Shown in pieces: positions 1-64,000 of a stretch of 64,000 bases of DNA (the stretch's first letter is position 1; the number at the start of each line of letters is the position of its first letter). A program made the translations under genes and the position numbers. The notes under the pieces are model-generated. The model was not told the DNA's origin. It saw only the letters and a program-made list of their open reading frames with translations, and ran no database searches. The stretch comes from Bombella pluederhausensis. GTDB lineage: Bacteria > Pseudomonadota > Alphaproteobacteria > Acetobacterales > Acetobacteraceae. Location of the stretch: assembly GCF_026385525.1 (NCBI RefSeq), contig NZ_JANIDY010000001.1, forward strand, positions 744,001 to 808,000. Direction: 5' to 3'.

Positions 1-518
1 AAAAACACTGCCAGATCATGCGGGGCAAATTTCAGAACCGTTGGGGAGTGGGCAATCCTTACGGCACGGGCATACCCAGCACAACCTCCAAACATACCCA
101 ATACGGACTCCCGATCATCATCGGGCCAGGATAATCTAATCGGAGTGCGGACCTTACTTTTAAGCCCTGCCGGACGCATAATTCGATCAATGGCATCTTC
201 ACCCTGCAAACCGAACCCTACATCTCCGGCAATCAGATTAGTATTGCCAGCGGGAAGAATAGCCACAGCTGGCAAGGGGCCATCACAATACGTGTTGGCG
301 ATAGCCGTCAGACAAGCGCTGACCGTCCCATCCCCCCCACTGATGACAATGAAATCCACCCCTTTACGTTTCAGTTCAGACAGATGTTCTGGAAGATGAC
401 TATCATTCAAAGCAGAAACACAGAAATCCCCCATCTTCCGCTGTGCCATGCGCACAAACCGGCCTTTATCCTGCGTATTTTTGCGACTATTGGGATTATG
501 TATCAAGGCTGGCTGCAC
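1..518 (-). CDS. Diacylglycerol-kinase-family lipid kinase, C-terminal part cut by window edge
   Basis: This reading frame runs off the left edge, so about 172 N-terminal residues are visible. It contains the DAGK catalytic signature SGGDGT followed by PAGNTNLIAGD, the nucleotide-binding loop of the DAGK/YegS/ceramide-kinase family, and begins with an IHNPNSR segment typical of the family N-terminus. Family members phosphorylate a lipid hydroxyl (diacylglycerol, sphingoid base or ceramide) with ATP at the inner membrane. An in-frame stop lies just upstream, so the start must be the GTG at 518 or a TTG nine bases further in; neither has a strong ribosome binding site. It is divergent from the phosphoesterase-permease-hydroxylase run to its right. 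That context suggests a role in modifying a specific lipid, but the substrate cannot be read from sequence. Confidence 0.8.
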   Translation of the reverse strand, partial: MQPALIHNPNSRKNTQDKGRFVRMAQRKMGDFCVSALNDSHLPEHLSELKRKGVDFIVISGGDGTVSACLTAIANTYCDGPLPAVAILPAGNTNLIAGDVGFGLQGEDAIDRIMRPAGLKSKVRTPIRLSWPDDDRESVLGMFGGCAGYARAVRIAHSPTVLKFAPHDLAVF

Positions 519-681
519 GGTCTTTACTAATCTCTGTATCTATCCATCACAAACCCGCCCAGAAACAATAAAACCCTGCTGTTTCACAAGCTGGTCGAAC
601 CCCTTTAACATGGCTATGCTAAGGGAGCCAGCAGGGAGTTTCCCTGAAAAGACCGTTTCCCATCATGATCATGGTGCCATA

Positions 682-1599
682 ATGCCTTCCGCTCTGTCCG
701 CCACCTCTTTTTCCCGGCGTGACCCCTCCGTTTGTCTGGCTCACATGTCAGACCCTCATCTACCACCTCCCGCTATTGCATGGTCCTCTTTTCTCAACAA
801 AAGATTGCTCAGCCGTATTTTATGGCGCAGCAAACGCCGTCACGTCTTGCGTCCTGATGTCACCGCACAACTGATTGAAAACATTGCAACACACAAAGAG
901 GTTTCCGCTCTCCTCATCAGCGGGGACATCACCAATTTCGGCACCAGAGAGGAATATGAACAAGCTGCCAGCTGGCTAGGTAAACTGCCCATCTCTCCTA
1001 TAGTCGTACCTGGCAACCACGACTTCATGGCACCCATCACATATGGAAACAGCCTTGCCCTATGGGAGAACTGGGCCGAAGGTAGCTTCCCTTTTGTCCG
1101 TTGTTTCGGAAAAGTCGCCGTAATCGGTCTCAATTCTGCACTGCCTACTCTGCCCTTTACCGCCTATGGCTATATTGGCAAGAAACAACGCCAGAAACTG
1201 GCAAAGCTTCTTGCAGAGCTGGGTAAAGAGGGATACTGCCGGGTAGTCATGCTTCATCACCCCCCTCATAAAGGGCTGCTTCCTTACAGAAAATCCCTTA
1301 TAGACACAGCCGCCCTTGCTAGAGTTCTACAGTCTCATGGGGCAGAGCTTGTTCTACACGGGCATTCCCATAATGCTACTCTGACAACGGTGGAAGGCAC
1401 TGACATTCCTCTCCTTGGCATCAGTGCAGCGGCCATGGACAGCCATCACCTTGAACGTAAGGCAGGATGGAACCATTTAACGTTCACACCACATGAAGAT
1501 GGCTGGCAGATAAAACTGCTACGCAAAGATTATACAGGAACTGTTTTTTCCCGCATGAAGTGGCTCTCCACAACCCCAACAAGGCAGGCTGAATGTTGA
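682..1599 (+). CDS. Calcineurin-like metallophosphoesterase
   Basis: Family PF00149 phosphoesterase of about 305 residues. All five blocks of the dinuclear metal site are present: D24-x-H26 (HMSDPHL), SGDITNFG, PGNHD, LHHPP and HGHSH. It should hydrolyse a phosphomonoester or phosphodiester using two metal ions. No signal peptide or membrane segment is obvious, so it is probably cytoplasmic. I place the start at the ATG at 682, close to the first motif, because the open frame extends back to 448 only through non-conserved sequence overlapping the divergent kinase; ATGs at 610 and 616 are alternatives. Its stop overlaps the next gene (LptF-type permease) by 7 nt, making it the first gene of a translationally coupled run. 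The substrate is unknown; the neighbours suggest a phospholipid or activated head-group intermediate. Confidence 0.85.
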   Translation: MPSALSATSFSRRDPSVCLAHMSDPHLPPPAIAWSSFLNKRLLSRILWRSKRRHVLRPDVTAQLIENIATHKEVSALLISGDITNFGTREEYEQAASWLGKLPISPIVVPGNHDFMAPITYGNSLALWENWAEGSFPFVRCFGKVAVIGLNSALPTLPFTAYGYIGKKQRQKLAKLLAELGKEGYCRVVMLHHPPHKGLLPYRKSLIDTAALARVLQSHGAELVLHGHSHNATLTTVEGTDIPLLGISAAAMDSHHLERKAGWNHLTFTPHEDGWQIKLLRKDYTGTVFSRMKWLSTTPTRQAEC

Positions 1600-2762
1600 T
1601 TCGAAGCTCCCTGCCAACTCTGGATCGTTATCTGCTGCGTCAGATGGTTCCGCCCTTTGCTATCGCTCTGGGCACCATGCTGATCGCTCTGCTGCTGGAG
1701 CGGTTACTAACACTCTTTAACCACCTTGCCAGCAGTGGCAGCTCTGTTGCCACACTCATCACTCTCCTGAGTGATCTCTTACCCCATTATATGGGGCTGG
1801 CCCTTCCAGCGGCGCTCTGCATTGCTATCTTCATGACGGTAAACCGCATGAGCGAGCATAACGAAATTGACGTCCTATGTGCCGGTCATATTTCCCTGCT
1901 CCGCATCAGCCAGCCTTATATCAAAGTTGGGGCCATTCTAGCGGTTCTTAGCGTACTGCTTTATGGCTATATTCAGCCAATTGCACGTTATGATTATCGT
2001 GAGGGATTTTATTTCGCCCGCCATACAGGATGGGCGCCTCACCTACAGTCAGAGATGTTCGCATCCACCTCATCGCACACGATGCTGACCGCTGACCGTG
2101 TGGATCATGGGGGCTCCCGCCTCCGGAACATCTTCATCCGCAGTCTAAAATCAGACGGTACAACAGAACTTGTGACCGCTCCACGAGGGCTTCTGACTCT
2201 TTCCGAACGCGACCGCGCCACACAGCTCGATCTCTGGGACGGACAAATCATTCATGCCAATTCTCCGGACATGCCAGACAGTCACGTTACCGTCACACAT
2301 TTTGAACATATAGCCAGAGTCATCGAACGCTCCCGCAGCCGACAGGCGTTCCGCTCCCGTGGAGATGATGAGCGGGAGCTGACTACTCTAGAGCTGCTTC
2401 ATGCGCTACGGCATGGCTCTAATCATATTTCTCGCACCGAACTCCGTTCAGAGCTGGATTTCCGCCTGACACGTGCCATCAGCATCATGTTCATCCCCCT
2501 TCTAGCGATTTCTTTTGCCGTTGGTCGCAAGAGGCGCCGATCTGCCATTGGACAGATCATGCTGGCTGTCATTCTGGTAGGTTTCAACGAAGTTCTACTT
2601 TTTGGCCACAGTCTTGCCGCCAATGGCACGACCTCCGTCTGGCTGGCGCTCTGGGTTCCAGAAATCATTTTCTGCCTTGGTTGCACATTCGCCCTTCTCT
2701 CACGTTCTCAGGTCTCTTGGCGTCGCAAAAAGCGGGTACCATCCAGCAGGGTCGCACCATGA
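1593..2762 (+). CDS. LptF/LptG-family permease (YjgP/YjgQ), LptF-type
   Basis: Inner-membrane subunit of a lipid-extracting ABC transporter of the LptB2FG kind, 389 residues. The sequence shows the family pattern: an N-terminal DRYLLRQ cytoplasmic start, membrane segments at about 15-40, 60-85 and 105-130, a periplasmic beta-rich domain at about 140-275, then three more membrane segments to about 375, with R/K-rich GRKRRR on the cytoplasmic side. Canonical LptF sends lipopolysaccharide to the LptC-A-D bridge. Here the gene sits between a phosphoesterase and an LptG partner that leads into a fatty-acid hydroxylase, not into lptD, so it may be a paralogue for another lipid. The start overlaps the preceding stop by 7 nt; the stop overlaps the next ATG by 4 nt. 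Confidence 0.9.
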   Translation: MLIRSSLPTLDRYLLRQMVPPFAIALGTMLIALLLERLLTLFNHLASSGSSVATLITLLSDLLPHYMGLALPAALCIAIFMTVNRMSEHNEIDVLCAGHISLLRISQPYIKVGAILAVLSVLLYGYIQPIARYDYREGFYFARHTGWAPHLQSEMFASTSSHTMLTADRVDHGGSRLRNIFIRSLKSDGTTELVTAPRGLLTLSERDRATQLDLWDGQIIHANSPDMPDSHVTVTHFEHIARVIERSRSRQAFRSRGDDERELTTLELLHALRHGSNHISRTELRSELDFRLTRAISIMFIPLLAISFAVGRKRRRSAIGQIMLAVILVGFNEVLLFGHSLAANGTTSVWLALWVPEIIFCLGCTFALLSRSQVSWRRKKRVPSSRVAP

Positions 2763-3859
2763 TTTATCCCTTCTCTCATCCGACCCTGCTCAAAACATTT
2801 CTCAAACCCCTGCTAACCAAGGTCATCATCTGCTGTGGTGTTCTAACGGCCCTGCTTGAGATTCTCTCTCTATTAGATAACGCCTCTACAATTTTTGCCC
2901 GCCATCTCGGCATGACGGGACTATTCAAATTCATGGGGCTGCACCTTCCCGCCCTCATAGTGGAGATCATGCCTCTTTCCGTCATGATTGGCGGGCTATT
3001 CACTCTGCTCCAGATGGCCCTTTCTAGCGAAATTGCTGTACTGAAAGCGGCTGGGCTGTCTACACTCAATATGTTCCGCTATCTCCTGCCTGGCCCTATT
3101 CTGCTAGGTCTCCTCTGCATAGCGGCACAATTCTGGGTCATTCCCCCACTAGAACAGGAACTAAACCGCTGGTGGAATGAGAGTGCCACAAATGTCAACG
3201 CAACGGATGATCTCCACGGTCTGTGGTTTCGCTCTGGGCAAGATATTGTTCAAGTTGATGTGGTCAGCCATGGAGGCAACACCCTATCAAAGGTCATTTT
3301 CTACCGCCGACAGGCCTCGGATGGGAGCCTGACGGGCAGTCAGTATTATGAGAACCTGACCTTCGAAAATGGTCACTGGGTCCCCCATGGGGCTTCCAAA
3401 CAGCTGGAAATTTTTGAGGATAAAACGCAAGGCCGTGTCAGTGACACATTCACGCCCCCTATCTTGAATGCGTCTCCGCAAGAAATCATCAATATGACTA
3501 TTCAAGGGGTACGTTATACCCCTCAGCAGCTTCGGAAAATTTTCTCAGGCAAAGCGCCATCCAATTTACCTAGATCAAACTATCTGATGGCCCTATATGC
3601 TACCCTGCTTCTGCCGGTGCAGATGATTGTGATGCTTCTCATCACCCTACCCATCACCTATATCCCGCCTCGTGCAGGATTACGGAATCCGTTGCCGGTT
3701 TATGTCATGGCGGCTGGTCTGGGAGTGATCATTCTTCAAGGTATGATTTCCGCCTTGGGGAATTCTGGTTCCCTTCCCATATTACTCGCTGTATGTTCGG
3801 GGCAGGTCGTGGCGGCTCTGTTCAGCCTGACCTGGATACTGCGGATGGAGGAAAAATGA
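2759..3859 (+). CDS. LptF/LptG-family permease, LptG-type
   Basis: Partner of the preceding permease, 366 residues, with the same fold: three N-terminal membrane segments (about 15-35, 55-80, 98-120), a periplasmic domain with a YRRQASDGSL-like strand region, and three C-terminal segments including a PITYIPPRAG loop. Such pairs form the membrane core that an LptB ATPase drives to lift a lipid out of the inner membrane. The start at 2759 is set by the ATGA overlap with the upstream stop; the longer open frame upstream is read-through inside the neighbour. The stop also shares ATGA with the hydroxylase gene. No lptB or lptD is in the window, so the ATPase and outer-membrane partner must be encoded elsewhere. 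Confidence 0.9.
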   Translation: MIYPFSHPTLLKTFLKPLLTKVIICCGVLTALLEILSLLDNASTIFARHLGMTGLFKFMGLHLPALIVEIMPLSVMIGGLFTLLQMALSSEIAVLKAAGLSTLNMFRYLLPGPILLGLLCIAAQFWVIPPLEQELNRWWNESATNVNATDDLHGLWFRSGQDIVQVDVVSHGGNTLSKVIFYRRQASDGSLTGSQYYENLTFENGHWVPHGASKQLEIFEDKTQGRVSDTFTPPILNASPQEIINMTIQGVRYTPQQLRKIFSGKAPSNLPRSNYLMALYATLLLPVQMIVMLLITLPITYIPPRAGLRNPLPVYVMAAGLGVIILQGMISALGNSGSLPILLAVCSGQVVAALFSLTWILRMEEK

Positions 3860-4662
3860 ACACGCTCAAGAAATTTTTCCAGGGCACGACTCTCATGCAA
3901 AAAGGCAGAAGTTATGACCTGGGAAAGATGAACCTTTCACAATTATGGGCGGCTTATCTTACTTATCCGACTATCCTGCTTTATTTTGCTCTGATTGTCG
4001 GTACGGCCGTGCTGAGCCTCTATCTTCGTCATAGTTGGTGGGGCCTCATTATTCCCATACCTGTTATTGTGGCAGTCTATCCCACAGCTTGGTACATCAT
4101 CCACCGTTATATCCTGCATGGACGCTGGTTCTACCGTAATCCGGTAACGGCCTCTATGTGGAAGCGCATCCATTTTGATCATCATCAGGACCCTCACCTG
4201 CTAGAGGTTCTGTTTGGCTCTCCACTTAATACAGTGCCAACCATGATGGTCATCACTATGCCTATTGGCTGGCTGATTGGTGGATGGGGTGGTGCTTTTT
4301 CAGCCCTTTCAACAGCTCTGGTTATGACCTGCATCTATGAGTTTTTCCATTGCATCCAGCATCTGGCCTATAAGCCGCGCTGGCAGTGGGTTGTATATAT
4401 CAAGCAGCTTCACGTCCTTCATCATTTCCATGATGAAGATGGGAATTACGGAATCACCAACTATCTGCCTGATCGGCTGATGGGCACCTTCTACCGTGCC
4501 GCCAAGGAACGGCCCCGTAGCCCCTATGTTTTCAATCTTGGATATACGGTTGAAGAAGCTGAACGCTATCCGTGGGTTATGCGCCGTACAGGGGCTCCGC
4601 CGCGCGACCGGCCCGATCCAGCCCGTGCTCCCAAGAGTGAAGAACTTTCCAAAAGCGCATGA
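3856..4662 (+). CDS. Sterol desaturase / fatty acid hydroxylase family membrane protein
   Basis: Integral-membrane diiron oxygenase of family PF04116, 268 residues. The histidine clusters that hold the two irons are clear: HRYILHG, HFDHH, HCIQH and HVLHH. Hydrophobic segments flank them at about 33-55, 57-80 and 125-165. Family members hydroxylate or desaturate acyl chains or sterols using O2. Bacterial acyl-chain hydroxylases of this kind often act on the amide-linked chain of ceramides or on 2-hydroxy fatty acids, which are abundant in acetic acid bacteria; the precise substrate here is inferred. The start at 3856 is fixed by the ATGA overlap with the LptG-type gene, and the stop overlaps the next gene the same way, so the five genes from 682 to 5414 are likely one transcript. 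Confidence 0.85.
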   Translation: MNTLKKFFQGTTLMQKGRSYDLGKMNLSQLWAAYLTYPTILLYFALIVGTAVLSLYLRHSWWGLIIPIPVIVAVYPTAWYIIHRYILHGRWFYRNPVTASMWKRIHFDHHQDPHLLEVLFGSPLNTVPTMMVITMPIGWLIGGWGGAFSALSTALVMTCIYEFFHCIQHLAYKPRWQWVVYIKQLHVLHHFHDEDGNYGITNYLPDRLMGTFYRAAKERPRSPYVFNLGYTVEEAERYPWVMRRTGAPPRDRPDPARAPKSEELSKSA

Positions 4663-5414
4663 GCATTCCCGTTCTTATTCTAGCAGGATCACGCGATGGC
4701 GAGCGTGATCCTCTAGCGTTAATGGGCAATGTGTCTCATAAGGCTCTCCTTCCCATACATGGCAAGCCTATGATTGACCGAGTCGTCCAGACGCTGGAAC
4801 AAGTAGAGGATATCGGTCCAATATGGGTCAGTATCGAACGCCCGGATCTGCTTTCTCACATGAAAGAGAAAGTATCCATTTTCCAAGCTGCTGCATCTCC
4901 TAGTGAAAGCGTAGCTCAGGCTTTGGATGTCATAGGCACACCCTGCCTTGTAACTACAGCAGACCATGCCCTACTTCGCCCAGAATGGGTTAAAGAGTTC
5001 CTCCAGAAAAGTCAGGCCACTTATACAGACCTTACGGCGGGTGTTGCACTGGCAGAAACAATCCAGAGAGACGTTCCGCACACAAAGCGGACTTTCATCC
5101 GCCTTGCAGATATGACCTTCTCAGGCTGTAACCTGTTCTGGATGGGAAGCGAAAAATCGAAGCAGGTCGTCAAACTCTGGCAGAGACTGCAACAGCATAG
5201 AAAACGACCATTACGCATGGCTCTCATGCTTGGTCTTTCCACAATTTTCCGTGCTCTGACCCGTTCCTTAAGTTCAGCACGTCTTGAAAAGCGTATCTAT
5301 GAAATAACTGGGACGCAGATCAAGCTCATACCTTTGTCTGATGGGCGTGCGGCTGTTGATGTCGACAAACCCGCAGATGTACTGCTCGCTGAACAAATCC
5401 TGCAGCATAATTGA
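4659..5414 (+). CDS. MobA-like NTP transferase (nucleotidyltransferase family protein)
   Basis: Protein of 251 residues with a Rossmann-like nucleotidyltransferase domain: LAGSRDGERDPLA at the nucleotide-binding start, HKALLPIHGKPM (the lysine-containing G-K-P-M loop), and a TTADHALL segment holding the metal-binding aspartate. The C-terminal part (AVDVDKPADV) is characteristic of an alphaproteobacterial subfamily that I recognise but whose substrate I cannot name. Relatives transfer a nucleotide to a sugar or polyol phosphate to make CDP-, UDP- or GDP-activated groups. Position at the end of the coupled run suggests it activates a head group for the lipid handled by its neighbours. The start is fixed by ATGA overlap. 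The gene converges on the GINT1-like gene across a hairpin at 5425-5449. Confidence 0.8.
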   Translation: MSIPVLILAGSRDGERDPLALMGNVSHKALLPIHGKPMIDRVVQTLEQVEDIGPIWVSIERPDLLSHMKEKVSIFQAAASPSESVAQALDVIGTPCLVTTADHALLRPEWVKEFLQKSQATYTDLTAGVALAETIQRDVPHTKRTFIRLADMTFSGCNLFWMGSEKSKQVVKLWQRLQQHRKRPLRMALMLGLSTIFRALTRSLSSARLEKRIYEITGTQIKLIPLSDGRAAVDVDKPADVLLAEQILQHN

Positions 5415-5424
5415 GTAACCTTTC

Positions 5425-5449
5425 TTCCCTCATTTTTTATATGAGGGAA
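5425..5449. terminator. Hairpin between convergent genes, possible terminator
   Basis: A 9-bp perfect inverted repeat (TTCCCTCAT/ATGAGGGAA) with a 7-nt T-rich loop lies in the 52-nt gap between two converging genes. Neither side is followed by a proper run of T, so intrinsic termination is uncertain; position is the main support. Confidence 0.4.
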
Positions 5450-5466
5450 AAAAGACCTGCCCTTCA

Positions 5467-6354
5467 TTAAGACTGAATATGCGCCTTAATATTCATTAAA
5501 GCAGGTCCTAGCCCTCGCCGTATTTTCTTGAAATCAACCAGAGTGACATTACCTGCTGCCGAAAGGGTATGAATCCCATCCGGATAGGCCTTCATTTCAG
5601 GAACATGAAGCGGGATTGAATCCCCTCCACAAATGGAAGGACGTCCCCTGCTAAATCCGTTCATTCTAAGAAGACGAATGCCACCGCCATATGTGGTCGA
5701 ACAGTCCTGCACAGGCAGAAAAACCTCGTCCCCGTCCACGAAGGGGGTCCCACCAGGACGAGCCCCGCTGCGATCGATCAAAAAACGCCCCATATCACAC
5801 CACGGGCCTGTTAACTCCTCAGCCAGGGCAATATGTAACGTGCTCTGCCGTGATTCTTTGGGTGCCGGCGGTGTCCAGAACAGCCACCAACGTCCGGCAT
5901 GATGAAGCGGCGTAGCATCAATGGCCCCAATGGGGAATCTGAAGGATGGTACTGGCTGCCACTCATAAGGGAAAGACGTTGCTTTATAGAGGGTCAGCCG
6001 TCCCGACTTATAGGCCTCTGGCAACATGTAAACAGATCCCTCATGCTGAAACACATGAGGATATGACAGATGCCAGTCTTCGCTCAGAACACGGCGCCTC
6101 TCCTGTAGAGAGAACTGCTCATCATAAATGAGAACTTCGATAACACCCTTCTTCTGGCTGTAATCATAATATTCAGCGAAAACATACAGCTTCCCATCCC
6201 GCCATAGCCCGAATGGATCCGCAAGGAAGCCTTCTTTTCCGCAGGATGGAAGGAAAGTCATATCAATATCATCAAGACTGTTCTGCCTGATGATCTGCTC
6301 AAAAGGAGCATGAAGAATAGCTGACCGCCAATAATCCATTGTAAACAACTTCAT
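5467..6354 (-). CDS. GINT1-N-like five-bladed beta-propeller protein (GH43-like fold)
   Basis: Cytoplasmic-looking protein of 295 residues with no signal peptide. Repeated blade motifs (FLADPFGLW, YVFAEYYDY, HLSYPHVFQ, YMLPEAY, GAIDATPL, WWLFWT, GPWCDM, ARPGGTP) match the N-terminal propeller domain of plant glucosamine inositolphosphorylceramide transferase GINT1 and its bacterial relatives. In bacteria this domain occurs alone or beside formyltransferase or glycosyltransferase domains in glycan and lipid loci. Here it stands alone: I see no GT64 glycosyltransferase domain. A role in sugar transfer to, or recognition of, a lipid head group is an inference from the family and the neighbouring lipid genes. 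An AGGA sequence upstream of the ATG supports the start. It is transcribed toward the nucleotidyltransferase gene. Confidence 0.7.
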   Translation of the reverse strand: MKLFTMDYWRSAILHAPFEQIIRQNSLDDIDMTFLPSCGKEGFLADPFGLWRDGKLYVFAEYYDYSQKKGVIEVLIYDEQFSLQERRRVLSEDWHLSYPHVFQHEGSVYMLPEAYKSGRLTLYKATSFPYEWQPVPSFRFPIGAIDATPLHHAGRWWLFWTPPAPKESRQSTLHIALAEELTGPWCDMGRFLIDRSGARPGGTPFVDGDEVFLPVQDCSTTYGGGIRLLRMNGFSRGRPSICGGDSIPLHVPEMKAYPDGIHTLSAAGNVTLVDFKKIRRGLGPALMNIKAHIQS

Positions 6355-6515
6355 AACTTCTCATCCTACAGATACATGTTCTCGAAATTACCTGTATCAT
6401 ACAGGGCGTTTCCCTCTGACGAAAGCCCCTACCCATCCCCTCCAGTTACTGACAGTACAACCATCCTTCTATAATTTGCATACCCAGCCACATCGCATCA
6501 AAGAAGGACTTCGAT

Positions 6516-7322
6516 ATGTCTCCCGTGGATGATCTTGATACCGCAATTGACCTCCGTTTTCACGCAGCTCGTGACATCATCGGAGAGGCGGCGGAACTGG
6601 CTCGGAGAATGCAGCCCGCTCCGGGTAAACCTATTGCTGAGCTGAAAGGACGGCAGGATTATGTGACGGAAGCAGATAGAGCTGTCGAAACATTCGTCAA
6701 CAAACGTCTATCTGCTCTGTTCCCAGAAGATGCCTTTCTGGGAGAGGAGCATGGCGAAACATCTACGGGCCTCTTTCGCTGGGTCATTGATCCTATTGAT
6801 GGAACATCAAATTACGCCCGCGGCCGAAATAGATGGTGCATCTCTCTCGGCCTTATGTATCAGGACACACCTGTCGCCGGCATCATTAACGCACCTTCTC
6901 TAAGAGAATGTTTTACTGCCCGTACAGGAAAAGGAGCTTTCCTTAACGGCACTCCCATTCAAGCCGCCAAAACGGACAAAATGGAAGAAGCCATGATTGA
7001 ACTCGGTTGGTCTCCTTATGTTCCGGAAGGATGGTATCAACAGAAAATCCAATCCTTGCTGGAAAAGGGCGTCATGCCCCGTTCACTAGGTTCTGGCGCC
7101 CTCGCACTCGCTGACGTTGCCTGCGGTCGATCCGATGGTTACCATGAATTCGTTATTTTTCTGTGGGATGTGGCAGCAGCCCTAGTACTTCTTCAGGAAG
7201 CCGGAGCACGTGTATCTCCTTTCCTTAAAATGGGAGGATTAACGCAACGTACGACAATTCTTGCCAGTGCACCACTGATCGCGGGTACCTTGTCCGATGT
7301 GCTAGCCGTTACCTTAGATTAA
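6516..7322 (+). CDS. Inositol monophosphatase family protein
   Basis: Protein of 268 residues from the Mg-dependent, lithium-sensitive phosphatase family. Visible metal-site motifs are GEEHGE, the hallmark WVIDPIDGTSNY, and the late LWDVAAALVLLQEAG. Family members dephosphorylate myo-inositol 1-phosphate, histidinol phosphate or 3'-phosphoadenosine 5'-phosphate; the sequence alone does not decide which. A histidinol-phosphatase role is common for alphaproteobacterial members, and hisI is in this window though distant. The neighbouring GINT1-like gene makes an inositol-lipid role worth considering. An AAGGA ribosome binding site precedes the ATG. It is a single transcription unit divergent from the propeller gene, followed after 43 nt by the SYLF gene. 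Confidence 0.85.
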   Translation: MSPVDDLDTAIDLRFHAARDIIGEAAELARRMQPAPGKPIAELKGRQDYVTEADRAVETFVNKRLSALFPEDAFLGEEHGETSTGLFRWVIDPIDGTSNYARGRNRWCISLGLMYQDTPVAGIINAPSLRECFTARTGKGAFLNGTPIQAAKTDKMEEAMIELGWSPYVPEGWYQQKIQSLLEKGVMPRSLGSGALALADVACGRSDGYHEFVIFLWDVAAALVLLQEAGARVSPFLKMGGLTQRTTILASAPLIAGTLSDVLAVTLD

Positions 7323-7365
7323 GTCTATACTGCTTGCTGCACCACAATGACCTAGGAGCTTTCCT

Positions 7366-8049
7366 GTGATCAAACCTCTTTCCTTCATTTCACGTACCCT
7401 TGCTGTTGCCGCCGGGCTTCTGGCCGTCAATGCTCATGCCGCTTCTACGACCTCCAAGCAGCAGTCTCTGGTTGATCAGGCCACATTTGCCGTACAGTCC
7501 GCTTTTGTGGACTCCAAGGTGCACGCACACGCTAGCCGTATGCTCAGCGAAACCAAAGCTGTCGTTGTTTGCCCCGATGTCACTAAGATGTCCCTGATTT
7601 TTGGTGGTAGCGGTGGGCAGTGTGTTCTTCTTGCTCGCGGCGCCAACAACTCCTGGTCCAATCCGGCATTTTATCGTCTGAGCGCTGGCTCCTTCGGTCT
7701 GCAGGCCGGGTATCAGCACAGCCAGCTTTTCTTCTTCATCACGACTCAGAAGGCCCTGCTGTCTCTGATGGATCATGAATATTCCTTCGATGCATCTGCA
7801 GCAGCAGCCTTCGGCAATGATGGCAGCGGTACTCAGAACACACCGAAAGAAGTCTACGCCATGCAGAAAAGCAACGGTGTCTTCGCTGGTGCTTCTCTGG
7901 GTGGTAGCAAGCTGAAACCCGACAATGCCGCAAACCGTGCCTACTACAACCAGATTGTTGGGCCGGAAGATATTGTCATTCACATGCAGGTCAACAACAC
8001 AGCTGCTGACCCTCTGCGCCGCGTTGTGATGAAAGTCTTCAATCACTAA
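7366..8049 (+). CDS. Exported SYLF-domain (Ysc84/DUF500) lipid-binding protein
   Basis: Protein of 227 residues starting at GTG with a good AGGAG site 8-12 nt upstream. A signal peptide ends near AHA at about residue 25. The remainder matches the SYLF domain, with VVVCPDVTKMSLIFGGSGGQCVLL split across its core strands, AGSFGLQAGYQ, and the C-terminal GAS..GSKLKPDN region. SYLF domains bind phosphoinositides in eukaryotes; the bacterial periplasmic versions have no firmly assigned role. It is followed by a strong bidirectional terminator, so it is monocistronic or at the end of the IMPase unit. Confidence 0.85.
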   Translation: MIKPLSFISRTLAVAAGLLAVNAHAASTTSKQQSLVDQATFAVQSAFVDSKVHAHASRMLSETKAVVVCPDVTKMSLIFGGSGGQCVLLARGANNSWSNPAFYRLSAGSFGLQAGYQHSQLFFFITTQKALLSLMDHEYSFDASAAAAFGNDGSGTQNTPKEVYAMQKSNGVFAGASLGGSKLKPDNAANRAYYNQIVGPEDIVIHMQVNNTAADPLRRVVMKVFNH

Positions 8050-8081
8050 TAAACGGTTGATGCAGACAATAGCCTGCATGT

Positions 8082-8120
8082 AAAAAGGGTCGTTATCATT
8101 TTATGGTAACGACCCTTTTT
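8082..8120. terminator. Strong bidirectional intrinsic terminator
   Basis: A 14-bp perfect stem (AAAAAGGGTCGTTA and its complement) with an 11-nt loop ends in five T on either strand. It separates the SYLF gene from mltG, which converge here. Confidence 0.9.
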
Positions 8121-8122
8121 AG

Positions 8123-9169
8123 TCAGTGAGATTGTGCTTTAATGCGGCGATATGCTCTGACATTGTTAGTCTGTTCAGCAAGTGTACGGGCAAAGTTATG
8201 CCCGCCATGTCCAGTTGCCACAAAATACAAAGCATCGCCTTCAGCAGGATGAGCAGCAGCTTCTAACGCATCTCGGCCGGGAGAGCATATTGGCCCCGGT
8301 GGGAGGCCCGTATGCTGATAACTGTTATACGGACTATCAAACTGCAAATCTTCATGCGTCAGGGCGCGAGATAAAACGCCTTCCCCGTTGCTCAAAGCGT
8401 AGATAACCGTTGGATCCGTCTGAAGACGCATCCCTTGCCGTAAACGATTAAGAAAAACCCGTGCAATCTGCGGACGCTCCTCTGGGAGAGACGTTTCCCG
8501 CTCAACTAACGATGCAAGAATAAGGAGTTGCTCTGGCGTAGTGATAACATCCTGCAAAGCAACCTGATCCCGTTTAGACCATACATCCTGCACAATATTC
8601 GTCATCAAATCCGTCATGTGCTTCAGAAGCTGCTGTCTCTCCATACCCCAGACATAGAAAAACGTCTGAGGAGCAACCTGCCCCTCCTCAATAGGGGACA
8701 CATCACCTTGCAGGGCAGGTGCTTGCATTACGAGGGTTCTGATACGAGACGCCGTCAGCCCCTCAGCAATGGTCAGACTATGTGTAACGGGGTGGCCATG
8801 CCGTAAAATCTCAAGGCTGTGTGCCAGAGAAACCCGTTCTGGAAACTTCAGCTCAGCTGCATGAATGCTGCCTTGTGATCTGGTAACAAACAGAGCGACC
8901 TTGAAAAAAAGAGCTGATACGCTGCCACGGGCTAGAACACCATTATCCTGTAACACAGTAACAACCCGGTCCACCCCACCACGAGGGATGACCACAGCCC
9001 GCTCTGCCTGTAGAGGACCCGGATCCGTATAATGGCCGTATCCAGCGAAAAGCAGCCCTCCTGCAGCAACAAGGACGAGTGAAAAAACTCGTCCCTTTGT
9101 TACAAGGCGAAGGCGCTTTCTAACTTTGCTCGCCTTATCCTCAGAGTCTGATGCAGATTCCTGTGGCAT
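8123..9169 (-). CDS. mltG: Endolytic murein transglycosylase MltG
   Basis: Inner-membrane lytic transglycosylase (YceG/MltG) of 348 residues that cleaves nascent glycan strands and sets peptidoglycan chain length. A basic cytoplasmic N-terminus is followed by one membrane segment at about 27-47 (VFSLVLVAAGGLLFAGY). The LysM-like and catalytic parts show LILASLVERE with the catalytic glutamate, LQTDPTVIYAL, and SPYNSYQHTGLPPGPICSPG. The ATG at 9169 is chosen because GAGGAG lies about 8 nt upstream; the open frame extends back 7 codons only to a TTG. It follows fabF by 43 nt, the common alphaproteobacterial arrangement after the fatty acid cluster. Confidence 0.95.
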   Translation of the reverse strand: MPQESASDSEDKASKVRKRLRLVTKGRVFSLVLVAAGGLLFAGYGHYTDPGPLQAERAVVIPRGGVDRVVTVLQDNGVLARGSVSALFFKVALFVTRSQGSIHAAELKFPERVSLAHSLEILRHGHPVTHSLTIAEGLTASRIRTLVMQAPALQGDVSPIEEGQVAPQTFFYVWGMERQQLLKHMTDLMTNIVQDVWSKRDQVALQDVITTPEQLLILASLVERETSLPEERPQIARVFLNRLRQGMRLQTDPTVIYALSNGEGVLSRALTHEDLQFDSPYNSYQHTGLPPGPICSPGRDALEAAAHPAEGDALYFVATGHGGHNFARTLAEQTNNVRAYRRIKAQSH

Positions 9170-9212
9170 GGTTTCTCTCCTCGCGAACAAAAAGCTGCAT
9201 CAAACTGGCGCT

Positions 9213-10496
9213 TCAGTCCTTGAAGCGCTTGAGGATCAAGCTGGCATTGGTTCCACCGAAACCAAAGCTGTTGGAAAGAGCCACATCCACCTTCTGCTCT
9301 TTAGCTTTGTGCGGAATGCGATCCATCGCACTCTCACGAGATGGATTATCAAGGTTAAGCGTTGGAGGTAGAATACCGTCACGCATAGCCTGAAGGCAGA
9401 AAATGGCCTCCACTGCGCCCGCTGCACCCAGAAGATGGCCGATAGCCGACTTTGTAGAAGACATGCTGGCCTTGCCAGCGGCCTCACCAAAAAGTCGCTC
9501 CACAGCGCCAAGCTCCAGATCATCGGCCATGGTGGACGTACCATGTGCATTGACATAGCCAATATCAGCCGGAGTGACGCGTGCATCTTTTAGAGCGGCC
9601 TGCATGGCGCGATAGGCACCTTCATGGTTCTCTGCTGGCGCTGTGATGTGATGAGCATCACCGGAGAGACCGTAACCGCCAATCTCACCATAAATCTTGG
9701 CGCCACGGCGTTTTGCGTGTTCGTACTCCTCCAGCACGACCACACCAGCACCCTCTCCCATGACAAACCCATCACGTCTCTCATCCCATGGGCGGGATGC
9801 AGTCGTTGGATCATCATTGAAGCTTGTAGACAGAGCACGAGCAGAACAGAAACCTGCGATACCTAACTCGCAAATGGCTGATTCGGCACCACCAGCAATC
9901 ATCACCTTGGCATCACCATGCTGGATTAGCCGAGAAGCATCACCGATGGCATGCGTCCCGGAGGCACACGCCGTCACTACGGCATGGTTCGGCCCCTTGA
10001 AACCGTACCGAATTGAAAGATGCCCAGCCGTCAAGTTAATCAGTGAAGACGGAATGAAGAAGGGTGACAAACGACGTGCTTTGCCCGCAGCAACAGCAAG
10101 AGAATTGTCGTAAATCGTTTTCAGGCCACCAATACCAGACCCGATCATCACGCCTGTTGCGCAGCGATCTTCTTCAGATTCGGGCTTCCACCCAGAATCT
10201 TCCACCGCCTGAATCCCCGCGGCCAGACCAAGATGGATGAAACGATCCATCTTCTTCTGTTCTTTGACAGGTACCCAGTCAGAAAGTGTCAGGCCACCTT
10301 CTTCGGTCGGGCCAGAAGGCACTTCACCTGCAATCCGAGCCGGCAAACCTGAAGCATCAAACTGCGTAATCGGTCCGATACCGGACTGAGAGTTGATAAG
10401 GCGCTTCCATGTCAGTTCTGCACCAACAGCCAACGGACTTACTACGCCTATTCCCGTAACGACCACACGTTTTCTGTTCGTTCCAGAACCGCTCAT
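9213..10496 (-). CDS. fabF: 3-oxoacyl-[acyl-carrier-protein] synthase II
   Basis: Beta-ketoacyl-ACP synthase II, 427 residues, which condenses malonyl-ACP with a growing acyl-ACP during fatty acid elongation in the cytosol. The Cys-His-His triad is present: cysteine in VVTACASGTH, histidine in NAHGTSTMADD, and histidine in KSAIGHLLGAAG. The C-terminal NSFGFGGTNASL glycine-rich loop is intact. It lies in the order fabD, fabG, acpP, fabF, mltG. A 131-nt gap containing a hairpin separates it from acpP. Confidence 0.97.
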   Translation of the reverse strand: MSGSGTNRKRVVVTGIGVVSPLAVGAELTWKRLINSQSGIGPITQFDASGLPARIAGEVPSGPTEEGGLTLSDWVPVKEQKKMDRFIHLGLAAGIQAVEDSGWKPESEEDRCATGVMIGSGIGGLKTIYDNSLAVAAGKARRLSPFFIPSSLINLTAGHLSIRYGFKGPNHAVVTACASGTHAIGDASRLIQHGDAKVMIAGGAESAICELGIAGFCSARALSTSFNDDPTTASRPWDERRDGFVMGEGAGVVVLEEYEHAKRRGAKIYGEIGGYGLSGDAHHITAPAENHEGAYRAMQAALKDARVTPADIGYVNAHGTSTMADDLELGAVERLFGEAAGKASMSSTKSAIGHLLGAAGAVEAIFCLQAMRDGILPPTLNLDNPSRESAMDRIPHKAKEQKVDVALSNSFGFGGTNASLILKRFKD

Positions 10497-10532
10497 CGCC
10501 GCCTTACCTCATAATTCTCTAAATATGCATAA

Positions 10533-10560
10533 AGCGAAACGGACGATACTCCGCTTCGCT
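10533..10560 (-). other. Hairpin in the acpP-fabF gap
   Basis: AGCGAA-A-CGGA pairs with TCCG-C-TTCGCT around a 6-nt loop, an 11-position stem with one mismatch. There is no clear T-run after it on the minus strand, so it may be a partial terminator or a 3' end stabiliser for the acpP message, allowing more ACP than FabF. This is inference from position. Confidence 0.4.
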
Positions 10561-10627
10561 CCCTATTTATGGCAAGGGCGGACCATTTTGGCCAGTCCAC
10601 CCCTGCCATCCAGTCCCGATATGAGAA

Positions 10628-10870
10628 TCAGGCAGCCTTCTGCTTGGTGATGTACTCAATGGCATCATTCACCGTAGCAATCTTCTCAGCGGCATCTTCT
10701 GGAATCTCAACAGAGAAAGCTTCTTCGAAAGCCATAACCAGCTCAACAGTGTCCAGGCTGTCAGCACCCAGATCATCGATGAAGGAAGCATCAGGCTTCA
10801 CCTTGTCTTCCTCAACGCCCAAATGCTCGACGACGATCTTCTTTACCTTGTCAGCGATTTCGTTGCTCAT
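10628..10870 (-). CDS. acpP: Acyl carrier protein
   Basis: Acidic protein of 80 residues, the phosphopantetheine carrier for fatty acid synthesis. The attachment serine sits in the invariant [13 protein letters not shown] motif. The pattern of acidic helices ([17 protein letters not shown]) is typical of primary ACPs. It lies between fabG (163 nt upstream) and fabF (131 nt downstream); these larger gaps suggest its own promoter or message processing within the cluster. Confidence 0.98.
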
Positions 10871-10931
10871 CTGCCTTAAATCCTTGCTACCCTACAGGGT
10901 GTGTCTAAGAAAAAAACCTGCCTGCTTTTCA

Positions 10932-10964
10932 GCTTCGGGACATGCGAATGTCCGGCATTGAAGC
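10932..10964 (-). other. Hairpin in the fabG-acpP gap
   Basis: GGACAT-GCGA-ATGTCC forms a tight tetraloop hairpin, flanked by GCTTC and GAAGC that extend it with an asymmetric bulge. It lies 68 or more nt upstream of the acpP start and downstream of the fabG stop. Attenuation or message processing are possible, without direct evidence. Confidence 0.35.
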
Positions 10965-11033
10965 CATACTCTGATCCTTGGTCAGGCCAAGCAGGCCGCG
11001 CTTAGCATGTTTTCCTGCAAAACGCCAAACTTT

Positions 11034-11777
11034 TCAGACCATGGCCATGCCACCATTAACATGAAGCGTTGTGCCCGTCACCCATGCTGCTTCATCAGAT
11101 GCCAGATAGACCACGGCAGCAGCCACATCTTCCGGGCGCCCCATACGGCCCAACGGGATATTACCCAGCAGCTTCTCACGGACAGCCTCTGGCAGAACAT
11201 CCGTCATAGCCGTTTCCACAAAGCCCGGCGCCACAACATTCACTGTCACACCACGGCGCCCTGCTTCCTGTGCGAGCGACTTGCTCATCCCGACAAGACC
11301 AGCCTTCGCCGCAGCATAGTTAGCCTGCCCCGGATTACCCGTGGTTCCCACAATAGATGAAATGGAAATGATGCGCCCACTCCGTCTGCGCTGCATCCCC
11401 TTCAAAGCAGCACGGGCCAGACGGAAAGGACTTTCCAGATCCACCTTGAACACCTGAGACCATTCCTCATCCTTCATGCGGATGGCCAGTGTATCACGTG
11501 TCAGACCTGCATTATTGACGAGGATATCCAGTGGCTGACCAGCAGCCTCCTCTGCCCGCGCTACCAGACCGTCAGCCTGTGCTTCATCGGACAGATTGGC
11601 AGGAACAACGTAAACACGCTCACTGCCCAATGTGGCCGCAACATCCCGGAGGGCCCCTTCTCGTGTGCCGCTCAAAACGACAACAGCACCACGCTCATGA
11701 AGTTGCCGAGCAATAGCCGCACCAATCCCACCAGAAGCCCCAGTCACCAGAGCCATTTTACCAGAGAGAGAGAACAT
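11034..11777 (-). CDS. fabG: 3-oxoacyl-[acyl-carrier-protein] reductase
   Basis: Short-chain dehydrogenase of 247 residues that reduces 3-oxoacyl-ACP with NADPH. It shows TGASGGIG at the cofactor site, LVNNAGLTRD (the NNAG plus FabG-typical TRD), the catalytic serine in ISISSIVG, YAAAKAG with the Tyr-Lys pair, and the C-terminal TLHVNGGMAM. It lies 12 nt downstream of fabD, so the two are co-transcribed. Confidence 0.97.
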   Translation of the reverse strand: MFSLSGKMALVTGASGGIGAAIARQLHERGAVVVLSGTREGALRDVAATLGSERVYVVPANLSDEAQADGLVARAEEAAGQPLDILVNNAGLTRDTLAIRMKDEEWSQVFKVDLESPFRLARAALKGMQRRRSGRIISISSIVGTTGNPGQANYAAAKAGLVGMSKSLAQEAGRRGVTVNVVAPGFVETAMTDVLPEAVREKLLGNIPLGRMGRPEDVAAAVVYLASDEAAWVTGTTLHVNGGMAMV

Positions 11778-11789
11778 CAGGATTATCCC

Positions 11790-12734
11790 TTACAGACTTT
11801 TCAACATGGTTTCGATCTCTGCCGGTGTCCCGGCATGATCTGCCGAGAGATCAGGCACAATACGACGGGCCAGACCGGTCAGGACCTTACCGGCACCAAG
11901 CTCATGAATAGCTGTGATCCCTTTCCCCGGCATAGACAGGACTGTCTCACGCCACCGTACACGTCCCGTAATCTGCTCCCCAAGACGGATACGGATATCC
12001 TCCGGCTGAGAGATTTCTTCCGCCGTTACGTTAGCAATCACAGGAATATTGGCAGGGCGGAAATCAGCTGCTGCAAGAGCCTCCTTCATTTCCTCTGCAG
12101 CAGGTGCCATCAGAGATGAATGGAACGGCGCTGAAACAGGAAGCTTGACCGCACGGCGAATGCCTTTTGCCTTTGCTGCTTCAAGGGCCCGGTCCACAGC
12201 GGCCATATGCCCGGAAATAACAATCTGTCCACCACCATTATCGTTGGCAATTTCCAGAACATCGCCCCGCGCACACTCTGCACAGATAGCCTGAGCTACA
12301 TCAGGCTCTACACCGAGGAGAGCCGCCATACCCCCCTGACCAGCCGGAACAGCCAGCTGCATAGCCTGCCCTCTCAAGCGCAACAGACGTGCTCCTTCTG
12401 CAATGCTCATGACACCAGCCGCCGTTAGAGCAGCATATTCCCCAAGGGAATGCCCTGCCAGAAGCGCAGCCTTGTCTTTGAGGGCAAAACCACCTTCATG
12501 CTCCAATGTCCGCACTACAGCCATGGAAACAGCGAACAGAGCCGGCTGAGTGTTCTCGGTAGCTGTCAGCTCGGCAGGATCACCTTCGAAAATCAGACGG
12601 GACAGATTGACCCTAAGCGCCTCGTCCACTTCTTCAAAAACAGCACGGGCAACAGGGAACGCCTTATGAAGCTCCAGCCCCATACCGACCGACTGGCTCC
12701 CCTGACCAGGGAACACAAATGCATGACCTGCCAT
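11790..12734 (-). CDS. fabD: Malonyl-CoA:ACP transacylase
   Basis: Protein of 314 residues that loads malonyl groups onto ACP. The GQGSQ start, the nucleophile motif GHSLGEYAAL, and the catalytic histidine in PVSAPFHSSLM are all visible. A GGAGG site lies just upstream of the ATG. It is the first gene of the fabD-fabG-acpP-fabF-mltG group on the minus strand, and the 49 nt separating it from the next upstream same-strand gene could hold the promoter. Confidence 0.97.
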   Translation of the reverse strand: MAGHAFVFPGQGSQSVGMGLELHKAFPVARAVFEEVDEALRVNLSRLIFEGDPAELTATENTQPALFAVSMAVVRTLEHEGGFALKDKAALLAGHSLGEYAALTAAGVMSIAEGARLLRLRGQAMQLAVPAGQGGMAALLGVEPDVAQAICAECARGDVLEIANDNGGGQIVISGHMAAVDRALEAAKAKGIRRAVKLPVSAPFHSSLMAPAAEEMKEALAAADFRPANIPVIANVTAEEISQPEDIRIRLGEQITGRVRWRETVLSMPGKGITAIHELGAGKVLTGLARRIVPDLSADHAGTPAEIETMLKSL

Positions 12735-12783
12735 GCAGGCACCTCCACAACTTCAGTTTAGCAACAGATAAATAATAGACATT

Positions 12784-13509
12784 TCAGCGGGGAATAAGCC
12801 GCCCACGCTGCCATGATTCCGCAGCTTCCTCCGGCCCCATGCCATCAATGCTCACAGCATGGTCGAGCGCGCTCATGACCTTATTGCTCAGCATCATAAT
12901 GGACAGCTCATCGAGCATGTCCTCATCCACTTCGTCACGCAATCCCTTACGAAGGACCAGCCTTGCCGTCTGTACCTGCCCAGATAGCAAGTCACCATTC
13001 GGCAGAATTTCCAGCATGTCTGTATGGAAAATAGCATGAGGCTGCCAAATAGCCACAAGCGGGCATTCCCCTGCTGTCTCAGCTTGTTGCAGCCGAGGCA
13101 TGACATCCTCCACTGTTACAACATCATGCGACAGGTCCTTGAGACTTGGATACCGTTCAGACATCTTTTCCACATAAGGACGGACATCTTCTGTCATAAG
13201 CAGAGATGTGAAATCCCCCACCTTCCAACCAGCTCCCTTCCCCGCCTTTTTCAGAGCAGAAAAATTAAGCTCAGGATGATATAAACTGCCAATGACCTCA
13301 TGGCCACGGGCCAGAATAGCATCATCCTGCGGAAACCACGCAGAAACAAGAATATCAATTTCGCCGTCATCCAGCGCCTGAAGACGTTCATCAGGCCCCA
13401 GGTCTGCATAGGCTACGGCCTCACCATTCGCCTCGATAACACGGGCGACACCGCTGGCACAGGCGGCATGCAACGCCGTGTAAAGATGACCAATAGTGAG
13501 ATATGACAT
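12784..13509 (-). CDS. Glycine-betaine-binding (OpuAC-like) domain protein without signal peptide
   Basis: Protein of 241 residues matching the substrate-binding domain of glycine betaine/proline ABC transporters (PF04069): LVSAWFPQDD, a GAGWKVGDF stretch and AIWQPHAIFHT, which corresponds to the family's W-x-P-H aromatic-cage motif. It begins directly at MSYLTIGHLY with no signal peptide or lipobox, so unless the start is wrong it would be cytoplasmic, which is odd for a binding protein. The start at 13509 follows GAGGCAGG; the open frame extends further to 13632 but the extra residues look non-coding. No permease or ATPase gene is adjacent. It could be a ligand sensor or an orphan domain; function uncertain. 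Confidence 0.7.
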   Translation of the reverse strand: MSYLTIGHLYTALHAACASGVARVIEANGEAVAYADLGPDERLQALDDGEIDILVSAWFPQDDAILARGHEVIGSLYHPELNFSALKKAGKGAGWKVGDFTSLLMTEDVRPYVEKMSERYPSLKDLSHDVVTVEDVMPRLQQAETAGECPLVAIWQPHAIFHTDMLEILPNGDLLSGQVQTARLVLRKGLRDEVDEDMLDELSIMMLSNKVMSALDHAVSIDGMGPEEAAESWQRGRLIPR

Positions 13510-13634
13510 AAACCTGCCTCGTATCAGGAAGAAAACTACAACCCGGGATAAACACCACCCGCTGTTTTGTGAAGCCCTGCGCACCTCTGCCTCAGGAGAC
13601 AGGGCTTCCTGGAACGGTTCTTTACCCCACAAAG

Positions 13635-15737
13635 TTACCAGATCTTCACTCTCTGCTCGGGAGCCAGATACAGCTTATCACCAGCTTTCACACCAAACGC
13701 CTCATACCAGAGGTCGATATTATGAGCTGGCATATTAACCCGGCTTGTAGCCGGAGCATGTTCGTTAGAAAGTACCTGCCGCCGTAGGGCATCAGGCCGA
13801 TCCTTCTCTCGCCAAACCTGAGCCCAGCCAAGAAAGACACGCTGGTCCCCCGTCCAGCCATGGGCTGAAACATCGGGCTTGCCGTGCAGGCTGTCATGAT
13901 AGGCCTGAAGCGCCAGATTCAGCCCACCAAGATCAGCGATATTCTCACCCATTGTCATGGCGCCATTAACGTGCAGGCCCGGAAGCACTTCCTCGGCGTC
14001 ATATTGTGCACCAAGTCTTTTGGCTCTGGCCTCAAACGCACGAGACGATTCACGGCTCCACCAGTCATGAAGGCGACCATGTTCATCATAATGGCGCCCT
14101 TGATCGTCAAAACCATGACTCATCTCATGCCCGATGACACCGCCAATGCCACCATAATTGACGGCCATATCTCCATTAGGATCAAAGAAGGGTGGCTGCA
14201 GAATAGCGGCCGGAAAGACGATTTCATTCTTTACTGGGTCATTATAGGCGTTGACCGTCTGCGGGGTCATATCCCATTCGTCCCTGTCCACAGGACGATC
14301 AAGCTGATCTAGGCGATGATGCCAGTTGAAAGCGACACTGCGTGACGCATTACCATAAACATCATCTGGCTTAATGACTAATGACGAATAATCCCACCAT
14401 TTATGCGGATACCCGACCTGCATGGCAAAATGATCGAGCTTGACCAAAGCAGCCTTACGGGTGGAGGCATCCATCCAATCATTATGCTCCAACCGCCCCC
14501 GGAAAGCTGCCTTCAGTTCCTGAACAAGGGCGGTAATCCGTTCTTTTGCTTCGGGCGGAAAATAAGCCTGAACATATAGACGGCCTAGCGCCCAGCCCAT
14601 AGCCGTATTGGTTGCTCGGACAGCCCGCTTCCACCGTACAGGCTGTCTGGCAACACCTGTTAGAACCCGACCATTAAAGTTGAACGATGCATCCGAAAAT
14701 TCATGAGACAGGTAAGGGGCGGCATTATCCGCGAGATGAAACGCCAGCCATGCCTGAATGGTAGCCCGGTCCGTGCTAGCAATTATCTTCGTCATGGCGG
14801 CGATAGACTGCGGTTCCCTGACATCAATCACCCGCTCCATCAGCCCTGCTTCTGGCAGGCCCATAGTACGCAGATAGGTGATCCAATCCACATCAGGCGC
14901 TAATGCAATGAGAGCCTTCACTGTCATGGGATTGAACATCTTCACGGGATCACGAGTCTGGTCGCGAGGCGTTTCTACCTTCGCCAGAGCCGTTTCCAGA
15001 GCCACCACAGTCGAAGCATTATTGGTAGGATCAGCCCAACCCAGCAAGGCAAGCATCTTTGCTACATAAGCCCGATAGGCGTTCTTCTGAGGAGCAAGGG
15101 CTGGATTGGTATAATAGCTGATATCAGGCAACCCCAATCCGCCGCTAATCCCTATACTCATGCCCTGGTCCAGCATCAGCATGTAATGTTCAGGATCTTT
15201 CTGATTCTGTTCAATATCAAGAGCAAACGGGCTGAACATCAGTGAGCCAGATGCCTGCCCGAACAGACGAGCCAGAGACGCACTATCGCCAAACTGACGA
15301 ATCTGCTCCAGCTCTGCGGCCAGAGGCGTACTCCCCTTGGCATCAACGGCCTTCTGGTTCAGGAAACTGCTGTAATATGTGGCCAGCTTTCCTCTCTCAT
15401 CTTCAACTTCAGCGTAAGGAAGAAGCTTTTCCAGAAGATTCTTCTGACGCTGTTGCGACAGCTCGAAAAGAGTATGGAACGGCCCATAGCTGCTCATGTC
15501 ATCAGGAATATGCAGCTGTCGAATATAACGACCATTGGCGTATGTAAAAAAATCCTGACCGGGTGGGGTTCCCGGATCCATACCCGCCTGATCAAAACCC
15601 CAGCCATTCTGGTAGGCCCGGGCAGACGGTGACTGTGCAGAAGCCACAGCAGCATGACCTCCCATGCAAATCCCAGCTCCCATGACCATGAGAATGCTGC
15701 ACTGTTTCAGAGCAGAACGGAATGATGGAACCTTCAT
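13635..15737 (-). CDS. M13 family zinc metallopeptidase (neprilysin/PepO-like)
   Basis: Protein of 700 residues with a signal peptide ending near AVASAQ at about residue 35, so periplasmic. The M13 zinc site is complete: GHEMSHGFD (HExxH) with the third ligand in GENIADLGGL about 60 residues later, plus the VNAYNDP substrate-binding motif and the family's C-terminal V-K-I-W ending. Family members cleave short peptides up to about 40 residues. It is a single gene, 125 nt downstream of nothing coding on its 3' side except the betaine-binding-like gene, and 30 nt from the upstream ferritin-like gene, so those two may be co-transcribed. Confidence 0.93.
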   Translation of the reverse strand: MKVPSFRSALKQCSILMVMGAGICMGGHAAVASAQSPSARAYQNGWGFDQAGMDPGTPPGQDFFTYANGRYIRQLHIPDDMSSYGPFHTLFELSQQRQKNLLEKLLPYAEVEDERGKLATYYSSFLNQKAVDAKGSTPLAAELEQIRQFGDSASLARLFGQASGSLMFSPFALDIEQNQKDPEHYMLMLDQGMSIGISGGLGLPDISYYTNPALAPQKNAYRAYVAKMLALLGWADPTNNASTVVALETALAKVETPRDQTRDPVKMFNPMTVKALIALAPDVDWITYLRTMGLPEAGLMERVIDVREPQSIAAMTKIIASTDRATIQAWLAFHLADNAAPYLSHEFSDASFNFNGRVLTGVARQPVRWKRAVRATNTAMGWALGRLYVQAYFPPEAKERITALVQELKAAFRGRLEHNDWMDASTRKAALVKLDHFAMQVGYPHKWWDYSSLVIKPDDVYGNASRSVAFNWHHRLDQLDRPVDRDEWDMTPQTVNAYNDPVKNEIVFPAAILQPPFFDPNGDMAVNYGGIGGVIGHEMSHGFDDQGRHYDEHGRLHDWWSRESSRAFEARAKRLGAQYDAEEVLPGLHVNGAMTMGENIADLGGLNLALQAYHDSLHGKPDVSAHGWTGDQRVFLGWAQVWREKDRPDALRRQVLSNEHAPATSRVNMPAHNIDLWYEAFGVKAGDKLYLAPEQRVKIW

Positions 15738-15767
15738 AATACCCCCTCCAGAGAATAAAAGATGACG

Positions 15768-16595
15768 TCAGCTCTGCTGAAGCAGTTGCCGAGCAAAAGA
15801 CTTCTGTTTCCATGAAATCAGAGCATGAAGACCTTTCGCCAACCATCTCTGCATCCTGGAATGTGGGGTCAGACCCGATGTTTTCAGAATCATGGCCGTG
15901 ACACGATCAAGATGCTTCTGGCGGTAGAAAGACAAGGCACGCGCCATATAGGCCGCAATGCAGCTCTTGTGATCGTAACGCTGTACGCCAGATGAGTTGG
16001 TTATGTAATAAGCCGTTGCCAGCTCATCATCCTCACTTTCCATGACACGGCTCAGCGCAATCCGCAGGCGGAACCACCGTCCCAGCTTTTCCCGTTCCAG
16101 ATAACGATGCATATTATCGTAGAACAGCTTAAAATGACGGTATTCATCAGCGGCGATCTGCTTGCAGACAGCCTTCAGGACAGGTTCCTCCGTGGCATCA
16201 GCCAACGCCGTATAGAAAGAAGATGTTCCTGTCTCCACCATACAACGGGCAATCAGCTCTCCCGTACGAGAACCACGAATAGATGATGAAACTTCCGTAT
16301 CGATCTTATAGGCCTCCCTATATCGATTGAAAGCGTCCTCATAATTCCACTCAGGGTCAGCCAGCATGGCCCATTTACCCAGCGCATCACCGTGCTGCAC
16401 CTCCTCCTCAGCCCAGTTCTCTGCTGCATCACTAAAGCCAGAATCATCATGAAACACGTTCTGGAGATAATGCGTGTAGTCCCGTGCATTACGCTCCACC
16501 ACGGAGGCAGCCTTCACAAGCGCAAGGATATCTGGATTCACTTTTGTCGCATCAAAAGCTGCCCAGTCCATCTGATCAATCTGCCAATGTTTCAT
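15768..16595 (-). CDS. Ferritin-like diiron protein (acyl-ACP desaturase-like helical bundle)
   Basis: Protein of 275 residues, all-helical, with four carboxylate/histidine clusters spaced as in ferritin-like diiron enzymes: an early glutamate in SVVERNARDYTHY, the ENWAEEEVQHGDAL cluster (E-E-x-x-H), a later MVETGTSSFYTAL glutamate, and ADEYRHFKLF (E-x-x-H). The two ExxH pairs resemble soluble acyl-ACP desaturases and rubrerythrin-like oxidases. The precise reaction is unknown; oxidation of an acyl chain or oxygen scavenging are options. The start at 16595 begins the conserved MKHWQIDQMDW; the frame extends 12 codons to a GTG. It is divergent from bioB and 30 nt upstream of the M13 peptidase gene. 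Confidence 0.75.
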   Translation of the reverse strand: MKHWQIDQMDWAAFDATKVNPDILALVKAASVVERNARDYTHYLQNVFHDDSGFSDAAENWAEEEVQHGDALGKWAMLADPEWNYEDAFNRYREAYKIDTEVSSSIRGSRTGELIARCMVETGTSSFYTALADATEEPVLKAVCKQIAADEYRHFKLFYDNMHRYLEREKLGRWFRLRIALSRVMESEDDELATAYYITNSSGVQRYDHKSCIAAYMARALSFYRQKHLDRVTAMILKTSGLTPHSRMQRWLAKGLHALISWKQKSFARQLLQQS

Positions 16596-16716
16596 AGAGA
16601 CACACCCTCTTTCCCATAATGGCGTTAACACTTCATGTATGTGCCATATTTTTCAGATGGCATACTGAGCCGCTTTTGGGTAGGTGTAGGCGGCCAACCC
16701 TGGAGACAAAAGCTAG

Positions 16717-17712
16717 ATGACTGAACAGACCTGCCCCTCGCCACAGACGGCCACCCTCCGGCACGACTGGACACGCGAAGAAGCAGAAGCCCTGCTTGCG
16801 CTACCCTTTCCGGAGCTCATTTTCCGGGCCCAGCTGGCGCATCGCCAATTTTTTGACCCCACAAAAGTACAGATATCAACTCTGCTCTCCATCAAGAGCG
16901 GTGGCTGCCCGGAGGACTGCGCCTACTGCCCTCAGAGCGCCCATCACGATAAACGTATGGAAGCCGAAAAGCTCATGCCGCTGGAGCGTGTTATCGCCGA
17001 TGCAAAACGCTCTAAGGAGGCTGGGGCTGGCCGGTTTTGCATGGGGGCCGCATGGCGTGCCCCGAAGGACCGAGACCTTGATGCTGTCTGCCGTATGGTG
17101 GAAGAAGTCAAAGCGCTTGGACTGGAAACATGCCTAACAGTTGGCATGCTGACACCCAGCCAGTCCGCCCGCCTGAAGGAAGCCGGATTAGATTATTATA
17201 ATCATAATCTGGATACCTCAGAGGATTTCTACGGCAAGATTATCACCACCCGGACCTATCAGGAGCGTCTGGATACGCTGGCAAATGTGCGGGATGCTGG
17301 CATCAAAATCTGCTGTGGCGGTATCATCGGAATGGGAGAAGACACACAGGACCGTGCGGGCCTTCTCACGACTCTGGCTAATCTACCAACCCACCCGGAA
17401 AGTGTGCCCATCAACCTACTCGTAAAAGTTGAAGGAACACCTCTGGCTGATGAAGACACTGTGGACCCCATCACCTTTGCCCGTGTCATCGCCACAGCGC
17501 GCATCATGATGCCAGCTAGCCATGTCCGTCTGGCCGCAGGACGTGAGAACATGTCTGAATCCACACATGCACTCTGCTTCCTCGCTGGAGCCAATTCCAT
17601 CTTCTGGGGAGAAAAACTTCTTACTACCCCGAACCCCGCACAGAACCGGGATACCGAGCTGCTGGCCATGCTCGGCATGAGCCCCACGATGCAGACCAGC
17701 GCTACGGCCTGA
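16717..17712 (+). CDS. bioB: Biotin synthase
   Basis: Radical-SAM enzyme of 331 residues that inserts sulfur into dethiobiotin. It has the cluster motif CPEDCAYC, the downstream YYNHNLDTS signature, GGIIGMGE, and the [11 protein letters not shown] strand of the barrel, together with the conserved second-cluster region near the end (AGRENMS). A GGAG site lies about 13 nt before the ATG. It is a lone gene here: bioA, bioD and bioF are not in the window. A strong terminator follows. Confidence 0.97.
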
Positions 17713-17735
17713 GCATCGCTTATCGAACAAGATAT

Positions 17736-17773
17736 AAAAAACGCTCCTGCAACCTAGTCAGGAGCGTTTTTTT
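17736..17773. terminator. Strong bidirectional intrinsic terminator
   Basis: A 14-nt inverted repeat (AAAAAACGCTCCTG and its complement) with a 9-nt loop ends in a run of seven T on the plus strand and A/T-rich sequence on the minus. It separates bioB from the convergent lipoprotein gene. Confidence 0.9.
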
Positions 17774-17785
17774 ATATCCTCATCC

Positions 17786-18580
17786 TTATTGTTCTTTGGC
17801 TTGCATTTTCTGGCTATCCGCCACCTGACGCAGAACATTATCAGCCGCCTGAATCTGCCCTGCTGCCCGTAAAGCCCGTGCTTCCAACAGGAGAGCCCGG
17901 CGCATGGCCTCGTAATTTGTTTCCTCCTCTCTGACTTGGGCCAGAGAACGAGCTTCATCAGCTGCCTGCTGCCACTGCTGATCCATCATCAACCGGCGTA
18001 CAAGCAACTCTCGCAGGTTTGCCTGATCTTCTTCTGCCTTACTTTTTGAGAGATGATTGATGGCATCATCAAGAACAGCCCTATCGGACAGCTCCGCTGC
18101 ATCAAGACCGATCATCCCATATGCCTCAAGGCTGACTGATCCATCCTCGCTTGTTTTGGCGATCCGAGCTTCCTCCTCGGAAGCCTGCCACTGCTGCCGC
18201 TCATAAAGGGCAGACGAACGAACAAGATGCAAATCAGCCTGCCGTGCATCTGTCCAGCCTCTTACCGTTAACGCATCAGAGACCTTACGCAGAGTTGCCA
18301 GACAGTCATCATAAGCTTTCAGCCGCAACTCACTTGTAGCCAGATTAAAGCCAGCATCATGAATAGCCTGCGGATCATTGCTCAAAAATGCCCGGTCCAG
18401 AGCTGTCGCATATTGCTGACGAGCCTGCTTGATATAGCCCAGTTTAAAAACGCTATCACCGGCCTGCATCATAGTGGCGTAGCGGCTATCCTCCCACGCC
18501 TCTTTTCCACCAGAACACCCGGCAAGAAGACTGGCAGATAGCGCAAGAGACAAAGCGGGAAGAAGGAAAGGACGCCTCAT
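17786..18580 (-). CDS. TPR-like lipoprotein of the MCE transporter operon
   Basis: Protein of 264 residues with a lipoprotein signal peptide (LLAGC, lipidated Cys22), then helical repeats resembling tetratricopeptide units (for example GYIKQARQQYATALDRA and AGQIQAADNVLRQVA). It overlaps the upstream MCE gene by 4 nt (ATGA) and is last in the operon sensor, permease, ATPase-like, MCE, lipoprotein. A role as a periplasmic or outer-membrane partner of the MCE protein is inferred from the coupling. It has no recognisable catalytic motif. Confidence 0.75.
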   Translation of the reverse strand: MRRPFLLPALSLALSASLLAGCSGGKEAWEDSRYATMMQAGDSVFKLGYIKQARQQYATALDRAFLSNDPQAIHDAGFNLATSELRLKAYDDCLATLRKVSDALTVRGWTDARQADLHLVRSSALYERQQWQASEEEARIAKTSEDGSVSLEAYGMIGLDAAELSDRAVLDDAINHLSKSKAEEDQANLRELLVRRLMMDQQWQQAADEARSLAQVREEETNYEAMRRALLLEARALRAAGQIQAADNVLRQVADSQKMQAKEQ

Positions 18581-19551
18581 TGTCTAACCTCCTTAGCCGG
18601 CAACCTACGGCTGTGGCGATGTTTATGACCACTGCTATGCCCCCCTAGAATCCACAGGCTACGCAGCTGGTCACTCAACTGACGAAGACTGTCCGCTGTT
18701 GCCTCAGCCTCAGCCAAAACAGCAGGTAGCTGCTCTGTTGCTTCAGCCACGTTATGAACGGTACGGTTCATGTCAGGAACAGACTTTTTCAACCCAGTAG
18801 TCATGCCGTGGACGTCCCGCATGGTGCCATTAGCCTCATTCAGCGTGATCTGGAGTTTACGCTCAAGCGGCTGTACATTCTCAATAGCCTGATTCAGAGA
18901 AAGCAGGATGCTATTGATACGCTGGGCTGTTTCTTCTTTTGTCAGAAGGGCACCGGCTGTTCCCTTACCTGCATGAAGATCAACCATGATCTCCCGTGCC
19001 TGCTTGGTAATCTCCACTACGTTATTCATGGCCGGCAGAAGCTGTGCCCTCAGATCAATCAGCGTCTGGACAATCATATCCGCAGGGTTGGGCTCAACAT
19101 TGGTATTTAGAACGGCATAGCCCCAATTCAGCGGCTCACCCTGCCCACGGGTAATTTCGATATACCCCGCTCCAGCGACCACCAGACGGCGTTTAATAGT
19201 CGCAACGCTATCACTCCTGATAAAACGCTCAAAATGAGGTTCAATCGTCCCTTCTGCGTACATACGGCCCGATTCATTAAGGTCGAGTTTTCGTATTTCC
19301 CCCACACGAACACCCATGACCTCAATGTCATTATTCACAGCCAAACCAGCCACGCCGCTTTCCGGAAGAACAAAATGAATGCGTCCTGCCGGGGTCAGCC
19401 ACTGTTTGAGGAACCCGACCTCCACCAGTGAGGCCGTCAAAATGACAATGGCCAACAGAACGAGCAGCCCTACCCATTCATCCATGAAAGAACTTCTGAA
19501 CAGAGGAGCTGCCAGACCGGTACGCCGACGAAAAAGCAGGGGACGCATCAC
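18577..19551 (-). CDS. MCE (MlaD-like) substrate-binding protein
   Basis: Protein of 324 residues with one N-terminal membrane anchor (about 24-45, DEWVGLLVLLAIVILTASLV), an MCE domain at about 55-135 including LPESGVAGLAVNNDIEVMGVRVGEI, and a long helical C-terminal region (about 150-300) that likely forms a tube or coiled coil. MCE proteins bind and conduct lipids between membranes as hexamers fixed to an MlaE-type permease. It follows the ATPase-like gene by 7 nt and overlaps the lipoprotein gene by 4 nt. The C-terminus is rich in His, Lys and Arg. Two in-frame ATGs at 19551 and 19548 are equivalent starts. Confidence 0.9.
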   Translation of the reverse strand: MMRPLLFRRRTGLAAPLFRSSFMDEWVGLLVLLAIVILTASLVEVGFLKQWLTPAGRIHFVLPESGVAGLAVNNDIEVMGVRVGEIRKLDLNESGRMYAEGTIEPHFERFIRSDSVATIKRRLVVAGAGYIEITRGQGEPLNWGYAVLNTNVEPNPADMIVQTLIDLRAQLLPAMNNVVEITKQAREIMVDLHAGKGTAGALLTKEETAQRINSILLSLNQAIENVQPLERKLQITLNEANGTMRDVHGMTTGLKKSVPDMNRTVHNVAEATEQLPAVLAEAEATADSLRQLSDQLRSLWILGGHSSGHKHRHSRRLPAKEVRQ

Positions 19552-19558
19552 ATATCTC

Positions 19559-20293
19559 TCACTTTATGAGACCATTACCACCAAGACGGAAACGCTGCAT
19601 GCCGGGTCTGGCATAACCTGCCCAAGCAGACCGCTCCGAGCCAATCCAGAGGACCGCACAGCCCCGCTCCCTTGCCACCGTCAACTCTGTAAAAAAGGCA
19701 TTATACAGTTCAACAGGCGCACCAAGACTGACCGGGTTTTCCAGCAAAAGCAAGGAAGGTCTGTTCATGAAGGCCCGGACATATTCAGAACGTTTCCTAT
19801 CAAGAGGTGAAAGTTTTTCAGGGAGCTGCGTTGGCAGACCCGGTAGACCAAAAAGCTGGGAAAGATGAACAGCCTCCGCAACCAGCTTGTCATAAGGCGT
19901 ACGGCTATGATGCAGGCTCGGCCAGAGGATGTTCAGATGCATTTCATAGAGGTCTATCCAGCCACTATCACCTGTGATGCGACCAATACGACCACGCAGG
20001 GCTTGGGCACGCCGTTCATCCAGCTCTGCCCAATTCAACCCCATACAGCTGACACTTCCCTGCTTCCCGTTCGCTTCCTCCTCTTTCTTGACAGGAAGAA
20101 GCCCGGCGCAGAAATCCGTGAACTGAGCGGCCCGAACATCATCCCTGCATTCCACAAACACACATTCGCCCGGCTCTATGGAAAGATTATACCTTACCGG
20201 CGGCAGTCCCGTAGAATCTGATACAGGAATGGCGTCATCCAGCTTGAGGACAAAGCCATAACCACTTTCTGAAAGGGTCGTCTTCTCAGGCAT
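19559..20293 (-). CDS. MlaF-position ABC ATPase-like protein with lost catalytic motifs
   Basis: Protein of 244 residues whose length, strand pattern and operon position match an MlaF-type ABC ATPase, but every catalytic motif is altered. Where GPxGxGKST should lie after GEC-VFV, the sequence reads ECRDDVRAAQ at the same spacing, so the P-loop lysine and serine/threonine are gone. The signature LSGGxxQR is LSPLDRKR. Walker B LLLDEP is LLLLENP, without the Asp-Glu pair. The H-loop histidine is absent in VLWIGSE. By established ABC mechanism it should not hydrolyse ATP. The frame is intact with normal overlaps, arguing for a maintained structural role rather than decay. It shares its start with the permease stop region at 20293. 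Confidence 0.8.
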   Translation of the reverse strand: MPEKTTLSESGYGFVLKLDDAIPVSDSTGLPPVRYNLSIEPGECVFVECRDDVRAAQFTDFCAGLLPVKKEEEANGKQGSVSCMGLNWAELDERRAQALRGRIGRITGDSGWIDLYEMHLNILWPSLHHSRTPYDKLVAEAVHLSQLFGLPGLPTQLPEKLSPLDRKRSEYVRAFMNRPSLLLLENPVSLGAPVELYNAFFTELTVARERGCAVLWIGSERSAWAGYARPGMQRFRLGGNGLIK

Positions 20294-21111
20294 CAGAAGC
20301 TCCCCAGAACAATGTCAACAAGCACGTTGATGACAAGAATGGACATGATTCCACGAGAGAAGCCCCGTGGCAGGAATGTTGTCAGATTATCTTCTGAAGT
20401 CACATCCATACCTGAAAGGCAGCAGCAGAGCCCAACACTAGCCCCACTCAGAAGAAACTTGAGGGGAATACCCACATAATCAACAAGCTGCATGCTGTTG
20501 ATGACCTCAAAGATGAAGGACCAGATCGACACGGTGACGATCCCCTTCATCCAGCAGGCCACATAACCCATAGCTAGGGCAATCACGCTGAACAGCGTTC
20601 CTAGCGTGATGCCACTCACAGTCGTGGCAATCGTCCGGGGCACGACAAAAGCCAGAAAAGGATCAATCCCCATCCCACTCAGAGTTTTGAGTCGCCCGCC
20701 CGTTGTCAGGTTCCCCATTTCGGTCAGCATCAGCATACCGGAACGCCCAAGCAGGATAACCCCCACAAGAATAGGCGCAATTTCCCGCAACAAAACGCTG
20801 GATAGAAGACTACCCGTCATCTGAGACATGCCAGCGAAACCAAGCCAGTACACAGCCTGCGATACCAGCCCCAGCCCGGTGATAAACGCCACAACCACCA
20901 CGCTGAAAAAACCGCTACCAACGAGCTGACGCAGGTTGCGCCGGAACTCAATAAGAACCGTCCGGCGCCATGCGCTGGGGTGTAGCATCTCATAGAGAAC
21001 ACCCCAAGCCCCACCAATCATGATCAGAAAGAAACGGGGCTGAGACCGGGAGAAGCGCCCAAGAATAGCCAGTCCGCTATTGATGATGGCAAAACGCTCC
21101 GAGAAATTCAT
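20293..21111 (-). CDS. MlaE-family ABC permease
   Basis: Protein of 272 residues of the MlaE/TrnI permease family, the membrane dimer that anchors an MCE hexamer. It has an N-terminal amphipathic region, five to six hydrophobic segments, and the conserved EMGNLTTGGRLKTLSGMGIDP loop and LREIAPILVGVILLGRSG motif typical of MlaE. Its start overlaps the stop of the sensor gene by 4 nt (ATGA), and its stop abuts the ATPase-like gene. It should move lipids through the attached MCE protein; direction and lipid are not evident from sequence. Confidence 0.93.
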   Translation of the reverse strand: MNFSERFAIINSGLAILGRFSRSQPRFFLIMIGGAWGVLYEMLHPSAWRRTVLIEFRRNLRQLVGSGFFSVVVVAFITGLGLVSQAVYWLGFAGMSQMTGSLLSSVLLREIAPILVGVILLGRSGMLMLTEMGNLTTGGRLKTLSGMGIDPFLAFVVPRTIATTVSGITLGTLFSVIALAMGYVACWMKGIVTVSIWSFIFEVINSMQLVDYVGIPLKFLLSGASVGLCCCLSGMDVTSEDNLTTFLPRGFSRGIMSILVINVLVDIVLGSF

Positions 21112-23492
21112 CGTTTCCCTACCACGCCACTCTCGCTTCTACCTGCCAGAATGTAGCTATTGGCAATCCCATTATTAGGCAGGAAGAACTCGCCCCGCAG
21201 ACGGAACAGGAACAGCCCCTGCAATGTCTGATAAGCACGCTCGGAAACCTGTATCTGCCCGCCATCAGGGGCATTGTGGGCAAGAGCTTCAGCCATCGTC
21301 AGCCCCTCACCCCACAGATTGAAAATATCGTGCCTTTCCCCGAAATGCGCCACAAGAACAGAGCCGATATCTATCCCTATCCGGAACATAAGCTGCGTAT
21401 TCATCTGGGCGATAACCATCAAGCACGCTTCACGGATACCGATGGCCGCCTCTGCAAGATGGACAGCCCCTTCAGCATCCGGCTCCTGCATGCAGCTTCC
21501 CAGAAAAATGAAGCGGTTTCCTGCCACCTGAATGGAGAACAGGCTGCGATCTTTGGCTATCGCTTCAATCTTTTCGGCCAGCTCAGCCACCAGCTCCAGC
21601 ATAGCCTGAGCTGTATCACGGTTGGACGAATAGGACTCGAAGAACTCCAACACCATGATCGGTACAGTCGGGTACAGACCCGGCAATGGAAGATCAGACC
21701 CCTCATTTTCATCAGGACGGAGAATAAAGCCTTCAACGATCCTCATTTGAGGTCTGGAGGCTCTTGTAGCGAGAGATGCGGATGCCTGCCCTTGTTCGGA
21801 GGCAATCTTCTTTTCTTCCTCCTGCACCTGACCAAAACGAACCGCCAAAACAGACGAAATGAGCATGATGACCCGATCAACTTCACCAAGCTGGATAGGG
21901 TCCTCCAGCATAATAGCGCCAACCGGGCGGTGTTCCTCCATCACAGGCATGAAGAAAAGATGGCTAGTTCCAATCATCCGCATGACAACACGCTGCACGC
22001 TCTGAAACCGCTGATCCCCTTCTGCATCACGCAGGTCTATGGAATGCCCCCCATCGAGATATTCGAATAGGCCAGGATGCCCATTCCGGGTTAGCTCCAT
22101 GCCGGAGCCATGGGCATCCTTCTCCCGATCGAACATATCTTCACAGAGAAGCCTGTCACCATCAGAAAGCAGGCGCCATATGCTGGCCCGGCGGGCTACG
22201 GCCCGCTCTGCCAAAGCTTCACAGAAATAAGGCTGCTCCTGCTCGGAATTGAGCAGCCCATCCATATTGGTAATTTTGAGAAGAACAGCATTGTCCTCCT
22301 TCTTTTTCACCTCAATGGAACTCAGCCCCTTCTGTAACCGTTCAACACGCCGCCCCTGATAGATCAGCCCCATGGCAAGGACCAAAGCCAGCCCAACGAT
22401 AACAAGAGAGAAATAAACAGCCTGCTTCTGAACAACGTGCGTAAAGCTTGCAAAATCGCTTTCAGGCGCATTCAGCAATAGCACCCATGAGCGTTTGGCA
22501 AGAGGCATGGCAGATGCAATGGTGACGTAATCTTCACCTCTGGCATTGACCATCCCCGTGCCGTCACCCATCACACGAAAGACATTCAATGCCCGAATGA
22601 ATACAGGTTGCGTCTTAGGATCCAGATGCACATCGGTAGCATCAAAGCCCGGCTTTCCTATATCCATCATGTTGTGACCAGCAATTACATGGCCACTCAA
22701 ATCCACAATGACAGCCTGCCCGCTCTTACCCACCTTGAGGCTGTTAACGAATTTCGTCAGCTGGTTCAGAGAGATGCTGATGGCAAAAACAACATGCCGA
22801 CCATCCAGCGTATGAAATGCCAGAGAGGCCGTAACAATAAACTGATGAGTCGACAGATACGGATAAGGGTCTGTCCAGTACAGACGGTTATCAGGTGACC
22901 TGTTCTCAAAACGAATGGCACCCGTGAACCATGGGCGCAGCCGTGGATCATATCCCTCTGCCGAAAGTCTATCGGTGGAAATGAGACGGCCGTCTTTATC
23001 TGTGATCCTGTGCCGGTAATAAGGAGCCCCGTCTTCCTGCTGTAGGGTTGTTTCCTCATACTCACCTTCACGGCGGGTCGACATCCAGAAATGACCCTGA
23101 TCGTCCGCCATGTAGAAACTATCCACATGCGGCATCCCCCGCAAGACGGAACGACCCAACGCCATGAAGGTCGCCGCATTCAGCTTTATGTCATCACTGG
23201 CAAGCATATTACTCGCCATGAATGAGATGCCAGTCGCAGGCGACAGATAGTGGCTAACCTCCTCGGTGATGTAGCGCTGCTGGCTCCTGAGCAGATTTCG
23301 CGAAAGCGTGATCGCCCCTTCCCGCATGGTCCGATAGGTATACAGTGTGACAAAGGCAATTGTCACAATGACGAGGAACACACCCAGAATTGGCCCGATG
23401 AACTGGAACAGCTGCCAGCGGCGCCCTGTGGTATCAATGGCAGGATTGATGATCTCATCTGTTGCCAAGGCTCTAAAATCCCCTTTGGTCAT
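21108..23492 (-). CDS. dCache-GAF-type membrane sensor with degenerate nucleotidyl cyclase domain
   Basis: Protein of 794 residues: membrane segment at about 27-49, periplasmic dCache-like sensor at about 50-350, second membrane segment at about 360-385, a GAF-like region at about 400-560, and a class III cyclase fold at about 595-785. The cyclase residues are substituted: the first metal Asp is Glu (MVLEFFESYS), the second is Asn (VAGNRFIF), and the GDTVNxASR motif is GEGLTMAEA, lacking the transition-state Asn and Arg. It therefore probably cannot make cAMP or cGMP. It is first in the MCE operon, coupled by ATGA to the permease. The start at 23492 is the first ATG clear of the divergent ygfZ gene; the frame extends further to 23594. 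Confidence 0.75.
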   Translation of the reverse strand: MTKGDFRALATDEIINPAIDTTGRRWQLFQFIGPILGVFLVIVTIAFVTLYTYRTMREGAITLSRNLLRSQQRYITEEVSHYLSPATGISFMASNMLASDDIKLNAATFMALGRSVLRGMPHVDSFYMADDQGHFWMSTRREGEYEETTLQQEDGAPYYRHRITDKDGRLISTDRLSAEGYDPRLRPWFTGAIRFENRSPDNRLYWTDPYPYLSTHQFIVTASLAFHTLDGRHVVFAISISLNQLTKFVNSLKVGKSGQAVIVDLSGHVIAGHNMMDIGKPGFDATDVHLDPKTQPVFIRALNVFRVMGDGTGMVNARGEDYVTIASAMPLAKRSWVLLLNAPESDFASFTHVVQKQAVYFSLVIVGLALVLAMGLIYQGRRVERLQKGLSSIEVKKKEDNAVLLKITNMDGLLNSEQEQPYFCEALAERAVARRASIWRLLSDGDRLLCEDMFDREKDAHGSGMELTRNGHPGLFEYLDGGHSIDLRDAEGDQRFQSVQRVVMRMIGTSHLFFMPVMEEHRPVGAIMLEDPIQLGEVDRVIMLISSVLAVRFGQVQEEEKKIASEQGQASASLATRASRPQMRIVEGFILRPDENEGSDLPLPGLYPTVPIMVLEFFESYSSNRDTAQAMLELVAELAEKIEAIAKDRSLFSIQVAGNRFIFLGSCMQEPDAEGAVHLAEAAIGIREACLMVIAQMNTQLMFRIGIDIGSVLVAHFGERHDIFNLWGEGLTMAEALAHNAPDGGQIQVSERAYQTLQGLFLFRLRGEFFLPNNGIANSYILAGRSESGVVGKR

Positions 23493-23567
23493 CCGGTATC
23501 CCGAAATGATACCTTGTATCCCATGCTGGAATAGGGCGAAGTTCCCTCTCCCAGATTCACCACTATC

Positions 23568-24416
23568 ATGCGGACAATGATGAAGCGCAACCATCTTTCA
23601 CGCCGTGCTGTCATTTCACTAACAGGAAATGAACGTATCAGCTTTCTAAATGGCCTCATAACCAACGATATACAGACTCTTTCACTCAATGCCAGCTGTT
23701 GGGCAGCCATGCTCAATGCACAAGGGCGTATCCAAACGCTCTTTTTCCTCTGGAAGACCGAAACGGCGCTTCTGATGGATCTTCCAGAAGAACAGGCCGA
23801 CTCTTTCATCAAGACACTCCGCCGGTTCAGGCTACGTGCCGATGTGCAGATCGAGCGTCAGGACAGCGCCATCCTGACTGGCCCTCCTGACAGTGCCCCC
23901 CCAGAAGGGGCCACCCTCCATACAATGGACCCACGCCATCCCGCTTTAGGCTGGCGTGCCATCGTACCAGCCTCCCTACCGACAACAGATGCGGATGATA
24001 CCACCCTACTGACTCGCCGTCTTCTAGCTGGCATCCCTGATGATAACGACATAATTGCCGGTCAGACGCTCGTGCTGGAAGCCAACATGGACCATCTCCA
24101 TGGGGTTTCATGGACAAAAGGCTGCTATCTGGGACAGGAGGTCACAGCCCGTACGCATTATCGGGGCCTCATCAAAAAACGAATCCTCCCCATCACCTCC
24201 TCTGATGGAAAACCTCTATCTGAAGAAGGCATTATTACCCTCGAAGGGCAGGATGTTGGCGAGCTTCGGTCTCATGATGGCCAATACGGATTAGCCCTGC
24301 TCCATCGCAAAGCATGGACTGCATCTGGCCTGATGCTGGGGCAACAGACCATAACACTAAACTGGCCAGACTGGCTTCCCAAAGATGAGAACACCCAGCA
24401 AGAGAAAGCACCCTGA
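23568..24416 (+). CDS. ygfZ: Folate-binding YgfZ/GcvT-like protein (Fe-S cluster repair)
   Basis: Protein of up to 282 residues of the YgfZ family, which uses tetrahydrofolate to maintain certain iron-sulfur enzymes. The diagnostic motif is KGCYLGQEVTAR at about 195, with the preceding NGLITNDIQTL and MLNAQGRIQTLFFL N-terminal barrel strands. Three nearby ATGs (23568, 23577, 23580) are possible starts and none has a clear ribosome binding site. The stop is followed at once by hisI. Confidence 0.92.
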   Translation: MRTMMKRNHLSRRAVISLTGNERISFLNGLITNDIQTLSLNASCWAAMLNAQGRIQTLFFLWKTETALLMDLPEEQADSFIKTLRRFRLRADVQIERQDSAILTGPPDSAPPEGATLHTMDPRHPALGWRAIVPASLPTTDADDTTLLTRRLLAGIPDDNDIIAGQTLVLEANMDHLHGVSWTKGCYLGQEVTARTHYRGLIKKRILPITSSDGKPLSEEGIITLEGQDVGELRSHDGQYGLALLHRKAWTASGLMLGQQTITLNWPDWLPKDENTQQEKAP

Positions 24417-24417
24417 T

Positions 24418-24840
24418 ATGACATGGAAACCCATTACATCCCCCATTCTCGACACCTTGTTAGACAAGGTTCAGTTCAATGAGCAGGGCCTTATCAGCGC
24501 CATAGCGCAGGATGAAGCTGGTCATGTTCTCATGCTGGCATGGATGAACCGGGACGCTCTGGCCGAAACGCTGAAGACCGGCCGGGTGTGCTATTACTCC
24601 CGCAGCCGCAACAAATTATGGCGTAAAGGGGAAAGCTCTGGGCAGGAACAGCATCTTCTGGCCGCATCTCTGGATTGCGATGCAGACTGCCTTCTTCTAA
24701 CCGTCCAACAAAAAGGTGTTGCGTGCCATACGGGACGCCGCAGCTGTTTCTACCAAGCCTTGACACCATCCGGAATCACGAACCTGACTGAACCGGATAT
24801 CAGGCCAGAAACTCTCTATGGGGAGAAAGTATCTTCCTAA
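24418..24840 (+). CDS. hisI: Phosphoribosyl-AMP cyclohydrolase
   Basis: Monofunctional HisI of 140 residues, third step of histidine biosynthesis, opening the adenine ring of phosphoribosyl-AMP. The zinc/magnesium site DCDADCLLLTV and the GVACHTGRRSCFY motif are intact, as is YYSRSRNKLWRKGESSG. The ATG at 24418 is one nucleotide after the ygfZ stop, so it is coupled; the longer frame lies in ygfZ. A strong terminator follows. Other his genes are not in the window, and no HisE domain is fused. Confidence 0.96.
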   Translation: MTWKPITSPILDTLLDKVQFNEQGLISAIAQDEAGHVLMLAWMNRDALAETLKTGRVCYYSRSRNKLWRKGESSGQEQHLLAASLDCDADCLLLTVQQKGVACHTGRRSCFYQALTPSGITNLTEPDIRPETLYGEKVSS

Positions 24841-24843
24841 TAA

Positions 24844-24879
24844 AAAAACCCCTCTCCATAATAGTGGAGAGGGGTTTTT
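24844..24879. terminator. Strong bidirectional intrinsic terminator
   Basis: A 15-bp perfect stem (AAAAACCCCTCTCCA and its complement) with a 6-nt loop and T/A runs on both sides closes hisI and, from the other strand, frmB. Confidence 0.92.
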
Positions 24880-24895
24880 CACCTCAGGGGGACGA

Positions 24896-25747
24896 TCAAA
24901 GTAACCCCTCAGCATGATGCTTCAGATGGTCCTGAATAAAACTCTGCACGAACCAGTAAGAATGGTCATAGCCTTCATGGCGGCGCAGCGTCAGGGACTG
25001 ACCTGCATCTCTGGCTGCCTGTTCAAGCCAATCAGGTCTCAGACGAGTAAGAAATTCATCATCAAGCCCCTGATCAACTAGAAACATCCCCGGATGGGTC
25101 CGTCCACTTTGCAGAAGAAGGCAAGGATCATACTGCCCCCACTCTGCTTCATACCCACCAAAATAGGTAGCTGTTGCCTTCTGTCCCCAATCTACCCGCG
25201 AAGGTGCTGCGATAGGGGCGAAAGCAGACACGGTCGTCCATGCCTCAGCATCACCGAGAGCAACGGACAGAGCTCCCATTCCCCCCATGGAATGCCCCAT
25301 GATTCCACGGCGACCTACCTTTATGGGGAAATGTTTTTCCACAAAAGCTGGTAGCTCATGGCGAACATAGGACCCCATGCGATAATGAGCTGCCCATGGG
25401 TCTGACGTGGCATCGACATAATAGCCTGCTCCTGTCCCCAGGTCATACGCCTCATCTTCACCAGCAACATCAGCCCCTCGTGGGGACGTATCCGGTGCTA
25501 CCAGAGCAAGGCCATACTCAGCAGCATAGCGGATGGCATTGCTTTTGATGAGGAACGTATCCTGATTGCAGGTCAGCCCCGCCAGCACATACACTGCAGG
25601 TACGGCCTCACCGGCCAATGCCTTCTTTGGCAGGAACAGGTTGAACCGGGCAGGCAATCCCAGCTCATGCGACTGATGGGAGAGACAGCGTATCTCTCCC
25701 CCACAGCACGCATGACGTTCAACCAATGTGAATGGCTGTTCTGTCAT
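24896..25747 (-). CDS. frmB: S-formylglutathione hydrolase
   Basis: Serine hydrolase of 283 residues that splits S-formylglutathione into formate and glutathione, the last step of glutathione-dependent formaldehyde removal. Nucleophile motif MGHSMGGMGAL, conserved AGLTCNQDTF oxyanion region, and C-terminal HEGYDHSYWFV with the catalytic histidine. Its ATG overlaps the frmA stop by 4 nt. Confidence 0.96.
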   Translation of the reverse strand: MTEQPFTLVERHACCGGEIRCLSHQSHELGLPARFNLFLPKKALAGEAVPAVYVLAGLTCNQDTFLIKSNAIRYAAEYGLALVAPDTSPRGADVAGEDEAYDLGTGAGYYVDATSDPWAAHYRMGSYVRHELPAFVEKHFPIKVGRRGIMGHSMGGMGALSVALGDAEAWTTVSAFAPIAAPSRVDWGQKATATYFGGYEAEWGQYDPCLLLQSGRTHPGMFLVDQGLDDEFLTRLRPDWLEQAARDAGQSLTLRRHEGYDHSYWFVQSFIQDHLKHHAEGLL

Positions 25748-26865
25748 AATGTGTAATTCACGATGTTACGAATGCCCTCACCACGCTCCATCATCTCGAA
25801 GCCCTTATTGATGTCATCCAGCTTCATCTCATGAGTGATGAGGTCATCAATGTTGATACGCCCTTCCATGTACCAATCCACGATTTTCGGTACATCTGTA
25901 CGACCACGGGCACCACCGAAAGCAGAACCAATCCAGCGGCGGCCCGTCACCAGCTGGAACGGCCGTGTGCTGATCTCCTGCCCTGCACCAGCAACACCGA
26001 TCACGCAGGATACACCCCAACCACGATGGGCACTTTCCAGAGCCTGACGCATCAGGGTCACGTTACCTACACACTCGAAGGTATAGTCAACACCACCGCC
26101 GGTCATTTCGATGAGATGAGCAACCAGATCGCCCTTCTCGCCCAGTTCCTTGGGGTTAACGAAATCAGTCATACCGAACTTACGAGCCATAGCGGCACGC
26201 TCAGGGTTGATGTCAATACCAATAATGCGGTTGGCCCCGACCATCTTGGCACCCTGAATGACATTCAGCCCAATACCACCAAGCCCGAAAACGGCTACCG
26301 TGGAGCCTGCTTCAACTTTCGCCGTAAACAGAACAGCCCCGATGCCGGTCGTCACGCCACAGCCAATGTAGCAAACCTTGTCGAAAGGGGCATCAGAACG
26401 AATCTTTGCCAGAGCAATTTCCGGCATAACCGTAAAGTTGGCGAAAGTGGAGCAGCCCATATAATGATGGACGGGTTTCCCTTTATAGGAAAAACGGGTC
26501 GTTCCATCCGGCATCAGCCCTTTACCCTGCGTGCTGCGGATGGATGTGCACAAATTTGTCTTACGGGATAGGCAGGACGGGCATTCACGACATTCCGGCG
26601 TGTAGAGAGGAATCACATGATCGCCGGGCTTCAGATGTTTTACGCCAGCTCCGACTTCCCGCACGATCCCGGCACCTTCATGCCCCAGAATGGAGGGGAA
26701 TAGCCCTTCCGGGTCTTTGCCGGAGAGCGTGTATTTATCCGTGTGACACAGCCCTGTGGCCATAATCTCCACCAGAACTTCCCCATCACGAGGGCCTTCC
26801 AGCTGGACCGTATCTACGACCAGTGGTTTTCCTGCTTCGAGAGCAATTGCGGCGCGAACGTCCAT
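25744..26865 (-). CDS. frmA: S-(hydroxymethyl)glutathione dehydrogenase (class III alcohol dehydrogenase)
   Basis: Zinc-dependent dehydrogenase of 373 residues. The catalytic zinc site GLCHTDKYTLSG and GHEGAGIV, the structural zinc cysteines CRECPSCLSRKTNLC, and the NAD site GLGGIGLNVIQG identify class III ADH, which oxidises the formaldehyde-glutathione adduct. It forms a two-gene unit with frmB. No frmR-type repressor is adjacent. Confidence 0.97.
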   Translation of the reverse strand: MDVRAAIALEAGKPLVVDTVQLEGPRDGEVLVEIMATGLCHTDKYTLSGKDPEGLFPSILGHEGAGIVREVGAGVKHLKPGDHVIPLYTPECRECPSCLSRKTNLCTSIRSTQGKGLMPDGTTRFSYKGKPVHHYMGCSTFANFTVMPEIALAKIRSDAPFDKVCYIGCGVTTGIGAVLFTAKVEAGSTVAVFGLGGIGLNVIQGAKMVGANRIIGIDINPERAAMARKFGMTDFVNPKELGEKGDLVAHLIEMTGGGVDYTFECVGNVTLMRQALESAHRGWGVSCVIGVAGAGQEISTRPFQLVTGRRWIGSAFGGARGRTDVPKIVDWYMEGRINIDDLITHEMKLDDINKGFEMMERGEGIRNIVNYTL

Positions 26866-26976
26866 TTCTTAATAATCCTGATCTGTCGCTGTTTCTTTGG
26901 CCTGAATTGTGCCACAGAATGAGCGGGCTTCAAGCCCTGACATATTCACCACTCCGTATGTGAGGAATTTGCCACC

Positions 26977-27852
26977 TTGATCATCAAACGCCGCTATGGC
27001 CTTTCCATATTGTTCCGGGAAATCATTCCGCCGTTGGTCATCCTGACAGGATGGGACTGTGTGGTGGTTATCCTCTTTCAGATTTTCCATCAGGAATGGA
27101 TGGAGCAGCCGGCTCTGCCCTTCTCTCTCATGGGGTCTGCCTTGGCCATTTTTCTGGGCATACGCAACAACGCAGCCTATGCTCGCTGGTGGGAGGGAAG
27201 AACCCTATGGGGAGCTGTGACCAACAACTGCCGCTCTTTTGGCAGAGAGGTCGAGTCACTCCTTGGTGGGCAGCCCGATCTTGCTCGTGCCATGGCCGCC
27301 TACCCGTACATTCTTAAGTCATCCCTGAGTGGCAATAAGCCAGATGATGCTATCCGCACCCTGCTGGATGACGACACCTATCGATTCGTCTTTTCTTGCG
27401 GTAACCCGGCTAATGCCCTTCTTTACCGAATTGGGCAGTCCGTCCGGGAGCTCGTTGAGAAACGGAACGTGGATGGGGCCGTTCACGGCACCATCGACCG
27501 CATTCTCTCCGATCTCGCCAATGCTCAAGGGGGGCTGGAGCGTATCCGCAATACTCCCCTGCCGGTGCAGTATTCCATTCTGCCCAATGTCGTCACACAT
27601 CTTTTCTGCATCCTTCTTCCACTGTCTGCCGTACAGACATTAGGGTGGATTACTCCACTTGGTTCCAGCATCATTGGTGTGCTTTTTCAGATGCTTGACC
27701 GTAGTGGGAGAAATCTTCAGGAGCCTTTCAAGAATAGTCCTCATGCCCTGCCTATGCTGACCATGAGCCGCACGATCGAACGTGATCTGCTCCAGCCATT
27801 GGGGTTGGAATCCCACCCCATGCCAGTCCCACGCTTTGGTCAGCTTCCCTGA
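26977..27852 (+). CDS. Bestrophin-family anion channel protein (UPF0187)
   Basis: Protein of 291 residues with the bestrophin family core: RNNAAYARWWEGRTLWG, an N-terminal hydrophobic pair at about 18-35 and 45-63, a later hydrophobic block at about 205-245, and LEPFKNSPHALPM-like C-terminal residues (LQEPFKN, MTMSR region). Bacterial bestrophins form pentameric channels. The start appears to be TTG at 26977 with GAGG about 12 nt upstream; no ATG is well placed. It is divergent from frmA. Confidence 0.85.
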   Translation: MIIKRRYGLSILFREIIPPLVILTGWDCVVVILFQIFHQEWMEQPALPFSLMGSALAIFLGIRNNAAYARWWEGRTLWGAVTNNCRSFGREVESLLGGQPDLARAMAAYPYILKSSLSGNKPDDAIRTLLDDDTYRFVFSCGNPANALLYRIGQSVRELVEKRNVDGAVHGTIDRILSDLANAQGGLERIRNTPLPVQYSILPNVVTHLFCILLPLSAVQTLGWITPLGSSIIGVLFQMLDRSGRNLQEPFKNSPHALPMLTMSRTIERDLLQPLGLESHPMPVPRFGQLP

Positions 27853-27945
27853 GGTTCCATCGGCAGAAAGAGACCATGTAGGGGAAAGAAACCAGTCATT
27901 AGGTAAGGCAAGACAGAGTAGCCTCTTTCTGATATTATTTCCCCT

Positions 27946-28536
27946 ATGAACAACAGTTTCAGAATGCCCCAGAAGGGCGGTGTGACTGATGAGATGGCCC
28001 GTGCCGCCGCTGAACACACCGCCCGCCAGAAAGACCCCGAACAGGAAAAGAATCCTTTCCGTGAGGGAGACTCCATCGTTTATGCCGCTCATGGCGTAGG
28101 TCGTGTCGACCGGATTGGTGAGGAAGAGATCGCCGATACAAAAATCGAGATGATCCAGATCTCCTTCCCCGGCAATCAGATGACCTTGCGCATTCCCTTG
28201 GCCAAGGCACGCAAGTCCGGTCTGCGTAAGATCGCCACGCGTGAGATTGTGGACAAGGCCATGGCCGTCATCAAAGGTAAACCTCATGTCAGCCGTGGCA
28301 TGTGGGCACGCCGGGCCGTTGCTTATCAGGAAAAGATCAATTCAGGTGATCTCGTCCAGATTGCGGAGGTTCTCCGTGATCTTCGCCGCAATGTTGATAG
28401 TCTTGACGGCAGCTTTTCTGAACGTAAACTTTTTGAGGCAGCTCAGGAGCGTTTTGTCGCTGAGTTGGCCGTATTGGAAAATAAGGATCCGGCTAAGGTT
28501 CTGGAAGATCTGACCCAGACCATGAAAAACGCCTGA
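27946..28536 (+). CDS. carD: CarD family transcriptional regulator
   Basis: Protein of 196 residues with a CarD/TRCF-RID domain at about 38-100 (FREGDSIVYAAHGVGRVDRI) and a C-terminal helical DNA-binding domain including the W-A-R-R segment of SRGMWARRAV. CarD binds the RNA polymerase beta subunit and stabilises open promoter complexes; in Alphaproteobacteria it is usually essential and growth related. It is a single gene with an intergenic hairpin downstream. Confidence 0.95.
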   Translation: MNNSFRMPQKGGVTDEMARAAAEHTARQKDPEQEKNPFREGDSIVYAAHGVGRVDRIGEEEIADTKIEMIQISFPGNQMTLRIPLAKARKSGLRKIATREIVDKAMAVIKGKPHVSRGMWARRAVAYQEKINSGDLVQIAEVLRDLRRNVDSLDGSFSERKLFEAAQERFVAELAVLENKDPAKVLEDLTQTMKNA

Positions 28537-28546
28537 TTCTAGCCTT

Positions 28547-28587
28547 CCCCTCCCCTATTTCTTCGTCATTCTGGGAGGGGGATTCTT
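28547..28587 (+). terminator. Probable terminator after carD
   Basis: CCCCTCCC pairs with GGGAGGGG across an 18-nt loop and is followed by GATTCTTTCTT. The loop is long and the T-run interrupted, so it is a moderate candidate. Confidence 0.5.
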
Positions 28588-28621
28588 TCTTCAGAATCCT
28601 AACGGGAAAAGGTTCTAAATC

Positions 28622-29422
28622 ATGTCCATAGCGTCATCAAAGCGTTTTGAGGGACAGAAGGTTCTGATCACTGGAGCATCCCAGGGGATCGGTGAAGCCA
28701 CTGCACAATATTTTGCCCAGCATGGTGCACGAGTTGCCATCAATGGACGTAAAGAAGACAAGCTGAAAGCTGTCTGGGAAACTCTCCCTAAAGTTTCCAG
28801 TGGTGATCATGTCATCGTTGCGGGTGATGTCTCTCAGGAAGATGCCATCGACAGTATTTTTCAGAAAAGCATCGAAGCCATGGGCGGCCTTGATATTCTG
28901 ATTTGCAATGCGGGCTATCAGATTCCTTCACCATCTGAAGATATCAAACTGGCTGATTTTGAAGGCGTCATGGCCGTTAACGTAACAGGTGTTATGCTCT
29001 GCTGCCGCGCTGCTCTGCGTTACTGGCTGAAGCATGACGTTAAAGGACGGGTCGTTGTTAATTCCTCCGTCCATCAGCTGATTCCAAAACCGCATTATCT
29101 GGGTTATTCAGCATCCAAGGGGGCCGTGGACAATATTGTTCGTACATTGGCTCTTGAATATGCATCCCGTGGGATCCGGTTCAATACTGTGGCTCCCGGA
29201 GCCATTGTTACGCCGATCAATGATTCATGGGTAAAAGACCCCAAACAATATGAAGCTGTTGCAAGCCATATCCCCATGAAGCGCCCCGGCAATAGTAATG
29301 AAATTGCTGAAGCAATGGGCTTTCTGGCATCTGAAGAAAGCAGCTATATTACGGGTCAGACGCTCTATGTTGATGGCGGCCTGACGCTTTATGGAGATTT
29401 TGAACATAACTGGTCCTCTTGA
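28622..29422 (+). CDS. Short-chain dehydrogenase, glucose 1-dehydrogenase-like
   Basis: Cytosolic SDR of 266 residues with TGASQGIG cofactor site, ICNAG, the catalytic serine in VVNSSVHQ, the YSASKGAV Tyr-Lys pair and C-terminal ITGQTLYVDGGL. The overall pattern, including a histidine after the catalytic serines (SSVHQ), is close to bacterial NAD(P)-dependent glucose 1-dehydrogenases, enzymes that pair with periplasmic oxidation in acetic acid bacteria. The substrate is not proven by sequence and other sugars or polyols are possible. A GC-rich hairpin follows the stop. Confidence 0.85.
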   Translation: MSIASSKRFEGQKVLITGASQGIGEATAQYFAQHGARVAINGRKEDKLKAVWETLPKVSSGDHVIVAGDVSQEDAIDSIFQKSIEAMGGLDILICNAGYQIPSPSEDIKLADFEGVMAVNVTGVMLCCRAALRYWLKHDVKGRVVVNSSVHQLIPKPHYLGYSASKGAVDNIVRTLALEYASRGIRFNTVAPGAIVTPINDSWVKDPKQYEAVASHIPMKRPGNSNEIAEAMGFLASEESSYITGQTLYVDGGLTLYGDFEHNWSS

Positions 29423-29437
29423 TCTCTAGGCCGCTCC

Positions 29438-29465
29438 GCTCCCTCCTCTTTTGTGAGGAGGGAGC
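29438..29465 (+). terminator. GC-rich hairpin after the SDR gene
   Basis: An 11-bp perfect stem (GCTCCCTCCTC and its complement) with a 6-nt loop, 15 nt after the SDR stop. The following sequence is TATATAAA rather than a T-run, so it may be a rho-independent terminator of weak type or a message-stabilising end. Confidence 0.55.
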
Positions 29466-29593
29466 TATATAAACAGCTTTAGTCCTGAAACATTTGTGTA
29501 TAGCGATGTTGCCGCCTGTACTTCCCCCTCCTCGTTTCTTTGCTTTGTATGTTTGAAATAAAAAAAATATGATTATGCCAACTGAACAAGCTT

Positions 29594-29634
29594 AAAAACA
29601 GGCTCATCACCTTAAAGAAAGAATGACGAGCCTG
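29594..29634 (-). terminator. Intrinsic terminator of the YceI gene
   Basis: On the minus strand CAGGCTC-G-TCA pairs with TGA-T-GAGCCTG and is directly followed by TTTTT. It lies 19 nt after the YceI stop. The rest of the 230-nt gap between the SDR and YceI genes is AT-rich and shows no gene. Confidence 0.75.
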
Positions 29635-29652
29635 CTAAGAACCAAACAGAAA

Positions 29653-30297
29653 TTATCTATTTTCCTGTGACGCTGGTGAGATAGAACTCTGCTTCTCAAA
29701 AGCACCTGCTATTCTCAGCTCTACCTCATCACTGACATAGGGTATGAACATCTTAATACCAAAATCGCTACGCTTGATCACCATAGTAGCATCAAATCCG
29801 ACCGTGTACTTCTTATCCAGCATATTGACCCCTGCCCCAACGAAATGAACACGCAATGTCTCAGGATGGGTTATTCCATGCAGTGTCAGATTGCCTGATA
29901 CGAGGGCGTCATCCCTCCCTGTCTGCTTCACACTGACAGATACAAACTCGGCCTTGGGAAACTGTTCGGCTGCCAGCCATTCACGTCCCTTCAGCTCTGT
30001 CATCAATTTGCTGTTTGTTGTCAGAACCGATGCTACCGGAACAGACACCGACAGGCTGGAGGCCTCTGGCTGACTGGGGTCCAGCTGAAGAATACCTGAA
30101 ACTCCAGAAAACAATCCCTCAAACACGGTAAAACCAAAATGCAGCACTGAGAAACTAATCTGCGTATGCTGCGGCTCAACCCTGTAAAACCCCGGCTGAA
30201 TCTGGGAAGAATCCGTCACAACCTGCGCAGAGGCAACCATCGGGAACGAGCAGGACAGAGCTATAGCCGCAAAAACAGTCCGTAACCGAAAACGCAT
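29653..30297 (-). CDS. YceI family periplasmic protein
   Basis: Protein of 214 residues with a signal peptide ending at VASAQ (about residue 25) and a YceI lipocalin-like domain: YRVEPQHTQISFSVLHFGF, SGILQLD, and the C-terminal VGFDATMVIKRSDFGI. YceI proteins bind polyisoprenoid or other long hydrophobic ligands. It is a single gene with its own terminator, downstream of tamB by 69 nt on the same strand, but separated from it by sequence without coupling. Confidence 0.92.
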   Translation of the reverse strand: MRFRLRTVFAAIALSCSFPMVASAQVVTDSSQIQPGFYRVEPQHTQISFSVLHFGFTVFEGLFSGVSGILQLDPSQPEASSLSVSVPVASVLTTNSKLMTELKGREWLAAEQFPKAEFVSVSVKQTGRDDALVSGNLTLHGITHPETLRVHFVGAGVNMLDKKYTVGFDATMVIKRSDFGIKMFIPYVSDEVELRIAGAFEKQSSISPASQENR

Positions 30298-30366
30298 GAC
30301 AAGTCCTTCCCTTTGATGACCGATAGCATGGAGGTATCTCCCCTCTCCTGTCTATAGGGACGGTCT

Positions 30367-33300
30367 CTAATAATCTATCCCATAAGACAGCCCGATGCTG
30401 GACCCCGGATCATTCTCTGGTGTCGTAAATCCTGTAACCTGCCCTCCCGTCCCTACAGTTGTGTTGAGCTGTAACCGTTTTGTCAGATCAACCTTCACTT
30501 GGGCCTGAGCCCCCTTGCCAGAGAGACCTTCCTTGGCACCTACGTACACACCTTTCATGACATATTTTCCCGCCTCAACGCTGGCAGCGCCATTACCAAC
30601 ACTATTTCCGCCACCAATGGCGAGGTGATCCAAACCAAGGGAGCTACGCACCTTACCCATTGGGTCAAAAGCAGAACTACCACCAATCTGCACAACAGCC
30701 AACCCAAGAGACGCAAGCTGTGTTGACGACAGAGAGCTCCTATCTGCACCAAACAGAAGAATGGACAGCACTTCATCACGGGGACGGCTGGGATTAGAAA
30801 CAAAATCAATCTTCGGATTGCTTGCATATCCACGCACCAACAGGCTTGCTAACGTCCCATTGGCATTCCGATCTGCCCGGAAATCCACCGTTGGATCAAG
30901 CTTATGTGCCGCACTCGCTCCGTTAAAACCGACCTGCCCATAAGTGAAGTTCAGATTAATTCCTGCCAGGTTGAAATTACCACGTTTCAGATTGATCCCC
31001 CCCGTGATCACCGGTACGGAACTGACACCACCAATATGCAGCTTGCCCTGCATCTCTGCGAACAGACCATGCCCCCGAACAAACAGCTTCTCCGGTGAGA
31101 TGAAATCAATATTCAACCCAATAACTAGCTTAGGAGCCGGACGTGTCACAGTCTTCGCCTGATCTGGCGTAATCACCTCCAACTGTGGCACAGAAGCAGG
31201 CATCGAATCTGGCAGGGTAATAGATGCCTCTGGCACAGTAATATTCCCATCAACATCAAGACGTGTTGTGGCCTGACCATAGATATGCAGACGACTGTTA
31301 ATCTCCTCTGTCAGCATATCACTCTGCACAGGTTGTGCCTTATCCATGGCAAAACGCAGATCTACAGGCAGCCCCGGATGCAAAACACCAATCTGCCCCG
31401 TCAGGCCCAATGTTCCCTGTCCTGCCCGAGCCGTAAAATGCTCTACATTCAGCGCATCACCCCGTGCTGTTAGAACGGCATCCATGGCATGCAAATGCAC
31501 ACCCTCGGCAAAATGGTCAAAAGACCCACCATGCAGCTGCACCGTACCAGAAAGCTGAGGTTGTTGCAGACTGCCCTTCACACCGAGATCAAGACTCAAC
31601 TGTCCGCCAACTCCCATCCCGCCAGTACCAAGAAAAGCATTGGCAGCAGACAGCTCAACCCGTCCCTTGGCCGTCACACCCAAAGCACCATCGGGCTTGA
31701 GAGGAATCTGTCCCGCTATCAGAAGCGCTATAGGGTCTCCTGCCCTCAATTCCGTCTGCAAATGAGCCTGCTTCCCGTCCATATCAGCCTGCACATGCAG
31801 CCGTCCCGCTGGGAGCGAATCAGTTGCCTCACTGATGAAACGAATTCCCTTACCATCAAGAGTCACGCGCCCTTCCGGGGCTGTTAGACTGCCCTTCAAC
31901 TTGGCCGCCGCCGCAAACTCACCCTCAACAGGTAGAGATGCCACAAACGGTTTTGCCAGTGCCGCCGTGATACGCTCGAGCCGTGCCTCCAGAGCTAGCT
32001 CAGGTTTTAAACTTCCATCCAGAAACACACGTCCCGCAATCCCATGAGGAGGGCGCAGTTCCGCCGAAAGATGCTCAACCGAGAGTGTCTGCCCATAATG
32101 AAGCACTGCCGGTGAAAGCAGCTTGATTTCATCACCTTTCAGCCCGGCGGAGAGCTTATTCAGATGCACTTCCTGCCCCGGAATATTGACCAATGCTGCA
32201 AGGCTGAACTGAGCTGAAGACTGCATGACATGATCAAGAGCCCCATGTCCCTGTATCGCAAGGGCCGATTGCGGCCCTTTCGCAAGCACCTGTAGGTCTC
32301 CTGTCATCTCATTGACACGCAGACCGGACAGTTTCAGCCCCATGTCAATAACAGGGTCCTCATATAAATGCTGGACATCCCCCTTCAGATTCAACGCATT
32401 GACGGCATAACTTCCCATACGGAACTGACCATCAACCAGCAGATGCAGACGATCATGTAAGCCACCAGAATCATTCTTCCCGGCACCGGGTAACGTATGA
32501 AGCCCCAACTGAACATGGCCAGTCATCGGTCTCCCCAACAGGCGACTGAATCCATCCAGACGAGAAACACGCAGCTCTACATCCCCCTGTGGGATGAGAC
32601 GGCCAGCAGGCAAAGTTAGTGCGGCCCTCCCCTGAAGGTCTTTCCATGTCAACGTGTCGAGCTTGGCCGTCACCTCACCATCAACCTTGCGGGCAAACTC
32701 CATGCTCAACTTCAATGGAGAGCTGTCGAGCGCCCCACTCACCTGCACCGTTCCTTGAGGTTGAGACGGAAGATGAATCAGATCCGCCTGCATATCCAAC
32801 GGCGCTTCTGGTAAAACCGTACCGGAATGCACGACACCGAGCCGCCCCGTCAGATGCACCTTCATGGCAAGGTCAGTCAGCGGCCCTTCCACGGCCGTAT
32901 CCAGAAAAAGGTGTCCTCTCAAAGCAGGATTCAGAGCCATCATATCAGAAAGAGACAGTTTCAACGAAGAAGACAGAACCTGCTTCTGATCCAACAGGGC
33001 ATTCCCCTCCAGATGAAACGCTTTTCCTCCCAAAGTGGCCTGTTCCAGATGGATGCTACCATCGTCCTGACGCTTCACCCTGACATGCAAGGTCCCCTGA
33101 TCGGCAATTAAGGCTACAGCTGGAGCAGGCCCTTCCTTCAACCCAAACTGACCATCAAGAGCCGCTGTCATATCACCCGGATGGCCCAGCGGCAGGGACA
33201 CATCCCCACTCACATGCACTAGACCAGACAAGTTTTGCCCCAGCAAAACCGTAAGGTCCGGCAATCTGTCCATATCCAGTTGCATATGTCCTGTCAGATT

Positions 33301-34587
33301 GGATGTCAGTGTGCCCGTCATGCCGAGATGCACAGCATCATGCTCAACATCTATCTGGTACGGTCTATCCTCGTGGTAAGGTTGTATGGTGGCTTCCAGC
33401 GTCAGCGGCGCAGCGGCGAGAATTGTAGATGCCTTACCGGGCAAGCTAATCCCATCCAATCGAGCCGATAGAGACAGTCTGCTATCATCTCCTAAAGGCC
33501 GTCCCACCAGCACCCGCCTCAGAGCAGCTGCATCCCGTGCCAAAAGGGCCTGTATCCCCCCATTCTGAGCACCAAGCTGGAAATGTATGCGCTCCACCCC
33601 AGCACCGGATGCCGTCAGGTCTGTACCATCAAGCTGTACTGTCCCATGCGGGTCCAGCATCGCACCCTGTACAGCAGCCTTCATATCCAGCGTTTCCCAC
33701 CCCATGCCGGGGCGGATCACCATAGCAGGCGCATGAAAAGCCAATGTCAAATCATCAGTAAGATGCAGAAGATCAAGACTCCCCTGCATATCGGCCGTCA
33801 AAGGCGTCTCTTGCTGGGTAGCCGCTTTCACGGCCAACTGTGTCTTCAGAGCACCGTAAGGACCATGCAGAGAAAGATCGACCGCCAGAGGGTCCAGAAC
33901 ATTCAGCCCACCCGGCGATGATGCAAAGCCCTGCGCATCCTCGTCATAATGAAGCTGACCGTCCGCTTCATGACGTCCCGTCCGCAGGTCAAGCTGCAAA
34001 TGTGCCGGATGATCCAGTCGCTGCGCTGTCAAGGACAGGCTGGCCTCCGTCATATGCGTGAAGGCAGGAACCCCAGAGAGAGCGCTCAGACTCTCAAGCG
34101 CCGCCTTACCCTCAATCTGCAAGGCAGCATCCTGCCCGAACACATCCTTCCCAACCATCAGACGGGACAAGGCCAGCCGGTCGAGCTTTACCCCCCAATT
34201 TGGCAGAGATGTCGAGGAGGTTTTCGGCGCATTCGGATCGGATGGGAATGACGGATTACGTATATAATCCAATTCTTCCGCAGACAGATTGCGTATATGA
34301 ACCTGCTTATGCAGCAAGGCGAGCAAACCAAGCCGAAGATCAGCATGACGCCCTTCCAGCCAGACGCCCTGCGGATCTTTTAGAACGACATGAGACAACG
34401 CCAGATGCCACGGGACAATCCCCTCCACCCCTTCGGCCTGTATCATCCCGCCTGTCCAGTCCGGCAGTTTCCGCTCCAGCAGCCTTTTAGTCTGTGGAAG
34501 ATTGATTCCCACCAGAGCCAACACAATGAGGAACGCCATACCCCCCAGACAGTAAAGGCCGTATCGGAAAAGTCTGCGCATCCACAT
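30367..34587 (-). CDS. tamB: Translocation and assembly module protein TamB
   Basis: Very large protein of about 1406 residues with an N-terminal membrane anchor (about 5-25, RYGLYCLGGMAFLIVLALVG) and a long, repetitive beta-strand body that forms a hydrophobic groove spanning the periplasm. The C-terminal DUF490 domain is clear, with FDFRADRNANG-like strands (VDFRADRNANGTLAS), FVSNPSRPRDEVLSILLFG and GLDHLAIGGG. TamB works with TamA in outer-membrane protein assembly and in phospholipid transport. The start at 34587 is chosen from the TGATG overlap with tamA; the frame extends 12 codons further upstream. Confidence 0.95.
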   Translation of the reverse strand: MWMRRLFRYGLYCLGGMAFLIVLALVGINLPQTKRLLERKLPDWTGGMIQAEGVEGIVPWHLALSHVVLKDPQGVWLEGRHADLRLGLLALLHKQVHIRNLSAEELDYIRNPSFPSDPNAPKTSSTSLPNWGVKLDRLALSRLMVGKDVFGQDAALQIEGKAALESLSALSGVPAFTHMTEASLSLTAQRLDHPAHLQLDLRTGRHEADGQLHYDEDAQGFASSPGGLNVLDPLAVDLSLHGPYGALKTQLAVKAATQQETPLTADMQGSLDLLHLTDDLTLAFHAPAMVIRPGMGWETLDMKAAVQGAMLDPHGTVQLDGTDLTASGAGVERIHFQLGAQNGGIQALLARDAAALRRVLVGRPLGDDSRLSLSARLDGISLPGKASTILAAAPLTLEATIQPYHEDRPYQIDVEHDAVHLGMTGTLTSNLTGHMQLDMDRLPDLTVLLGQNLSGLVHVSGDVSLPLGHPGDMTAALDGQFGLKEGPAPAVALIADQGTLHVRVKRQDDGSIHLEQATLGGKAFHLEGNALLDQKQVLSSSLKLSLSDMMALNPALRGHLFLDTAVEGPLTDLAMKVHLTGRLGVVHSGTVLPEAPLDMQADLIHLPSQPQGTVQVSGALDSSPLKLSMEFARKVDGEVTAKLDTLTWKDLQGRAALTLPAGRLIPQGDVELRVSRLDGFSRLLGRPMTGHVQLGLHTLPGAGKNDSGGLHDRLHLLVDGQFRMGSYAVNALNLKGDVQHLYEDPVIDMGLKLSGLRVNEMTGDLQVLAKGPQSALAIQGHGALDHVMQSSAQFSLAALVNIPGQEVHLNKLSAGLKGDEIKLLSPAVLHYGQTLSVEHLSAELRPPHGIAGRVFLDGSLKPELALEARLERITAALAKPFVASLPVEGEFAAAAKLKGSLTAPEGRVTLDGKGIRFISEATDSLPAGRLHVQADMDGKQAHLQTELRAGDPIALLIAGQIPLKPDGALGVTAKGRVELSAANAFLGTGGMGVGGQLSLDLGVKGSLQQPQLSGTVQLHGGSFDHFAEGVHLHAMDAVLTARGDALNVEHFTARAGQGTLGLTGQIGVLHPGLPVDLRFAMDKAQPVQSDMLTEEINSRLHIYGQATTRLDVDGNITVPEASITLPDSMPASVPQLEVITPDQAKTVTRPAPKLVIGLNIDFISPEKLFVRGHGLFAEMQGKLHIGGVSSVPVITGGINLKRGNFNLAGINLNFTYGQVGFNGASAAHKLDPTVDFRADRNANGTLASLLVRGYASNPKIDFVSNPSRPRDEVLSILLFGADRSSLSSTQLASLGLAVVQIGGSSAFDPMGKVRSSLGLDHLAIGGGNSVGNGAASVEAGKYVMKGVYVGAKEGLSGKGAQAQVKVDLTKRLQLNTTVGTGGQVTGFTTPENDPGSSIGLSYGIDY

Positions 34588-36644
34588 CAGAAAGTCTCTC
34601 CAAGACCGAGATAAAGCTCCCACTTGTCACCACGGCGGGCCCTGTTGAGAGGCACGGCCACATCCACCCGCACCGGCCCGATAGGCGTGAAATAACGCAC
34701 ACCCCCACCACAGCCCACACGCAGCTTCCCGTGTCCGGGCATAGAATTAGAGCTGACCTGCCCCGCATCTGTAAAAGCGGCCAGACCAAAATTCTTGGGC
34801 AGACGCTGACGAAACTCGATCGTTCCGGCATCCATAGACGTCCCCCCGATGGCATATTTTGTCGTCCCATATTGCGGGCCAACACCCTGATACCGAAACC
34901 CGCGCACGGAACCCGGCCCACCCGCATAGAGCCTCTGATCCGGTGGAAGATTCCATGTCGAAGCTCCCTGAATCGACCCCACCATGACACGCAGGGCAAA
35001 AACACTATCTCCCGGTTTCGTCAGCCCCAGATGGGTCAGGTCGAAATAGGTGGAAGCCTGAGCGTTCATGGGAATGAAAAAGGAGGTCTGATGTTCCATC
35101 GAAATGGAGGGCGTAATCCCAATCGAGACCTTGAACCCATGCGTTGCCGGGTCAATAGGGCTGGCCCGGTGCGTCCCATCATAATCCAGCTTGACTGGAA
35201 TGGACGCAATAAAATACTCGGCGCTACGACCGAACTGACGAATATGTTCCTGCTCCAGCGTCACACCGGCACTGCCAGACAGGTCCTTCCCTAAAGGGCG
35301 TGATACACTTCCCTGAAGGAGAAAGGCCGTCTGATGATAGGAATATAAAAGCTGACGGATAGCCTCGACACGCAGATTCAAAGACTGGCTCCGCTGTAGG
35401 AAGTCAGGCTTTATAAAATCAACATAGGCATCATAACCCAACCCCTGCTGAGCAGTGCCGCCCAGCCCGGTTGCCAGTGTAGTAACACGTAGCTGCTCTC
35501 CCCGCCCGAACAGGTTTCTATGAAGCCACGATACACCAGCCCGGCCCCCAAGGTCGGTAGAGTAACCGACATCGGCCGTTACCCGATGACGTTTTCCTTC
35601 ATTGAAATCAAAATTCAGCGGCAAAACTCCCTCTACACCAGCGGGTGGTGTGACGGTTTTCGCCTTTTTTCCATTCTTCCCTGTACCGACCCCATCCATG
35701 GAGGAGAGAGGCAATACCTTGTCGCCATTACGCTGTTGCACACTGGAGAACAGGCCCGTACTGCCCAGATCAAGCCGCGCCTTCTCGATCGCAGAAGGCT
35801 GATATAACTGCCCTTCCCGCAGAAGCATTCTACGCCTGACATAATCGGGTTTGACACGTTGCAGCCCATTCAATGTCATGGGGCCAATAATCAATTTCGG
35901 CCCCCGTTTCATCTTCATCTGTACGTCAATCTGCTTCCGCTCAGGATGCAATATGGCCTGTGGGATCTGCACATCCGCCAGCCCATAACCTTCTTCCTGC
36001 AAATGACTCAACAGCCTGCCCTGTATCGCCAGCACATCCGCCGCTATGGCTGGAGCCCCTTCCTGCAGCCCCATGCTCTGGCGTTCCGTATCCGACAGAA
36101 AAACCGTTTTCTGGACGATTGGCTTATCTTTCTGTCCTCCATCCGGCCCGGCAGGTGGTGCCTCGTCTTCAGACACGACATGGATAGCCCCAACTGTAAA
36201 CTGCTTGCCCAGCGTTGCTCCAAGATGGATATGAGCTGTCTCTCCAGCATGAACAGACACCAGAAACAGAGCGAGATCGGGCGACCGCCCATCGACAGTT
36301 TTCCCCTCAGCCTCCACCTTGATCGTGACCTGCCCGGCATAATAGCCCTGTGACTGCAAAGCGCCCTGCAAACGGTCATAATCCGCCCTTATACGCCCAG
36401 CCAGAGCATAAGGCCCAACACTGCGTGTTGCCTGAAGGCTCACCAATTGAGACGCCGCAGCCATGTTATCGTTGACCACCTTATCGTCAGTCGGATCAAC
36501 GTCTGTAACGTAAGGGAGAGGATGCCTTACAAGAGCATGGACGACCGGCAGATCATCATCTGCGCCCCATACCGGCATAGCCCCACACCCGAGCACCCCT
36601 GCGAACAGAAGCAACCTTGCCAGATATCCTGATGATTTCCCCAT
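34587..36644 (-). CDS. tamA: Outer-membrane assembly factor TamA (BamA family)
   Basis: Protein of 685 residues: signal peptide to about residue 27 (PVWGADDD), POTRA-type periplasmic repeats to about 320, then a 16-strand Omp85 barrel. The lid-lock motif GPGSVRGFRYQGVGPQ and the C-terminal GPVRVDVAVPLN and LYLGLGETF are family hallmarks. It is coupled to tamB by TGATG. The 221-nt gap to the divergent plsC gene should hold both promoters; I see no other gene there. Confidence 0.95.
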   Translation of the reverse strand: MGKSSGYLARLLLFAGVLGCGAMPVWGADDDLPVVHALVRHPLPYVTDVDPTDDKVVNDNMAAASQLVSLQATRSVGPYALAGRIRADYDRLQGALQSQGYYAGQVTIKVEAEGKTVDGRSPDLALFLVSVHAGETAHIHLGATLGKQFTVGAIHVVSEDEAPPAGPDGGQKDKPIVQKTVFLSDTERQSMGLQEGAPAIAADVLAIQGRLLSHLQEEGYGLADVQIPQAILHPERKQIDVQMKMKRGPKLIIGPMTLNGLQRVKPDYVRRRMLLREGQLYQPSAIEKARLDLGSTGLFSSVQQRNGDKVLPLSSMDGVGTGKNGKKAKTVTPPAGVEGVLPLNFDFNEGKRHRVTADVGYSTDLGGRAGVSWLHRNLFGRGEQLRVTTLATGLGGTAQQGLGYDAYVDFIKPDFLQRSQSLNLRVEAIRQLLYSYHQTAFLLQGSVSRPLGKDLSGSAGVTLEQEHIRQFGRSAEYFIASIPVKLDYDGTHRASPIDPATHGFKVSIGITPSISMEHQTSFFIPMNAQASTYFDLTHLGLTKPGDSVFALRVMVGSIQGASTWNLPPDQRLYAGGPGSVRGFRYQGVGPQYGTTKYAIGGTSMDAGTIEFRQRLPKNFGLAAFTDAGQVSSNSMPGHGKLRVGCGGGVRYFTPIGPVRVDVAVPLNRARRGDKWELYLGLGETF

Positions 36645-36865
36645 TATGCCTTCAAATAATGCTTGTCACGGCCCACACCGACTGCTGCCACCTGAATTCC
36701 ATACAGCCAGACCAGCTTATTAGTAACCTTTATGACAGACCCGTTCCCAGCAAAAAAGTTTATCTTCTGTCATCTATTACTCTTTCCTGTCTTCCTGTGC
36801 AGAAGATGCTCCTATCCTGCTGATAAAGATTGTCTCTCCCTCATAAAATGCTTATCTAGACGGCT

Positions 36866-37831
36866 ATGTCCGTTGCAGAGCCTCATTCAACCAGAAAACG
36901 AAACACCAGCAGACCTGTCTTCGACCCCGATCGCTTTTTTGCGGAAGATCGGGCATCTCGAGACACGTTCATGGATCGCATGCGTGCCCGCCTGAAAACG
37001 GGTGGCCTACTCTGCTGGGCTGCAGCCGGTATAGTCGGGCAAGGATCATGCCTGCTCATGCCGGGCAAGATGTATCGCCGTTTTCCGCTCTTTTTCTGGA
37101 ACGTGGCCTGCCGCATCCTGAACCTTCAGGTCCATACAATCGGAGAGCGAGCTGGCTCCTTAAAGCCTCGGCCAGACGGACGCCGGGTCATCTATGTGGC
37201 CAACCATAGCTCATGGCTGGATGTTCTGGTGCTCGGCAAGGTTCTCCCAGCCTTTTTCATTGCCAAGCAGGAAGTCCGGCATTGGCCGCTAATCGGCTAT
37301 CTGACCTATCTTGGTCGAACCATCTTCATCAACCGCAACCGGCAGGAAGCTGGTCAGGACGTGCAAGAGGTCATCGAGCAGCTGCGGAAAGGCTATGATA
37401 TTGCGTTCTTTCCTGAAGGAACGACCTCCAAAGGGTCCGGACTGCTTCCCTTCATGTCTTCGCTCTTTGCCATTGCCAAGCCCGTTCAACGGCGGGATGA
37501 TCCTGCCGCCAAAGATCATCCAGCCTGCATCATCCAGCCTGTGTCAGTCGCTTATGACCGGCTGGAGGGCCTGCCTGTCGGGCGGCATCGCCGCTCCTTT
37601 GTCTTCTCATGGTTCGGTGACATGGACTTTGGCCCCCATCTGATGGGGCTGGGCAGATGGCGCTCCATGCGGGCCACGGTCATGTTCCACCCGCCCATCA
37701 AGCCGGAAGATTATCCGTCCCGCAAAGCTCTTTCCAACGCTGCTCGTGCCACCATCGAAAAAGGCAACGAGGACCTGCGTCAGAACCGCCTGCGGGATGA
37801 TGCCACATCACCTGACCACACTCGCCCCTGA
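36866..37831 (+). CDS. plsC: 1-acyl-sn-glycerol-3-phosphate acyltransferase family protein
   Basis: Membrane-associated acyltransferase of 321 residues making phosphatidic acid from lysophosphatidic acid. The NHSSWLDVLVLG (HX4D) and FPEGTTSKG motifs are intact, and GRTIFINRN is the usual third block. A hydrophobic N-terminal stretch at about 46-66 anchors it. A roughly 45-residue basic extension precedes the domain and is poorly conserved, so the start could be internal (for example 36971). Related hemolysin-type acyltransferases for ornithine lipids share these motifs. Confidence 0.88.
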   Translation: MSVAEPHSTRKRNTSRPVFDPDRFFAEDRASRDTFMDRMRARLKTGGLLCWAAAGIVGQGSCLLMPGKMYRRFPLFFWNVACRILNLQVHTIGERAGSLKPRPDGRRVIYVANHSSWLDVLVLGKVLPAFFIAKQEVRHWPLIGYLTYLGRTIFINRNRQEAGQDVQEVIEQLRKGYDIAFFPEGTTSKGSGLLPFMSSLFAIAKPVQRRDDPAAKDHPACIIQPVSVAYDRLEGLPVGRHRRSFVFSWFGDMDFGPHLMGLGRWRSMRATVMFHPPIKPEDYPSRKALSNAARATIEKGNEDLRQNRLRDDATSPDHTRP

Positions 37832-37882
37832 GATAGGGCTTTCACACGCCCGCCGATATACGGATAACCTGTTATAATCACT

Positions 37883-39268
37883 ATGCCAGAACAGATTTCC
37901 TCCTCTCCTACACGCGGTCTTCACATCATCACGTGGGGCTGTCAGATGAACGTCTATGACAGCGCGCGTATGGCCGATGTTCTGCGGCCCCTCGGCTACA
38001 GCCCTGTGGACCTGCCAGACAATGCGGACATGATCATCCTCAATACCTGTCACATCCGCGAACGGGCAGCCGAGAAGGTCTTCTCTGAGCTGGGACGTCT
38101 GCGTCAGATCCGTGAGGCCCGTAAGCAGGAAGGGAAAGATACCCTCATCGCCGTAGCGGGCTGCGTAGCACAGGCAGAAGGCAAGGAACTACTGGCACGT
38201 GCGCCTTATGTGGACCTTGTTCTGGGCCCGCAGACCTATCACCGCCTGCCCGAAATGGTCGCCCGTATTGCCCGGGCCGGTGGCAGCGTGATTGACACGG
38301 ACTTCCCCGTTGAATCCAAATTCGACCTCCTCCCGGAGGAAGCTGCTCCCCAGAATGAAGGCAATCTGACGGCTTTCCTCACCATTCAGGAAGGCTGCGA
38401 CAAATTCTGCTCTTTCTGCGTGGTACCCTATACACGAGGTGCTGAGACAAGCCGCCCCGTAGATTCCATCCTCGCTGAGGCAGAGCGTCTCGTTGCCAGC
38501 GGGGTCAAGGAAATCACCCTACTGGGGCAGAATGTGAATGCCTATCATGGGGACTGGAAAGGCGGTACGGCCAGCCTGCCAGAGCTTGCCGCCCTACTGT
38601 ACGAAAAAATCCCGGCCCTGAAAAGGCTGCGCTACATCACGTCCCATCCACGGGATATGGAGCAGTCCCTGATTGACGCCCACAGGGATAACCCCATTTT
38701 CATGCCTTACCTTCACCTGCCGGTCCAGAGCGGATCAGACAAGGTGCTGAAAGCCATGAACCGGGGCCATACGGCTGATGAATATCGGGAAATCATCCGC
38801 CGCCTGCGGGAAGCCCGCCCGGATATCGCCCTGACATCCGACTTCATCGTGGGTCATCCAGGTGAGACTGATGAAGATTTCGAAGCTACCATGCAACTGG
38901 TTCGGGATGTCCGCTTTGCCAGCGCCTACAGCTTCAAATACTCCCAGCGCCCCGGCACCCCTGCGGCAGGACAGCCCTTTCAGGTGGCTGAGGATGTGAA
39001 GGAAAAGCGACTGGCAGCCCTTCAGGCGCTCCTGCGGGAACAGCAGGATGCATTCAATGCTTCTCTTGTCGGGACGGTTCAGGATATCCTTGTGACAGGA
39101 ATCGGCCGCAAGCCGGGTCAGCTAAATGGGCGGTCCCCTTATCTCCAGCCTGTCCATTTTGATGGAGACCCGTCCCTGATCGGCCAGATCGTCAAAGTTC
39201 ATATTACGGCCCCCTTCACCAATTCCCTTGGTGGTCACCTCCATGAACAGGAAGGCACAGCCATTTGA
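37883..39268 (+). CDS. miaB: tRNA-2-methylthio-N6-isopentenyladenosine synthase MiaB
   Basis: Methylthiotransferase of 461 residues acting on A37 of tRNAs reading codons that begin with U. It has the N-terminal cluster cysteines ([28 protein letters not shown]), the radical-SAM motif [12 protein letters not shown], and a C-terminal TRAM domain. Its stop overlaps the TTG start of phoH, opening the conserved miaB-phoH-ybeY-CBS protein run. Confidence 0.97.
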
Positions 39269-40368
39269 GTCGTTCTTCCCGAACTCCCTTTTCTTCCGGT
39301 CAGGAAGGGCACCGCACGACAACCCTGCGCTTTGAGGACAATCACCGCCTCCAGAAAGTCCTCGGAGATCATGACCGTCATCTCATCCGGCTGGAACAGG
39401 GGACGGGAACACGTCTGGTTTGCCGGGGGAACCGTGTCGCCATTTCTGGCGAAACGGAAGCCGTAAACCGCGCACAGGCCGTTCTTCAGGCGCTTTATCA
39501 ACAGGCTGGCAAAGGCTTGCCTGTTGATGGCGATCAGGTTGATGGCGTCATACGGCTGACAGCTCTGCCATCCCATCGCCGCACTCCACGCCCTCCCTCC
39601 GCAGAAGAAACGGCTCCCCCCATGGATGCTTCCTCACTGGACAATCTTCCGCATATCCAGACAAAACGTGGTGCCATCGCTCCCCGCTCTCCCGGTCAGA
39701 GCGCCTATATGAAAGCACTGGCCCATAAAGAGCTCGTCTTTGGCATCGGTCCAGCCGGTACAGGTAAGACCTATCTGGCCGTGGCTCAGGCTGTCGCCAT
39801 GTTTCAGGCAGGACAGGTGGACAGGATCATCCTCTCCCGCCCCGCCGTAGAAGCTGGAGAGCGTCTTGGCTTTCTACCGGGAGACATGCGGGAAAAGATC
39901 GATCCCTATCTCCGCCCTCTCTATGATGCCCTGCATGACATGATGCCCGGCGATCAGGTCTCCCGCCGTATGGCCAGCGGAGAGATTGAGGTCGCTCCAC
40001 TCGCCTTTATGCGTGGCCGGACACTGGGGCACGCCTACGTCATCCTTGATGAAGCACAGAACACCACTCCAGCCCAGATGAAGATGTTCCTCACACGCAT
40101 GGGGTCCGGCACACGCATGGCCATCACGGGCGACCTCAGTCAGATTGACCTGCCCCGTGGGGTCACATCCGGCCTGAAAGATGCCGTAGCGACACTGGAA
40201 GGCGTGAAAGGTATTTCCATCTGCCCCCTCACGGCAGCTGATGTGGTCCGCCACCCCCTTGTCGCCCGTATTGTCGAAGCTTACGATCAGCAGGCTGCCG
40301 ACATGGCACCTGATCCTCACTATTCCTACCGGACGCATCATGAAACGCCCTACCGCTCCTCACGCTGA
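39265..40368 (+). CDS. phoH: PhoH-like ATPase
   Basis: Protein of 367 residues of the PhoH/YbeZ family, a nucleotide-binding partner of YbeY linked to RNA maturation. N-terminal region [21 protein letters not shown] matches the family (written here across its two strands), followed by Walker [14 protein letters not shown] and Walker [11 protein letters not shown]. The start appears to be TTG at 39265, overlapping the miaB stop (TTGA), since no ATG precedes the conserved N-terminus. Confidence 0.95.
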
Positions 40369-40819
40369 GGTTCTGATCTCTGATCCACGCTGGCGGGCTG
40401 CATTGGGCAACGTAGAGCAGCTCGTTCAAAGGGCCTGTATCATGGCCCAACGTTATGGCCATATCTTTCTGGAAGACGCACCAGCGCCTTCCTTCGTCTT
40501 TGCTGACGATCAGCATATCAAACGGCTCAATGCCCAGTTCCGGGGCAAAAACAAGCCCACCAACGTCCTGACATTCGAGCCACCAGCTCCCATGCTGGGC
40601 GGGGATATCATCCTCGCTTACCAGACCATGCGGCGAGAAGCCGAGCAGGCCCGCAAGAGCCTCCGTGCACATACGGCTCATCTAGTCGTACATGGGCTCC
40701 TGCATCTCGCTGGCCACGACCATCACCATCCCGGTGAAGCCCGACAGATGGAAGGGCTGGAAACATTCATCCTGCGCCGGATGGGCTTCGGTGACCCGTG
40801 GAAACCACGCCACGCCTGA
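40340..40819 (+). CDS. ybeY: Endoribonuclease YbeY (rRNA maturation factor)
   Basis: Metal-dependent RNase of 159 residues needed for 16S rRNA 3' end processing and ribosome quality control. The zinc motif HGLLHLAGHDHHHP (HGxLHLxGxDH) is intact, and NKPTNVLTFE is the other family signature. The ATG at 40340 lies inside the end of phoH, overlapping by 29 nt, so translation is probably coupled. Confidence 0.96.
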   Translation: MKRPTAPHAEVLISDPRWRAALGNVEQLVQRACIMAQRYGHIFLEDAPAPSFVFADDQHIKRLNAQFRGKNKPTNVLTFEPPAPMLGGDIILAYQTMRREAEQARKSLRAHTAHLVVHGLLHLAGHDHHHPGEARQMEGLETFILRRMGFGDPWKPRHA

Positions 40820-40874
40820 CGTACCGCCCTTCACATACCCCTTACTGTCCCTCAACAGGAATTCAGTCTTTCCA

Positions 40875-41759
40875 ATGAAACTTTTCCACCGCAAGGCACA
40901 CACAAAGACCATAAGGCAGCATATTACTGACCTCGTCCGAGAAGCCGCCAGCCTAGGAAAGACAAATCCTGATTCTCAGGAACTGGACAGGCAGGAACGG
41001 GCGCTCATCATGAATGTACTACGCCTGCGTACCATCACCGCCGATGACGTCATGATCCCCCGTGCCGATATCATCGCCATGCCCGATGACCTGTCATTTG
41101 ATGAGGCGCTGGGACTGATGCGGGAAGAAAACCATTCCCGGATGCCCGTCTATCATAAGGAACTTGATGACATCATCGGCATGATCCACGTCAAGGATCT
41201 GGTCGCCCATATCGGTACGGATGAACCTTTCAATCTGCGTTCACTCCTGCGCCAACCGCTTCTGGTCGCCCCCAGCATCCCCGTGCTGGACCTTCAGCTA
41301 CAGATGCGGCAGCGGCGTACCCACATGGCACTCGTCATTGATGAATATGGCAGCATTGACGGCCTCGTCACGATTGAGGACCTCATCGAGACCATTGTTG
41401 GCGACATCTCAGACGAACATGACGAGCCCGTCACCACCCCATGGTTCAACCGCCCAGACGGCACGATCGATCTTGACGCTCGCCTGCCCGTCAGAGAGCT
41501 GGAAGAACGGCTCGGCCCCGTTCTGACACGGGAAGAACGGGAAGCCGAGATTGAAACAGTCGGCGGCCTCGTCTTTCACCTCGCCGAGCATGTTCCTGCC
41601 CGTGATGAAGTGCTCGTCCATCCCAGCGGGCTGGAATTCCGGGTCATTGACTCCGATGCTCGCCACATACTGACCCTACGCATGAGGGTACCGCCTCATC
41701 TTAGGCGCCAGCCTGCATCTGCAGAAGAACAGGCGGCTTCATCCAGTCCAACCCCTTGA
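40875..41759 (+). CDS. CBS-domain CorC/TlyC-type transporter-associated protein
   Basis: Cytosolic protein of 294 residues with two CBS domains ([12 protein letters not shown] and the second at about 130-190 with [21 protein letters not shown]) and a C-terminal CorC_HlyC domain ([15 protein letters not shown]). Often called hemolysin or CorC; related to magnesium/cobalt efflux control. The start at 40875 follows ybeY by 55 nt. In many Alphaproteobacteria lnt comes next, but here a DsbA-like gene follows instead. Confidence 0.9.
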
Positions 41760-41852
41760 CGGTGAAGCCCCTCTTGCCGTTCATGGCTGAATGGTCCTGT
41801 TAACCAATCCTGCACCACTTAACGCTCCATGACCCAGCATAAAGGAACTGTC

Positions 41853-42500
41853 ATGACCGCCCGTCATTTTCTGTCACGTCGCCATTTTCTGACTAATGGG
41901 TCCGCACTCATGGCCACAGGCCTGGCTGTCACTGGCCTTGCGACACAGCGTGCCCACGCTCAGGCTCCAGCCCCCAAAGACCCTCGCCTCTCGCCCCGCA
42001 TTATCGGTAATGCACAGGCTCCCGTGCTCGTACAGGAATGGTTTTCTCTCACCTGCACGCACTGTGCCCATTTTGCGACAGAAATCTTCCCCAAGGTGAA
42101 GGAACAGTTCATCGATACCGGGAAAATCCGCTACCAGTTCCACGACTTCCCGCTGGATCAGGTTGCTCTGATTGCCGCCATGATTGCCCGCTCCCTGCCG
42201 GAAGATCGCTATCTGCCGTTCATCGAATCTCTTTTCTCTCGTCAGATGCAGTGGGCTTTCTCCAGCGGTGACCCTGTTGCCCATCTCAAACAGGAAGCCG
42301 CTCTAGCTGGCATTGCCCCGGATGAATTCGACAAGATCAGCAAAGACATGCCGTTCGGGCAGGAGCTGTACCAGCTGACACAGCAGGATGGGCAGACCTA
42401 CGAGATCAAAGGCACGCCATACTTCCGCTTCAACAACACACCTTTTGCTCAGGACCCTGAGACACTGGAAAAATTCGCCGAGCTCGTCAGCAAGGCCTGA
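41853..42500 (+). CDS. DsbA-family periplasmic thiol-disulfide protein
   Basis: Protein of 215 residues with an RRHFLTNGS N-terminus that resembles a twin-arginine signal, ending near AHAQ, then a thioredoxin fold with active-site CTHC (FSLTCTHCAHF) and the cis-proline loop KGTPYFRF. It probably forms or isomerises disulfides in the periplasm. The start at 41853 follows AAAGGAA by about 8 nt; an upstream in-frame ATG at 41829 lacks a site. It lies 45 nt upstream of smc. Confidence 0.9.
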   Translation: MTARHFLSRRHFLTNGSALMATGLAVTGLATQRAHAQAPAPKDPRLSPRIIGNAQAPVLVQEWFSLTCTHCAHFATEIFPKVKEQFIDTGKIRYQFHDFPLDQVALIAAMIARSLPEDRYLPFIESLFSRQMQWAFSSGDPVAHLKQEAALAGIAPDEFDKISKDMPFGQELYQLTQQDGQTYEIKGTPYFRFNNTPFAQDPETLEKFAELVSKA

Positions 42501-42545
42501 TCTGTCTTTCTTTTTCTTTCATCGCTACAGTCCGCACGGGGTTCA

Positions 42546-45500
42546 ATGACACAGCATAAAGCGACCACGACCCGCCTTGATATTGTCGGTTTCAAAAGCT
42601 TTGCTGATGAAGTCCATCTGGACATTCTACCCGGACTGACCGGGATCGTTGGCCCCAACGGCTGTGGCAAATCCAACATTGTGGAAGCCCTACGCTGGAC
42701 GATGGGCGAGTCATCCGCCCGTGCCCTTCGTGGCGGGGAAAGTGATGACCTCATTTTTGCGGGTACAGGCAGCCGCCCGGCCCGCAATCTGGCCCGTGTC
42801 ACCCTCCATCTCGGTGCTGCCACAGGGCTGGCCCCAGCCCCCTTCCAGCAGGCCGAGGAGCTGGAAGTCTCCCGTCAGGCTGAACGGGGTTCCGGCAGCA
42901 CATACCGCATCAATAACCGTGTCATGCGGGCACGGGATGTGCAGACCATCTTTGCCGATCTCTCCTCTGGGGCACGCAGCTCATCCATTATCAGCCAGAA
43001 CCGTGTCAGCCAGCTGATTGCTGCCAAACCGGAAGAACGCCGCCTATTACTGGAAGAAGCCGCAGGAATCACCGGCCTTTATGTCCGCCGCCGTGATGCC
43101 GAACTGAAACTCCGACAGGCTGAAAGCAATCTGGAACGGGCCGAAGAACACCGTCAGACGCTAGACCAGCAGCTCAACACACTTTCTACACAATCCGAAC
43201 AGGCCCAGCGCTATCGGGCTACCTCCGAAGAAATACGCCAACACGAGCGTTCCCTACTCATTCTCCAGCATGCCAGAGCTGAACAGCTCGTCCAGAGCCG
43301 TCAGACAGCACTGGAAAAAGCCAGAGAGGCCCTACAGAAAAACGAAAAGGCCCTTCAGGCAGCGCAGGAGCATGTCACCACGCAGCTTCAGAAGCGCCAG
43401 CAGCAGGATGAAAAGCTGGCAGCCCTGCGCCCTCAACTGGAACAGCTCCGTATCCACATTGAAGTCGCACAGGCCTCTCTCCAGCACCAAAAACAGGCCT
43501 CTGAAGACAATGCCCGTCAGCGCACTCAGCTGGAAGATGACTTAACCCGACAGAAAGACGAGCTGGCTCGCCTGACAGAGCAGCAGAACCATACAAAACA
43601 AGCTCTGGAACAGCTCACAGACCAGCAAAAGACCCTCTCCAGCCGTTCCCCTTCTCTCACCCAAGCCATTGAAGCCCTGAAGACACAGGAAGCTGAACAG
43701 CAGGCTGAACATACCGCTCTTTCTGCTCGCTATCAGGACGGTATAGTGCAGTATGAGAGGCTACAGAGCCGCCAGCAGGCTCTCTCCCGACAAATTGCTG
43801 ATGATCGGAAGACACTTGAACGTCTGGAAGCTGAATTAAAAGCCATTGAACAGGATTGCCTACAGAACACACCGGCAGACAGCACCCGCCAACAGGTCAC
43901 GAACAGTCTGGAGCACGCTGCTATCTGTGAACGTCAGGCCAAGGAAGCGGATGCTCTGTTTCAGGAACAGCGTCTCCTGAGTGAGCGGGCTCAACGTGAT
44001 GTGCAGGAGGCCCATAATCAGCTCCAGCAGCTCCAGCACCGTGAAAAGGAGCTGGCGCAGACCATCACCCGGCAGCAGACCCGCTTAAAAAACGATCAAG
44101 AGCAGGCCAAACAGCTCAATCAGAGCCGACTGGATGAGAGCACGAAACAACAGCTTCATTCAGCCTGCCAAACAGCACAGGAACAAGCCAAACAAGCGGC
44201 TGAGGCCGAGGCGGCTCTGGTTCAGCAACGGGAAAAAGCGGAACATCTCTGGCTGAAAGAACAGGCCGAACAAGAAAAGCGGCAGCAGCGCCGCCTGTTC
44301 CTGCGAGAAGAACTCACACGCCTGCAGGAACAGCTGAAAGAACAGCAGGCCCGTCATGCCAAAGCACAGGCCATTCTGGACGATACCCGTAGCAAAGCCA
44401 TTACGGACAAAGACCTACGCTCTGCCCAGACCACTCTCACCACACTGACAGAACAGATCAAAAAACAAAGCGACAACATCGCTCAGGCCGAAGAACAACA
44501 TGCCGCTCTGCTCCAGCAGGAACAGGAAGCACAGACAAAGCTGCAACAGATCGAAACAGACCTGTTACGCTGCAAAGGAGAACATGAAGGGCTCCAGAAC
44601 AGCCTGCAAAGCAGTCTGCTTGCCATCCCTCATCCGGTCATGGAACAGCTCACTATTCCTGATGAACTGACTAATGCCGTTGCCAGTGCCCTGACGGACG
44701 GGCTGGAAGCCTCACTCCCCCGTACAGGAGAAAAGCTCACCAATACGCCACGGCAATGGTGTGCTCTGCCCCCTCTCACCAAGCAGAAAAAGGCTGATCC
44801 CGCTTTATCAGCTCTCACCAGTCTGGCAGAGCTCATCGACACACCCGCCCCACTGAAACGGGCCTTTCAAGCCATCTTCCTTCTGGGACAGACCGAAGAC
44901 GGCCCTTCACTCCAGACACATCTTCAACCCGGCCAGTCGCTCGTTTCAAAGGATGGTGCCCTCTGGCGCTGGGATGGGTTCATCCGTCAGCCCAACACAC
45001 CTACGGCTGAAATGGTCCGTCTCCAACAGGCACAGCGACTGAAGAAAACGGAAGCAACTCTCCAAAAACTCGGTCAGCAGCGTGACAACCAGAACCGACA
45101 TGTCGGCACAGTTCAGCAGGAACGTGAAGCGCTGGAAGCCTCACTAAACAAGCAGCGCCAGAAACGTGACGAAGACCGGGACAAACAGGCACAGCTCCAT
45201 CACCAGCTGGAAGGGCTGAAACAGCGTCACGCCCTGCAACAAGAGCAGCTAACCCTGCTCCAGAATGAAGCTACAACGCATGCCGAACAGCAGGCTCGCA
45301 CCACGGCGCAATATGATGCAGCACAAAAGGAGCTCGCCACTCTACCCGAGACAGACAGTAGCGTATCCAAAGCCGCCACAGCCCTGAAAGCCCTGCGGGA
45401 ACAGGAACAGACAGCCCGCCAGACACTTGATGCTGCCCGTGCCACACTCCGCAATGCCGAAGCCGAACAGCAGCAGGCAGTTTTCAGAGATCGTTCCCTC

Positions 45501-47093
45501 GCCACACGGCTGGACGAGCTGGCCCAAAGCATCACTCAGCTTGAACACGACCTGAAAGAACTGACCAACCAGAAACAGACAGTTCTGAACCAGCAGGCAC
45601 AAATTGATCTCCCCGCCTTACAGACAAATATGAAGGAAGCCCTGTCCGCCCTCCAGCACGCCCAGAGAACGGCTACGGACGCTTCTCAAAAAGCTGGAAT
45701 GGCCCGTAAAGAGGCCCTCCAACAGGAACAGGCCCTACAGGAACAAACCCGCCTTCTCGCCGGCCTGCAGGCCCGCCGTGAAAGCCTGTCCCAGCAGATA
45801 CAGACACTCAATACCGCCCTGAAAAACCGTCTGGAGGACAACAAAAACTGCCAGAAGGAGCAATCCGCCCTCCCTGACATGGACGCTCTGAAAGAACAGT
45901 GCGACCAGACAGCCCAAAAACTGGCCGGCACAAAAGAAACACTTCAGCAACAGTACGCAGAGCTTCAGACCCTGATGCAGGAACTCTCCCTGCTGAAAGA
46001 ACGGCATGAGCATCTACAGGCTGACCGTCAAAAACAGACCGAACGACACGAACAGTTACAGGCCCTTATTACAGACCTGACGGCGCGTCATGCCGCCCTA
46101 TTAAAAGCCTCGCCTGCCTCGACTGATGAGAACGGCTTCACCCGCCATGAGGAGCAACTTCAGCGGGATATGGACGCCCTCAAAAAGCTGGAAGCGAATG
46201 AACAGGCCCTTGCCGCCCAGCTTTCCCAGACCAGCGCCACCCTGCAAGAGCAGCAAACCCTGCTAGACCATCATAAGGACAGTGGCAGCAGGTACCGCGA
46301 GGACGCCATTCGTCTGAAAGAACGTGCCGAACAGGCCGAGGAAGCTCTTGCCCTACTACGTCATGATGCCCCCCTGCCTGAAGATGCAGGAACCCCGGAT
46401 ACCGTATCTGCCGAGGCTGAGCAGGCTCTACGCCAGTCCCTGAAACGAGCTTTGAAACGCCGTGAAGATATGGGGCCGGTCAATCTCTGCGCCGAGGAGG
46501 AGTTCCAGACCGCACGACAGGAAGCTGAACGAATCGCCAAGGAGCATCAGGATCTCTCCACCGCCATTGCCCGGCTACGAGGTGGGGTCGGGGCCATCAA
46601 CCGGGAAGGACGGCAACGCCTCATGGCCGTCTTCACTGATATCAACGACCATTTCCAAAAACTGTTCACTCGCATGTTCAGCGGCGGCAAGGCCCATCTA
46701 CAGATGGTTGGCAGTGATGACCCGTTGGAAGCCGGTCTGGAAATCTTTGCTCAGCCACCGGGTAAGAAGCTCTCCACCCTCTCCCTGCTTTCTGGTGGGG
46801 AGCAGGCTCTCACAGCGCTGTCACTCATTTTTGCGGCTTTCCAATGTACACCGGCCCCCATTTGCGTACTGGATGAAGTGGATGCCCCGCTTGATGATGC
46901 CAATGTGGAGCGCTTCTGCACATTGATACGGGACATTACCAGAGAAACAGGCACCCGCTTCCTCGTCATCACCCATCATCAGCTCACAATGGCCCATATG
47001 GACCGCCTCTACGGGGTCACAATGCAGGAACGGGGCGTGAGCCGCCTGCTTTCCGTTGATCTTGATGAAAGCATCCGTATGGTAACCGGTTGA
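42546..47093 (+). CDS. smc: Chromosome segregation protein SMC
   Basis: Condensin-type ATPase of 1515 residues. Walker A is GPNGCGKSN at about 35, the hinge lies at about 695-825 (SALTDGLEASLPRTGE region), and the C-terminal head has the signature LSGGEQALTALSL and Walker B VLDEVDAPLDD. Coiled-coil arms between these are unusually long and rich in glutamine, alanine and leucine; typical bacterial SMC is about 1150-1200 residues. It shapes and segregates the chromosome with ScpAB, which is not in this window. The frame is unbroken over 4.5 kb. Confidence 0.95.
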   Translation: MTQHKATTTRLDIVGFKSFADEVHLDILPGLTGIVGPNGCGKSNIVEALRWTMGESSARALRGGESDDLIFAGTGSRPARNLARVTLHLGAATGLAPAPFQQAEELEVSRQAERGSGSTYRINNRVMRARDVQTIFADLSSGARSSSIISQNRVSQLIAAKPEERRLLLEEAAGITGLYVRRRDAELKLRQAESNLERAEEHRQTLDQQLNTLSTQSEQAQRYRATSEEIRQHERSLLILQHARAEQLVQSRQTALEKAREALQKNEKALQAAQEHVTTQLQKRQQQDEKLAALRPQLEQLRIHIEVAQASLQHQKQASEDNARQRTQLEDDLTRQKDELARLTEQQNHTKQALEQLTDQQKTLSSRSPSLTQAIEALKTQEAEQQAEHTALSARYQDGIVQYERLQSRQQALSRQIADDRKTLERLEAELKAIEQDCLQNTPADSTRQQVTNSLEHAAICERQAKEADALFQEQRLLSERAQRDVQEAHNQLQQLQHREKELAQTITRQQTRLKNDQEQAKQLNQSRLDESTKQQLHSACQTAQEQAKQAAEAEAALVQQREKAEHLWLKEQAEQEKRQQRRLFLREELTRLQEQLKEQQARHAKAQAILDDTRSKAITDKDLRSAQTTLTTLTEQIKKQSDNIAQAEEQHAALLQQEQEAQTKLQQIETDLLRCKGEHEGLQNSLQSSLLAIPHPVMEQLTIPDELTNAVASALTDGLEASLPRTGEKLTNTPRQWCALPPLTKQKKADPALSALTSLAELIDTPAPLKRAFQAIFLLGQTEDGPSLQTHLQPGQSLVSKDGALWRWDGFIRQPNTPTAEMVRLQQAQRLKKTEATLQKLGQQRDNQNRHVGTVQQEREALEASLNKQRQKRDEDRDKQAQLHHQLEGLKQRHALQQEQLTLLQNEATTHAEQQARTTAQYDAAQKELATLPETDSSVSKAATALKALREQEQTARQTLDAARATLRNAEAEQQQAVFRDRSLATRLDELAQSITQLEHDLKELTNQKQTVLNQQAQIDLPALQTNMKEALSALQHAQRTATDASQKAGMARKEALQQEQALQEQTRLLAGLQARRESLSQQIQTLNTALKNRLEDNKNCQKEQSALPDMDALKEQCDQTAQKLAGTKETLQQQYAELQTLMQELSLLKERHEHLQADRQKQTERHEQLQALITDLTARHAALLKASPASTDENGFTRHEEQLQRDMDALKKLEANEQALAAQLSQTSATLQEQQTLLDHHKDSGSRYREDAIRLKERAEQAEEALALLRHDAPLPEDAGTPDTVSAEAEQALRQSLKRALKRREDMGPVNLCAEEEFQTARQEAERIAKEHQDLSTAIARLRGGVGAINREGRQRLMAVFTDINDHFQKLFTRMFSGGKAHLQMVGSDDPLEAGLEIFAQPPGKKLSTLSLLSGGEQALTALSLIFAAFQCTPAPICVLDEVDAPLDDANVERFCTLIRDITRETGTRFLVITHHQLTMAHMDRLYGVTMQERGVSRLLSVDLDESIRMVTG

Positions 47094-47158
47094 CCTTATG
47101 CCATTATCATCAGACAATTAATGCCCCTTAAGGCAGCCGGAGGTAAGTTTACAAAACC

Positions 47159-47896
47159 GTGAGCGATCGACCTATCTTTTCAGAACCACAGCTTGACGAA
47201 TCGGTCCTGTCCCGCATTCGTGAGCATGGTCTTCGCATTGTGGGAGACGTGCACGGTGATCTCAATGCTTTCCGCCATGCCATAGCCACTCAGCGATTCA
47301 TCGTCCAGCTCGGCGATCTGGTCGATCACGGGCCAGATAGCGCTGGCGTGCTCGAGACCATGCTGGACCTGCTGGAGACCCGCAGAGGCATGTTCGTGCT
47401 TGGAAACCACGATCGCAAACTGGGTCGTGCTCTGAAAGGGAGGCGCCTCCGCCGGGACCTCCCATTAGAAACGACCCTCCGGCAAATACAGGCTTCTACA
47501 GCCGAAGACCTTCCTCGCCGCACCTATGAGGCCATTGCCAAAGCACCAGCGTGGCAGAGACTAGGCAACCTGCTGTTTGTCCATGGCGGCTTTCATACGG
47601 CTATGCTGGCCGGGCCACCACCTCCGACAGGCCTTGCAGACATGTCTGCTCCCCTGTCACGCGCCCTTTTTGGTGAAACCACCAGCCGTCTCCAGCCGGA
47701 TGGCTATCCAGAAAGACGACTGAGCTGGATCAATCGCATTCCCGAAGGCATTACCGTCTATGTCGGGCATGACAGACGTTCTCTCGATGGTCGCCCCCTA
47801 CACCGCACTGGCCGGTCAGGAGGTAAGGCTATCTTCATGGACCTTGGCGCCGGCAAGGGCGGCCATCTTGCATGGATTGACATCAATGACTTCTAA
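47159..47896 (+). CDS. Metallophosphoesterase (PrpE/PP1-like fold)
   Basis: Protein of 245 residues with the metal-site motifs IVGDVHGDLNAF, LGDLVDHGPDS, VLGNHDRKLG and a later VHGGFH, as in bacterial PP1-like and diadenosine tetraphosphatase enzymes. The likely start is GTG at 47159; a GGAGG lies 14 nt before it, rather far. The substrate (phosphoprotein or dinucleotide) cannot be told. Its end overlaps the start of the chorismate mutase gene by 11 nt. Confidence 0.85.
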   Translation: MSDRPIFSEPQLDESVLSRIREHGLRIVGDVHGDLNAFRHAIATQRFIVQLGDLVDHGPDSAGVLETMLDLLETRRGMFVLGNHDRKLGRALKGRRLRRDLPLETTLRQIQASTAEDLPRRTYEAIAKAPAWQRLGNLLFVHGGFHTAMLAGPPPPTGLADMSAPLSRALFGETTSRLQPDGYPERRLSWINRIPEGITVYVGHDRRSLDGRPLHRTGRSGGKAIFMDLGAGKGGHLAWIDINDF

Positions 47897-48218
47897 ACAG
47901 AACAGCACGCATCCCGATCCGACAGGTCAGCTCACGACACTCAGGGAACGGATCGACAATATTGATGCAGCCCTGATCTACATGCTGGCTGAGCGTTTCC
48001 GCTGCACCAACGATGTAGGAAAGCTAAAAGCCGCTTTCCAGCTGCCCGCCTGTGATCCAACCCGTGAAAAAGAGCAACTGACACGCTTGCATGCTCTGGC
48101 AAAGGATTCAGGGCTGGATGTTACCTTCACCGAAAAGTTTTTTGCGTTTCTGGTTGGCCACGTCATCGCCAATCATGAGGCGATTGCCGCAGAACATAGC
48201 CCAGAATCTGATAGTTAA
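47886..48218 (+). CDS. Chorismate mutase type II (AroQ)
   Basis: Small helical protein of 110 residues with the AroQ pattern LRERIDNIDAALIYMLAERF and the conserved VGKLKAAFQLPACDPTRE segment. It converts chorismate to prephenate for phenylalanine and tyrosine. The ATG at 47886 lies inside the phosphoesterase gene. No fused prephenate dehydratase or dehydrogenase domain is present. Confidence 0.88.
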   Translation: MTSKQNSTHPDPTGQLTTLRERIDNIDAALIYMLAERFRCTNDVGKLKAAFQLPACDPTREKEQLTRLHALAKDSGLDVTFTEKFFAFLVGHVIANHEAIAAEHSPESDS

Positions 48219-48260
48219 ATCCGTCAGGTGAGTGTTTTAATCTATTCTACCTATTAAACA

Positions 48261-48292
48261 TATAAATTAACCTTATTTATTTATTTTTCTAT
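48261..48292 (+). promoter_or_regulatory. Conserved upstream element of sldBA copy 1
   Basis: A 32-nt AT-rich element starting TATAAATTAAC and ending TATTTTTCTAT matches 50997-51028 at 27 of 32 positions, with nearly the same distance (about 46 versus 45 nt) to the ribosome binding site. It probably contains the promoter or a regulator site. The surrounding 131-nt gap has no gene. Confidence 0.55.
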
Positions 48293-48349
48293 CTCCTGAA
48301 AGTGGGATCATAGTTATCGCATGGTTTCTGCTAGACTGGAGATAGCACT

Positions 48350-48730
48350 GTGTTGTCGTCATCTTCTTCCAGACCGAAACTAGGAGCAGCAGGCTTAGTC
48401 ACTTACGCCCTTGCCCTGCTGATCCTGTTATTCGGCCTTTATTTCGTCATCTTTGGCACGTGGCTCATCTTTCTGGGTGGGTCTTGGTACTATACTTTGT
48501 GCGGTATTCTGCTTTGTGCCTCTGGTGTCTATCTCTTTCGTCAGGATACTTTAGGGGCGTGGCTCTACCTCCTCGCCTGGGCCCTGACAATTCCATGGAC
48601 AATCTATGAAGTCGGCTTCGACTTCTGGGGATGGCTGCCCCGCCTCTTTGGCCCTTCGCTGCTCGCCATCGCCGTTGCTGCTTGCCTGCCTCACCTTCTT
48701 CGCATCCAGAAGGAAAACTCCAATGCGTAA
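48350..48730 (+). CDS. sldB: PQQ-dependent polyol (glycerol/sorbitol) dehydrogenase small membrane subunit, copy 1
   Basis: Membrane protein of 126 residues with four predicted hydrophobic segments (about 17-37, 40-60, 66-84, 92-115), matching SldB, which corresponds to the N-terminal membrane domain of glucose dehydrogenase. It anchors the SldA catalytic subunit and passes electrons to ubiquinone. GTG start, with ACTGGAGA upstream. It overlaps sldA by 8 nt. Lengths match Gluconobacter SldB (126). Confidence 0.85.
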   Translation: MLSSSSSRPKLGAAGLVTYALALLILLFGLYFVIFGTWLIFLGGSWYYTLCGILLCASGVYLFRQDTLGAWLYLLAWALTIPWTIYEVGFDFWGWLPRLFGPSLLAIAVAACLPHLLRIQKENSNA

Positions 48731-50927
48731 TCAGGCCTATCTCCTTGGTGTTCTGCTGGCTGGAACCATTCTGGGAGCCACATTGCCGGGCCATACAGCG
48801 TGGGCACAGATTCCTCCTTCACAAGAAACACCCGGCCCGGACAATGATGCTGCCACTGCGGAGCAAACAGCTTCCAGCATCTATCACGATCCAGCGCCCG
48901 ATACGCCACAGGCTCCCGGCGTGAATGCCGCCAACCTGCCGGATATCGATGAGCTCCCCATCGACCAGCTCCCGCAGGCTGTCCCGCAGGAAAGCGCTAA
49001 CCCCAAGCCGGAGGACTGGCCAGCTTATGGGCGTGATGACCAGGCAACACGTTATTCACCCCTGACACAGATCACGCCGGAAAATGTCGGGCAACTGAAG
49101 CGGGCATTTATCTATCATACAGGCAGCCTCCCGCCGAAAGGCAAACCCAACAAATGGGCCGCCGAAACAACTCCCATCAAGGTTGGTGATTCGCTTTATC
49201 TCTGCTCCGCCACCAACGACATGATGCGCGTTGATGCTGCTACAGGTGAAGAAAAATGGCACTTCCATGCCCATGAGAGCTATGACGCCATTCCCTATAC
49301 AGCAGCGTGTAAGGCTGTCACCTATTATACGTCCTCAACAGCGGCAGAAGGCCAGCCATGCCATAACCGCATCATTGAATCAACACTTGATAACCGGCTG
49401 ATCGCCGTTGATGCTGAAGATGGCAAGCTCTGCGAGGCCTTCGGCCATGGGGGGCAGGTCAATCTCATGCAGGGTATGGGATGGTCCGTTCCCGGCTTCG
49501 TAGCCATGACAACGGCACCGCCTATCATTAATGGCGTGATTGTCGTCAATCATGAAGTGCTGGATGGCCAGCGCCGCTGGGCCCCTTCAGGGGTTATCCG
49601 GGGCTATGATGCTGAGAGCGGTAAGTTCCTCTGGGCATGGGATGTCAACAACCCGGACAACCACCACCAGCCCGACAAGGACCATTATTATAGCCGTGGT
49701 ACGCCGAACTCATGGGCGGCCATGACAGGCGATAATGCCCTCGGGTTAGTTTATGTCCCCACCGGCAACTCTGCTGCTGACTATTACAGCGCCATGAGAA
49801 GCGAGGCCGAGAATAAAGTATCCTCTGCTGTTGTGGCACTTGATGTCCGTACGGGTGAACCGCGCTGGGTCTTCCAGACGGTTCACAAGGACGTCTGGGA
49901 CTATGATATCGGCTCACAGGCAACCCTGTTCGATTACCATGCTGATGATGGCAGTATTATCCCCGCCCTCATCATGCCTACAAAACGGGGACAGACCTTC
50001 ATTCTGGACCGCAGAACAGGCAAGCCTCTGCCAGACTTCCCTGTCGTGGAAAAACCAGCGCCTAGCCCCGGCTTTGTTGAAGGTGACCCACGAGCACCGA
50101 CACAGCCATGGTCTCCGGGCGTTCCTCGCCTTGGCATCCCCAAAATGACGGAAGCCAATACATGGGGTATCTCACCATTGGATCAGCTGGCCTGTCGCAT
50201 CAAGTTCCGCCGGGCCCATTATGTTGGTGAATTCACGCCCCCCACCATCAAACAGCCGTGGCTCGAATATCCCGGCTATAATGGCGGCAGCGACTGGGGG
50301 AGCATTTCCTATAACCCCCAGACGGGCATTATGTTGGCTAACTGGAGCATTCTGCCCATGTATGACCAGCTTGTGAGCCGTAAAAAAGCTGACAAAATGG
50401 GGCTGATCCCCATTGATTCGCCGCAGTACAATCCCGGCGCCGGTGGTGCGGAAGGAAATGGCGCACAGGCCCAGACACCCTATGGTATCGTTGTCACACC
50501 CTACTGGAACAGCTTTACGCAGATCATGTGCAATGAGCCTCCTTACGGCATGATTGCGGCCATTGATCTGAAAGCACACAAGGTTCTGTGGCAGAAGCCT
50601 CTAGGTACGGCTCGTGCCAATGGTCCATGGGGATTACCGACCGGCCTGCCCCTGACAATCGGAACACCTAACAATGGTGGTTCTGTCATGACGGCTGGTG
50701 GATTGGCCTTCATCGGGGCTTCAACGGATAACCAGATCCACGCCATCGACCTGAAGACTGGTAAAACACTCTGGAGCGATGTGCTGCCTGGTGGCGGGCA
50801 AGCTAATGCCATGACCTATGCCGTCAATGGGCGCCAGTATGTTGCCATCATGGCAGGGGGGCATCACTTCATGCGCAGTCCTGTTTCAGATGCGCTCGTT
50901 GTTTACGCCCTTCCAGAGAAAAAATGA
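48723..50927 (+). CDS. sldA: PQQ-dependent polyol (glycerol/sorbitol) dehydrogenase large subunit, copy 1
   Basis: Periplasmic quinoprotein of 734 residues with a signal peptide cleaved after AWA (about residue 28). The eight-bladed propeller shows tryptophan-docking repeats (for example ATGEEKWHFH, RTGEPRWVFQ, KTGKTLWSD and the end motif LPGGGQANAMTY). Members oxidise glycerol, sorbitol, mannitol, arabitol or gluconate in the periplasm. The N- and C-terminal thirds are almost identical to copy 2, while the linker after the signal peptide and a central-late stretch (about 480-620) differ. The substrate cannot be fixed from sequence. Confidence 0.85.
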   Translation: MRNQAYLLGVLLAGTILGATLPGHTAWAQIPPSQETPGPDNDAATAEQTASSIYHDPAPDTPQAPGVNAANLPDIDELPIDQLPQAVPQESANPKPEDWPAYGRDDQATRYSPLTQITPENVGQLKRAFIYHTGSLPPKGKPNKWAAETTPIKVGDSLYLCSATNDMMRVDAATGEEKWHFHAHESYDAIPYTAACKAVTYYTSSTAAEGQPCHNRIIESTLDNRLIAVDAEDGKLCEAFGHGGQVNLMQGMGWSVPGFVAMTTAPPIINGVIVVNHEVLDGQRRWAPSGVIRGYDAESGKFLWAWDVNNPDNHHQPDKDHYYSRGTPNSWAAMTGDNALGLVYVPTGNSAADYYSAMRSEAENKVSSAVVALDVRTGEPRWVFQTVHKDVWDYDIGSQATLFDYHADDGSIIPALIMPTKRGQTFILDRRTGKPLPDFPVVEKPAPSPGFVEGDPRAPTQPWSPGVPRLGIPKMTEANTWGISPLDQLACRIKFRRAHYVGEFTPPTIKQPWLEYPGYNGGSDWGSISYNPQTGIMLANWSILPMYDQLVSRKKADKMGLIPIDSPQYNPGAGGAEGNGAQAQTPYGIVVTPYWNSFTQIMCNEPPYGMIAAIDLKAHKVLWQKPLGTARANGPWGLPTGLPLTIGTPNNGGSVMTAGGLAFIGASTDNQIHAIDLKTGKTLWSDVLPGGGQANAMTYAVNGRQYVAIMAGGHHFMRSPVSDALVVYALPEKK

Positions 50928-50936
50928 TAAGTTCTT

Positions 50937-50972
50937 TACATATATCTGCCCTAAAAAGGGCAGATATATGTA
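50937..50972 (+). terminator. Long hairpin after sldA copy 1
   Basis: A 15-bp perfect stem (TACATATATCTGCCC and its complement) around TAAAAA begins 9 nt after the sldA stop. No T-run follows. It is unique to this gap and absent after copy 2, which has different hairpins. Confidence 0.6.
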
Positions 50973-50996
50973 TTAACAAGTATATCCTATAAAATA

Positions 50997-51028
50997 TATA
51001 AATTAACTTCATCTAACTATTTTTCTAT
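50997..51028 (+). promoter_or_regulatory. Conserved upstream element of sldBA copy 2
   Basis: Counterpart of 48261-48292 (27 of 32 positions equal), lying about 45 nt before the GGAG of sldB copy 2. Its preservation while the flanking gap diverged suggests function. Confidence 0.55.
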
Positions 51029-51085
51029 TCCTTCCTCCTTGTCTCATAGTCGTGGAACGACCTCTATTCGACTGGAGACAATATT

Positions 51086-51460
51086 GTGCAGTCACGTTCT
51101 ACTCCAACATGGAGTCCCGTTTCCCTGGCCCTTTGGGCTCTTGCGTTACTAATTTTATTATTCGGCCTTTATTTCGTCATTTTTGGCACATGGCTCATCA
51201 TTCTAGGTGGGTCTTTGTACTACACTTTGTGCGGTATTCTGCTCTGCGCCTCTGGTGTCTATCTTTTCCGCCGGGACGTTCTGGGGGCATGGCTTTACCT
51301 CCTCGCCTGGGTCCTGACAATTCCATGGACAATCTATGAAGTCGGCTTCGACTTCTGGGGATGGCTGCCCCGCCTCTTTGGCCCTTCGCTGCTCGCCATC
51401 GCCGTTGCCGCCTGCCTACCCCACCTTCTCCGCCTTCAGAAGGAAAACTTCAATGCGTAA
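51086..51460 (+). CDS. sldB: PQQ-dependent polyol dehydrogenase small membrane subunit, copy 2
   Basis: Protein of 124 residues closely matching copy 1. The first 18 residues differ entirely and the rest is nearly identical, including YEVGFDFWGWLPRLFGPSLL. GTG start with ACTGGAGA upstream as in copy 1. It overlaps the second sldA by 8 nt. Confidence 0.85.
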   Translation: MQSRSTPTWSPVSLALWALALLILLFGLYFVIFGTWLIILGGSLYYTLCGILLCASGVYLFRRDVLGAWLYLLAWVLTIPWTIYEVGFDFWGWLPRLFGPSLLAIAVAACLPHLLRLQKENFNA

Positions 51461-53624
51461 TCAGGCCTATCTCTTTGGTGTTCTGCTGACCGGAACCATT
51501 CTGGGAACCGCATCGCCGGGCCATACAGCGTGGGCACAAAGCAACGCATCCTCAGAAACAATAGCCTCCAGCATCTATCAAGATCCAGCGCCCGATACGC
51601 CACAGGCTCCCGGCGTGAATGCCGCCAACCTGCCGGATATTGATGAGCTCCCCATCGACCAGCTCCCGCAGGCTGTCCCGCAGGAAAGCGCTAATCCCAA
51701 GCCGGAGGACTGGCCAGCTTATGGGCGTGATGACCAGGCAACACGTTATTCACCCCTGACGCAGATTACGCCGGAAAATGTCGGACAGTTAAAGCGAGCG
51801 TTCGTCTATCATACAGGTGTTCTCCCTCCAAAAGGCAAGCTCAACCGGCTAGCTGCCGAGATGACCCCCATCAAGGTTGGTGATTCGCTTTATCTCTGCT
51901 CCGCCACCAACGATATGATGCGCATTGATGCTGCTACAGGTGAAGAAAAATGGCACTTCCATGCTCATGAGAGCTATGACGCCATTCCTTTCACATCCGC
52001 ATGTCGGTCCGTCACCTACTATACGTCCTCCACGGCGGCAGAAGGCCAGCCATGCCATAACCGTATCATTGAGGGGACATTGGATAACCGGCTGATCGCC
52101 GTTGATGCTGAAGATGGCAAGCTCTGCGAGGCCTTCGGCCATGGGGGGCAGGTCAATCTCATGCAGGGTATGGGATGGTCCGTTCCCCGCTTTGTTGGTG
52201 TGACAAGCCCTGCTCCCATCATCAATGGCGTGATTGTCGTCAATCATGAGGTGCTGGATGGCCAGCGCCGCTGGGCTCCCTCAGGGGTCATCCGAGGCTA
52301 TGATGCTGAAAGTGGTAAGTTCCTCTGGGCATGGGATGTCAACAACCCGGACAATCACCATCAACCCGACAAGGATCATTATTACAGCCGTGGCACGCCA
52401 AATTCATGGACTGCCATGACAGGCGATAACGCTCTTGGGCTAGTCTATGTCCCCACCGGCAACTCTGCGGCTGACTATTACAGCGCCATGAGAAGCGAGG
52501 CTGAAAATAAGGTATCCTCTGCTGTCGTGGCACTTGATGTCCGTACGGGTGAACCGCGCTGGGTTTTCCAGACAGTTCACAAGGATGTCTGGGACTATGA
52601 TATCGGCTCACAGGCCACCCTGTTCGACTATCATGCTGATGATGGCAGCGTCATCCCCGCCCTCATCATGCCCACAAAGCGGGGACAGACCTTTATTCTG
52701 GACCGCAGAACAGGCAAGCCGCTGCCAGACTTCCCTGTCGTGGAAAAACCGGCGCCTCATCCCGGGGTTGTGCCAGATGACCCACGGGAGCCAACTCAGC
52801 CATGGTCGGTTGGCGTGCCACGCCTCGGTTTCCCCGATCTGACAGAAGCCGATATGTGGGGCCTCTCACCGCTGGATCAGCTGGCCTGCCGCATCAAGTT
52901 CCGCCGTGCTCATTATGTTGGTGAATTCACACCGCCCACCATCAAGCAGCCATGGATTGAAGACCCAGGCTATAATGGTGGAACCGACTGGGGTAGTATT
53001 TCCTATAACCCTCAGACAGGCATCATGCTGGCCAACTGGAATAACGTCCCCATGTATGACCAGCTCGTAAGCCGTGAAAAAGCAGACCAGCTGAAGCTGA
53101 TACCAGTCGATGTACCCGAATATACACCTCGTCATGGTATAACGGCCGGTAATGCCGCACAGGCTCAGACACCATATGGCGCCCTTGTCGGGCCTTTCTG
53201 GAACGAATTCACGAGGGTCATGTGCAACGCCCCCCCTTACGGCATGATTACGGCCATTGATCTGAAAGCACACAAGGTTCTGTGGCAAAAACCATTCGGC
53301 TCAGCCCGTGCTAACGGCCCATGGGGATTACCAACCGGCCTACCCCTGACAATCGGAACACCTAACAATGGCGGCTCTGTCATGACGGCTGGTGGATTGG
53401 CCTTCATCGGGGCTTCAACGGATAACCAGATCCACGCCATTGACCTGAAGACCGGGAAAACACTCTGGACAGACGTACTACCCGGCGGTGGACAGGCCAA
53501 TACCATGACCTATGCCGTCAATGGACGCCAGTATGTCGCCATCATGGCAGGCGGACACCATCTGATGGGCACCCCCGTCTCTGATGCGCTGGTCGTTTAT
53601 GCCCTGCCAGAGCAGAAGAAATGA
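51453..53624 (+). CDS. sldA: PQQ-dependent polyol dehydrogenase large subunit, copy 2
   Basis: Protein of 723 residues with signal peptide ending AWAQ. Shares long identical runs with copy 1 in the first and last thirds. It lacks about 11 residues of the proline-rich linker after the signal peptide and differs near 470-600, including VDVPEYTPRHGITAGN where copy 1 has IDSPQYNPGAGGAEGN, a region near the active-site funnel in quinoproteins. The difference could alter substrate range. Two hairpins follow the gene. Confidence 0.85.
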   Translation: MRNQAYLFGVLLTGTILGTASPGHTAWAQSNASSETIASSIYQDPAPDTPQAPGVNAANLPDIDELPIDQLPQAVPQESANPKPEDWPAYGRDDQATRYSPLTQITPENVGQLKRAFVYHTGVLPPKGKLNRLAAEMTPIKVGDSLYLCSATNDMMRIDAATGEEKWHFHAHESYDAIPFTSACRSVTYYTSSTAAEGQPCHNRIIEGTLDNRLIAVDAEDGKLCEAFGHGGQVNLMQGMGWSVPRFVGVTSPAPIINGVIVVNHEVLDGQRRWAPSGVIRGYDAESGKFLWAWDVNNPDNHHQPDKDHYYSRGTPNSWTAMTGDNALGLVYVPTGNSAADYYSAMRSEAENKVSSAVVALDVRTGEPRWVFQTVHKDVWDYDIGSQATLFDYHADDGSVIPALIMPTKRGQTFILDRRTGKPLPDFPVVEKPAPHPGVVPDDPREPTQPWSVGVPRLGFPDLTEADMWGLSPLDQLACRIKFRRAHYVGEFTPPTIKQPWIEDPGYNGGTDWGSISYNPQTGIMLANWNNVPMYDQLVSREKADQLKLIPVDVPEYTPRHGITAGNAAQAQTPYGALVGPFWNEFTRVMCNAPPYGMITAIDLKAHKVLWQKPFGSARANGPWGLPTGLPLTIGTPNNGGSVMTAGGLAFIGASTDNQIHAIDLKTGKTLWTDVLPGGGQANTMTYAVNGRQYVAIMAGGHHLMGTPVSDALVVYALPEQKK

Positions 53625-53632
53625 ACCATCCC

Positions 53633-53667
53633 CTTCCAGCTGCCTCAGCCCCTCAGGCAGCTGGAAG
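53633..53667 (+). terminator. Hairpin 1 after sldA copy 2
   Basis: CTTCCAGCTGCCT pairs perfectly with AGGCAGCTGGAAG around a 9-nt loop, 9 nt after the stop. It is followed by an A-rich run rather than T. Confidence 0.55.
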
Positions 53668-53681
53668 ACAAAACAAAAAAT

Positions 53682-53715
53682 AACGGAGCCTCACAAGGTA
53701 GGGGCTCCGTTTCTT
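53682..53715. terminator. Hairpin 2, bidirectional terminator
   Basis: AACGGAGCC pairs with GGCTCCGTT, followed by TTTCTT on the plus strand and by TTATTTTTTGTTTTG-like sequence on the minus. It separates sldA copy 2 from the convergent small gene at 53735. Confidence 0.75.
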
Positions 53716-53734
53716 ATCCGGCAGAAAACAATTT

Positions 53735-53989
53735 TCAGCGCTGATTGGTCGGCGGGCAATCACAGCCACGCGTGGGAGCATTAGAGCGCCGAATGATGTG
53801 ATGATCGATCCACTCTGATACGAGAAGCCGGGCCTCCGGAAGGGATGATTCCGGGTGATGTATCCGGTACAGAGTGGTGCAGGCTGCAAAGATTTTCATC
53901 TCACTCTGCCCCATGTCATGCAGTTCCTGATACGCTGTAATTACGGCGCGTTCGCATTTACGCCCGATATGACCGGTATCAACTTTCAT
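53735..53989 (-). CDS. Small hypothetical protein
   Basis: Protein of 84 residues that I do not recognise. It has no signal peptide or membrane segment, a helical middle (CERAVITAYQELHDMGQSE, MKIFAACTTLYRIHHPESS) and a C-terminal tail with CDCPP. It is probably real: a GAGG site lies about 10 nt before the ATG, and it is bounded by a terminator at 53682-53715 and a 205-nt gap. Function unknown. Confidence 0.6.
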   Translation of the reverse strand: MKVDTGHIGRKCERAVITAYQELHDMGQSEMKIFAACTTLYRIHHPESSLPEARLLVSEWIDHHIIRRSNAPTRGCDCPPTNQR

Positions 53990-54194
53990 ATATCATAACC
54001 TCTACGATACCCTGCATTCCTAGGGAAAAACCCTCTACAAGGGAGGGGAAAAACTTTCATTATCCCTATCAATAACAGAGTAAAGCGTCACCAATAAGAG
54101 AATGGGCAAAAAAGGCATCTTTGCCCTACCCCTCTCCCCTTCTAACGGGTAGATGTCTCCAAAGGAACCATTTTTCGAAATTACGGAGAGAATA

Positions 54195-54938
54195 ATGCCT
54201 GCATCTGGCACAGCATCCAATCTGGGCATCCGCCCCACACAGTGGGACCGTGATGCTGCGCTGACAACGGCGCGCATTCTTCTGGAAATCAAGGCCATCA
54301 ACTTCCGCCCCAGCGAGCCCTACACACTGACCTCCGGCTGGAAGTCCCCGGTCTATATCGACTGCCGCAAGATCATCTTCTTCCCCCGCGCCCGCAAAAA
54401 GCTGATGGAACTGGCTGTTGAAAAAATCGGCCGCCATATCGGCTATGAGAGCATTGACGCCGTGGTGGGTGGTGAGACGGCGGGTATCCCCTTCTCCGCA
54501 TGGATCGCCGACCGGCTGATGACGCCAATGGCCTATGTCCGCAAAAAACCCAAAGGGTTTGGCCGCAATGCGCAGATCGAAGGTGATGTGCCGGAGGGTA
54601 TGCGCACCCTGCTGGTGGAAGACCTGACAACAGATGGCGCCTCCAAGATCCGCTTTGCCAATGCTCTGCGTGAGGCCGGGGCTATTGTGGACCATACGTT
54701 TGTTGTCTTCTTCTATGGCGTCTTCCCCGGTGCACAGAAGACCCTTCAGGACATGGGCATCAGCCTGCATGCCCTCTGCACATGGTGGGACGTTCTGGAA
54801 GCCTGTGCAGATGGCCAGTATTTCTCCGCCGAGGATAGTGCTGAAGTCCGCCGCTTCCTTGAAGACCCATGCAGCTGGTCCAAAGCCCATGGCGGCGTTG
54901 GCAGTGCAGAAGAAGCTCTTGCCTTCAAACGCGGCTGA
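54195..54938 (+). CDS. pyrE: Orotate phosphoribosyltransferase
   Basis: Protein of 247 residues that makes orotidine monophosphate from orotate and PRPP. The PRPP motif LLVEDLTTDGASK and the substrate region YTLTSGWKSPVYIDCRK are present. The start at 54195 follows GGAG by about 6 nt. The leader from 53990 contains a small hairpin (GGGCAAA/TTTGCCC at 54104-54126). Confidence 0.95.
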   Translation: MPASGTASNLGIRPTQWDRDAALTTARILLEIKAINFRPSEPYTLTSGWKSPVYIDCRKIIFFPRARKKLMELAVEKIGRHIGYESIDAVVGGETAGIPFSAWIADRLMTPMAYVRKKPKGFGRNAQIEGDVPEGMRTLLVEDLTTDGASKIRFANALREAGAIVDHTFVVFFYGVFPGAQKTLQDMGISLHALCTWWDVLEACADGQYFSAEDSAEVRRFLEDPCSWSKAHGGVGSAEEALAFKRG

Positions 54939-55040
54939 TCGTTTCGACTCTCCGTAATCTCTGAAAACAGGGGAAAGAGGACAACAGCTCGTTTCTTCTT
55001 TCCCCGTCTGACAATGCCCCACAACCCAAAAGGCAGCCCC

Positions 55041-55865
55041 ATGCCGATCTCATCTTCCTCCCGTATTCTGGTATTTGATTCCGGCATCGGAGGGCTGGGG
55101 GTTGTTCAGGCATTACGCAGTCTGGCCCCATCCCTGACTATTGATTATCTCGCCGATACGGCGCTCTTTCCCTATGGTGAGCAGCCAGATGATCTTTTAC
55201 GGGAACGCATTGCCAAACTTATCTGTCAGGCCTGTGAGCATCTAAAGCCTTCGCTGGTCATTATTGCCTGCAATACAGCCAGCACACTTGCCCTGCCCAT
55301 TCTACGGGAAAAACTGACACTCCCTATTGTAGGATGTGTTCCGCCTGTTCGCTGGGCTGGGCGGGTCTCCAACAGCCGGACCATCGGCCTTCTAGCCACC
55401 AGCGCCACAGCACGGCGCCCCTATCTGAAACAACTTCATGAGGATTTCGCCGCTGACTGCAAGCTGATCGTGCATGGTTCCCGTCATCTGGCCAACATGG
55501 CCGAACGGGCCTTCAGAGGGGAACAAGTCGCCCCTGATGAAGTACAGCATGAACTGGCCTGCCTGTTCGAGCAGCCCAACGGACACGACATTGATACGGT
55601 AGGACTGGGCTGCACGCATTACACATTCCTGCTGCCCTATTTTCAGCGCCTTGGGCCAGCAGGCATCATGTGGCTGGACCCTGCCCCGGCAGTTGCCCAA
55701 CAGGCCCTCCGGCGATTGGAAGATACGGCGGAATCTCCGCCACTCTCGGACCTTCCATTACCATCAGACCGTTTTTTCCTGACGGCAGCACCGGCAGAAG
55801 GGCAGGACCTCGCCAGCCATATAGCATGGCTGGGCTTCACCAATGGCTGGCAGATTTTCTCTTAA
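55041..55865 (+). CDS. murI: Glutamate racemase
   Basis: Protein of 274 residues making D-glutamate for peptidoglycan. The first catalytic cysteine is in IIACNTAST and the second in GLGCTHYTFL; VFDSGIGGLGV is the N-terminal signature. An alternative ATG lies at 55014. Its stop overlaps the end of the convergent ispB by 4 nt. Confidence 0.95.
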   Translation: MPISSSSRILVFDSGIGGLGVVQALRSLAPSLTIDYLADTALFPYGEQPDDLLRERIAKLICQACEHLKPSLVIIACNTASTLALPILREKLTLPIVGCVPPVRWAGRVSNSRTIGLLATSATARRPYLKQLHEDFAADCKLIVHGSRHLANMAERAFRGEQVAPDEVQHELACLFEQPNGHDIDTVGLGCTHYTFLLPYFQRLGPAGIMWLDPAPAVAQQALRRLEDTAESPPLSDLPLPSDRFFLTAAPAEGQDLASHIAWLGFTNGWQIFS

Positions 55866-56872
55866 CGGGCCCGTTCAACCGTATAAAGCACCGTCTCACG
55901 CAGAAGATTCTTCAGATGGCTTTCCGGGAAACAGGCCAAAGCCTCCACCGCTTTTCCGGCATAATCACGAGCACGTTCAATCGTAATACGAATAGCGTCT
56001 GTCCGGGCAATGATCTCCAGAGCATGAGGCAAATCTGCCTCCTCCTGCTCATTATCCTCAATCACACGCTTCCAGAACTGACGTTCTTCTTCCGTACCCT
56101 GTTCGTAGGCTGCCAGCACAGGAAGGGTGATTTTACCTTCACGGAAATCATCCCCTACGGTCTTGCCCAGAACCTGCTGATCGGCAGCATAATCCAGCGC
56201 ATCATCCACCAGCTGGAAGGCCATGCCTAGATTGGTACCATACTGCTCCAGAGCCAGCTCTGCCTCACGGTCATGCTGCGCAACTACAGCCCCAACCCGA
56301 CAGGCTGCAGCAAACAGAGCCGCCGTCTTGCCGTGAATCACTTCCAGATAGCGCTCAATCGGTGTTGAAAGGTCGTTCTGCGTGGACATCTGCAGAACTT
56401 CACCTTCCGCAATGGTTGCTGAAGCTGCCGACAGAATAGCCATGACTTCCAGAGAGCCATCAGCCGTCATCAACTGGAACGAACGTGCAAACAGGAAGTC
56501 TCCCACCAGCACGGACGCCTTATTCCCAAACAGCGCATTGGCCGAGGCCATGCCACGCCGCAAGGTGCTTTCATCCACAACATCATCGTGCAGCAATGTC
56601 GCCGTATGGATGAACTCCACACAGGCCGCCAGACCGATATGACGCTTCTGCCCCTCCTTCTCCCCGTATCCACAGAGACGAGCCGAAGCAAGCGTAAGCA
56701 GAGGGCGCAGGCGCTTCCCGCCAGCAGCCACAAGATGCGCACCGAGCTGAGGAATGAGGGGAACAGAGCTCTGCATCCTGTCGATGATGGCCTGATTACA
56801 GGCAACCATATCATCAGCAAGATAGGCTGAGAGGGCCTTGAGGGCATCCTCCCCTCTGACCTCTTTATTCAT
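55862..56872 (-). CDS. ispB: Polyprenyl diphosphate synthase (ubiquinone side chain)
   Basis: Protein of about 336 residues that builds the long isoprenoid tail of ubiquinone. Both aspartate-rich motifs are present: LLHDDVVDES and FQLVDDALDYAAD; GGKRLRPLLTLASARL and the HTATLL segment are also typical. The start at 56872 follows GTGGGG; ATGs at 56953 and 56989 are less likely, giving a non-conserved tail. The 270-nt gap to nrdB shows no gene. Confidence 0.92.
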   Translation of the reverse strand: MNKEVRGEDALKALSAYLADDMVACNQAIIDRMQSSVPLIPQLGAHLVAAGGKRLRPLLTLASARLCGYGEKEGQKRHIGLAACVEFIHTATLLHDDVVDESTLRRGMASANALFGNKASVLVGDFLFARSFQLMTADGSLEVMAILSAASATIAEGEVLQMSTQNDLSTPIERYLEVIHGKTAALFAAACRVGAVVAQHDREAELALEQYGTNLGMAFQLVDDALDYAADQQVLGKTVGDDFREGKITLPVLAAYEQGTEEERQFWKRVIEDNEQEEADLPHALEIIARTDAIRITIERARDYAGKAVEALACFPESHLKNLLRETVLYTVERAR

Positions 56873-57142
56873 AGCCCCACCGCCGGATGCAACAGATGGC
56901 TCTGATGAGGAAGAAACCAAAACGCACAACTCCAGTTCTGCCCCCTCTATCATATCAGAGTTGGCAGTTTTGGAAGGCCATACCCCCACTGCACCATCTC
57001 CTTACCGGAAACTTTGGCCGTGGGGCTACGCCCTTCCCTGATTAGAAAACAGTTCCACTCATATGAGCAGCAATAGAGGTATGGTCAAGACAGCTTTCCC
57101 CATAAACCGCTCAAATGACAGGTATTTTCTCAGCGTCCCACC

Positions 57143-58165
57143 TTAGGAGAACACACCACTTTCAAAGGCTTCTTCCCACGTTCCCTGAGTGGAAGCACGG
57201 GAATATTCGGTCGCACGATTCTCAAAGAAATTGGTATGCTCGACAGCGTTCAGCATGTCATCAACCCATGGGAGCGGGTTTTCATCAATGCCATAGATCG
57301 GGTCCAACCCGAGCTGTGTCAAACGGCGATCCGCAATAAACCGAATGTAACGCTCCACCTGCTGGGCAGACAGCCCTTCCACCGGCCCCATCTCGAACGC
57401 CAGTTCAATGAAGGCATCTTCGTGCGACACGGTCTGACGGGCAATTTCCACCAGTTCGGCCCGGAAGTCTTCCGTCCAGATTTCCGGATTTTCCCGGATG
57501 AAGGTACGGAACAGCCGGATCATGGAAAGACAATGCAGCGTCTCATCACGCACAGACCACGAAACGATCTGCCCCATGCCCTTCAGCTTATTGAAGCGGG
57601 GGAAATTCAGCAGAATGGCGAAGGACGCAAAAAGCTGTAACCCTTCCATAAAGGCCCCGAAGGCCGCCATCGTCTTGGCAATCTCACGCTTGCTGTTGAT
57701 GTTGAAGGACTGCATGTAATCATACTTGTCCTTCATCTCCTTATACTTCAGAAATGCCGAATATTCAGTTTCCGGCATCCCAATCGTATCCAGAAGATGC
57801 GAGTAGGCTGCGATATGGATGGTCTCGATATTAGAGAAACATGAGAGCATCATCAGAACTTCAGTCGGCTTGAAGACCTGACTGTAATACTTCATGTACG
57901 CAGAATTGACCTCCACATCAGCCTGCGTGAAAAAGCGAAAGATCTGCGTCACGAGATTCTGCTCGGCTTCAGAGAGCTTGCGGTGCCAGTCTTTCACATC
58001 TTCAGCCAACGGCACTTCCTCCGGCAGCCAATGCAGACGCTGCTGGGTCAGCCAAGCATCATAAGCCCAAGGGTAGCGAAACGGCTTATAAACCGGGTTC
58101 TCCACCAGAAGATTGGCCTGCTCGGCAGATTCCGGTGCCTGTGGCAATGGGGTGCCGTCTGTCAT
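57143..58165 (-). CDS. nrdB: Class Ia ribonucleotide reductase small subunit
   Basis: Diiron-tyrosyl protein of 340 residues. Ligands are recognisable: Asp in TQADVEVNSAY, Glu and His in SNIETIH, Glu in MEGLQLF, and Glu-His in VRDETLH; the radical tyrosine fits IHIAAYSHL. No ATP-cone is fused. It follows nrdA after a 103-nt gap that folds into three hairpins. Confidence 0.95.
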   Translation of the reverse strand: MTDGTPLPQAPESAEQANLLVENPVYKPFRYPWAYDAWLTQQRLHWLPEEVPLAEDVKDWHRKLSEAEQNLVTQIFRFFTQADVEVNSAYMKYYSQVFKPTEVLMMLSCFSNIETIHIAAYSHLLDTIGMPETEYSAFLKYKEMKDKYDYMQSFNINSKREIAKTMAAFGAFMEGLQLFASFAILLNFPRFNKLKGMGQIVSWSVRDETLHCLSMIRLFRTFIRENPEIWTEDFRAELVEIARQTVSHEDAFIELAFEMGPVEGLSAQQVERYIRFIADRRLTQLGLDPIYGIDENPLPWVDDMLNAVEHTNFFENRATEYSRASTQGTWEEAFESGVFS

Positions 58166-58200
58166 CTCATGAAACCTTTTTTCCTAGTCAGCTCTCGTGC

Positions 58201-58278
58201 CTGCCCCCTGAAACATAGGGGGCATCCTCCCAGCCAGCTCACAGGGCTGGGCCATCACCTCCCCTGCCTTACTGGCAG
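58201..58278 (-). other. Three consecutive hairpins between nrdA and nrdB
   Basis: Three perfect stems: TGCCCCCT/AGGGGGCA (58201-58223), CCCAGCC/GGCTGGG (58228-58250) and CCTGCC/GGCAGG (58262-58278), the last overlapping the nrdA stop. None is followed by a T-run on the minus strand. They may control the relative output of nrdA and nrdB or mark a processing site. Confidence 0.6.
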
Positions 58279-60182
58279 GAGAGACATTCTTCATAGCTCC
58301 CGACGCCACTCTCCGCATGGCGTGGTGTCGCCTGAGGAAGATGATCGTCATCGCCCTCCATGATATCACGCTTCACGGCGACATTGGAGACCGTATCAGC
58401 CCGCTGGATGGAGAGTGAGCGGCAGTAATAGAGCGATTTCACGCCCTTCTTCCATGCCTCATAATGGATACGCACAAGGTCACGCTTATGCACATCTGCC
58501 GGCAGGAACAAATTGACGGACTGCGACTGGCAGATGAACGGCGCACGGTCTGCCGCATGTTCAATGACCCAACGCTGATCAATCTCGAAAGCTGTCTTGA
58601 AGACATCTTTCTCATCCTGCGTCAGGAAGTCGAGATGCTGAACCGACCCCTTGCTGAGCGTGATGGAAGACCAGACTTCATCCGTGTCCCGGTCATATTT
58701 TTGCAGCAGCTTAGCCAGATGGCGGTTCCGCACCGTGAAAGACCCGGACAATGTCTTCTGAAGGAACACATTGGCACTGATCGGATCGATACCGGGGCTG
58801 GAATTACCAGCAATGATGGAGATGGAGGCTGTCGGTGCAACGGCCATCTTGTGAGAGAAACGCTCCTGAATGCCATATTCCGCAGCATCCGGGCACGGTC
58901 CCCGTGTCGCAGCGAGCTCACGAGAGGCTGCCGCTGCCTGCGTGGAAATATGCTCAAAGAACTTCTTATTCCACACCTTCGCCATCACACTGCCAAACGG
59001 CACCATCTTGGACTGAAGGAAAGAATGGAACCCCATCACACCAAGCCCAACGGAACGCTCACGCATGGCAGCGTAGCGGGCATGTTCCATATCATCAGGG
59101 GCGTTATCGATGAAATCCTGCAGTACGTTATCAAGGAACAGCATCACATCCTTGATGAACAGCGGGTCATCCTTCCACTCATCCCAATATTCGAGATTCA
59201 GGGATGAAAGACAGCAGACAGCCGTACGGGTCTTGCCGTGCTGGTCGATCCCTGTCGGCAGGGTGATTTCGGCACACAGATTTGACGTCTTGATCTCAAG
59301 ACCAGCCAAACGGTGATGTTCAGGACGAGCCCGATTCACCGTATCCGAGAACACGATATAAGGCTCACCCTGCTCCATGCGGGCCGTCAGAAGACGGATC
59401 CACAGGGCACGGGCAGACACCTTACGAATAACGCTATGATCCTTGGGCGATACGAGCGGCCATTCCTCATCCCCTGCCACAGCCCGCATGAAGTCATCTG
59501 TCAGCAGAACGCCATGATGCAGGTTGAGAGCCTTACGATTCGGATCACCCCCCGTAGGGCGGCGCATCTCAATGAATTCTTCAATCTCCGGGTGCCAGAT
59601 CGGGAGATAGACTGCAGCCGACCCACGACGCAGGCTTCCCTGACTGATGGCCAGTGTCAGACTGTCCATCACTCGGATAAACGGAATCACACCGGATGTC
59701 TTACCGTTCCGCCCAATATTCTCACCAATGGAGCGAAGATTACCCCAGTAAGAGCCAATCCCGCCCCCCTTGGCGGCCAGCCAGACATTTTCATTCCAGA
59801 GACCAACGATCCCCTCAAGACTATCTTCCGATTCATTCAGGAAGCAGGAAATCGGCAGGCCACGACTTGTCCCACCATTGGAAAGGATCGGTGTTGCCGG
59901 CATGAACCAGTGACGGGACATATAGTCATAAATACGCTGGGCATGCCCCTCATCCGCACCATAGCGGGACGCAACACGGGCAAAGAGCCCCTGATATGTT
60001 TCGCCCTCCAGCAAATAGCGGTCATCCAGCGTAGCACGACCGAAGGCCGTCAGACGCTCATCACATTCCGGGTTCGTCCGGACAGGGTGGCGCCCCGGAA
60101 GCTGTACAACCTGTGGAAAGAGCTCGGGTTCCTCTGGCCCACCCGTCACTTGGGCGGACGTCCGCGCATCATGCATTGTCAT
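58269..60182 (-). CDS. nrdA: Class Ia ribonucleotide reductase large subunit without ATP-cone
   Basis: Protein of 637 residues, shorter than the about 760 of E. coli, because it begins near the catalytic domain and lacks the N-terminal ATP-cone. Catalytic cysteines are visible in LPISCFLNES, TSNLCAEI and AVCCLSSLNL, the radical-transfer tyrosines in LYYCRS, and the C-terminal redox pair in CLSC. Without the cone the enzyme should not show dATP inhibition at that site. Candidate NrdR boxes lie about 108-156 nt upstream. Confidence 0.95.
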   Translation of the reverse strand: MTMHDARTSAQVTGGPEEPELFPQVVQLPGRHPVRTNPECDERLTAFGRATLDDRYLLEGETYQGLFARVASRYGADEGHAQRIYDYMSRHWFMPATPILSNGGTSRGLPISCFLNESEDSLEGIVGLWNENVWLAAKGGGIGSYWGNLRSIGENIGRNGKTSGVIPFIRVMDSLTLAISQGSLRRGSAAVYLPIWHPEIEEFIEMRRPTGGDPNRKALNLHHGVLLTDDFMRAVAGDEEWPLVSPKDHSVIRKVSARALWIRLLTARMEQGEPYIVFSDTVNRARPEHHRLAGLEIKTSNLCAEITLPTGIDQHGKTRTAVCCLSSLNLEYWDEWKDDPLFIKDVMLFLDNVLQDFIDNAPDDMEHARYAAMRERSVGLGVMGFHSFLQSKMVPFGSVMAKVWNKKFFEHISTQAAAASRELAATRGPCPDAAEYGIQERFSHKMAVAPTASISIIAGNSSPGIDPISANVFLQKTLSGSFTVRNRHLAKLLQKYDRDTDEVWSSITLSKGSVQHLDFLTQDEKDVFKTAFEIDQRWVIEHAADRAPFICQSQSVNLFLPADVHKRDLVRIHYEAWKKGVKSLYYCRSLSIQRADTVSNVAVKRDIMEGDDDHLPQATPRHAESGVGSYEECLSCQ

Positions 60183-60289
60183 GAATCGAGCCCCTCATTT
60201 CAGCATCATTTTGGCTTAAAACAGTGCCCTCATCTCCCATGGATGGGAGGAAGATTTCAAGCCTTGTTTTTCATGAAAACTTATGCCTG

Positions 60290-60305
60290 AGGGAATATAT
60301 AGGGG
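60290..60305. promoter_or_regulatory. Candidate NrdR box 1
   Basis: The sequence AGGGAATATATAGGGG matches 11 of 16 positions of the consensus-like ACACAATATATAGTGT. It pairs with the better box at 60323; start-to-start distance is 33 nt, near the 31-33 nt usual for tandem NrdR boxes. Confidence 0.45.
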
Positions 60306-60322
60306 TTACGATCAGGAGTGGC

Positions 60323-60338
60323 ACACCATATCTTGTTT
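60323..60338. promoter_or_regulatory. Candidate NrdR box 2
   Basis: ACACCATATCTTGTTT matches 13 of 16 positions of the consensus-like ACACAATATATTGTGT. It lies 141-156 nt upstream of the nrdA start, so repression by NrdR is likely though the nrdR gene is not in this window. Confidence 0.5.
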
Positions 60339-60370
60339 AAAGACGCTACCCACCCCAAAATAGGCCATGC

Positions 60371-61465
60371 TCAGAGCCAACCGCACTGAGCATGGTTCCT
60401 CAAAAGTTGATCGGCAAGAATACAGGCCACCATAGCCTCAGCCACCGGAACAGCACGAATACCGATGCAGGGGTCATGCCGTCCCTTCGTTCGCACCTCA
60501 ACCGGCTCCCCATTACAGTCGATGCTAGGGACCGGTACCAGAATGGAACTGGTCGGCTTTATGGCCATGCGGGCCACAACAGGCTGGCCTGTTGATATAC
60601 CCCCCAGAATACCCCCAGCATGATTGCTCAGAAACACAGGCTCCATAGGGTTATCAGAGGGGCGGATCGGGTCAGCGTTCTCCGGCCCTTGCAGGCTGGC
60701 AACACCCATGCCATCACCGATTTCAACGGCCTTGATGCCATTAATCCCCATCAACCCACCAGCCAGCTCGGCATCCAGCTTGCCATAGACAGGCGCCCCA
60801 AGACCGGCAGGAACGCCTTCTGCCACAACCTCCAGCATGGCCCCAACAGATGAACCCGCTTTTCTCACGGTCTCCAGCTGTTCACTCCAGAGAGGCACCA
60901 TCTCGGCATCGGGTGAGAAAAAGGGATTACGCTCCACTTCTTCCCAGTCCCAGCGGGAGCGGTCCACAGTCTGACCGCCAATGCCGGTTAGGGCCCCACG
61001 GATGACGAGCTGTGGCCCGACCAACTCCCGCAGGATGACACGTGCCACAGCACCCGCCGCCACACGCATGGCCGTCTCCCGTGCTGAAGAACGCCCACCA
61101 CCACGATAATCCCGGATGCCATATTTCAGGTCATAGGCGATATCTGCATGGCCGGGGCGGTATTGCTGAGCAATCTCACCATAGTCACGAGAACGCTGAT
61201 TCGTGTTCTCAATCATCAGGGAAATCGGCGTGCCTGTTGTCTGCCCTTCAAACACGCCTGACAAAATCCTGACCTCATCCGGCTCACGACGCTGGGTCGT
61301 ATAACGGGACTGGCCCGGACGCCTCTTATCCAGCCATGGCTGAATATCTTCCTCCGACAGCTTCAGACGGGGGGGACAACCATCGATAACGCAGCCGATG
61401 GCTGGACCATGACTTTCCCCCCATGTCGTAACACGCAGCAGACGCCCGAAGCTGTTTTCAGACAT
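60371..61465 (-). CDS. aroC: Chorismate synthase
   Basis: Protein of 364 residues that makes chorismate from EPSP using reduced flavin. Family signatures [31 protein letters not shown]-type region and [17 protein letters not shown] are intact, as is [17 protein letters not shown]. It lies 6 nt downstream of fabI, so the two are one transcript. Confidence 0.97.
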
Positions 61466-61471
61466 TGGCTC

Positions 61472-62323
61472 TTATTCTCCTGAAGCGAGGGTCATATCAG
61501 GGGCTTCAGGGTTCTTCATGCCGATAATGTTATAGCCACAATCCACATGATGAATCTCACCCGTCACACCTGTTGAAAGGTCAGACAGGAAATACAGGCC
61601 AGAGCCCCCCACATCCTTCAGGGAAACATTACGCTCCAGCGGGGCATTAACCTGATTCCAGCGCAGGATATAGCGGAAATCGCCAATCCCGTTGGCAGCC
61701 AGCGTCATGATCGGCCCAGCGGAAATACCGTTAACGCGAATATTGTCACGACCAAGGTCCACAGCCATGTAGCGGACGGATGCTTCCAGCGCTGCCTTGG
61801 CCACACCCATCACATTGTAGTGCGGCATGACACGCTCAGCCCCCAGATAGGTCAGCGTCAGGATAGAGCCACCTTCATTCATCATGGCCGAAGCACGGCG
61901 GGCCACTGCCGTGAAGGAGAAGCAGGAAATGTCCATCGCCTGAAGGAACGCCTCACGCGGGGTATCCAGATACCGCCCACGGAGATACTGCTTGTCTGCC
62001 CAGCCAATGGCATGGACAACAAAGTCGATCTTGCCCCATTCTTTTTCAATTTCATCGAACGTAGCGTTGATGGCGGCATCATCGCTCACGTCACAGGGCA
62101 GAACCATGCTGGACCCGACACTCTCTGCCAGCGGGCGCACACGCTTACCCAGCGCCTCCCCCTGATAGGTAAAGGCAATCTCGGCTCCCTGATCGGCGCA
62201 GGACTTTGCAATAGCCCAAGCAATGGAGTTCTTGTTTGCCACACCCATGACAACACCACGCTTGCCAGCCATGAGTGTTCCCTTGGCTATTTCCTGCTGC
62301 GCGTGCGCTCCTGTTTCTGACAT
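61472..62323 (-). CDS. fabI: Enoyl-ACP reductase (FabI)
   Basis: NADH-dependent reductase of 283 residues closing each fatty acid elongation round. It has the FabI-type cofactor motif MGVANKNSIAWAIAK, the active-site YNVMGVAKAALE (Tyr-x6-Lys), and the ISAGPIMTLAANGI loop. The ATG at 62323 follows AAGGGG by about 7 nt; the frame extends further to 62380. Confidence 0.97.
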   Translation of the reverse strand: MSETGAHAQQEIAKGTLMAGKRGVVMGVANKNSIAWAIAKSCADQGAEIAFTYQGEALGKRVRPLAESVGSSMVLPCDVSDDAAINATFDEIEKEWGKIDFVVHAIGWADKQYLRGRYLDTPREAFLQAMDISCFSFTAVARRASAMMNEGGSILTLTYLGAERVMPHYNVMGVAKAALEASVRYMAVDLGRDNIRVNGISAGPIMTLAANGIGDFRYILRWNQVNAPLERNVSLKDVGGSGLYFLSDLSTGVTGEIHHVDCGYNIIGMKNPEAPDMTLASGE

Positions 62324-62494
62324 GGTCAGCCCCCTTGAGGATAATCTTCCATCTAAAATAAGTGGGTCATCTCGTTGCACAAGGATGATCTTACGGCAAG
62401 ACTTCTCTATCTTTCAGGGAAAAAATTTCCCTTCCCGCCTGCATTGTGTCGGGTAGATGATGCGAAAATGCACCACCATACTGGGTAGCAGTCT

Positions 62495-63769
62495 ATGCGC
62501 CGTTACACTCATTTTACCTTTTCAGTCGCTCCTCTCCTCTGGTGCTGGTCGCTTATCGGTCATGCGGCCATGCCGTTGCTGCGCCACCACGCGCGCAAAC
62601 GGCTCTCAAAAGGCAAAGAAAATCCGAAGCGCCTGCCTGAGCGTTTTGGGCAACCCAGTCTGCCACAGCCATCACCCGGCAGCCCTGTTCTCTGGGTACA
62701 TGCCGCCAGCGTGGGCGAAAGCCGCTGCATCCTGCCCGTCATTGACCATCTGCTCGCCGATTGTCCCGACCTCACCATCCTCATGACCACGGCGACCCTC
62801 ACAGGTGGAGAGACCGTGGCTGCTCACCCCGCCACCCGCACAGGTCGTCTCCTTCATCAGCTCTGCCCTTATGATGCGCCCCATCTCGTCAGGCGCTTCA
62901 TGGCCTTCTGGCAGCCTGTGGGGCTGGTACTAACAGAAAGCGAGTTATGGCCGGGAATGCTCTGTTTATGTCAGGAAAAGCATATTCCTGTAATGCTGCT
63001 TAATGGCCGTCTATCCACCCGTTCCAGAAAGCGCTGGCATCTGGCGGCACCGCTCCTACGGTCCCTCCTGCACCCCTGCCGCTGGATCATGCCGCGCAAC
63101 GAAGAAGACGCCAGAGGCTTTGCCCGATTCGGTATCGGGCCTCTCTTGCCTGCCGCTGACCTGAAAGAAGATGCTCCCTCACCGTCTTTCAACCCGGACG
63201 ATGCGAAAAAGCTTCACCATACGCTGGGTCATCGGCCTGTTTTTCTCGCCATCTCCACCCACCCCGGTGAAGAAGACATCATCGTAGAGGCAACATTGAA
63301 GGCACAACGGAGCCGACCTGACCTCCTGACCATCATTATTCCCCGCCATCCTGAACGTGGGGCAGAGCTTGCCCGGCGCTTTCAAGCCCCTCGCCGCTCA
63401 ACAGGACACATGCCAACCGACCAAGATACCTTCTGGATTGCCGATACCCTAGGTGAAGTCGGCCTCTTTCTGACCATTGCAGAACGTACCTTCATAGGGA
63501 ATTCACTCTGCTCTCCCGGTGGCGGACACAATCCTCTGGAACCCCTGCATTTCCGGCGTCCTACAGCCATCGGCCCCTACATGCAAAACTGGCGTACCCT
63601 CTGTACCCAACATGCTTCTTCCCTTCACAAAATTGACAGTGCTGAGACTCTCACACACTGGCTGATAGAAACCGACCTCCCCCTCCCACCTGTTCCCCAA
63701 CGCAATGAAGCCTGCAGAAAGGCAGCTCGCCATATTAAGGACATAATTATGCCTAATAAGGCATTTTGA
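62495..63769 (+). CDS. waaA: 3-deoxy-D-manno-octulosonic acid (Kdo) transferase
   Basis: Protein of 424 residues adding Kdo to lipid A on the inner leaflet of the inner membrane. N-terminal hydrophobic helix at about 8-28, WVHAASVGE signature with the catalytic glutamate, TESELWPG, and the C-terminal SPGGGHNPLEP donor site. Its stop shares a nucleotide with the lpxK start (TGATG). Divergent from fabI across a 171-nt gap with no other gene. Confidence 0.95.
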   Translation: MRRYTHFTFSVAPLLWCWSLIGHAAMPLLRHHARKRLSKGKENPKRLPERFGQPSLPQPSPGSPVLWVHAASVGESRCILPVIDHLLADCPDLTILMTTATLTGGETVAAHPATRTGRLLHQLCPYDAPHLVRRFMAFWQPVGLVLTESELWPGMLCLCQEKHIPVMLLNGRLSTRSRKRWHLAAPLLRSLLHPCRWIMPRNEEDARGFARFGIGPLLPAADLKEDAPSPSFNPDDAKKLHHTLGHRPVFLAISTHPGEEDIIVEATLKAQRSRPDLLTIIIPRHPERGAELARRFQAPRRSTGHMPTDQDTFWIADTLGEVGLFLTIAERTFIGNSLCSPGGGHNPLEPLHFRRPTAIGPYMQNWRTLCTQHASSLHKIDSAETLTHWLIETDLPLPPVPQRNEACRKAARHIKDIIMPNKAF

Positions 63770-64000
63770 TGAGACTGACTGCGCCATCCTTTTGGCATTC
63801 CCCTACTCCAACAGGACTATCGAACCTTCTGCTCCCCCTCAGCAGAGTGACCAGCCATCTTACCCGGCACCGTCAGACAAAACCGTCTCTCAAGCTTCCT
63901 GTTCCTATTCTCTGCTGTGGCAACATTACCGTGGGTGGAGCAGGTAAAACCCCCCTGACCCTTCATCTGGCTCAGAAGCTCATCCAAAGAGGTCGCAAAC
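63769..64000 (+). CDS. lpxK: Tetraacyldisaccharide 4'-kinase, partial
   Basis: The first 77 residues are visible before the right edge. The Walker A motif NITVGGAGKTPLT is diagnostic for LpxK, which phosphorylates the 4' position of the lipid A disaccharide. It is coupled to waaA by TGATG. Confidence 0.92.
   Translation, partial: MRLTAPSFWHSPTPTGLSNLLLPLSRVTSHLTRHRQTKPSLKLPVPILCCGNITVGGAGKTPLTLHLAQKLIQRGRK

Follow-up and report, generated by a model that had tools for sequence, protein, structure and literature searches.

Introduction

Mycobacterial Mce complexes comprise MCE proteins and permeases of the YrbE/MlaE type, and their ATPase, MceG, is intact, is encoded elsewhere in the genome, and serves several MCE systems. 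Among ABC proteins more generally, asymmetric pairs in which one of the sites is degenerate are common, and FtsEX and ABC proteins of the Bce type transmit signals through changes in conformation.

In the Escherichia coli MlaFEDB complex, the coupling helix of MlaE, located between TM2 and TM3, contacts MlaF (PMC7790496). The MlaF variants Lys47Ala and Glu170Gln do not complement, and assembly of MlaF requires both MlaB and the C-terminal extension of MlaF itself (PMC7367683). The Mpc system of Brucella abortus comprises a STAS-MlaE permease, an MlaF, an MCE protein, and a PqiC-like lipoprotein, for which a trans-envelope bridge has been proposed, and MpcF is described as an MlaF homolog in a well-conserved transporter (PMC12436622). 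The MCE systems PqiABC and LetAB (YebST) have no ATPase in the complex (PMC12436622).

Here we describe an operon from Bombella pluederhausensis that resembles a natural, catalytically dead MlaFED-like complex and that is conserved across acetic acid bacteria and present in a few other Alphaproteobacteria. The operon bears on whether MCE lipid transporters require ATP and on which direction lipids take. In the literature searched, which left out most subscription papers and bioRxiv, we found no earlier description of the operon, of a dead nucleotide-binding domain (NBD) fixed in an MCE system, or of the pairing of such a system with a dead cyclase.

Results and Discussion

A Five-Gene MCE Operon in Acetic Acid Bacteria

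The window, i.e., the whole stretch of 64,000 nucleotides that was analyzed (contig NZ_JANIDY010000001.1, positions 744,001 to 808,000), carries a five-gene operon on its minus strand in the order receptor, divergent MlaE, PsA, MCE, and TPR lipoprotein, where PsA is our label for the dead ABC NBD encoded by the open reading frame at 19559..20293. The five genes are as follows:

21108..23594, minus strand: membrane receptor with dCache, TM, GAF-like, and degenerate class III cyclase domains
20293..21111, minus strand: divergent MlaE-type permease, 272 aa (Pfam MlaE PF02405, E = 1.4e-32, 113.5 bits, cut-off 22.5)
19559..20293, minus strand: PsA, dead ABC nucleotide-binding subunit in Bombella, 244 aa (motifs, AlphaFold model, and NBD structure matches)
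18577..19551, minus strand: single-MCE-domain protein, 324 aa, GTG start (Pfam MlaD PF02470, E = 2.6e-11; NCBIfam MCE family)
17786..18580, minus strand: TPR-solenoid lipoprotein, 264 aa (lipobox LLAGC, invariant Cys22)

Receptor and permease genes overlap by 4 nt, as do the MCE and lipoprotein genes, and the stop codon of the MlaE gene shares one base with the start codon of PsA, as the initial annotation had described. A gap of 7 nt separates PsA from the MCE gene in this genome, whereas the two overlap by 1–4 nt in most relatives. The MCE domain scored 44.1 bits (Pfam cut-off 25.1). The lipoprotein was modeled with a pLDDT of 92.2 and matched TPR folds, with a best Z of 22.3. Beyond bioB, the operon is adjoined by a gene for a ferritin-like or desaturase-like protein (15768-16631, minus strand; weak matches to Pfam FA_desaturase_2 and Rubrerythrin), which is present at Bombella loci except L047 and was not seen next to the operon in any other genus that we examined.

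Among 60 relatives searched, PsA was identified in every genome of the genus (11) and in 7 further genomes from the family, and the divergent MlaE and PsA co-occurred one to one in these 60 genomes. A profile search of 249 family genomes detected PsA in 76, representing at least 35 of 102 genera, and in a sample of the order PsA was present in 83 of 120 genomes, every one of them within the Acetobacteraceae. Beyond the family, the profile search recovered PsA only from G289 and G604, both members of the class. Scanning named genomes yielded 80 PsA loci from the following genera: Bombella, Parasaccharibacter, Saccharibacter, Gluconobacter, Swaminathania, Asaia, Tanticharoenia, Acidomonas, Komagataeibacter, Novacetimonas, Gluconacetobacter, Acetobacter, Commensalibacter, and Lichenicoccus. 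The operon was complete at all 80 of these loci, barring ends cut by contig boundaries, and at nearly all other loci as well.

Loss of Catalytic Motifs Across PsA Orthologs

The positions of the former catalytic motifs in PsA are as follows:

20123..20149, minus strand: CRDDVRAAQ (residues 49-57) in place of Walker A; Ala55 stands where the lysine would be
19790..19813, minus strand: LSPLDRKR (residues 161-168) in place of the signature motif; Asp165 is new and near-invariant
19733..19753, minus strand: LLLLENP (residues 181-187) in place of Walker B and the catalytic Glu
19637..19639, minus strand: former H-loop His, now Ser219

In addition, Gly108 takes the place of the Q-loop Gln. When aligned with canonical MlaF from the same genome, the CRDDVRAA(Q) of PsA stands opposite GGSGNGKS. 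The initial annotation had claimed that all catalytic motifs of this protein are changed, and every detail that we checked (P-loop, signature, Walker B, and H-loop) was borne out.

Motifs were counted in 134 PsA orthologs, or 73 after clustering at 90% identity, with 31 canonical MlaF as the control; since the family genome set and the named-genome set overlap, counts are also given after clustering. Whether the degeneration is kept in relatives had been proposed as a check, and among the orthologs aligned none had intact motifs: neither the Walker A Lys nor SGG occurred in any of the 134. The Walker B Asp was present in one of 134 (replaced by Glu in 70/73), the catalytic Glu in 10, the H-loop His in two (Arg being the commonest residue there, 44/73), and the Q-loop Gln in 28. 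In contrast, the lysine, Asp, Glu, His, and Gln were each present in 31/31 canonical MlaF. The former catalytic motifs of PsA are less conserved than their MlaF counterparts, but the residues now standing in for the catalytic ones are conserved in their own right. These include a P-loop motif, CRDxxRA (Arg50, 57/73; Asp51, 54/73; Arg54, 46/73; Ala55, 50/73), as well as Asp165 (72/73) and Trp112 (69/73). The stretch ALRGRIGR, which precedes the Q-loop, carries 3.6 bits compared to 2.6 for its counterpart in MlaF.

Judged by alignment and model, PsA is an NBD-fold protein that lacks every residue needed for ATP binding or hydrolysis, a property common to all known members. The earlier claim that the protein cannot hydrolyze ATP by the standard ABC mechanism is thus well supported, given that all motifs are lost family-wide and that the E. 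coli MlaF variant Lys47Ala, a comparable change, does not complement (PMC7367683).

Fold and Affinity of PsA

The AlphaFold model of PsA (pLDDT 89.6, pTM 0.87) adopts an ABC NBD fold. Comparison of the model with NBD structures aligned approximately 215 residues at Z values of 22–25 over the two-lobed NBD fold. The best match was LolD (Z 24.7), with FtsE and MacB also recovered; the comparison with MlaF (6xbd_I) gave a Z of 22.2 and an rmsd of 3.0 over 220 residues. BceA and FtsE were among the top PDB matches of PsA. The open reading frame of PsA ends where the last strand ends, such that the MlaF-type C-terminal extension is absent.

Profile scores from NCBIfam were higher for FtsE, LolD, and DevA-type NBDs than for MlaF. 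The window PsA had no match to the NCBIfam MlaF model (PRK11831) and was missed by Pfam ABC_tran, and the best member of the PsA family scored 3.8e-8 against MlaF compared to 3e-16 against DevA. In a tree with other NBDs, PsA formed its own clade with 100/100 support, its stem measuring 1.42 changes per site, and MlaF lay in another clade. Direct descent of PsA from MlaF is supported by neither the tree nor the profile scores, and the parent NBD is obscured by the long stem. As for an intact ortholog that might represent the ancestor, the 70-bit matches at the level of the class (G057, G406, and G581) proved to be ordinary intact ABC ATPases that are not linked to the operon.

Because its sequence is nearer to the DevA, FtsE, and LolD models and is missed by Pfam ABC_tran, PsA is, on sequence grounds, an NBD-fold pseudo-ATPase at the MlaF position rather than a degenerate MlaF. 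The placement of this gene at the MlaF position in the initial annotation therefore holds for gene order but not for sequence affinity. The remotest PsA members are as dead as the closest. Since the most distant members are equally dead and all PsA form one clade on a long stem, the simplest reading is that catalytic loss was a single ancestral event.

The Permease Interface and Other MlaF/MlaE Systems in the Genome

The permease encoded next to PsA scores approximately 114 bits as MlaE, compared to 258 for a canonical MlaE of the same genome. Its coupling helix was located between TM2 and TM3 following the E. coli structure (PMC7790496):

20659..20709, minus strand: permease residues 135-151 (LTTGGRLKTLSGMGIDP), the remodeled coupling-helix region

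In the window permease, Gly139 occupies the canonical acidic position and Lys142 that of the canonical invariant Asp. The first position is acidic in 43/43 canonical MlaE but Gly in 94/94 divergent homologs, while the second is Asp in 43/43 canonical MlaE but mainly Arg, Asn, or Lys in the divergent ones. Since the coupling helix of the permease is remodeled as well, both faces of the presumed NBD-permease interface have been altered together.

Three MlaE permeases are encoded in the Bombella genome that contains the window. The initial annotation had proposed a search of the genome for another mlaF, and this returned two intact MlaF (C8:167862-169336 and C8:25408-26711), which each adjoin one of the other two MlaE and are the only clear MlaF proteins that we found; no orphan MlaF was found in the genome. 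An Mpc-like operon of the same genome, at L055 (2890-6389), comprises an MlaE with an extra N-terminal part, an intact MlaF, an MCE protein, and an ABC_trans_aux lipoprotein, which is unlike the TPR solenoid of the PsA operon. The extra part has no Pfam match and is STAS-like by analogy. A canonical MlaF-MlaE pair (L056, 3860-5481) and a short MlaD-like MCE gene (L057, 5187-5705) are on separate contigs, so that the genes of a classical Mla operon do not lie together here.

These observations bear on whether the complex is driven by ATP in trans, i.e., whether an intact MlaF or another NBD binds to the divergent MlaE, either alone or in a heterodimer in which PsA is regulatory. MceG, which serves several MCE systems from elsewhere in the genome, offers a precedent for such an arrangement, as do the asymmetric ABC pairs with one degenerate site, and two intact MlaF are available. 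However, both already adjoin an MlaE of their own, PsA is conserved one to one with its own permease, and that permease does not have the acidic residues that canonical MlaE carries in its coupling helix. Moreover, a partner without a signature motif would leave the active NBD without a complete composite site. We consider ATP drive in trans unlikely, and the suggestion in the initial annotation of a second ATPase encoded elsewhere is disfavored by the absence of an orphan MlaF, the pairing of both MlaF with their own MlaE, and the changed coupling helix. Rather, the transporter encoded by the PsA operon probably runs without ATP, which is plausible because other MCE systems (Pqi and Let) function without an ATPase domain.

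A Receptor with a Degenerate Cyclase

The first open reading frame of the operon, as listed from position 23594, overlaps a divergent YgfZ-like gene. Since several relatives have stop codons upstream of Met35, the true start of the receptor is, from this comparison, probably Met35 (23492). Its C-terminal domain was compared with the active cyclase Rv1625c:

21108..21677, minus strand: degenerate cyclase domain of the receptor, residues 640-828

Relative to Rv1625c, the receptor carries the replacements K296Q, D300N, D365N, N372T, and R376A, in the residue numbering of that enzyme. In class III cyclases these positions hold the second metal Asp, the Lys and Asp that recognize the base, and the Asn and Arg of the transition state. 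Across the receptor family (n = 132), the second metal Asp was found in two members, the transition-state Arg in three, and the transition-state Asn in 18, and both receptors with the second metal Asp are without the transition-state Asn. Most members retain D or E at the first metal position. Family matches would name the receptor an adenylate/guanylate cyclase, although it is degenerate in essentially all genomes.

The cyclase residues rule out the receptor as a source of a second messenger. Given these dead residues, none of the five genes encodes a recognizable active nucleotide enzyme. One genome (G261, locus L108) encodes the permease, PsA, MCE protein, and lipoprotein without the receptor, and no receptor homolog was found elsewhere in that genome, which suggests that the receptor is not strictly needed. 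In Parasaccharibacter apium AS1 (L044/L152), a frameshift in mid-gene, either real or an assembly error, splits the receptor while the remaining operon is open.

Proposed Function of PsA

We favor, with somewhat better than even confidence, a role for PsA as a pseudo-ATPase scaffold or adaptor in an ATP-independent MCE lipid conduit that is probably gated by the receptor. PsA would fill the NBD slot beneath the divergent MlaE as a scaffold or adaptor and not as a motor, with two copies under an MlaE dimer, bound through the changed coupling helix. It would thereby hold the complex of MlaE, MCE protein, and lipoprotein together as an ATP-free conduit for lipids between the inner and outer membranes. 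The receptor may act on PsA by protein contact, at a place comparable to that of MlaB on MlaF, such that a periplasmic ligand sensed by the dCache domain would cause it to open or close the conduit. The direction of lipid movement could be set by a lipid gradient or by another energy source. Membership in the MCE and MlaE families is what suggests lipid as the substrate. The earlier alternatives of a passive transporter and of a structural spacer both remain, and are not mutually exclusive. More tentatively, the dead NBD and the dead cyclase might together form a protein-contact switch within an MCE lipid conduit that is receptor-gated and ATP-independent, in which case a former ABC transporter would have become a ligand-gated lipid channel spanning the envelope.

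A different possibility is that the complex serves chiefly for sensing and not for transport, with the MCE protein and MlaE binding lipid and PsA communicating their state to the receptor or receiving a signal from it. The dCache-GAF receptor is the first gene of nearly every operon, and both the PsA profile scores, which place FtsE, LolD, and DevA-type NBDs above MlaF, and the top PDB matches, which include BceA and FtsE, recall proteins that relay conformational signals. Yet FtsEX and Bce systems still use ATP, the known output domain of the receptor is itself dead, such that a downstream signal is not evident, and the lipoprotein and MCE protein point to a trans-envelope complex. We therefore doubt that sensing is the main function. 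It is more improbable still that PsA is an allosteric regulator of the permease that binds, but does not hydrolyze, a nucleotide or other ligand. PsA does keep the NBD fold, and the conserved basic and acidic residues of CRDxxRA in the old P-loop could bind another ligand, but ordinary binding of ATP is unlikely now that the signature, the H-loop, and both the glycines and the lysine of the P-loop are gone.

Selection Versus Decay

Within Bombella, PsA had a median dN/dS of 0.059, close to those of the MCE gene (0.051) and the receptor (0.060); the permease was at 0.036 and the lipoprotein at 0.136. These values are rough given that many pairs are near saturation at silent sites. The ratio for PsA nonetheless points clearly to purifying selection. 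Sequencing error and local or recent decay can be rejected given 73 non-redundant orthologs and a dN/dS of approximately 0.06.

Genuine decay was observed in one genome (G158; L116, 2532-7009), where the receptor, permease, and lipoprotein genes are split, PsA is shortened to approximately 169 codons, and the MCE gene is the only one not visibly broken or shortened; in its sister genome (G079, L117) the operon is intact. When selection is relaxed, the operon decays broadly, unlike the pattern in other genomes. That PsA is a decaying pseudogene, held open by chance or by translational coupling, could draw on the loss of every catalytic residue but is hardly credible given its low dN/dS, a frame that is open in nearly all genomes, the stretches ALRGRIGR and GLPGLP that are near-invariant even across very distant members, and the different appearance of real decay, which struck most of the operon. 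Beyond what the initial annotation had recognized, the degeneration appears to be ancestral and fixed, the five-gene make-up is fixed as well, and the cyclase of the receptor is equally dead. Loss of catalysis in both the NBD of a stable ABC permease and the cyclase of its receptor, with both partners still under selection, would be unusual.

Comparison with Known Systems

The presence of intact Mla and Mpc-like systems in the same cells provides an internal comparison for the putative ATP-independent conduit, and some carriers of the operon, such as Gluconobacter, are non-pathogenic and amenable to genetics. Like MlaFEDB of E. coli, the PsA operon encodes an MlaE permease, an MlaD-type MCE protein, and an NBD-fold protein together. 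It differs in that its NBD has neither the catalytic motifs nor the C-terminal extension, in that MlaC and MlaB are lacking (no STAS protein is encoded in the operon), in its changed coupling helix, and in the addition of a receptor and a TPR lipoprotein. With Mpc of B. abortus it shares a permease, an NBD, an MCE protein, and a lipoprotein in one operon (PMC12436622), whereas its NBD is dead, its lipoprotein is a TPR solenoid and not ABC_trans_aux, and a STAS domain is absent.

The remaining systems are more remote. FtsEX, LolCDE, and DevA-type NBDs are nearer to PsA than is MlaF in both NCBIfam scores and structure comparison, but their motifs are intact, they are functional ATPases, and their partner permeases are different. 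PqiABC and LetAB are built on PqiA/LetA membrane proteins and multi-MCE proteins rather than on MlaE with an NBD-fold subunit. Finally, whereas mycobacterial Mce systems depend on an intact MceG encoded elsewhere, the PsA operon encodes a dead NBD in place.
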